Shown: piece by piece, positions 1 through 22,503 of the stretch
How the letters are laid out: each line of letters opens with the position of its first letter
Position numbering within the stretch: position 1 is the first letter of the stretch
Origin: a virus
IMG/VR virus record: IMGVR_UViG_3300044799_000334
Location: 1 to 22,503 of that record
Direction: 5' to 3' (one strand)
DNA: 22,503 nucleotides
Translations under genes and position numbers: made by a program
The notes under the pieces: model-generated
Database searches by the model: none
What the model was told of the DNA's origin: nothing
Seen by the model: the letters and a program-made list of their open reading frames with translations, nothing else

Positions 1-399
1 GCAACGGGCGGTGTTGCTGCCCCTGAAACCCCTGTTGCTGCCCCTGAAACCCCTGTTGCTGCCCCTGAAGCTGCACCAGTTGTGACAGCTCCAGTTGTTG
101 AAGTGAAGACCAAAGGTAAAAAGATCGTTGACGAAGTTAAAGCGGATATTGTCAAAGTTGAAGCTGAAGTCAAAACGGTCGCCGGTGAATTCGTTGAAAT
201 GGTGACAGTGACCGTGCCGAAGGAATTTAAACTTCAGCTCGACCACTTCCGTCAAGTCATCTACAAGGCAGGCATTCAGGAAATGGAACGCTTGCATGCA
301 GAACATTGGTGGGCAAAAGCGAATGGGGTTACGATCTACGACCCAAAAGCTGCGCCAGCTCCAACGGAACCTCCAACGGAACCGCCAGCAGCTCAGTAA
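1..399 (+). CDS. Unrecognised Pro/Ala/Lys-rich phage protein, 5' end outside window
   Basis: The frame is open from the first base of the window, so the true start lies upstream; 132 residues are visible. The visible part begins with a low-complexity segment of PVAAPET heptapeptides. A Lys/Glu/Val-rich, probably helical stretch follows (GKKIVDEVKAD...), then a more ordinary segment with the sequence AEHWWAKANG, and a Pro/Thr-rich tail (two TEPP units) before TAA. A GTG at 82 could be an internal start, but the repeats continue in frame upstream, so I treat the gene as partial. Its position just before head-connector genes suggests a virion or head-associated accessory protein. I do not recognise the family and give no function. 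Confidence 0.8.
   Translation, partial: ATGGVAAPETPVAAPETPVAAPEAAPVVTAPVVEVKTKGKKIVDEVKADIVKVEAEVKTVAGEFVEMVTVTVPKEFKLQLDHFRQVIYKAGIQEMERLHAEHWWAKANGVTIYDPKAAPAPTEPPTEPPAAQ
13..75 (+). repeat. 21-bp in-frame tandem repeat (heptapeptide)
   Basis: Two identical 21-base units (13-33 and 34-54) and a third copy (55-75) matching over its first 15 bases encode VAAPETP-type heptapeptides. The array may extend left of the window. Identity at DNA level suggests recent expansion. It probably forms an extended Pro/Ala linker in the protein. Confidence 0.85.
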
Positions 400-406
400 A
401 AGAAAC

Positions 407-430
407 CGGGCGGCATTCGTCGCCTGTTTT
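407..430 (+). terminator. Candidate intrinsic terminator or attenuator
   Basis: An 8-bp stem (407-414 with 419-426, two G-T pairs) with loop ATTC is followed directly by TTTT. It sits 8 bases after the stop of the first gene and ahead of the ribosome-binding site (GGAGG) of the next. The U tract is short, so termination would be partial; an attenuating site between a highly expressed head gene and connector genes would fit. Inferred from base pairing only. Confidence 0.45.
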
Positions 431-453
431 CAACTATTCTTACCGGAGGCAAT

Positions 454-678
454 ATGCCACTCGAACAAAGCTCATCCAAAGAAGCCCTCCAACACAATAT
501 CGGAAAAGAAATCGCTGCCGGGAAAGATCCAAAACAGGCTGCTGCGATTGCCTATAGCACTCAAAAAGCCAATGATGACTACGTCCCCATGGCTGTCAGT
601 GTTCTGCCTGAATCGGTAACGCCTGCGACCATCAACGAAGAAAATCGGAAATACTGGGGCACCCAGTTTTCGGGTTAA
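454..678 (+). CDS. Small conserved phage protein (SSSKEAL...AIAYS type)
   Basis: 74 residues, with a strong ribosome-binding site (CCGGAGG) 6 bases before ATG. The N-terminal half has the pattern [19 protein letters not shown] followed by [11 protein letters not shown] recognise this as a recurrent small phage protein motif (Ser/Lys cluster, helix, 'KQAxAIAYS'), often found near head genes and without a known function. The C-terminal half (residues about 43-74) is less typical and ends KYWGTQFSG. It lies between an upstream gene of unknown role and a small zinc-ribbon-like gene. The product is probably small and soluble; its role in the particle is unproven. Confidence 0.8.
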
Positions 679-684
679 TTCACA

Positions 685-966
685 ATGACACAACGCATTG
701 ACATTGGTGACAATCACGAAATTGTGTACCTGAATTACGGCGGGGAAGAGCGTGTTGCCATTGATGTTTTCCACAAAACAAAAGACGGGAAAGACTGTGC
801 CGGTTTCGTTCCTTTTCGTGGCCGAGCATGGGATGCATGTTTCAGCGGTGAAATTGCAGCTTGGGATGTCCTGTCAATAGACCCCCTGACTCTTTCCCCG
901 TCTATTTTGTGTCGAGCTTGTGGTGATCATGGTTTTATTCGTGACGGAAAATGGGTGCAAGCATGA
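685..966 (+). CDS. Small protein resembling DUF6527-type phage proteins
   Basis: 93 residues. The C-terminal third reads LTLSPSILCRACGDHGFIRDGKW, with a CxxC pair, then His, Gly, Phe-Ile and Trp. This resembles the conserved end of DUF6527-like small proteins, in which an SLxPSI segment precedes a Cys/His-containing 'H-F-I-x-x-G-x-W' end. The N-terminal part is beta-rich (HEIVYLNYGGEERVAIDV). Other Cys residues (KDCAG, DACF) could complete a metal site, but I cannot establish one. The stop codon overlaps the next start as ATGA (963-966), so the two genes are probably translationally coupled. The family call is tentative; a coding call is safe. Confidence 0.65.
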   Translation: MTQRIDIGDNHEIVYLNYGGEERVAIDVFHKTKDGKDCAGFVPFRGRAWDACFSGEIAAWDVLSIDPLTLSPSILCRACGDHGFIRDGKWVQA

Positions 967-1427
967 TCACAGCCCAAAAATTCCGCGCCGACTTTCCGGA
1001 GTTCTGTGACGCGGAAGTCTACTTGAATTCACAGGTGGACTATTACATCAAGCTCGCATATTTGATGTTGAATCCTAGCCGATGGGGCAACACGATTGAT
1101 TTCGGTGCTGGCCTTTTCATTGCCCACAATATCTCATTGGAAGCTCGCGCTCAAGCCACTGCCGAGAATGGAGGCATCCCCGGAGAACAGACCGGCCCAG
1201 TGTCGTCCAAATCTGTGGATAAAGTTTCCATTTCCTATGACACTGGTTCGGGAGTTCAACCCGGCGCAGGGCATTGGAATTTGACGATCTACGGAACCCG
1301 GTTTACCCGGCTGGCAAGAATGATGGGGTCTGGCCCGATTCAAGTTGGTATCGGTGTCGCGCCAACCGGCAGCGGCAGCGCATGGTCTGGGCCAATTGTT
1401 ACGCCCGGCTTCTCAAACTTTGGTTAA
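963..1427 (+). CDS. Head-tail connector protein, DUF4054 type
   Basis: 154 residues. It begins MITAQKFRADFPEF, the typical opening of DUF4054 proteins, followed by the helical segment VYLNSQVDYYIKLAYLMLNPSRWG and an alpha-helical LFIAHNISLEARAQA stretch. A beta-type region (KVSISYDTG) and the GTRFTRLARMMGSGPI end follow, all in the order expected of the family. DUF4054 proteins are small head-completion/adaptor proteins of myophages that sit between portal and tail. An in-frame ATG at 951 exists. I chose 963 because it makes an ATGA overlap with the previous stop and places the family's usual Met-Ile-Thr start first. Gene order (before tail terminator and sheath) agrees. Confidence 0.85.
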   Translation: MITAQKFRADFPEFCDAEVYLNSQVDYYIKLAYLMLNPSRWGNTIDFGAGLFIAHNISLEARAQATAENGGIPGEQTGPVSSKSVDKVSISYDTGSGVQPGAGHWNLTIYGTRFTRLARMMGSGPIQVGIGVAPTGSGSAWSGPIVTPGFSNFG

Positions 1428-1436
1428 GGATTGAAA

Positions 1437-1679
1437 ATGGCTATTCATGTTTATGTTGGCGGTGGAAGCAGCAATGGCAAGAAGACAAAAGATGCCAGAG
1501 AGGACACGAGCCTTCTTGATCGTGCCAGAAGCGATTTGAAGACATGCTATGACAATCTGCAGCGGTTCAATTCTGCTAACAAAACGGCAGAACGAAGCGT
1601 CGACAATGCAACCTCTTTGATCAGTAAGGCAATGGGTGAGTTGTTGAAAGCCAAAGACACAATGAACATTGACGGCTAA
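1437..1679 (+). CDS. Small helical protein of the head-neck region, function unknown
   Basis: 80 residues starting at the ATG that follows AAGGA by 6 bases; a TTG two codons upstream is less likely. The N-terminus is short and beta-like (MAIHVYVGGGSSNGKK). The rest is charged and predicted helical by eye (LLDRARSDLKTCYDNLQRF, then SLISKAMGELLKAKD). No catalytic motif is seen. It ends TAA directly against the ATG of the tail-completion-like gene, so it belongs to the same operon. It could be a minor virion protein or a scaffold or chaperone for the connector; the sequence does not decide. Confidence 0.7.
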   Translation: MAIHVYVGGGSSNGKKTKDAREDTSLLDRARSDLKTCYDNLQRFNSANKTAERSVDNATSLISKAMGELLKAKDTMNIDG

Positions 1680-2237
1680 ATGAAAAACGCCGCCCAACTT
1701 CTTGTCGACAAACTGCCAAAGCTGAAAATTGCTTTTGCCTCTTTGTCGAAACAAGATGTGTTGGTTGGTGTTCCTCGGGAAGACGGAATGCGGAAACCGG
1801 AACCCGGTGAATTGTCCACAATGACAAACGCAATGTTGGCGTACATTCACGACAATGGTTCCCCGGCTGCAAACATTCCAGCCCGGCCATTCATGCACCC
1901 CGGAATCGAAGCTGCCAAAGCGAGGATTGTGACTCAATTCAAGATTGCCGGCAAGAAGGCTTTAGACGGTGATGTGGCGGCAATTGAACAAGGCTTGAAC
2001 AAGGTTGGCCTGTTGGCACAGTCTTCCATCCGCAACGCCATCAACGAGGGCATTCCTCCGGCATTGGCTACGGCAACCATCAAAGGGCGTATCCGGGCGC
2101 GCACTGCTGTGAAGGGCGCTAAGATGGAATTGGCAAGCAGGGAAGCAGGCAATGACGCCGGGACAGACAATGCAAAGCCTCTTGTGGCAACTGGGCAGAT
2201 GCGCAACGCTATTAATTTTATTTTGAGGAAGAAGTAG
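1680..2237 (+). CDS. Neck/tail-completion protein (gp10/virion-morphogenesis-like)
   Basis: 185 residues, with its start codon directly after the preceding TAA. It contains the pattern IPARPFMHPGIE (residues about 60-75), a long helix with VGLLAQSSIRNAI, then a variable region and a C-terminal PLVATGQMRNAINF. The 'ARPFM' and 'L-x-x-TGxMRNAI' signatures are characteristic of phage neck/tail-completion proteins related to HK97 gp10 and Mu virion-morphogenesis proteins, which join the head to the tail. Position between the DUF4054 connector and the tail terminator agrees. The region of about residues 128-160 (TIKGRIRARTAVKGAK...) is rich in Arg/Lys. Function follows from family resemblance and synteny. 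Confidence 0.78.
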   Translation: MKNAAQLLVDKLPKLKIAFASLSKQDVLVGVPREDGMRKPEPGELSTMTNAMLAYIHDNGSPAANIPARPFMHPGIEAAKARIVTQFKIAGKKALDGDVAAIEQGLNKVGLLAQSSIRNAINEGIPPALATATIKGRIRARTAVKGAKMELASREAGNDAGTDNAKPLVATGQMRNAINFILRKK

Positions 2238-2238
2238 A

Positions 2239-2619
2239 GTGCCCTTCCTAGACGTCACCTCCGTTCTCTTCGACCCAGACTTCGCTGACAAATTCAATGT
2301 CCGGCGCAGGGCAGAAGTGATGGATGAGCATGGGCGGTCAACACAAGTTGAGAAGTTGCTGAAAAATAAAGCTGGTGTCGTGACTGCCATCAGTCCGAAC
2401 GACTTGAACCGCGCAGAAGATTACCAGACCATGACTCGAAGCATAAGCGTTATCTGCAAATTCTCTTTGCGCGGGGAAACACAAGGCTATCAGCCGGACA
2501 TCGTTGTCTGGAAAGGTGGCAATTATCTGGTCAAGCATGTTGATCCTTACCCGCAATTTGGACAAGGATTTTATCAGGCGGAGTGCAGTTCAATGGACAA
2601 GTTGGAACAGCCAATCTAA
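2239..2619 (+). CDS. Putative head-tail joining protein
   Basis: 126 residues, starting with GTG one base after the previous stop; the purine-rich GAGGAAGAAG just upstream gives a ribosome-binding site. It is beta-rich: early DVTSVLFDPDFADKFNVRRR, middle MTRSISVICKFSLRG, then PDIVVWKGGNYLVKHVDPYPQFGQGF. 'Y-V-K-x-V-x-P-Y-x-x-x-G-x-G-F' resembles the end of head-closure/head-tail joining proteins, which are short beta-barrels. Its TAA overlaps the next ATG (TAATG at 2617-2621), so coupling is likely. Between a tail-completion and a tail-terminator gene, a neck role is the best inference; the fold needs structural comparison. Confidence 0.65.
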   Translation: MPFLDVTSVLFDPDFADKFNVRRRAEVMDEHGRSTQVEKLLKNKAGVVTAISPNDLNRAEDYQTMTRSISVICKFSLRGETQGYQPDIVVWKGGNYLVKHVDPYPQFGQGFYQAECSSMDKLEQPI

Positions 2620-3197
2620 TGCCCAACACCAGCGCCTCCGGAGGCTTCCTCGCCCCTTCCCTTTCCCTTGCTCCCTTACAGGACGCAGCACTGCTTGACT
2701 TTATTCAGGCATGGATTGTCGGCTTGACCGGCCTGTTACCACAGAACATCCGTCCTCGTTGGCAACCGGAGCCGCCGAACATTCCTGCAGACACCGTGGA
2801 TTGGGCGGCATTCGGCATCAAAAAAAGGATCAAAGACACCTACGGTGCGGAGTTGCACGTACCGGCTGCTTTAGGGTATAATGAAATTCGTAGGCACGAA
2901 GAACTTGACATTCTGGTTTCTTTTTATGGCCCAAATGCGGATGAGTCCTGCGATCTGTTTTCCGAAGGGATGCAGGTGGCACAGAACAGAGAGATCTTGA
3001 CCCTGAACAACATGGGTTTGATTTCCAGCGGTGACGCCATTGTTGTACCAGAACTGTTGAAAGAGAAATGGTTAAGACGAGTCGACTTACCTTTTAGCCT
3101 CAAAAGACAGATAGTTAGACAATATGGTGTGCAGAACATTCTCACAGCCGACATCGAATTGAACAACGAGTATTACCTGACACCGATCACAGTTTAA
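2619..3197 (+). CDS. Tail terminator protein (LIC_12616/gp12-like)
   Basis: 192 residues from the ATG overlapping the upstream stop. A GTG at 2583 would extend it by 12 residues but lies inside the preceding gene and lacks a better ribosome-binding site. Recognisable features are LDFIQAWIVGLTGLLPQNIRPRW near residues 25-50, HEELDILVSFYGPNADE at about 88-105, and a C-terminal segment in which an R-x-V-R-Q-Y region precedes ILTADIELNNEY. These match the phage neck/tail terminator family (LIC_12616-like) that caps the contractile tail and precedes the sheath gene. The sheath gene follows 12 bases downstream, as in related myophages. Role in ending tail-tube polymerisation follows from the family. 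Confidence 0.8.
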   Translation: MPNTSASGGFLAPSLSLAPLQDAALLDFIQAWIVGLTGLLPQNIRPRWQPEPPNIPADTVDWAAFGIKKRIKDTYGAELHVPAALGYNEIRRHEELDILVSFYGPNADESCDLFSEGMQVAQNREILTLNNMGLISSGDAIVVPELLKEKWLRRVDLPFSLKRQIVRQYGVQNILTADIELNNEYYLTPITV

Positions 3198-3209
3198 CGG
3201 GAGCATAAT

Positions 3210-5021
3210 ATGAAGGCTTTATCCATCAATCGCTTGGTCAATGTGTCGGTGAATCTGGCTCCGAAATCTGCACAAATGCAGAATATTTCGACGCTGTTAA
3301 TTCTCGGCTCCTCCAGTGTCATCGACTCTGTTGAACGCTACCGGGAATATACCAGCATCGAAGATGTCACTGCTGACTTCAGTACGACCTCTCCGGAATA
3401 CCTTGCTGCTGTGCTTTGGTTCGAGCAAGCGCCTCAACCTGTGTCATTGCAGATTGGCCTTTGGGCGAAGAACGCCATTGCAGGCGCATTGCGCGGCGCG
3501 ACTCTTTCCGCTGCCCAGCAGTCTATTGCTGCTTGGAACGCTGTGACATCCGGTTCATTTGCTGTAGTCGAAAACGGAACCCCGCTTTCTGTGACCGGCT
3601 TGAACTTCAGCACGGCAACGAACTTGAATGGCGTTGCCTCAACCATCCAAACAGCACTGGCAATTCTGAGTGCTGGTTCGACCGTTGTATGGAATGCCAA
3701 CTATCAACGGTTCGAGTTCACCTCCGGAACAACTGGGGCCACCTCCTCGGTGAATTCCCTCGAATTGCCGACCGCCACTGGCGCATACAGCTTTGCCGGG
3801 CAACTAGCAAACAATGACACTATAACCCTGAATGGCACTGTGGTCACTTTCGTCACCGGAACACCAGTCGGCCCTCAAGTCCAGATCAGCGCGGTTGATC
3901 TTCCCGGTACTCTGGTAAACTTATTGACCTTCTTACAATCGTCCACTGACACACAGCTTGTCAAGTTCAAGTATTTTGTCGTTGGTTCCGCGCTGTACGT
4001 TGAAGCAGTTGCCACAGGGACAGCCGGAAACGCCCTGACAACGGTGAAGTCTGGAACGAACATATCTGTCACTGGCGCAACCTTGGCAGGCGGTTCCGGA
4101 ACCGACATTTCGACAATGCTGGCGGCAACAGCAACTTCTTCCGGTGCTTATGTTGCAGCCGGACTTGCTGCCGAAACGGCGCTGGCGGCGACAACCTTAT
4201 TCGATCAAAACTACGGACAAAACTGGTATGGTCTGGTTATTGCCGGAGCTTCCAATTCTGATCACCTTGCTGTTGCCCCTTACATTGAGGCATCAGCAAG
4301 CAAACACCTGTATGGTGTGACCACAATGGAAGCCGGTGTCCTTTCTTCCGTGAGCTCAACTGACGTTGCTTACTTGTTGAAGCAGCTTGCCTTCAAACGA
4401 ACAGCGGTTCAATTCTCAAGTTCGAATGCCTACGCTGTTTGTTCTTTGTTGGGACGAATTCTGACCACGAACTACAACGGCAACAACACTGTGATCACAT
4501 TGATGTATAAACAAGAACCGGGAATCGTTCCTGAGAACTTGAATGTGACACAGATGTCGGCGCTGGAAGGCAAAAATTGCAACGTCTTCGTCGCTTACAA
4601 CAACAACACGGCAATTGTCGAGCCGGGCATGGTTTCGTCCGGAGAATTTGTTGACACCATCACAGGGACGGATTGGTTGGCACTGGACATCCAGACTTCC
4701 ATCTATAACCTGCTCTATACCACGACAACCAAGATCCCTCAGACCGACGCAGGCAATCACATGCTCGTCACCACAATTGAGGGCGTTTGCTCACAGGGTG
4801 TCACAAATGGATTGCTTGCTCCGGGAACTTGGAACACGGGAGGCTTCGGTGCACTGAATTCCGGTGACTTCTTACCGAAAGGATTCTATGTTTTCGCTCC
4901 GCCGATTGCCTTGCAGAATCCAGCAGACCGTTCGGCGCGCAAGTCTGTTCCAATTCAAGTGGCTGCAAAGCTGGCTGGCGCTATTCATAGCGTCGATGTA
5001 ATCATCAACGTGAACCGCTAA
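3210..5021 (+). CDS. Tail sheath protein, DUF3383 family
   Basis: 603 residues, ribosome-binding site GGGAG. The N-terminus (SINRLVNVSVNLAPKSAQMQ, then a Y-x-S-x-E-x-V-x-x-D segment and SPEYLAAVLWFEQ) and C-terminus (LLTTNYNGNN..., SGEFVDTITGTDWL, IQVAAKLAGAIHSV...) are those of DUF3383 sheath proteins of myophages such as Bcep781-like and PB1-like viruses. The sheath surrounds the tube and contracts to drive injection. About residues 192-297 look like an extra beta domain (NDTITLNGTVVTFVTG, then TAGNALTTVKSGT) inserted into the sheath, which may explain a length above the usual roughly 500. An immediately preceding stretch (115-190) also has a TG-rich beta character. The tube gene follows 10 bases later. 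Confidence 0.92.
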   Translation: MKALSINRLVNVSVNLAPKSAQMQNISTLLILGSSSVIDSVERYREYTSIEDVTADFSTTSPEYLAAVLWFEQAPQPVSLQIGLWAKNAIAGALRGATLSAAQQSIAAWNAVTSGSFAVVENGTPLSVTGLNFSTATNLNGVASTIQTALAILSAGSTVVWNANYQRFEFTSGTTGATSSVNSLELPTATGAYSFAGQLANNDTITLNGTVVTFVTGTPVGPQVQISAVDLPGTLVNLLTFLQSSTDTQLVKFKYFVVGSALYVEAVATGTAGNALTTVKSGTNISVTGATLAGGSGTDISTMLAATATSSGAYVAAGLAAETALAATTLFDQNYGQNWYGLVIAGASNSDHLAVAPYIEASASKHLYGVTTMEAGVLSSVSSTDVAYLLKQLAFKRTAVQFSSSNAYAVCSLLGRILTTNYNGNNTVITLMYKQEPGIVPENLNVTQMSALEGKNCNVFVAYNNNTAIVEPGMVSSGEFVDTITGTDWLALDIQTSIYNLLYTTTTKIPQTDAGNHMLVTTIEGVCSQGVTNGLLAPGTWNTGGFGALNSGDFLPKGFYVFAPPIALQNPADRSARKSVPIQVAAKLAGAIHSVDVIINVNR

Positions 5022-5031
5022 GAGGTAATTC

Positions 5032-5475
5032 ATGTCAACATATTCTTTTCTTGATTGTAACGTAGCGATTGTCGGCCCCGGTGGTGCCATCAATCTTGGC
5101 GCTGGTGCGGCCACCTCCGAAGAGGGCATCAGTGTAAATCCAACTGGTGACATCGACAGCATGCACATCGGGGCAGATGGAACTCCAATGCATTCTTTGC
5201 ACGCAGACAAGTCCGGTGAAGTCTCGGTGCGACTGCTGAAGACTTCCCCCGTTAATCAACGGCTGTCCCAGATGTATGCTCTGCAAACGTCTTCCGGCAG
5301 CAACCACGGCCAGAACACCATTTCGATTTCCAACTCGGTGACACAGGATTCCATCACCTGCCAGCAAGTTGCCTTCAAGCGAGCGCCGAATCTGACTTAT
5401 GCAAAAGAAGGTGGCACTGTGGAATGGCAATTCAACGCCGGCATCATTGATCGTTCGCTTGGGAGCCAGACGTGA
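5032..5475 (+). CDS. Tail tube protein, DUF3277 family
   Basis: 147 residues, with AAGAGG upstream of ATG. It starts MSTYSFLDCNVAIVGPGG and has SVRLLKTSPVNQRLSQMY in the middle. A beta-strand pair (ISISNSVTQDSITCQQVAF), then the conserved acidic-aromatic end GGTVEWQFNAGIID, follows. This is the DUF3277-type tail tube found next to DUF3383 sheath genes. The tube forms the inner channel through which DNA passes. Its stop overlaps the GTG of the assembly chaperone as GTGA (5472-5475), so the two are coupled. Length is normal for the family. Confidence is high because neighbour order and sequence agree. Confidence 0.92.
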   Translation: MSTYSFLDCNVAIVGPGGAINLGAGAATSEEGISVNPTGDIDSMHIGADGTPMHSLHADKSGEVSVRLLKTSPVNQRLSQMYALQTSSGSNHGQNTISISNSVTQDSITCQQVAFKRAPNLTYAKEGGTVEWQFNAGIIDRSLGSQT

Positions 5476-5879
5476 ATATAACGCTCGGCGGAAAAAACTA
5501 TTCTGCCTTAAACCGGCTGGATGCTTTTACCCAGTTGCACGTCAGCCGGAAACTTGCTCCTGCTTTGCCCTTGATGCAGGGTATGGTCAACCCGGCCAAT
5601 GCTGAAAAAGACAAGACACTTTTAACCGTCTTGATGCTTTCAAATGTGTCCGATGATGATGTTGAATACATCATCAAGAAGTGTCTTAGTGTGGTCACTC
5701 GGGAACAGGAAGGCGGTCGTCAGGCCAAGATCCAAAGTTCAGACGGAAGCCTCATGTTTGACGATATCAAGATGGAAGACATGTTGAAATTGACATTCGA
5801 AATTGTCGAGGAGAATCTCGGTGATTTTTTCAGAGACGCCCTAAGCGTTATGACGCCGGAGAAGCCAACAGAGAGCTAG
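5472..5879 (+). CDS. Tail assembly chaperone, short (zero-frame) product
   Basis: 135 residues, GTG start inside a GTGA overlap with the tube gene. The protein is largely helical: FTQLHVSRKLAPALPLMQG, VLMLSNVSDDDVEYIIKKCLS, and IKMEDMLKLTFEIVEENLGDFF. This matches small tail assembly chaperones that bind the tape measure protein while the tail forms. At residues 119-120 the codons read TTT TTC after a T, forming the -1 slippery heptamer described separately. The zero frame then runs RDALSVMTPEK to TAG. Position between tube and tape measure is the canonical place for the chaperone pair. The short form is expected to be the abundant product. Confidence 0.85.
   Translation: MNITLGGKNYSALNRLDAFTQLHVSRKLAPALPLMQGMVNPANAEKDKTLLTVLMLSNVSDDDVEYIIKKCLSVVTREQEGGRQAKIQSSDGSLMFDDIKMEDMLKLTFEIVEENLGDFFRDALSVMTPEKPTES
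5825..5831 (+). promoter_or_regulatory. -1 programmed ribosomal frameshift site (T TTT TTC)
   Basis: The heptamer is in correct phase: zero-frame codons are TTT (5826-5828) and TTC (5829-5831), preceded by T. Slippage by one base re-pairs both tRNAs perfectly and enters a frame that is open to 6037. A small hairpin can form just downstream (5835-5839 with 5845-5849, one G-T pair); it is closer than the usual 5-9 bases and weak. Tail chaperone genes of many phages use a frameshift here, which supports the reading. Confidence 0.75.
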
Positions 5880-6037
5880 ACACCATGTCCGGTGAAGAGG
5901 ACTGGTTGTTGCGTCCTGTTCTTCGCGGCATGTGCAAGTATGAATCACTGTTGGACGGACGCTTAGGGCTGGCAGACATTTCTAGAATGAATGAAGCACT
6001 GGATGTAGAAGCCCACAACCAACAGCTCTTGAGGTAA
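5831..6037 (+). CDS. Tail assembly chaperone extension, read by -1 frameshift (DUF6889-like)
   Basis: This is the -1 frame part of the chaperone: 68 residues fused after residue 120 of the short form would give a 188-residue long form. The first 18 residues (QRRPKRYDAGEANRELDT) are basic then acidic. From an internal ATG at 5885 the sequence reads MSGEEDWLLRPVLRGMCKYE, then LLDGRLGLADISRMNEALD, matching the small DUF6889-type proteins that sit between chaperone and tape measure. The ATG at 5885 has no good ribosome-binding site (only AGAGAG) and overlaps nothing useful, so a frameshift product is favoured over an independent 50-residue protein. Both could exist. The stop is 4 bases before the tape-measure ATG. 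Confidence 0.75.
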   Translation, partial: QRRPKRYDAGEANRELDTMSGEEDWLLRPVLRGMCKYESLLDGRLGLADISRMNEALDVEAHNQQLLR

Positions 6038-6041
6038 TAAT

Positions 6042-7472
6042 ATGTCCGGTGGCTCTGCTGAAATCCTTCAATCTTATTTAGTTTCTGTCGGCTATCAAAC
6101 AGACGCGGTCTCCCTGCGAAAGTTTGAAGATGGTCTGACTGCCGCTGGAAAGAAAGTCCTCAATGTCGGCACAACCGTTGCCGGTGCTGTATTGGCGGTT
6201 GAGGCGGCAACTGCTGCATTCGCATACAACATGCGCAAGGTCTATTTCGAGGCCGAACTAGCACAAACTCCTGTAAAGAACATGAAGGCGCTGGAATATG
6301 CCGGCAAGCAATTTGGCATTTCCAGCGAAACCATGGCCGGTTCCGTTAAGAACATGGCTTCCGCTTTGCGTCTCAATCCCGGACTGACTGAATATCTAAA
6401 AGCATTCGGGGTCAAAGTCGACCCAAACAACATCGGCAAAGCGACAACGGACATGGTTCGTGCGCTCAAAGATATGCCGGAATTTCAGGGTGCACAAATT
6501 GCCCAGATGTTTGGAATGGATGCTGATACTTTTCATTTGTGGAAAGAGCACATTGACGAAATGACTGCCAAGGAAAAAGAATACCTTGAATTACAAAAGA
6601 AGATGGGCATTGACCCTGAAAAGCAGAAAGGTGTTATCTTAGCGTACACCACTGCTCTGGACAAACTGGAAATGCGTTTGTCTTCTGTTGGGCAATTAAT
6701 GCTCGCTAATATGGTTGGCCCTTTTCAGACCGCCGCTCGTTGGTCTGATCATATTTTGGAAGGATGGGGAAGCATTTTCGGAGGTGAACTTGGTGTCAAC
6801 ATCTACAACAAGTTGCACGGCGGTAGTGCCAAAGGCCCATCGTCCTCTGGAAAGATCACAACACCTAACCACGTTTTTCTAGGTGGCCGTTTGCCCGGTG
6901 AGATGACCAACCTCCCTTCAGGCAAAGGTTTAAAGGCGCAGCTGAACGCTATAGAAAGCCGGTACAATCTTCCTCCCGGATTGTTGACAGGAACTTGGGG
7001 CGCTGAATCCTCTTTTGGGAAAAAGATGTTGAGTCCTGCTGGGGCGAAGGGTCACATGGGATTCATGGATGCCACAGCAAAACAATATGGAGTGTCTGAT
7101 CCAAACGACTTAAATCAGTCCGCAACGGGGACTGCAAAAATGTATCAGTATTTGCTGAAGAAATATAAAGGCAACGCACAACACGCCATGTATGCTTACA
7201 ACTGGGGAGAGGGTAATGTTGACTCTTGGTTGAAGACCGGGAAAGGTGTGAATGGCCAACCGATGCCAGCTGAAACAGCAGGCTATCCTTCCAGAGTTGC
7301 TAGCTTCGATTCCCGCCTTGGCGCAGGTGGAGGCGGTGGAGTTCAAATGGCCCAAACCACTAATATCAATGTGAACGGAACTGACGCCGCCTCGACTGCC
7401 AAAATGGTTACGGCATCACAAGATCGAGTCAACGGAAACATGGTTCGTGACATGAAGGTTGCAATGCGATGA
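6042..7472 (+). CDS. Tape measure protein with lytic transglycosylase domain
   Basis: 476 residues, GAGG ribosome-binding site. Residues 1-75 contain the opening FEDGLTAAGKKV and a hydrophobic helix (VGTTVAGAVLAVEAATAAFA). Residues 75-235 are helical, with KALEYAGKQFGISSE and KEKEYLELQKKMGID, typical of tape measures. Residues about 297-400 form a soluble lytic transglycosylase-like domain: AIESRYNLPPGLL, then WGAESSFG with probable catalytic Glu322, AKGHMGFM, and YAYNWGEGNVD. The last 50 residues carry a Gly run and a VNGTDAASTAKMV end. The tape sets tail length and the domain would cut peptidoglycan at entry. It is short for a myophage tape, predicting a short tail. Its TGA overlaps the next ATG. 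Confidence 0.9.
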   Translation: MSGGSAEILQSYLVSVGYQTDAVSLRKFEDGLTAAGKKVLNVGTTVAGAVLAVEAATAAFAYNMRKVYFEAELAQTPVKNMKALEYAGKQFGISSETMAGSVKNMASALRLNPGLTEYLKAFGVKVDPNNIGKATTDMVRALKDMPEFQGAQIAQMFGMDADTFHLWKEHIDEMTAKEKEYLELQKKMGIDPEKQKGVILAYTTALDKLEMRLSSVGQLMLANMVGPFQTAARWSDHILEGWGSIFGGELGVNIYNKLHGGSAKGPSSSGKITTPNHVFLGGRLPGEMTNLPSGKGLKAQLNAIESRYNLPPGLLTGTWGAESSFGKKMLSPAGAKGHMGFMDATAKQYGVSDPNDLNQSATGTAKMYQYLLKKYKGNAQHAMYAYNWGEGNVDSWLKTGKGVNGQPMPAETAGYPSRVASFDSRLGAGGGGGVQMAQTTNINVNGTDAASTAKMVTASQDRVNGNMVRDMKVAMR

Positions 7473-8164
7473 GCAGCTTCTCCGGATTCGTGCAGGCAGC
7501 ACTCCAACTTGGCCTAGAATCCCTTGTTGAGCATCCTAAGCGAGGACTGGTCAACATCGTTTCAGCAGACGGTTCTAGCCTGCCTGATATCGTTCCTCAG
7601 ATTGTCATGGAAGAACGACATATAGATCAAATGGAGGTGACAGACCATCCCATAGAACAAGGTGCATCCATAGCAGACCATGCTTTCAAGCGCCCGGCTG
7701 AAGTGGTTCTTCATCTTGGCTGGTCGAACAGTCCTTCAGATAACGGCAGCTTGGTGAATGCCGCCATTGGTGCGGCATCTTCCGTCAGCCCATTGGTGCG
7801 TAAGGTTGCCAATGTGGTCGAGATTGGCGCTGGCATAATGTCAGCCATGAGCGGATCGAATGTTGACCAAGTAAATTACATTTACGGCAAACTTCTTGAG
7901 CTGCAAGAAACACGAGCACTTTTCGACATTGATACGGGCAAGCGGCAATACAAAAACATGGTCTGCAAAACGCTTACTGTGGAAACAGATTCCAAGACGG
8001 AATATTCATTGTTGGTCACAATGCACTGTCAACAGGTGATTATTGTGAACACAAGTGTCAAATCTGTTCCGAAGTCTTCGTTGGCAAGTCCTTTTGCCAA
8101 TCAGAAAATTGTTGACAAGGGACTACAATCTGTGAAAACGGCAGTAAGCGGGATTGGAAAATAA
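7469..8164 (+). CDS. Dit-like baseplate/tail protein
   Basis: 231 residues, starting in an ATGA overlap with the tape measure. The first half has the layout seen in Dit-like phage proteins: VNIVSADGSSLPDIVPQIV, the segment MEVTDHPIEQGASIADHAFKRP, and VVLHLGWSN. The second half has a long helical segment (IYGKLLELQETRALFDIDTGKR) and a beta pair (CKTLTVETDSKTEYSLLVTM). The pattern 'VTDHPIEQGxxIxDHxxxxP' is a strong family mark. Such proteins sit at the tube-baseplate boundary directly after the tape measure gene in myophages. The C-terminal tail is Ser/Lys rich. No enzyme motif is seen. Confidence 0.83.
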   Translation: MSSFSGFVQAALQLGLESLVEHPKRGLVNIVSADGSSLPDIVPQIVMEERHIDQMEVTDHPIEQGASIADHAFKRPAEVVLHLGWSNSPSDNGSLVNAAIGAASSVSPLVRKVANVVEIGAGIMSAMSGSNVDQVNYIYGKLLELQETRALFDIDTGKRQYKNMVCKTLTVETDSKTEYSLLVTMHCQQVIIVNTSVKSVPKSSLASPFANQKIVDKGLQSVKTAVSGIGK

Positions 8165-8472
8165 TGAGCAATAACGAAATTCCTCTTTCTCCGGACAACC
8201 AGATTTTTTCTATTGATTTGGCAGGTGTCACATATCGTTTGACGGTGTTATGGAATACCCCTGCTGCCGTTTGGGTGCTGGACATTGCCGACATCTTGGA
8301 CAACCCAATTCTGCAGGGCATTCCGCTTGTTACAGGCGTTGATTTGCTATCCCCTTACCCTTACCTAAACTTTGGCGGGAAACTTATTGCCCAAACGGAC
8401 AATGTACCAGATGTTCCGCCAACTTATAACGATCTCGGAATAACCGGGCATCTGTATTTTGTGACACTATGA
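8164..8472 (+). CDS. Baseplate plug protein (Pam3 gp18-like)
   Basis: 102 residues, in TAATG overlap with the previous gene and ATGA overlap with the next. It is a small beta protein: FSIDLAGVTYRLTVLWNT, AAVWVLDIADILDNPILQGIPLVTGVDLL, and LGITGHLYFV. This order (a strand pair, W-x-L-D-I, 'G-x-P-L-V-T-G-x-D-L-L', final strand) resembles the plug-type proteins closing the central channel in the cyanophage Pam3-like baseplate. Position between Dit-like and hub genes is as expected for that group. The role is inferred from family and order. Confidence 0.75.
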   Translation: MSNNEIPLSPDNQIFSIDLAGVTYRLTVLWNTPAAVWVLDIADILDNPILQGIPLVTGVDLLSPYPYLNFGGKLIAQTDNVPDVPPTYNDLGITGHLYFVTL

Positions 8473-9431
8473 CAACCACAAACGATCAATGGATTCGCAA
8501 AATAGAATTGTTCATTGAGTCTGGGCCTGACCAAGAACTTCTCGATCTTTCTGAAATGCACATCAAGTTCACCATCCAGAATGCAAATGTGGAAAGCCCA
8601 AACACAGCAGTGATCCGAGTTTACAATCTCAGCAAAGCAACAGTTGCCCAGTTGCGAAGTGGAGAATTTTCTAAGGTCACATTAAATGCCGGTTACCAGA
8701 ATGGCAACTTTGGTGCAATATTCAAAGGAACAACAAAACAAATCAGGATCGGTCGAGAGAATTCTACCGACACTTATTTGGACATCCTTGCTTCAGACGG
8801 GGATCTGTTTTACAATCAATGCATTGTTAATATGTCCACAGAAAAAGGACAAACACAAGCCCAAGAGCTTGCCAAGATGGCAAAGGACACGGATTCAAAA
8901 GTTGACACTTCTGCCTTGTTGGTTGACAAACAGCATGTTCCAAACATTCGAGGTTCTGTTCGCTTCGGTATGGCGCGGGCAATGGTCAGGAACATTGCAT
9001 CGACGCTAGATGCTTCTTGGTCACTCCAAAATGGCATCGTCATGCTGATGGACAAAAAAGGATATCTGCCCGGTGAAACTGTTGAGATAAACATAGGAAC
9101 AGGTTTGATTGGAATGCCGGAACAGACGGATGAAGGGATAAAACTGAACTGCCTTTTAAACAGTCGGATCCGAATTGGTGGCCTTGTGAAGCTCAACAAT
9201 GATGAGATTATACAATTGATGCAGGCTGATCCAAATGCTGTATATCAACAGCCTTATAGCTCGTGGGCAGGAGTGCAACCGCTGGCACCTTTGAATTTGG
9301 TGGACGGAGTTTATGAAGCCTTTGTTGTTGAACATGAAGGCGACACTCGTGGACATGCGTGGTACAGCAGGATCACGTGTCTTGCTATGGCACCTTCCAC
9401 TTCCCCAGTGACAGTGAAAGCGAAACAATAA
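8469..9431 (+). CDS. Baseplate hub protein
   Basis: 320 residues, ATGA start overlap. The first domain (residues about 10-110) has RKIELFIESGPDQELLDLSEMHIKF, then an N-x-A-V-I-R-V-Y-N-L-S pattern and VTLNAGYQNGNFGAIFKGTTK. This is the usual entry to phage hub proteins related to E217 gp41-like and T4 gp27-like folds. The middle region is helical (AQELAKMAKDTDSKVD, then ARAMVRNIASTLDASW). The C-terminal part has VEINIGTGLIGMPEQTDEGIK and RIRIGGLVKLN, then VEHEGDTRGHAWYS. The hub links the tube to the spike, whose gene follows in a TAATG overlap. It has no enzyme motif. Confidence 0.85.
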   Translation: MTTTNDQWIRKIELFIESGPDQELLDLSEMHIKFTIQNANVESPNTAVIRVYNLSKATVAQLRSGEFSKVTLNAGYQNGNFGAIFKGTTKQIRIGRENSTDTYLDILASDGDLFYNQCIVNMSTEKGQTQAQELAKMAKDTDSKVDTSALLVDKQHVPNIRGSVRFGMARAMVRNIASTLDASWSLQNGIVMLMDKKGYLPGETVEINIGTGLIGMPEQTDEGIKLNCLLNSRIRIGGLVKLNNDEIIQLMQADPNAVYQQPYSSWAGVQPLAPLNLVDGVYEAFVVEHEGDTRGHAWYSRITCLAMAPSTSPVTVKAKQ

Positions 9432-10297
9432 TGGATCGGCGTGAACGGATTGAAAGTCAACAGGACGCCTTGTTGGTGGCGCTAGAAGGTTGGCAGTCAA
9501 GCATGTGGACAGCCATGCCCGCAATCATACAGTCTTTCGACCCTGTTTCGATGACTTGTGAAGCTCAACCAACAATTCAGGCAAAATTCACTTCCCCTGT
9601 TGATGGTTCTGTTTCGTGGATGTCACTTCCACTCTTGTCGGACTGTCCGGTGTTCTTTCCGTCTGGCGGGAACTGCACCCTTACCTTCCCAATCAAAGCC
9701 GATGATGAGTGCTTGATTGTTTTCGCTTCTCGCTGCATAGACTCTTGGTGGAATTCAGGGAAGGTTGACGGCCAAGCAATGTTGAGGATGCATGATCTTT
9801 CAGACGGATTTGTCTTTGCTGGAGTGCGTTCAAGACCGCATTGGCTCTCTGGTGTGAGTACGACAACTGTTCAATTGCGTAGCGACGATGGACAAGCGTT
9901 CATTGAAATCAATCCAACTTCCCATCTGATCAATGCTTCAACACCCGGCGCAATAACCGCCGAATGTGCGACTGCCCATGTCACAGCAAGTGCCAGCGTG
10001 ACGATAGATGCTCCTTCGACCACTGTCAACTCTACAACGGCCATTGTCAACGCTGCAACCACAACAATCAACGCAACCACTGCTGCTGTCAATGCTTCAG
10101 CCTCTGCAACCATAACTTCCCCGGCGATTTCCCTGAAGAACGCCGGAACCTCATTGAAGAAGCTGGTCAATGAAACCTTCATAACATTTTTCAACAGTCA
10201 TGTTCATAGCGGAGTGATAACAGGTGGAGGAAGCACAGGAGCGCCAACTTCAACTCCTGCTTCTTCCACTACGACCTCAATTGTCCAAGCGGAATAG
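9431..10297 (+). CDS. Central spike protein (gpV/gp5-like) with HxH tip
   Basis: 288 residues from the ATG overlapping the upstream TAA; an upstream GTG at 9359 lies within the hub gene and is rejected. The N-terminal part (AIIQSFDPVSMTCEAQPTI, LPLLSDCPVFFPSGG) is the OB-type spike base. Residues about 145-235 are a Ser/Thr/Ala-rich repetitive region of short beta steps (VTIDAPSTTVN..., NATTAAVNAS...), fit for a trimeric beta-helix. Near the end, FFNSHVHSG places His257 and His259 as an HxH pair, the iron-binding tip motif of P2 gpV-like spikes. About 29 Gly/Ser/Thr-rich residues follow. It would puncture the outer membrane. Confidence 0.85.
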   Translation: MDRRERIESQQDALLVALEGWQSSMWTAMPAIIQSFDPVSMTCEAQPTIQAKFTSPVDGSVSWMSLPLLSDCPVFFPSGGNCTLTFPIKADDECLIVFASRCIDSWWNSGKVDGQAMLRMHDLSDGFVFAGVRSRPHWLSGVSTTTVQLRSDDGQAFIEINPTSHLINASTPGAITAECATAHVTASASVTIDAPSTTVNSTTAIVNAATTTINATTAAVNASASATITSPAISLKNAGTSLKKLVNETFITFFNSHVHSGVITGGGSTGAPTSTPASSTTTSIVQAE

Positions 10298-10303
10298 GAA
10301 ATC

Positions 10304-10657
10304 ATGATATACCGAAAATTAGATGCCAATGGCGATTATACAGTTGGCCAAGGATCAGGAAATTTCCATAAGGATCAACCTGAAGCTGTAGCACAGGCGG
10401 TAAAAACACGTTTGGGCCTTATTCAAGGGGAATGGTTCCTTGACATCAAAAACGGAACACCTTACAATTCCCAAATATTAGGAGCCGGGATGGTTTCTAA
10501 GTATGACAGGGCAATTCAGGACGTTATTGTGAACACGGTTGGAGTGAAACGTATTGTTTCTTATTCAAGTGGTGTAAATCCAGATACAAGAGCTGCCAGC
10601 ATTAACTGTACCATTGACACAATCTATGGTCAAGCAGAGGTTCAACAAATTTTGTAA
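10304..10657 (+). CDS. Baseplate wedge protein, gp25-like
   Basis: 117 residues, AGGAA just before the start. It opens MIYRKLDANGDYTVGQG, has a helix VAQAVKTRLGLIQGEWFLDIKNGTPY (the 'GEWFLDI...G' core of gpW/gp25-like wedge proteins) and closes with strands around VKRIVSYSSGVNPDTRA and INCTIDTIYG. In myophages this protein follows the spike and precedes the gpJ-like wedge, as here. It joins sheath and wedge parts of the baseplate. Length fits the family. It is not a lysozyme despite T4 gp25's old name, and no catalytic pattern is visible. Confidence 0.86.
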   Translation: MIYRKLDANGDYTVGQGSGNFHKDQPEAVAQAVKTRLGLIQGEWFLDIKNGTPYNSQILGAGMVSKYDRAIQDVIVNTVGVKRIVSYSSGVNPDTRAASINCTIDTIYGQAEVQQIL

Positions 10658-10666
10658 GAGGCCAGA

Positions 10667-11854
10667 ATGCCGACTTATCCGCTTTCAACACTGGCTCCAA
10701 CAATTACTCCAAACGGAATTTCCGCTCCGTCATACAATGATATTCTTCAAAGTCTGGTTGCTTCTTACCAAATCATTTTTGGTTCACAGATTTATATTTC
10801 AGCAGACTCCCAAGACGGCCAATGGATTGCCATATTGGCGCAAGCCCAGCATGAAAGCAATCAAGCTGCAATAGCAGTGTTTCAGTCCTTTGCTCCTTCA
10901 TATTCGCAGGGTGTTGGCCTTTCATCTTTGGTGAAGATTAACGGACTATTGCGGCAACTGTCTTCCAAGTCAACTTCACAAGGTGATGCTGTTGGAGTTG
11001 CCGGAACCATAATTACAAATGGTGTTGTAGAAGATGTCAATGGCAATCTTTGGAGCCTGCCTGCAACAGTGACGATTCCAATTGGCGGTTCAATATCTGT
11101 TACTGTCACAGCACAAGAGTCTGGAAACATTGTTGCGCCCTCTGGTTCAATCAATAAAATTGCCAGCCCTCAATATGGCTGGCAAACTTTTACCAGCACA
11201 ATCAACGCCGCGCCCGGCGCACCTGTAGAATCTGATGCAACGCTTCGCCAGCGCCAAGGGATGTCAACTGCACTTCCTGCTCTCGGAATCAAGGAAGCAA
11301 TCTTTGCAGCCGTTGGAAATGTTTCTGGCGTTTCAAGATTTACAGTTTATGAAAATGACACAGGATCAACCAACGGTGACGGTGTTCCTGCTCACAGCCT
11401 ATCCGTGGTGACACTAGGCGGGGTTAGCACAGACATTGCAGCAACTATTGCCGGCAGAAAACCGCCCGGCATTCAGACCTACGGAACGACCTCTGTTACA
11501 GTTTATGACTCTCTTGGTCTACCTGTGGCAATCAATTATTTCCAATTGTCCTTGATCCCTATATTCTTTGCAATAACAATCAAGGCTTTGCCCGGTTACG
11601 TTTCAACAACCGGAAACACAATCATTGCCGCTTTGGTTGCATTCATAAATTCCTTGGCAATCGGTGAAGATGTTTATGTGACACAATGTTCGGCCATCGC
11701 TTCTTTGATTGATCTTGGGATCGGACAAACCTTCTATATCACGACTTTCGATCTTGGCTTAACTGCTTCGCCAAGCGGAACAAGCAATTTGACCATCACC
11801 TTTAACGAAGCAGCATCTTGCCAAACTAACAATGTTGCTCTTACGGTGACTTAA
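10667..11854 (+). CDS. Baseplate wedge protein, gpJ/Mu gp47-like
   Basis: 395 residues, AGAGG before ATG. The N-terminal part is typical: APTITPNGISAPSYNDILQSL, then FGSQIYISADSQDGQWIAILAQ with helix AQHESNQAAIAVFQSF. The middle domain has GVAGTIITNGVVEDVNGNLWSLPATVTIP and VTVTAQESGNIVAP (two beta modules), then APGAPVESDATLRQRQ. The 'D-A-x-L-R-x-R' motif is a hallmark of J-like wedge proteins. The C-terminus includes IGEDVYVTQCSAIASLIDLG. The protein builds the wedge ring around the hub. The stop is one base from the next start, so all are in one operon. Confidence 0.9.
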   Translation: MPTYPLSTLAPTITPNGISAPSYNDILQSLVASYQIIFGSQIYISADSQDGQWIAILAQAQHESNQAAIAVFQSFAPSYSQGVGLSSLVKINGLLRQLSSKSTSQGDAVGVAGTIITNGVVEDVNGNLWSLPATVTIPIGGSISVTVTAQESGNIVAPSGSINKIASPQYGWQTFTSTINAAPGAPVESDATLRQRQGMSTALPALGIKEAIFAAVGNVSGVSRFTVYENDTGSTNGDGVPAHSLSVVTLGGVSTDIAATIAGRKPPGIQTYGTTSVTVYDSLGLPVAINYFQLSLIPIFFAITIKALPGYVSTTGNTIIAALVAFINSLAIGEDVYVTQCSAIASLIDLGIGQTFYITTFDLGLTASPSGTSNLTITFNEAASCQTNNVALTVT

Positions 11855-11855
11855 T

Positions 11856-13682
11856 ATGTCAGTGACTCCAATTTTAAGATTAGTAAAAGGCAGCGAGCTA
11901 ACTTGGCAAGAGGAAGACAATAATTTCTCTCAATTGGCCATCGCCTGCAATAACAACGAATCCGCCATCGTTTCAGCTGTCAATAACGCCGCTTTTAATA
12001 TTGCTGTGCAGGTGCATTTGTCAAATGCCAAGACAGTGCTTGCCAACAATGATGAATTTTTCATTCTTGACAGCACCAACAATTTTGCTGTTTCGAGGAT
12101 TTCTGGCCAGGATTTGCGCGCAGCCATTGGTGCCGGAACCGGGACTGTATCCTCTACCTCTATTGCCAATGCCAACGGCTTCACAGGTTCCGTTGCCAAT
12201 CCAACCAGCACTCCGGCCTTCACCATAAATACGACCGTGACCGGAATGGTGAAGGGGAACGGAACAGGTATCTTGGCAGCTACTCCCGGAACCGATTACC
12301 TTGCCCCGCCTTCTGGTTCTGCAATGCTTAAGGCAAATTCCGGTGGAGCTTTGGCAAATGCTTCAGCGACGACCGACTATGTTGCACCGAGTGCTTACGC
12401 CTCTGCCAACGGTCTAACTATTAATACCGCAAGGCTTTTGGGAAGAACAACAGCCGCTAACGGCCATGCTGAAGAGATATCTATCGGCTCCGGTCTGACC
12501 TTGTCGGCGGGGGTGTTATCTTCGTCTGCCGGTGGGGGAACCGTTACCACCTTGTCTGTAGCCTCGGCAAATGGCTTCACAGGCTCCGTTGCTAATCCTT
12601 CTACAACGCCCACTATCACCATTGGAACATCCGTAAACGCAATGCTGAAGGGCAATGGGACGGCCATTTCTGCTGCTGTTGCCGGAACAGATTATCTCGT
12701 CCCGCCTTCTGGTTCTGCAATGCTTAAGGCAAATTCCGGTGGAGCTTTGGCAAACGCTGTTGCCGGAACAGACTATATTTTCCCCGGTGGAGCGATGACT
12801 GGGACGACTATATTCCCTGGTGGCATTACTAATTTGGCAACATCGGGGCTGACTCTGAAAGCACGACCTGGATCATCCTTCGACTTTCTTTTGATCAACG
12901 CTGCCGGTGCGCAAGCAATGGCAATGGCGGTCGGAACCGGCGACATCAGTTTTTTTGGAAAAATAACTGCTGCCAATGGATTGGCCACATTTAACGGTGC
13001 ATCCCCAACCGTTTCAGATGCAGTTGGATCGGTATTTATCACAAGGGACACCACAGGTTTGAGTGGCGGCTCTTCCGCTTTCGTGAATTCAGCTCTTAAG
13101 ATTTACACCAAAACAGGCTATTCTGAAACAGCTTTGGAATGGGGAACGTTGTCCGTTCTAGATAATTACGCTGGTGCTGGTGAAAATGTCGCAGTATATG
13201 GCCAAGCTAACAAATATTATTCCGGGCCAACATGGGGTGCAACCTTTGAGGTGAAGGATTACACCAACAGCAATGTTGGTGCCATCTATGGTATAGAGGT
13301 GGACGTTTGGGCGAATGGGGCAGGAGCAAACAATCGATTCGGGATAGGCTTCAACTTTGGGAACGCATTGGGTGGAGTTAAGCCAACAATTGATGTTGGC
13401 ATTGACTTTTCGCCCAATGCTGGTAACAGAGGTGCCGCCCAGTTGGGCACAGGTTTGCGCTTCTTAATAGACGCCTCAATTGCTAATTTGGCTGTCGGAA
13501 ACGGTGCCACATCGCCCACAATAATCGACGTCACAGCATCCGGGGCAATTGGCCAACTCATCTCTTTGTCTAGTGGTACAGGGCCATTTTACGGCGGTTC
13601 AGCAACACCGACAATAGTTGGCGCTAAAATACCAGTCAAGATTGACGGCGGGCAATATTACATTGTCTTATCTTCCAATTAA
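11856..13682 (+). CDS. Tail fibre protein with duplicated repeat module
   Basis: 608 residues. Residues 1-90 form a short attachment-type domain (LTWQEEDNNFSQLAIACNNNE, then FAVSRISGQDLRAAIG). Two copies of an 80-residue module follow (97-178 and 229-310): each has ANGFTGSVANP, a strand, a MxKGNGT turn, GTDYLxPP, and SGSAMLKANSGGALAN. This module is frequent in phage fibres. From about 311 the protein is Gly/Ala/Asn rich with IEVDVWANGAGANNRFGIGFNF and FSPNAGNRGAAQLGTGLRFLIDAS, a probable receptor-binding beta domain. The two modules contain an exact 54-base repeat. No chaperone-cleavage site is seen. It lies between the gpJ-like and DUF2612 genes. Confidence 0.85.
   Translation: MSVTPILRLVKGSELTWQEEDNNFSQLAIACNNNESAIVSAVNNAAFNIAVQVHLSNAKTVLANNDEFFILDSTNNFAVSRISGQDLRAAIGAGTGTVSSTSIANANGFTGSVANPTSTPAFTINTTVTGMVKGNGTGILAATPGTDYLAPPSGSAMLKANSGGALANASATTDYVAPSAYASANGLTINTARLLGRTTAANGHAEEISIGSGLTLSAGVLSSSAGGGTVTTLSVASANGFTGSVANPSTTPTITIGTSVNAMLKGNGTAISAAVAGTDYLVPPSGSAMLKANSGGALANAVAGTDYIFPGGAMTGTTIFPGGITNLATSGLTLKARPGSSFDFLLINAAGAQAMAMAVGTGDISFFGKITAANGLATFNGASPTVSDAVGSVFITRDTTGLSGGSSAFVNSALKIYTKTGYSETALEWGTLSVLDNYAGAGENVAVYGQANKYYSGPTWGATFEVKDYTNSNVGAIYGIEVDVWANGAGANNRFGIGFNFGNALGGVKPTIDVGIDFSPNAGNRGAAQLGTGLRFLIDASIANLAVGNGATSPTIIDVTASGAIGQLISLSSGTGPFYGGSATPTIVGAKIPVKIDGGQYYIVLSSN
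12305..12754 (+). repeat. Exact 54-bp direct repeat in fibre gene (12305-12358 and 12701-12754)
   Basis: The two 54-base copies are identical and 396 bases apart (132 codons, in frame), encoding the SGSAMLKANSGGALAN segment of each fibre module. Flanking parts of the modules have diverged. The identity suggests recent duplication or ongoing gene conversion; recombination between copies would delete one module in frame. Confidence 0.9.
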
Positions 13683-13721
13683 TAGAATTTCAATTCACAA
13701 CTAAACTTCAGGAGAAATAAA

Positions 13722-14081
13722 ATGCTTATCGAGGACTTGCTCAACGCACAACCGGCAATGCAAGTTTTGGCGAACGTGAAACTCCCCGCCAAAACTTCTT
13801 TTAGGTTAGCAAAAGCGTTGAAAATCATCCAACCAGACCTTGAAGCCCACGAAGCAGTTCGTCTGAAAACGGCACAAGAATTTGGCACCATCTCCAAAGA
13901 TGGAAAAATATACGAGTTTGCAACACCAGAACTTCATGCCTCCTTTCAGGCTGCAATCAAAGAATTGCAAGAGGAAGTTGTGGAACCAAAATTTTCCATG
14001 ATCTCCGTAGACGATCTTGGGGATGCCGAAATTGAACCTTCCGTCCTATTGGCGCTGTTCGGAATTCTGTTAAGTGAATAA
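13722..14081 (+). CDS. Small helical protein, DUF1617-like
   Basis: 119 residues, with a very good ribosome-binding site (CAGGAGAA). It is mostly helical and Lys-rich: LAKALKIIQPDLEAHEAVRLKTAQEFG, then DGKIYEFATPELHASFQAAIKELQEEVVEP. It ends SMISVDDLGDAEIEPSVLLALFGILL. The order (small basic helices, then 'F-x-x-A-I-K-E-L-x-x-E-x-V', a beta 'I-S-x-D-D-L' and a hydrophobic end) resembles DUF1617-type phage proteins of unknown role. It follows the fibre gene after 39 bases of A/T-rich leader. It could be a fibre-associated chaperone or adaptor; that is inference. Confidence 0.65.
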   Translation: MLIEDLLNAQPAMQVLANVKLPAKTSFRLAKALKIIQPDLEAHEAVRLKTAQEFGTISKDGKIYEFATPELHASFQAAIKELQEEVVEPKFSMISVDDLGDAEIEPSVLLALFGILLSE

Positions 14082-14084
14082 TCA

Positions 14085-14813
14085 ATGACGCAAAAATACG
14101 TTGCTGATGGTTATCTTGCAGAAGGTTACACCATAACCTCTGCTGGCTTTCAAAATAGGTATACTGATCTAATCACCAGCGAGCACATTGACAAACCAAA
14201 CTTCAACGCTTTGGTAGCAGCAACTTGCCAACCGAATGTGGATCTTATTGCTTTGTATTCCACAATTTCCGCTCTTTATGATGTAGACACAGCAGTCGGG
14301 GAACAGCTTGACGTTGTCGGGCAATGGGTTGGCGTTTCTAGAGATTTGAACGAGCCGCTTACTGGGGTTTATTTCAGCCTCGACACCGTTGGCGCTGGCC
14401 TCGACCAAGGCATCTGGCAGGGGCCATTCGACCCCTCCACAGGGCTTGTTTCATTGCCAGATGAATATTATCGGATCTTAATCAAGGTTAGGATTTTAAA
14501 CAATCACTGGAACGGGTCGAAGGAAAATGCCAACATCCTCGTCAACAACATTTTCTCTGCAATTGGTTATACGTTTTTTATTGAAGATCCAAGCGACTTA
14601 AGCATGCGTCTTGGTTTAATTGGATCCGGGCCTCCAACAGCTCTTGCAACAGCACTTCTATTGTCTGGGAAATTCAACATCAAACCAGCAGGGGTGCACA
14701 TTGCTTCCTATATTTACCAGTCGGCACCCGGCCCGATTTTCGCATTTGATTTGAACAGCACCCTGTTCGCAGGATTTGATTCCGGCGCATGGGCAACCAT
14801 AATCACAAACTAA
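14085..14813 (+). CDS. Tail protein, DUF2612 family (gpI-like)
   Basis: 242 residues, 3 bases after the previous stop. The core pattern is clear: LIALYSTISALYDVDTAVGEQLDVVGQWVGVSRDL with 'Q-L-D-x-x-G-x-W-V-G-x-x-R', then LPDEYYRILIKVRILNNHWNGSKENA and GVHIASYIYQ. This matches DUF2612 baseplate/tail proteins, functionally like P2 gpI, which link wedge tips to fibres. In related phages it follows the gpJ-like gene directly, but here a fibre and a small gene lie between. The C-terminal part (residues 215-242) ends FDLNSTLFAGFDSGAWATI and is less conserved. Confidence 0.87.
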   Translation: MTQKYVADGYLAEGYTITSAGFQNRYTDLITSEHIDKPNFNALVAATCQPNVDLIALYSTISALYDVDTAVGEQLDVVGQWVGVSRDLNEPLTGVYFSLDTVGAGLDQGIWQGPFDPSTGLVSLPDEYYRILIKVRILNNHWNGSKENANILVNNIFSAIGYTFFIEDPSDLSMRLGLIGSGPPTALATALLLSGKFNIKPAGVHIASYIYQSAPGPIFAFDLNSTLFAGFDSGAWATIITN

Positions 14814-14822
14814 GGAACTATT

Positions 14823-15725
14823 ATGCCCGGAACCAATGACTTCTTATCGTTCGCTGGCGGCGGAAGTGCCAATGTCTTAACACAAGTTGCTTATGCTGCT
14901 TTGACTTCCGAACTTGCAAACGGCTTCACATCTGGCACTGCTCAGTCTACCCACTTGAATAAAGTTTGGCGGCAGGCGTCAATTATGGCGGCTGTATTAG
15001 CTCAGTTCATTGTGGACGAAACAGGAAACAACGCAGTGGATGACGGCACTACGGCAACGCTATTGGCTAACTTGAAAACTGCTGTAGCAGCGTCCGTTAT
15101 TTCACAGGGTCTTGCGTCCTCAGGGATCCAATCGTTCACTAGCACAGGCTCTCTGCCGACTTCCATTGCCGGTGGGACGTGTCTTATCAATTCAGCATCG
15201 GCTACTGTGCAAACGCTTCCCGCAGCTAGTGCTGTTGCTTTGGGGCGGCAGGTTGAATTTTTGAACATTGGCGCTGGAGTTGGAACTGTTCAAAAAGTTG
15301 GCTCTGACACCATCACAATAAACAACACCACAGTGACAGCCTTAGCTCTCGGCAACGGAGACACCTTAACAGTGGAAAGCAATGGAGTCAATGGCTGGAT
15401 TGCGACTGGGGGGTCAGCCAAACTCGCTTCATCTGGTGTCTATGCTGCCTCAATGGCTGCACCCGGATATCAGAAATTGCCTTCTGGTCTAATCATGCAG
15501 TGGGGTTTGACGGCAGCAATTGCAACCGGCGCAACCGGCGCTGTGACCACTTACCCGATTGCCTATCCGAATGCTTCTTGGAATGTTGTGGCAACCTTCT
15601 CTGACGCTGCCAGTCTTGGAACTTCGACACCCTGTAACGTAACCAATCTCACCACAACCGGGTTCACTACAACACATCAACGCGGCTCGAATGCTCAATT
15701 CCTGTGGTTTGCAATTGGAAACTAA
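14823..15725 (+). CDS. Second tail fibre, gp53-like C-terminal domain
   Basis: 300 residues, AAGGA before ATG. N-terminal residues 1-95 have the short helical opening DFLSFAGGGSANVLTQVAYAAL, then THLNKVWRQASIMAAVLAQFI, a common fibre attachment domain. The middle (105-200) is a beta sequence with VQTLPAASAVALGRQVEFLN and DTITINNTTVTALALGNGDTLTV, typical of Asn/Thr-rich fibre shafts. Residues 213-300 form a gp53-like end: GYQKLPSGLIMQWG, a TYPIAYPN strand and a closing FLWFAIGN. This end is found in many phage fibre tips. It may bind the host together with the larger upstream fibre. Confidence 0.86.
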   Translation: MPGTNDFLSFAGGGSANVLTQVAYAALTSELANGFTSGTAQSTHLNKVWRQASIMAAVLAQFIVDETGNNAVDDGTTATLLANLKTAVAASVISQGLASSGIQSFTSTGSLPTSIAGGTCLINSASATVQTLPAASAVALGRQVEFLNIGAGVGTVQKVGSDTITINNTTVTALALGNGDTLTVESNGVNGWIATGGSAKLASSGVYAASMAAPGYQKLPSGLIMQWGLTAAIATGATGAVTTYPIAYPNASWNVVATFSDAASLGTSTPCNVTNLTTTGFTTTHQRGSNAQFLWFAIGN

Positions 15726-15747
15726 TTTCAACAAAGAGGATGATGCC

Positions 15748-16071
15748 ATGGCGGAACCGATGGAAATTACAGTTGCCAGATTGGATGAGCGTTTTAATGG
15801 CGTCCAAAAAATAATTGTCGAAATGGCAAAGGATCAACGAAGATTGACGGACAGTTTTGAAGAGTTAGCCAAAAGCAATGAGCGTCTTTCCTTGGTTGAG
15901 CTGAATACCATGAACACTAAAATGGGATTGGACAAACTCTGGGAAAAATTTGAAAATCATGAAAAGGCCCATATCAACATGGCAACTCATGCTCTTTACG
16001 ATGTTGCAAAATTGGCTGTTGGGATAACATTGGCTTTATTATTTGGTAAATACGGAGTGCATATATTTTGA
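15748..16071 (+). CDS. Small coiled-coil protein with C-terminal membrane segment (XhlA-like, lysis)
   Basis: 107 residues from the ATG preceded by AAAGAGG; earlier in-frame positions run into the fibre gene. Residues 8-75 are heptad-like and charged (DERFNGVQKIIVEMAKDQRRL, then LDKLWEKFENHEKAH), and residues 83-102 form one membrane helix (LYDVAKLAVGITLALLFG). A coiled coil plus C-terminal membrane segment is the layout of XhlA-type holin accessory proteins. It opens the lysis cassette and its TGA overlaps the next TTG start (16068-16071). It could be a holin or holin partner; without topology data both are open. Confidence 0.7.
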   Translation: MAEPMEITVARLDERFNGVQKIIVEMAKDQRRLTDSFEELAKSNERLSLVELNTMNTKMGLDKLWEKFENHEKAHINMATHALYDVAKLAVGITLALLFGKYGVHIF

Positions 16072-16523
16072 AGATCCTAGTTAGGCGTTCTGATTTCCCC
16101 ACTTGCACCGCTGACAAAATTCAAGTCAACGGTGCACCATTCTGTTTCGGCCTCGAAGACCCAGTTCGAGAAGTTGAAGGCCAGTCTGTTGAGTCTTGGA
16201 AGATTGCTGGTGATACCGCGATCCCATTTGGAACTTATGCTGTGGAAATAACCTACAGCAACCGCTTCAAACGGGATATGCCACAAGTGATGTGTGTCCC
16301 CGGTTTTGAGGGAATACGGATTCATGGGGGCAATACCACAGCAGACACCGAGGGTTGCCTGCTTGTTGGCACCGTGGCAGATCCAAACCGCCCAGACAGG
16401 ATAAGCAACTGCCAACCAATTCTGGCAAAGCTCTATGGTATGATTGATGCTGCAATTGACGCCGGGGAAGATGTGACGATCACTTTCGAGAAGGAGCCAA
16501 ACAATGGAGAAGCTGCTGATTGA
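16068..16523 (+). CDS. DUF5675 protein, probable cell-wall lysis enzyme
   Basis: 151 residues, TTG start inside a TTGA overlap; the next Met is at residue 71, so TTG is required. The sequence follows DUF5675 closely: FCFGLEDPVREVE, AGDTAIPFGTYAVEITYSNRFKR, VPGFEGIRIHGGN, DTEGCLLVG. The segment with His86, Asn89, Thr94 and Cys97 resembles the His...Cys arrangement of L,D-transpeptidase-like enzymes, so a peptidoglycan-acting role is likely. It lies between two membrane proteins, and no classical lysozyme or amidase gene is visible here. The substrate is not shown. It overlaps the next gene by 20 bases. Confidence 0.78.
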   Translation: MKILVRRSDFPTCTADKIQVNGAPFCFGLEDPVREVEGQSVESWKIAGDTAIPFGTYAVEITYSNRFKRDMPQVMCVPGFEGIRIHGGNTTADTEGCLLVGTVADPNRPDRISNCQPILAKLYGMIDAAIDAGEDVTITFEKEPNNGEAAD

Positions 16524-16755
16524 TTTTTGGGATTGGGTCGACAACCGGATGGTGATCCGGCGCATCATGACGATCGGTACTTTTCTGATGACCATGTGGG
16601 CAATCAAGTGGTCAATGGAATATGCTTTTGCCTCTACTCGGCCCGGCACTGACATTGCGATGGTCATTGGTGCGGTGATGGTTCCTGTCAACTCTTTGTT
16701 GGGCTACATGTTCAGTGTCTATACATCGGGAAGCAACACTGGGAAAGGTGTCTAA
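16504..16755 (+). CDS. Two-helix membrane protein, probable holin
   Basis: 83 residues, with AAGGAG upstream; its start lies inside the previous gene (20-base overlap). Residues 1-20 are amphipathic and charged (FWDWVDNRMVIRR). Two membrane helices follow, at about 21-42 (IMTIGTFLMTMWAIKWSMEYAF) and about 50-73 (TDIAMVIGAVMVPVNSLLGYMF). The end is short and polar. Two helices with a small size fit a class II holin, and 'V-P-V-N-x-L-L-G-Y-M-F' is common in phage holins. It would make the membrane hole that releases or activates the DUF5675 enzyme. The next gene begins right after the TAA. Confidence 0.75.
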   Translation: MEKLLIDFWDWVDNRMVIRRIMTIGTFLMTMWAIKWSMEYAFASTRPGTDIAMVIGAVMVPVNSLLGYMFSVYTSGSNTGKGV

Positions 16756-17361
16756 ATGAAACTCTCTGATGTTATTTCTGCTGCACCGAAGGCACTCACA
16801 GTCCTGAAGGACTTGGCTATCGTTTGCGTGCTTCTTCTTCTTGCTTATTTAGTATGGAAGTTCATGCACAAGCCGGTCACTTCAGCGCCTTCAAAAGATG
16901 CCGTGGCTGCCACAGTTTCCCCGGTGCTGAAACTCACCCCGAAGATTGACACGCTGCTGAAGACAAAGACGGTCAGGACCTACAGTGATGCCTCAAAAGT
17001 GAAGCTGAAGCTGCCGGGTGACGTGTTGGCAAATTCAGACGTCCACATCATTCAAGCCGCCATTGTTCCAGCAGACGAACACCAACAAACGGTCACAACT
17101 GTGCTGAACACCACAACCGGCGAGTCCCAAAGCTACGTCCACGAAGAGCCTCTGCCATGGTTAGCTTTAAATCTTCACGGCGATGCTGGAATTTATGTTG
17201 GTTTGAAGAACGGTGAGAAAACCGGACGACTGGAGGTCCGGCAGGGACTTCTCCAAGTCAAAGCCGTTCACTTTGGGGTTATAGGCTCACTAGACCAGTC
17301 CTTTTCTGGGGCGCTGAAGCCGGCAGCGTTCGTTGGGGCGGGCATGTGGGGCGGATGGTGA
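16756..17361 (+). CDS. Membrane-anchored periplasmic protein of the lysis cassette
   Basis: 201 residues, AAAGG before ATG. A single hydrophobic segment (residues 19-36, DLAIVCVLLLLAYLVWKF) is followed by a Lys-rich linker and a soluble part. The soluble part has beta strands (VKLKLPGDVLAN, VTTVLNTTTGESQ) and ends with AGIYVGLKNGEKTGRLEV and a Gly-rich VGAGMWGGW. The N-in/C-out arrangement predicts a periplasmic domain. No lipobox and no separate outer-membrane spanin partner are visible, so a spanin role is only a possibility. The Gly-Trp C-terminus is reminiscent of outer-membrane-associated sequences but is not diagnostic. It is the last + strand gene, ending 1 base from the convergent stop. 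Confidence 0.68.
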   Translation: MKLSDVISAAPKALTVLKDLAIVCVLLLLAYLVWKFMHKPVTSAPSKDAVAATVSPVLKLTPKIDTLLKTKTVRTYSDASKVKLKLPGDVLANSDVHIIQAAIVPADEHQQTVTTVLNTTTGESQSYVHEEPLPWLALNLHGDAGIYVGLKNGEKTGRLEVRQGLLQVKAVHFGVIGSLDQSFSGALKPAAFVGAGMWGGW

Positions 17362-17362
17362 A

Positions 17363-17524
17363 TTAGGCATTGTAATGGTATTTGCCTTTCTTCCCGTCAA
17401 GTGCATACTTCACCGTCTGCAAAGCCCTCGGAAATTTCACACAAAATAAAAATTCAGAAGCTGTCATCCTGAATTTGGGCAAATGGGAAATGTATGCCAT
17501 CAACATGTGTTTGCTTAAGTTCAT
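17363..17524 (-). CDS. Small protein of unknown function (53 aa)
   Basis: Start ATG at 17524-17522 is chosen because it overlaps the previous stop as ATGA and is preceded by GAGAGG; a TTG at 17551 is less convincing. The sequence begins MNLSKHMLMAYISHLPKFR, contains ASEFLFCVKFPRALQT and ends LDGKKGKYHYNA. It is basic, with aromatic residues, and has no motif I know. It is the last of three overlapping small genes downstream of the polymerase. A competing + strand reading frame covers the same bases, but it lacks the overlapping start-stop chain. Confidence 0.6.
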   Translation of the reverse strand: MNLSKHMLMAYISHLPKFRMTASEFLFCVKFPRALQTVKYALDGKKGKYHYNA

Positions 17525-17739
17525 AACAGCCCTCTCTTCCTCAAAACCCAAATGTCCACATTCAATATATCAGGTATTCCGCTGCCAACAGCATGCCTCT
17601 GAATCTTGTTCACGGCCGAAAGCGGAAACCAGCAGTCTGCCCCATTGTGCTCTAGCATGATGGCGGCAGCAGTTTCCGTCACAATCCTGCCTTCAATGTC
17701 GCAGTTCTTTTCGCCGAATTTGATCTTGTCAGTACCCAT
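17521..17739 (-). CDS. Small beta-rich phage protein (72 aa)
   Basis: It starts at an ATG preceded by AAAGGGA and overlaps the upstream gene by 11 bases. The sequence has the pattern found in a recurrent group of small phage proteins: GRIVTETAAAIMLEHNGADCWFPLSAV, then ILNVDIWVLRKRGLL. The last part, a strand then 'W-V-L-R-K-R-G-L', is often seen at the end of short proteins near replication genes. Its biochemical role is not known. Its TGA forms ATGA with the next start. It is probably co-transcribed with both neighbours. Confidence 0.68.
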   Translation of the reverse strand: MGTDKIKFGEKNCDIEGRIVTETAAAIMLEHNGADCWFPLSAVNKIQRHAVGSGIPDILNVDIWVLRKRGLL

Positions 17740-17986
17740 GTTTTACATCCCTTTCGAAGACTGCCTTAAAGATCGGTGGCGCATCGATCCTTTTGGCATT
17801 GCCGTATTTTTCCATCTCTTTGAGTTCCGCGATAATATTGAACAGATCCTTTTCTGGGATCGAATAGGTCTGCACATAATCACTGTTCCTGTATCTACCA
17901 ATCACAATTACATGATTGGCGGATTTGAAGTTCACATCAACAGCAATGTTTGTGCGTTCACGAACCAGCAATCCAAGCTGCATCAT
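17729..17986 (-). CDS. Small protein downstream of polymerase (85 aa)
   Basis: The chosen start is the first of two tandem ATG codons (17986 and 17983), with GCGGGA just upstream as a weak ribosome-binding site. The sequence is IAVDVNFKSANHVIVIGRYRNSDYVQTYSIPEKDLFNIIAELKEME, beta strands then a helix, ending KAVFERDVKHGY. The frame is open from the polymerase stop codon onward, 31 codons before this ATG. That extension encodes a helix-like sequence with no ATG, GTG or TTG, and it could be a leader or a missed N-terminus. I do not recognise the family. The promoter-like site at 18068-18096 would serve this gene and the two after it. Confidence 0.65.
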   Translation of the reverse strand: MMQLGLLVRERTNIAVDVNFKSANHVIVIGRYRNSDYVQTYSIPEKDLFNIIAELKEMEKYGNAKRIDAPPIFKAVFERDVKHGY

Positions 17987-18067
17987 TTCCCGCTGTACTT
18001 TTTGAAGAGAGAAAGCAAGTTCCCCAATTCTTTTGCTCTCTTCTTTAATTAACCATCCAATGATTAA

Positions 18068-18096
18068 ATTATAGTCGAGTTAATCTAAAGAGTCAC
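18068..18096 (-). promoter_or_regulatory. Candidate sigma70-type promoter for the small-gene operon
   Basis: On the minus strand a perfect TATAAT (18073-18068) is preceded by GTGACT (18096-18091; four of six match the -35 consensus) with a 17-base spacer, the optimal distance. Transcription would start near 18060, giving a leader of about 75 bases before the ATG at 17986. It overlaps the 3' end of the polymerase gene. Inferred from sequence only; no data on use. Confidence 0.42.
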
Positions 18097-20149
18097 CAGT
18101 GTTTTCGATTATTTCTGAATTATTTTCGACCTTAGTGTGACCAATTTGAATTAGAATTTTAGCAGCGGAATCTACATACCAATCATGGTCAACGTCCTCG
18201 GGAAAGCTCTCCGGCAAATCCATCAAAGGTTTTGCACCTTCGGTCAATGCCACTTTGTTCCCGGTCTTGGCATAGATGATTTCACCCTGTTCCCCTTTTG
18301 AATAATACCATCGAATTAATTTTCCAAGGTATATACCGCTCGAAACAGGTTTCCCCACTTCCACAGGATCACCTTTCACAGCTCCGCCGCTAACGTGGCG
18401 CATACTGGTAAACTTGGTGATGTCCCGGCATTCTTCAATTGTTGCCCGGAGTGGTTTACCTGTGGCAATAAATTCCTTAACAGCTTCGACACATATTTCA
18501 TTCACCGCATTCTTCTTGGGTGAAGTCTTACCGTAAGCGCCCTTTGTTTTGAAAATTTGTCCTTTTTGCGGTTCTTCGTAGACTGCCAAGTAATTATTGA
18601 TGTCCCGGCTGTATGTTGCCTTGTATCTGATTTCTTCCGTTCCAAAGCCAGTTTGTTTTTCCCATTGTTGGACGATAGCTTTAAATTCTGCTTCTTTACT
18701 TCGATGACAACGAACCACAATGCCGTCAGTATTTACGGAGATGACTTCAATATCCCTAAGCTCAAAAGATTCCGCCAACATAAGAATGGATAGTTGCCCG
18801 GTGATAGTCACTTGCAACATAAGATTAGGAGCGTAAACAATACTCCACATGCTACCAAGTTTGCCGAAAGTTCCGTTTGCCACAATTTTGAGACATTCCG
18901 CTACTACAATATTGCCGGCTTGTTTCGCACTGATCCGTTCAACTACAATCCCATCATAAACCAACAGGAAGTCCCGGCCTAGATTTTCTGGAGCAATCCC
19001 AGCATTTAGAATTAGTCTAGGATAATAGGAGGTGGCATCTGTATCGGCAATGAAATAATTTTCATCCGCTGTATGGGCGATACATTTTTCCTGACTGTGC
19101 AGGCCGCCGATGCCAATTTTATATTTAGCTTTCCCCATTTCAATCATCAACCCTTTTAATTCTTCGGGCATAATGATTGATCCATCCCCATAGCCGACTT
19201 CAAAGTCGGCATTTTGAACAATGCCGAGAATATGATTCATTAATGGGGTTTGAAATTTAATGAATGCTGGTGTCTTGTACTTATATCTTGTGCCGGCAGG
19301 AATGACGGTTTTCTTGAGATACTTCTGCCCCGTAGTACGTTTGATTTCACTATTAATGATGGCCTCGGCCATCTGGGCATCTGAAAGAGAACGGAGGTCT
19401 AGGCCGTAGCGAATCCCCATCTTTTCACGTAATTCAATTTGCTTGATTGTGGCATTATAAAGAATGCCAGTATTGTCCAGATCATTGATACAATAACGAC
19501 GCAGAATTAAGATTTGATTTTCTGTGAGGACAGTCCCCGGCTTAAAAGGTAAATCTTGGAGCCGAGGAGCATGGAGACGCCCGGCACAGACTTTTAATCC
19601 CGGCCCCAATGCCGTCAGTTCAATTAAGTCAATTTGATTGATGTTTAACAGTCTCTTGACTTTGAACCGCTTGTAGACATCTTTGCCCTGTTGCTTTTCC
19701 ACAATGAGCATACAAGTTGCTTCCCACATGGCGGCGGAAGCATGCCCACCGACTGCCACCGCGGTCACTGGGAAATCGTATCTCAGGCCGTTGAAATTGA
19801 CAAGGCAGAAATTATGTAGAACCCAATTGAGCTTCGGGATATTAAAAAGATCCCATCTGGGGCCAAAGTCATCTGCTTCAAAATAGATCACCTTTCCCGA
19901 TACTGTTGACTTGAATGCAAATAAGCAATAGTTCGGATAAACTTCAATATCAAAGAGTAGTTTTTCACCGGCTTGAGAAGCCTGCAATAATTCTTGATCT
20001 GTAAAAAGATTGGGGACGAAATTACGGGCATCTTCAAGACCCGGTAGATAATCTGGGGATTCCCAGAAACGAAGTGGTGGAATGGCTTTCGGTTTTTCTT
20101 TTTTTGGAGGCTTTGGAGGCGGCGTGTCGTTCCAAAAAAATCCAACCAT
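18080..20149 (-). CDS. Family-B-type DNA polymerase with 3'-5' exonuclease
   Basis: 689 residues from the ATG at 20149, 17 bases after the clamp gene stop. A TTG at 20221 would add 24 residues but has no ribosome-binding site and lies in the clamp gene. Exonuclease motifs are complete: LLFDIEVYP (Asp67, Glu69), NFNGLRYDF (Asp125) and RRYCINDLD (Tyr219, Asp223). Polymerase motif A is DTDATSYYP (catalytic Asp371), motif B is KIVANGTFG (Lys421-Gly429) and motif C is SVNTDGIVV (Asp475). The first Asp of the usual DTD is Asn. Only about 50 residues separate motifs A and B, so the fingers region is compact. The N-terminus has a Pro/Lys-rich stretch. It is probably the replicative polymerase, used with the adjacent clamp. 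Confidence 0.85.
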   Translation of the reverse strand: MVGFFWNDTPPPKPPKKEKPKAIPPLRFWESPDYLPGLEDARNFVPNLFTDQELLQASQAGEKLLFDIEVYPNYCLFAFKSTVSGKVIYFEADDFGPRWDLFNIPKLNWVLHNFCLVNFNGLRYDFPVTAVAVGGHASAAMWEATCMLIVEKQQGKDVYKRFKVKRLLNINQIDLIELTALGPGLKVCAGRLHAPRLQDLPFKPGTVLTENQILILRRYCINDLDNTGILYNATIKQIELREKMGIRYGLDLRSLSDAQMAEAIINSEIKRTTGQKYLKKTVIPAGTRYKYKTPAFIKFQTPLMNHILGIVQNADFEVGYGDGSIIMPEELKGLMIEMGKAKYKIGIGGLHSQEKCIAHTADENYFIADTDATSYYPRLILNAGIAPENLGRDFLLVYDGIVVERISAKQAGNIVVAECLKIVANGTFGKLGSMWSIVYAPNLMLQVTITGQLSILMLAESFELRDIEVISVNTDGIVVRCHRSKEAEFKAIVQQWEKQTGFGTEEIRYKATYSRDINNYLAVYEEPQKGQIFKTKGAYGKTSPKKNAVNEICVEAVKEFIATGKPLRATIEECRDITKFTSMRHVSGGAVKGDPVEVGKPVSSGIYLGKLIRWYYSKGEQGEIIYAKTGNKVALTEGAKPLMDLPESFPEDVDHDWYVDSAAKILIQIGHTKVENNSEIIENTGDSLD

Positions 20150-20166
20150 GTCCGCTCTAGCCAAAG

Positions 20167-21117
20167 CTAATCCCTCATCCCGATAATTGCCCCTCTGATC
20201 CCATCGCCATGAAAAAGGCAAGGTGCAGGGTAAGTTGAAAAATCTATTGTCTTGGCAACAGGTTTTAACAATTGGAGCTGTTCAAAGTTAAAACAGCCAG
20301 TCGTCTGCAATTCAGGAAGCTCGAAGGAGGCTCCTTCACCCTCGATTTGCCCTGTGGCAATGTTGCCCGGGCGAAGAAATAGCCGCCCGGATTCTCCCAC
20401 AAACGGTTTCAGTTCGAGAGCAGCATCCCATAGACCTTCGGGGATAGGTACGGGATTGCTGTTCTGATCTAATATTCTGGTCAACTCCGGCCAATCTGTT
20501 GAATAGGTTTGGGTGCGCAGCCAGCGATCCCCAGTGAAATGAAATGTGGCACTGGTTTCGGACATCTGCAATTTAATCGGTTCTTCTCCAATCCTAAGCA
20601 GCTCAAGTACAGCGGCTCGAGGAATGTTGAGTGTGACTGGAAAAATGTAACCAAGCCAATGTTCTGCCAGTATGACATTATTAGTTGCAAAAGCAGATTG
20701 CCCGCGAAGTAGAATTCCTCTTGCCCATGGTCGGGAAGCATCTTCTGCTATCAAAGGAGCCAGTTTTTTCAAGACTTTTAATAGGCTTCCATCAAGAATA
20801 ATCTCTTTCCCTTCTGGTGTAACTTCCGGGAATTTGTCCACAATGCAATCAATGAAGGCTTTAAACTTCCCTGACTTGACAGCGAGCTTGCCGGCAGGTG
20901 TCACATGAAGTTGAATAGTTTCCTTGCATGTTTGAATGGCCTTGATGAATGGAATAGCGTTTGGGGTGACATCGAGGTTGAGATCGATTGGGCAACAGAG
21001 GCCAAGCATCCCATTGTATCCACGGATTGTTCCACCTTGGATGTGGAAGTGTTGAAGTTCGGGGATTAGATCCTTTTTGGCGACAGAGCCTTGGACAAAT
21101 CTTAATGTGTCTAACAT
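20167..21117 (-). CDS. DnaN-like sliding clamp (DNA polymerase beta clamp fold)
   Basis: 316 residues. The start ATG overlaps the upstream stop as TAATG, with AAGAGG upstream. Several segments recall beta-clamp repeats: KLAVKSGKFKAFIDCI near residue 85, RPWARGILLRGQSAFATNNVILAEHW at about 130-155 (equivalent to the 'R-x-x-L-x-G-I-L-F...A-T-D' strand pair), LELLRIGEEPIKLQMS, and a C-terminus GIRGAIIGMRD like the clamp's VVMPMR end. The order and length fit a divergent clamp encoded by a phage. It would tether the polymerase encoded just downstream. No clamp loader is in the window. A structural check would settle the fold. Confidence 0.7.
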   Translation of the reverse strand: MLDTLRFVQGSVAKKDLIPELQHFHIQGGTIRGYNGMLGLCCPIDLNLDVTPNAIPFIKAIQTCKETIQLHVTPAGKLAVKSGKFKAFIDCIVDKFPEVTPEGKEIILDGSLLKVLKKLAPLIAEDASRPWARGILLRGQSAFATNNVILAEHWLGYIFPVTLNIPRAAVLELLRIGEEPIKLQMSETSATFHFTGDRWLRTQTYSTDWPELTRILDQNSNPVPIPEGLWDAALELKPFVGESGRLFLRPGNIATGQIEGEGASFELPELQTTGCFNFEQLQLLKPVAKTIDFSTYPAPCLFHGDGIRGAIIGMRD

Positions 21118-22046
21118 TAAAATAATACCTCTTGATCTATAAGATAACGTGGATCACCATTCTTATCTTTGGTGATTTGCTTGCCCAACTGGTCAAACGC
21201 CCAAATACAATAGCACCAGCGGGAGACGTAGGTTTCCTGCATTCGTTCTGTATCAACACCACAAGCTGTCAGCTTTGCCAGTACAGCCTCTTTCAATGGT
21301 TCCGTCAAAGTGGTCAAGTGTTGTCCTTCAACTCGACGGCTTGGGCTTTGATTGGAAACATTAATCACTCGAGCTTCCGGAAGTAACAACATACCACCAA
21401 CCCGGGCAATCTGCACCCAAGATGATGAATCCACAGAATACCAAGGATAACGAGTCATTAAAGCTGGCGTTGTCAAGCCGAAACCGTGAACCTTGATTTT
21501 AGGACGACCGGAACCATCCGTCAAGTATTTCCCCCAAATACGATCAAGCCACAAGTAGAGTTGAGGTGTTGAAATTGGAACCATACCGCCGAGGGTTATG
21601 TAGTCATAGTTAGCAATGTAGAATTCCAGATACCGTTCATCCTCCCCGTAGTGAAAACAGGGCAAGGGGCGAACACCCATTGACTCCATTGCCAACTGAT
21701 TCTGATAGGTTTTTAAGGGATCACCAATGCCGTCCAACACAGAGGCCAGAATGGTTCCGTCTACCTTTTCGATTATATCTTCATTACGAAGAATATAATC
21801 ACAGTATCCCCGCATGTCGATTTCGACACCTTTGGTGAAGGCAGAAAATGCCCCGGAGTCGAGAAAGATTTTCCGGCCTTCATTGCGGATAGAATCAACA
21901 AACAGTTGCCTGTGGATATAGTGGTACGACTCGAGCAGGTAAGTTGCACTGGCACGTTGATACTGTTCGTTTTCAGTTAGGCGGTTCCAAATTGAACCGC
22001 CTATTTTGAAGCCATTGCTGAAAATGGTGGCAAGGTAGAGCTTCAT
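21117..22046 (-). CDS. TGT/DpdA-like TIM-barrel protein, possible 7-deazaguanine transferase
   Basis: 309 residues. Motifs in order: FLDSGAFSAF (Asp63, equivalent to the DSGG base-handling site of tRNA-guanine transglycosylases), SVLDGIGDP (Asp105), CFHYGEDERYL, YITLGGMVP (LGG 152-154), VHGFGLT (187-191), WYSVDSSSW (Asp206, possible nucleophile) and a C-terminal SRWCYCIWAF with one CxC. This spacing resembles phage DpdA-type proteins, which exchange guanine for a 7-deazaguanine in DNA. No queuosine-type synthesis genes are in the window. Start ATG 22046 has no clear ribosome-binding site and lies 10 bases after the previous gene. Family call is by motif; substrate unproven. Confidence 0.62.
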   Translation of the reverse strand: MKLYLATIFSNGFKIGGSIWNRLTENEQYQRASATYLLESYHYIHRQLFVDSIRNEGRKIFLDSGAFSAFTKGVEIDMRGYCDYILRNEDIIEKVDGTILASVLDGIGDPLKTYQNQLAMESMGVRPLPCFHYGEDERYLEFYIANYDYITLGGMVPISTPQLYLWLDRIWGKYLTDGSGRPKIKVHGFGLTTPALMTRYPWYSVDSSSWVQIARVGGMLLLPEARVINVSNQSPSRRVEGQHLTTLTEPLKEAVLAKLTACGVDTERMQETYVSRWCYCIWAFDQLGKQITKDKNGDPRYLIDQEVLF

Positions 22047-22056
22047 GGATTTAGAT

Positions 22057-22503
22057 TTAAAGCTCTACCCAAAAACCACTGACAAGATTGATAGGCTTCA
22101 CCTTGCTGATGACACGTGCTGACAGGTTCCAATTTGCAAGGGGCACCCACACACCGGCGAAAATTCCAAATCCGTCGCCCGCCTTGATGCTGTTGCCCGC
22201 TTTGATGCTGTTGCCTGCTTCGATGCCGCTGCCCGCTTCGATGCCCCAGCCCGCTTCGATGCCGCTGCCCGCTTCGATGCCCCAGCCCGCTTCGATGCCG
22301 CTGCCCGCTTCGATGCCCCAGCCTGCTTTGATGCTGTTGCCCGCTTTGATGCCCCAGCCTGCCTTGATGCTGTTGCCCGCTTTGATGCTGTTGCCTGCTT
22401 CGATGCCGCTGCCCGCTTCGATGCCCCAGCCCGCTTTGATGCCGTTGCCCGCTTTGATGCCCCAGCCCGCTTCGATGCCGCTGCCCGCTTCGATGCCCCA
22501 GCC
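22057..22503 (-). CDS. Hexapeptide-repeat protein, 5' end outside window
   Basis: An open frame runs from the right edge to a TAA at 22057-22059; 148 residues are visible and no start is in the window. The first 109 residues are 18 tandem hexapeptides of the form W/S/N-G/S-I-E/K-A-G after one Gly. A C-terminal domain of about 39 residues follows: DGFGIFAGVWVPLANWNLSAR, then KPINLVSGFWVEL. I know comparable repeats (GWGIKAG, NSIKAG) from scattered phage and bacterial proteins without an assigned function. The fixed spacing of Ile and Gly suggests a beta-solenoid. It precedes the TGT-like gene by 10 bases and is probably co-transcribed with it. Confidence 0.8.
   Translation of the reverse strand, partial: GWGIEAGSGIEAGWGIKAGNGIKAGWGIEAGSGIEAGNSIKAGNSIKAGWGIKAGNSIKAGWGIEAGSGIEAGWGIEAGSGIEAGWGIEAGSGIEAGNSIKAGNSIKAGDGFGIFAGVWVPLANWNLSARVISKVKPINLVSGFWVEL
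22177..22500 (-). repeat. 18 tandem 18-bp units encoding hexapeptides
   Basis: Eighteen contiguous units of 18 bases, without spacers, fill this stretch and may continue right of the window. Units fall into related types: W-G-I-E, S-G-I-E, N-S-I-K, W-G-I-K and N-G-I-K, each followed by A-G. Units 1-4 and 11-14, counted from the low-coordinate end, are the same series with one base difference, showing block duplication. Substitutions are concentrated at three codons (first, second and fourth of each unit), so the frame is conserved. Confidence 0.95.

Follow-up and report, generated by a model that had tools for sequence, protein, structure and literature searches.

A predicted phage DpdA in the replication operon of an uncultured myophage, with preQ0 genes on its probable continuation

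Our analysis points to a phage DNA 7-deazaguanine transglycosylase, DpdA, that inserts preQ0 made by the phage's own enzymes into phage DNA and thereby protects it from restriction, a reading to which we assign a probability of about 0.9. According to this model FolE, QueD, QueE and QueC would turn GTP into preQ0 (7-cyano-7-deazaguanine), and DpdA would cut the N-glycosidic bond of a guanine in DNA and put preQ0 in its place, probably by way of a covalent intermediate on Asp206, with Asp63 serving as general acid/base. The dpdA gene is predicted to be co-transcribed with those for the sliding clamp and the polymerase, so that modification would be timed with replication, and the resulting dPreQ0 would shield the phage DNA from host restriction. 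Sequence supports the family, the fold, the operon and the presence of preQ0 genes both in relatives and in the probable continuation, whereas activity on DNA, the dPreQ0 product and restriction resistance would carry over from characterised phages. Phage CAjan loses its dPreQ0 when dpdA is deleted, and its modified DNA is protected against restriction (PMC6884629).

The window, by which we mean the whole stretch of 22,503 bases analysed, is identical in extent to its source record, and the features discussed here are collected in the table. The earlier note had placed the enzyme gene just upstream of clamp and polymerase genes, and searches against PHROG families agree. The dpdA stop codon and the clamp start codon overlap in the sequence TAATG, by which the clamp is translationally coupled to dpdA, and the polymerase is 42% identical to its BcepGomr counterpart, which is annotated PolB. 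The order dpdA, clamp, polymerase recurs in 9g, CAjan (with a small ORF in between), JenP1, PSASB_03 and Stenotrophomonas relatives of the last, and in all of these folE, queD, queC and queE lie just upstream of dpdA.

Features of the window discussed in the text
Feature	Position	Strand	Remarks
dpdA, predicted DNA 7-deazaguanine transglycosylase	21117..22046	-	309 aa, ATG start
DNA polymerase sliding clamp (processivity factor)	20167..21117	-	PHROG 947, E = 8.7e-67
Family-B-type DNA polymerase	18080..20221	-	third gene of the operon; PHROG 1252, E = 5e-189
Promoter-like 56-bp element, GTGACT-N17-TATAAT	18040..18095	-	overlaps the 3' end of the polymerase gene
Glycine-rich hexapeptide-repeat ORF, (G-x-G-I-x-A)n, 3' part	22057..22503	-	directly upstream of dpdA; runs off the contig
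Tandem repeat, period 18/36 bp	22177..22503		contig ends in it; 215 bp identical to the start of L062
Contractile tail sheath, DUF3383-type	3210..5021	+	603 aa

The earlier note saw no biosynthesis genes in the window, and our search of the 22,503-base record for GTP cyclohydrolase (folE) likewise found none. This apparent lack is, on the sequence evidence, very probably due to assembly having broken off within a repeat. When IMG/VR was scanned with the repeat unit, one further contig came up, IMGVR_UViG_3300044798_000627 (here L062; 13,485 bases), whose start lies within the repeat; an exact search with the unique sequence flanking the repeat gave no other hit. The N-terminal part of the hexapeptide-repeat ORF lies at L062:388-655, within a repeat ORF region spanning L062:2-655, and weakly resembles a protein annotated "putative collagen-like protein" in Edwardsiella phage GF-2, and also one of a faecal phage; the ORF was absent next to dpdA in the 40 IMG/VR relatives. 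The possibility that it extends FolE as a fusion was considered and dismissed, because in L062 it forms an ORF of its own that starts at 655 and has a promoter-like site. That site, at L062:681-736, is identical to the 56-bp element of the window; it reads TTGACT-N17-TATAAT and precedes the repeat ORF leading into dpdA, and no comparable copy occurs in any other locus fetched. By tetranucleotide profile L062 was the closest to the window among 65 loci, with a small lead (0.548 versus 0.525). The ends of the two contigs show no perfect overlap, the best being 98.2% over 166 bp. From the shared 215-bp repeat, the shared element, the tetranucleotide profile and the gene order, we infer that window and L062 very probably represent one phage population. 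The opposite end of the window, at 12-69, carries a 21-bp tandem repeat of 2.8 copies that are 100% identical.

Outward from the repeat, on the same strand as dpdA, L062 carries the N-terminal part of the repeat ORF followed by folE (Pfam GTP_cyclohydroI, 3e-48), queD (PTPS, 2e-23), queC (6.2e-50, above the NCBIfam QueC cut-off) and queE (radical SAM; PHROG QueE-like, 5e-52), with further genes beyond, including those for a helicase and a Cas4-type exonuclease. This gene order is that of the IMG/VR relatives: folE lies upstream of dpdA in all 40 loci, and queD, queC and queE accompany it in 39, the exception being L022, in which the contig DNA begins shortly before folE. The earlier note had named two possible sources of the precursor, the rest of the genome and the host. 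The evidence favours the former: preQ0 is very probably made by the phage's own genes, on the probable continuation L062.

The base to be expected in this phage's DNA is likely dPreQ0, judging by analogy. The Gat half of a Gat-QueC fusion is absent from L062 and from the QueC of the 39 relatives in which QueC was seen. A search for a separate QueF gave profile matches in seven to nine relatives, all within the FolE ORF, and we rejected these as reflecting the related fold. In CAjan and Rosebush, whose gene set is the same, dPreQ0 amounts to about 30% of G (PMC6884629). We consider it unlikely that an active DpdA here leads to a different final base (dADG, dG+ or dPreQ1) through an extra enzyme encoded in the unseen part of the genome. 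Room for such an enzyme exists, since window and L062 together make up about 36 kb, against 55-57 kb in the myophage relatives, so that genes are missing, and 9g (dG+) and several other phages do go beyond preQ0 (PMC6884629); the lack of a Gat half, the confinement of the QueF matches to FolE and the dPreQ0 of CAjan and Rosebush all argue against it. It is highly improbable that dpdA draws on host preQ0, as the "singleton" DpdA phages would, and that L062 comes from another phage. Window and L062 are separate contigs, connected solely by repeat sequence and the shared element, and related phages could share an identical repeat. However, the repeat is accompanied by a distant element that the other loci lack, the tetranucleotide profile and gene order of L062 point the same way, and the nearest relatives of the window DpdA all have the pathway; the 76 singleton dpdA phages on record (PMC6884629) are not among its close relatives.

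The assignment of the enzyme itself, which the earlier note had described as DpdA/TGT-like, withstood similarity searches, fold comparison and inspection of gene context. The product of dpdA matches PHROG 887 (E = 2.5e-75), a phage family annotated "queuine tRNA-ribosyltransferase", and over its full length is 50% identical to DpdA of 9g and 49% to that of CAjan, two phages with measured DNA modification; it shows 63% identity to that of PSASB_03. Relatives are encoded in 230 GenBank phage records, 152 of which cover at least 80% of the protein, and at 40 IMG/VR loci (43-78% identity). A Pfam search found no family, TGT included, up to E = 1. Models for bacterial DpdA matched only weakly, that of the dpd defence island (NF041059) scoring 17.1 bits, far short of its curated cut-off of 200; such low scores would be expected for the phage subgroup, though they do not amount to positive support. 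All four motifs whose order had first suggested the assignment are present in the ORF: LDSGAFSAF at residue 62, LGGM at 152, HGFG at 187 and SVDSSSW at 204, with D63, H187 and D206 invariant in an alignment of 39 sequences. H187 of the HGFG motif aligns with His196 of 9g, whose protein has nine extra N-terminal residues, and a lack of this histidine distinguishes DpdA2, which forms a family of its own (Hutinet et al. 2019, PMC6884629). In bacterial and archaeal genomes, a search for DpdA returned five contigs, all in MAGs, and so names no host. Two of them, Anaerolinea MAG contigs that are probably phage contigs in the bin, carry the same DpdA module (L066 and L067), and L066 also has a Gat half beside QueC.

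Comparison of folds was needed because sequence and profile searches of the PDB fell short: the single DpdA sequence found no TGT among PDB sequences, and a profile of 39 relatives gave only a weak match to a bacterial DNA-guanine transglycosylase (7ui4, E = 1.4). An AlphaFold2 model of the window DpdA, built with its relatives, reached a mean pLDDT of 94.1 and a pTM of 0.91. TGTs account for 33 of its 35 top PDB fold matches and for 38 of the 41 below E = 0.001; the first is archaeal TGT (ArcTGT; E = 3.7e-7, probability 1.00), and the best TGT matches have TM-scores of about 0.5. The comparison with TGT that the earlier note had proposed came out in its favour, the best structural matches being TGTs and not another TIM-barrel family. 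Among predicted viral structures the model matched phage proteins that were mostly called "queuine tRNA-ribosyltransferase" or carried no name. The catalytic pair of E. coli TGT, which we take to be D89 and D264, would correspond to Asp63 (LDSGAFSAF) and Asp206 (SVDSSSW) as the predicted catalytic residues of the phage enzyme. An hhalign comparison with E. coli TGT aligned the DSG motif with Asp63, at low probability, and did not place the second aspartate; since this alignment covers only the DSG motif, the assignment of Asp206 rests on motif order. The window DpdA has no CxCxxC as in the zinc site of TGT (CxCxxC ... H): Cys278 and Cys280 are unconserved, and Cys130 is the sole invariant cysteine of the family. 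Given the identity to the 9g and CAjan enzymes, His187, the fold and the missing zinc cysteines, the product is, by sequence and predicted structure, a phage DpdA rather than a TGT for tRNA, a DpdA of the bacterial type or a member of DpdA2. A role as tRNA-guanine transglycosylase on tRNA of the host or the phage, which the fold and the usual GenBank and PHROG annotations would suggest, is scarcely credible for a protein that groups with the DpdAs of full-pathway phages, in which the base is in DNA and depends on dpdA (PMC6884629), that lacks the zinc site of the E. coli enzyme and whose gene sits in a replication operon.

The FolE of L062 (340 aa) carries a 115-aa domain before the cyclohydrolase (L062:1511-1855, minus strand) that resembles the phosphoribosyltransferase Gpt. 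The domain occurs in 22 of the 40 IMG/VR loci and each time continues in frame into FolE; the loci noted for it are L001, L002, L005-L010, L013-L016, L021, L026, L028-L031, L033, L035, L038, L039, L041 and L044. Among GenBank phages 33 records match it, and the annotated matches all fall in GTP cyclohydrolase genes, a few records being unannotated. The phages concerned are all in the list of DpdA relatives except Sphingomonas phage MMDA13, in which DpdA adjoins it, so that the domain appears, as far as seen, to be restricted to DpdA phages. Its profile matched xanthine(-guanine) phosphoribosyltransferases in the PDB (2.7e-6) and aligned with E. coli Gpt by hhalign (96.3%, 1.5e-9), and its model (pLDDT 95.7) had the XGPRTs of E. 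coli and Yersinia as best fold matches (1.2e-5). The positions that we take to be the PRPP-binding DD..DSG.T, the catalytic Asp and the base-stacking Trp of Gpt are invariant in an alignment of 23 sequences, and that of Gpt Lys115 is K or R in 22 of them. About 25 residues of Gpt, including the flexible loop, are missing from the domain in the hhalign alignment, and the pyrophosphate-loop Arg, present in 22 of the 23 sequences, is Cys in L062. In one relative, G002, the FolE ORF (L006:7383-9122) has an insertion before the C-E-H-H zinc motif that looks intein-like, beginning CVIGSTFVETPKG and ending VHN-C.

In a large set of DpdA phages, this one very probably among them, FolE carries the Gpt-like domain, and we tentatively propose, from sequence and model, that the domain captures the guanine freed by DpdA and converts it to GMP. 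If true, a product competing with preQ0 would be removed, GTP would be fed to the attached FolE and modification would become a guanine-recycling cycle. At the dPreQ0 level of CAjan, 70,628 per 10^6 nucleotides (PMC6884629), base exchange in a 60-kb genome would by our estimate set free about 8,400 guanines, which for 100 genome copies per cell and an assumed volume of 1 fL is of the order of 1 mM. Because most of the flexible-loop segment is missing and L062 has Cys in place of the pyrophosphate-loop Arg, the domain may instead have a ligand-binding or regulatory function. A phosphoribosyltransferase is not mentioned in any of the open-access papers searched that name DpdA and FolE, and the fusion raises the question of the fate of the guanine that base exchange releases.

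The contractile tail sheath gene identifies the window phage as a myophage. The best homologues of this sheath are shorter, at about 490 residues, and align with it in two pieces, which suggests an inserted domain of about 110 residues. At 6042-7472 the window encodes a probable tape measure protein, in whose translation a stretch resembling lytic transglycosylases (LTGTWGAESSFGKK...) was picked out by eye. The analysis documents, for a group of uncultured myophages, the dpdA, preQ0 and replication module that is familiar above all from siphophages, and it confirms the call of a DNA hypermodification enzyme made from sequence alone. The presence of the module in myophages is not a new principle, since the viruses in which Hutinet et al. 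recorded one or more pathway genes included 23 Myoviridae (PMC6884629).

Among known systems, the Escherichia phage CAjan (Seuratvirus, Queuovirinae; NC_028776) has the same order of folE, dpdA, clamp and polymerase, with queD, queC and queE upstream as in L062 and the relatives, and likewise a QueC without Gat; dPreQ0 has been measured in its DNA (PMC6884629). It differs in being a siphophage, in the small ORF between its dpdA and clamp genes and in a FolE that, unlike that of L062, has no Gpt-like domain. Enterobacteria phage 9g (Nonagvirus; KJ419279) is as close in DpdA and operon order, but it has its own Gat-QueC and makes dG+, whereas no Gat-QueC was seen in L062 or the relatives. The closest isolates are Pseudomonas phage PSASB_03 and the group of Stenotrophomonas phage ply2008005c, with DpdA at 63-64% and clamp at 60-61% identity, FolE-QueD-QueC-QueE directly upstream and a FolE with the Gpt-like domain. 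Their tail genes are different, PSASB_03 having no match to the window sheath, and their polymerases match that of the window weakly or not at all. Four uncultured phages, G002, G003, G006 and G025 (L006, L007, L010 and L035; 43-57 kb), are real kin of the window phage: they share its sheath at 47-69% and, like window and L062, have dpdA with the whole preQ0 pathway, but lack the hexapeptide-repeat ORF next to dpdA. TGT, finally, has the predicted fold and the DSG motif in common with the window DpdA and differs from it in the zinc-binding cysteine motif, which the phage protein lacks, and in an identity of about 10-14% in structural alignments.
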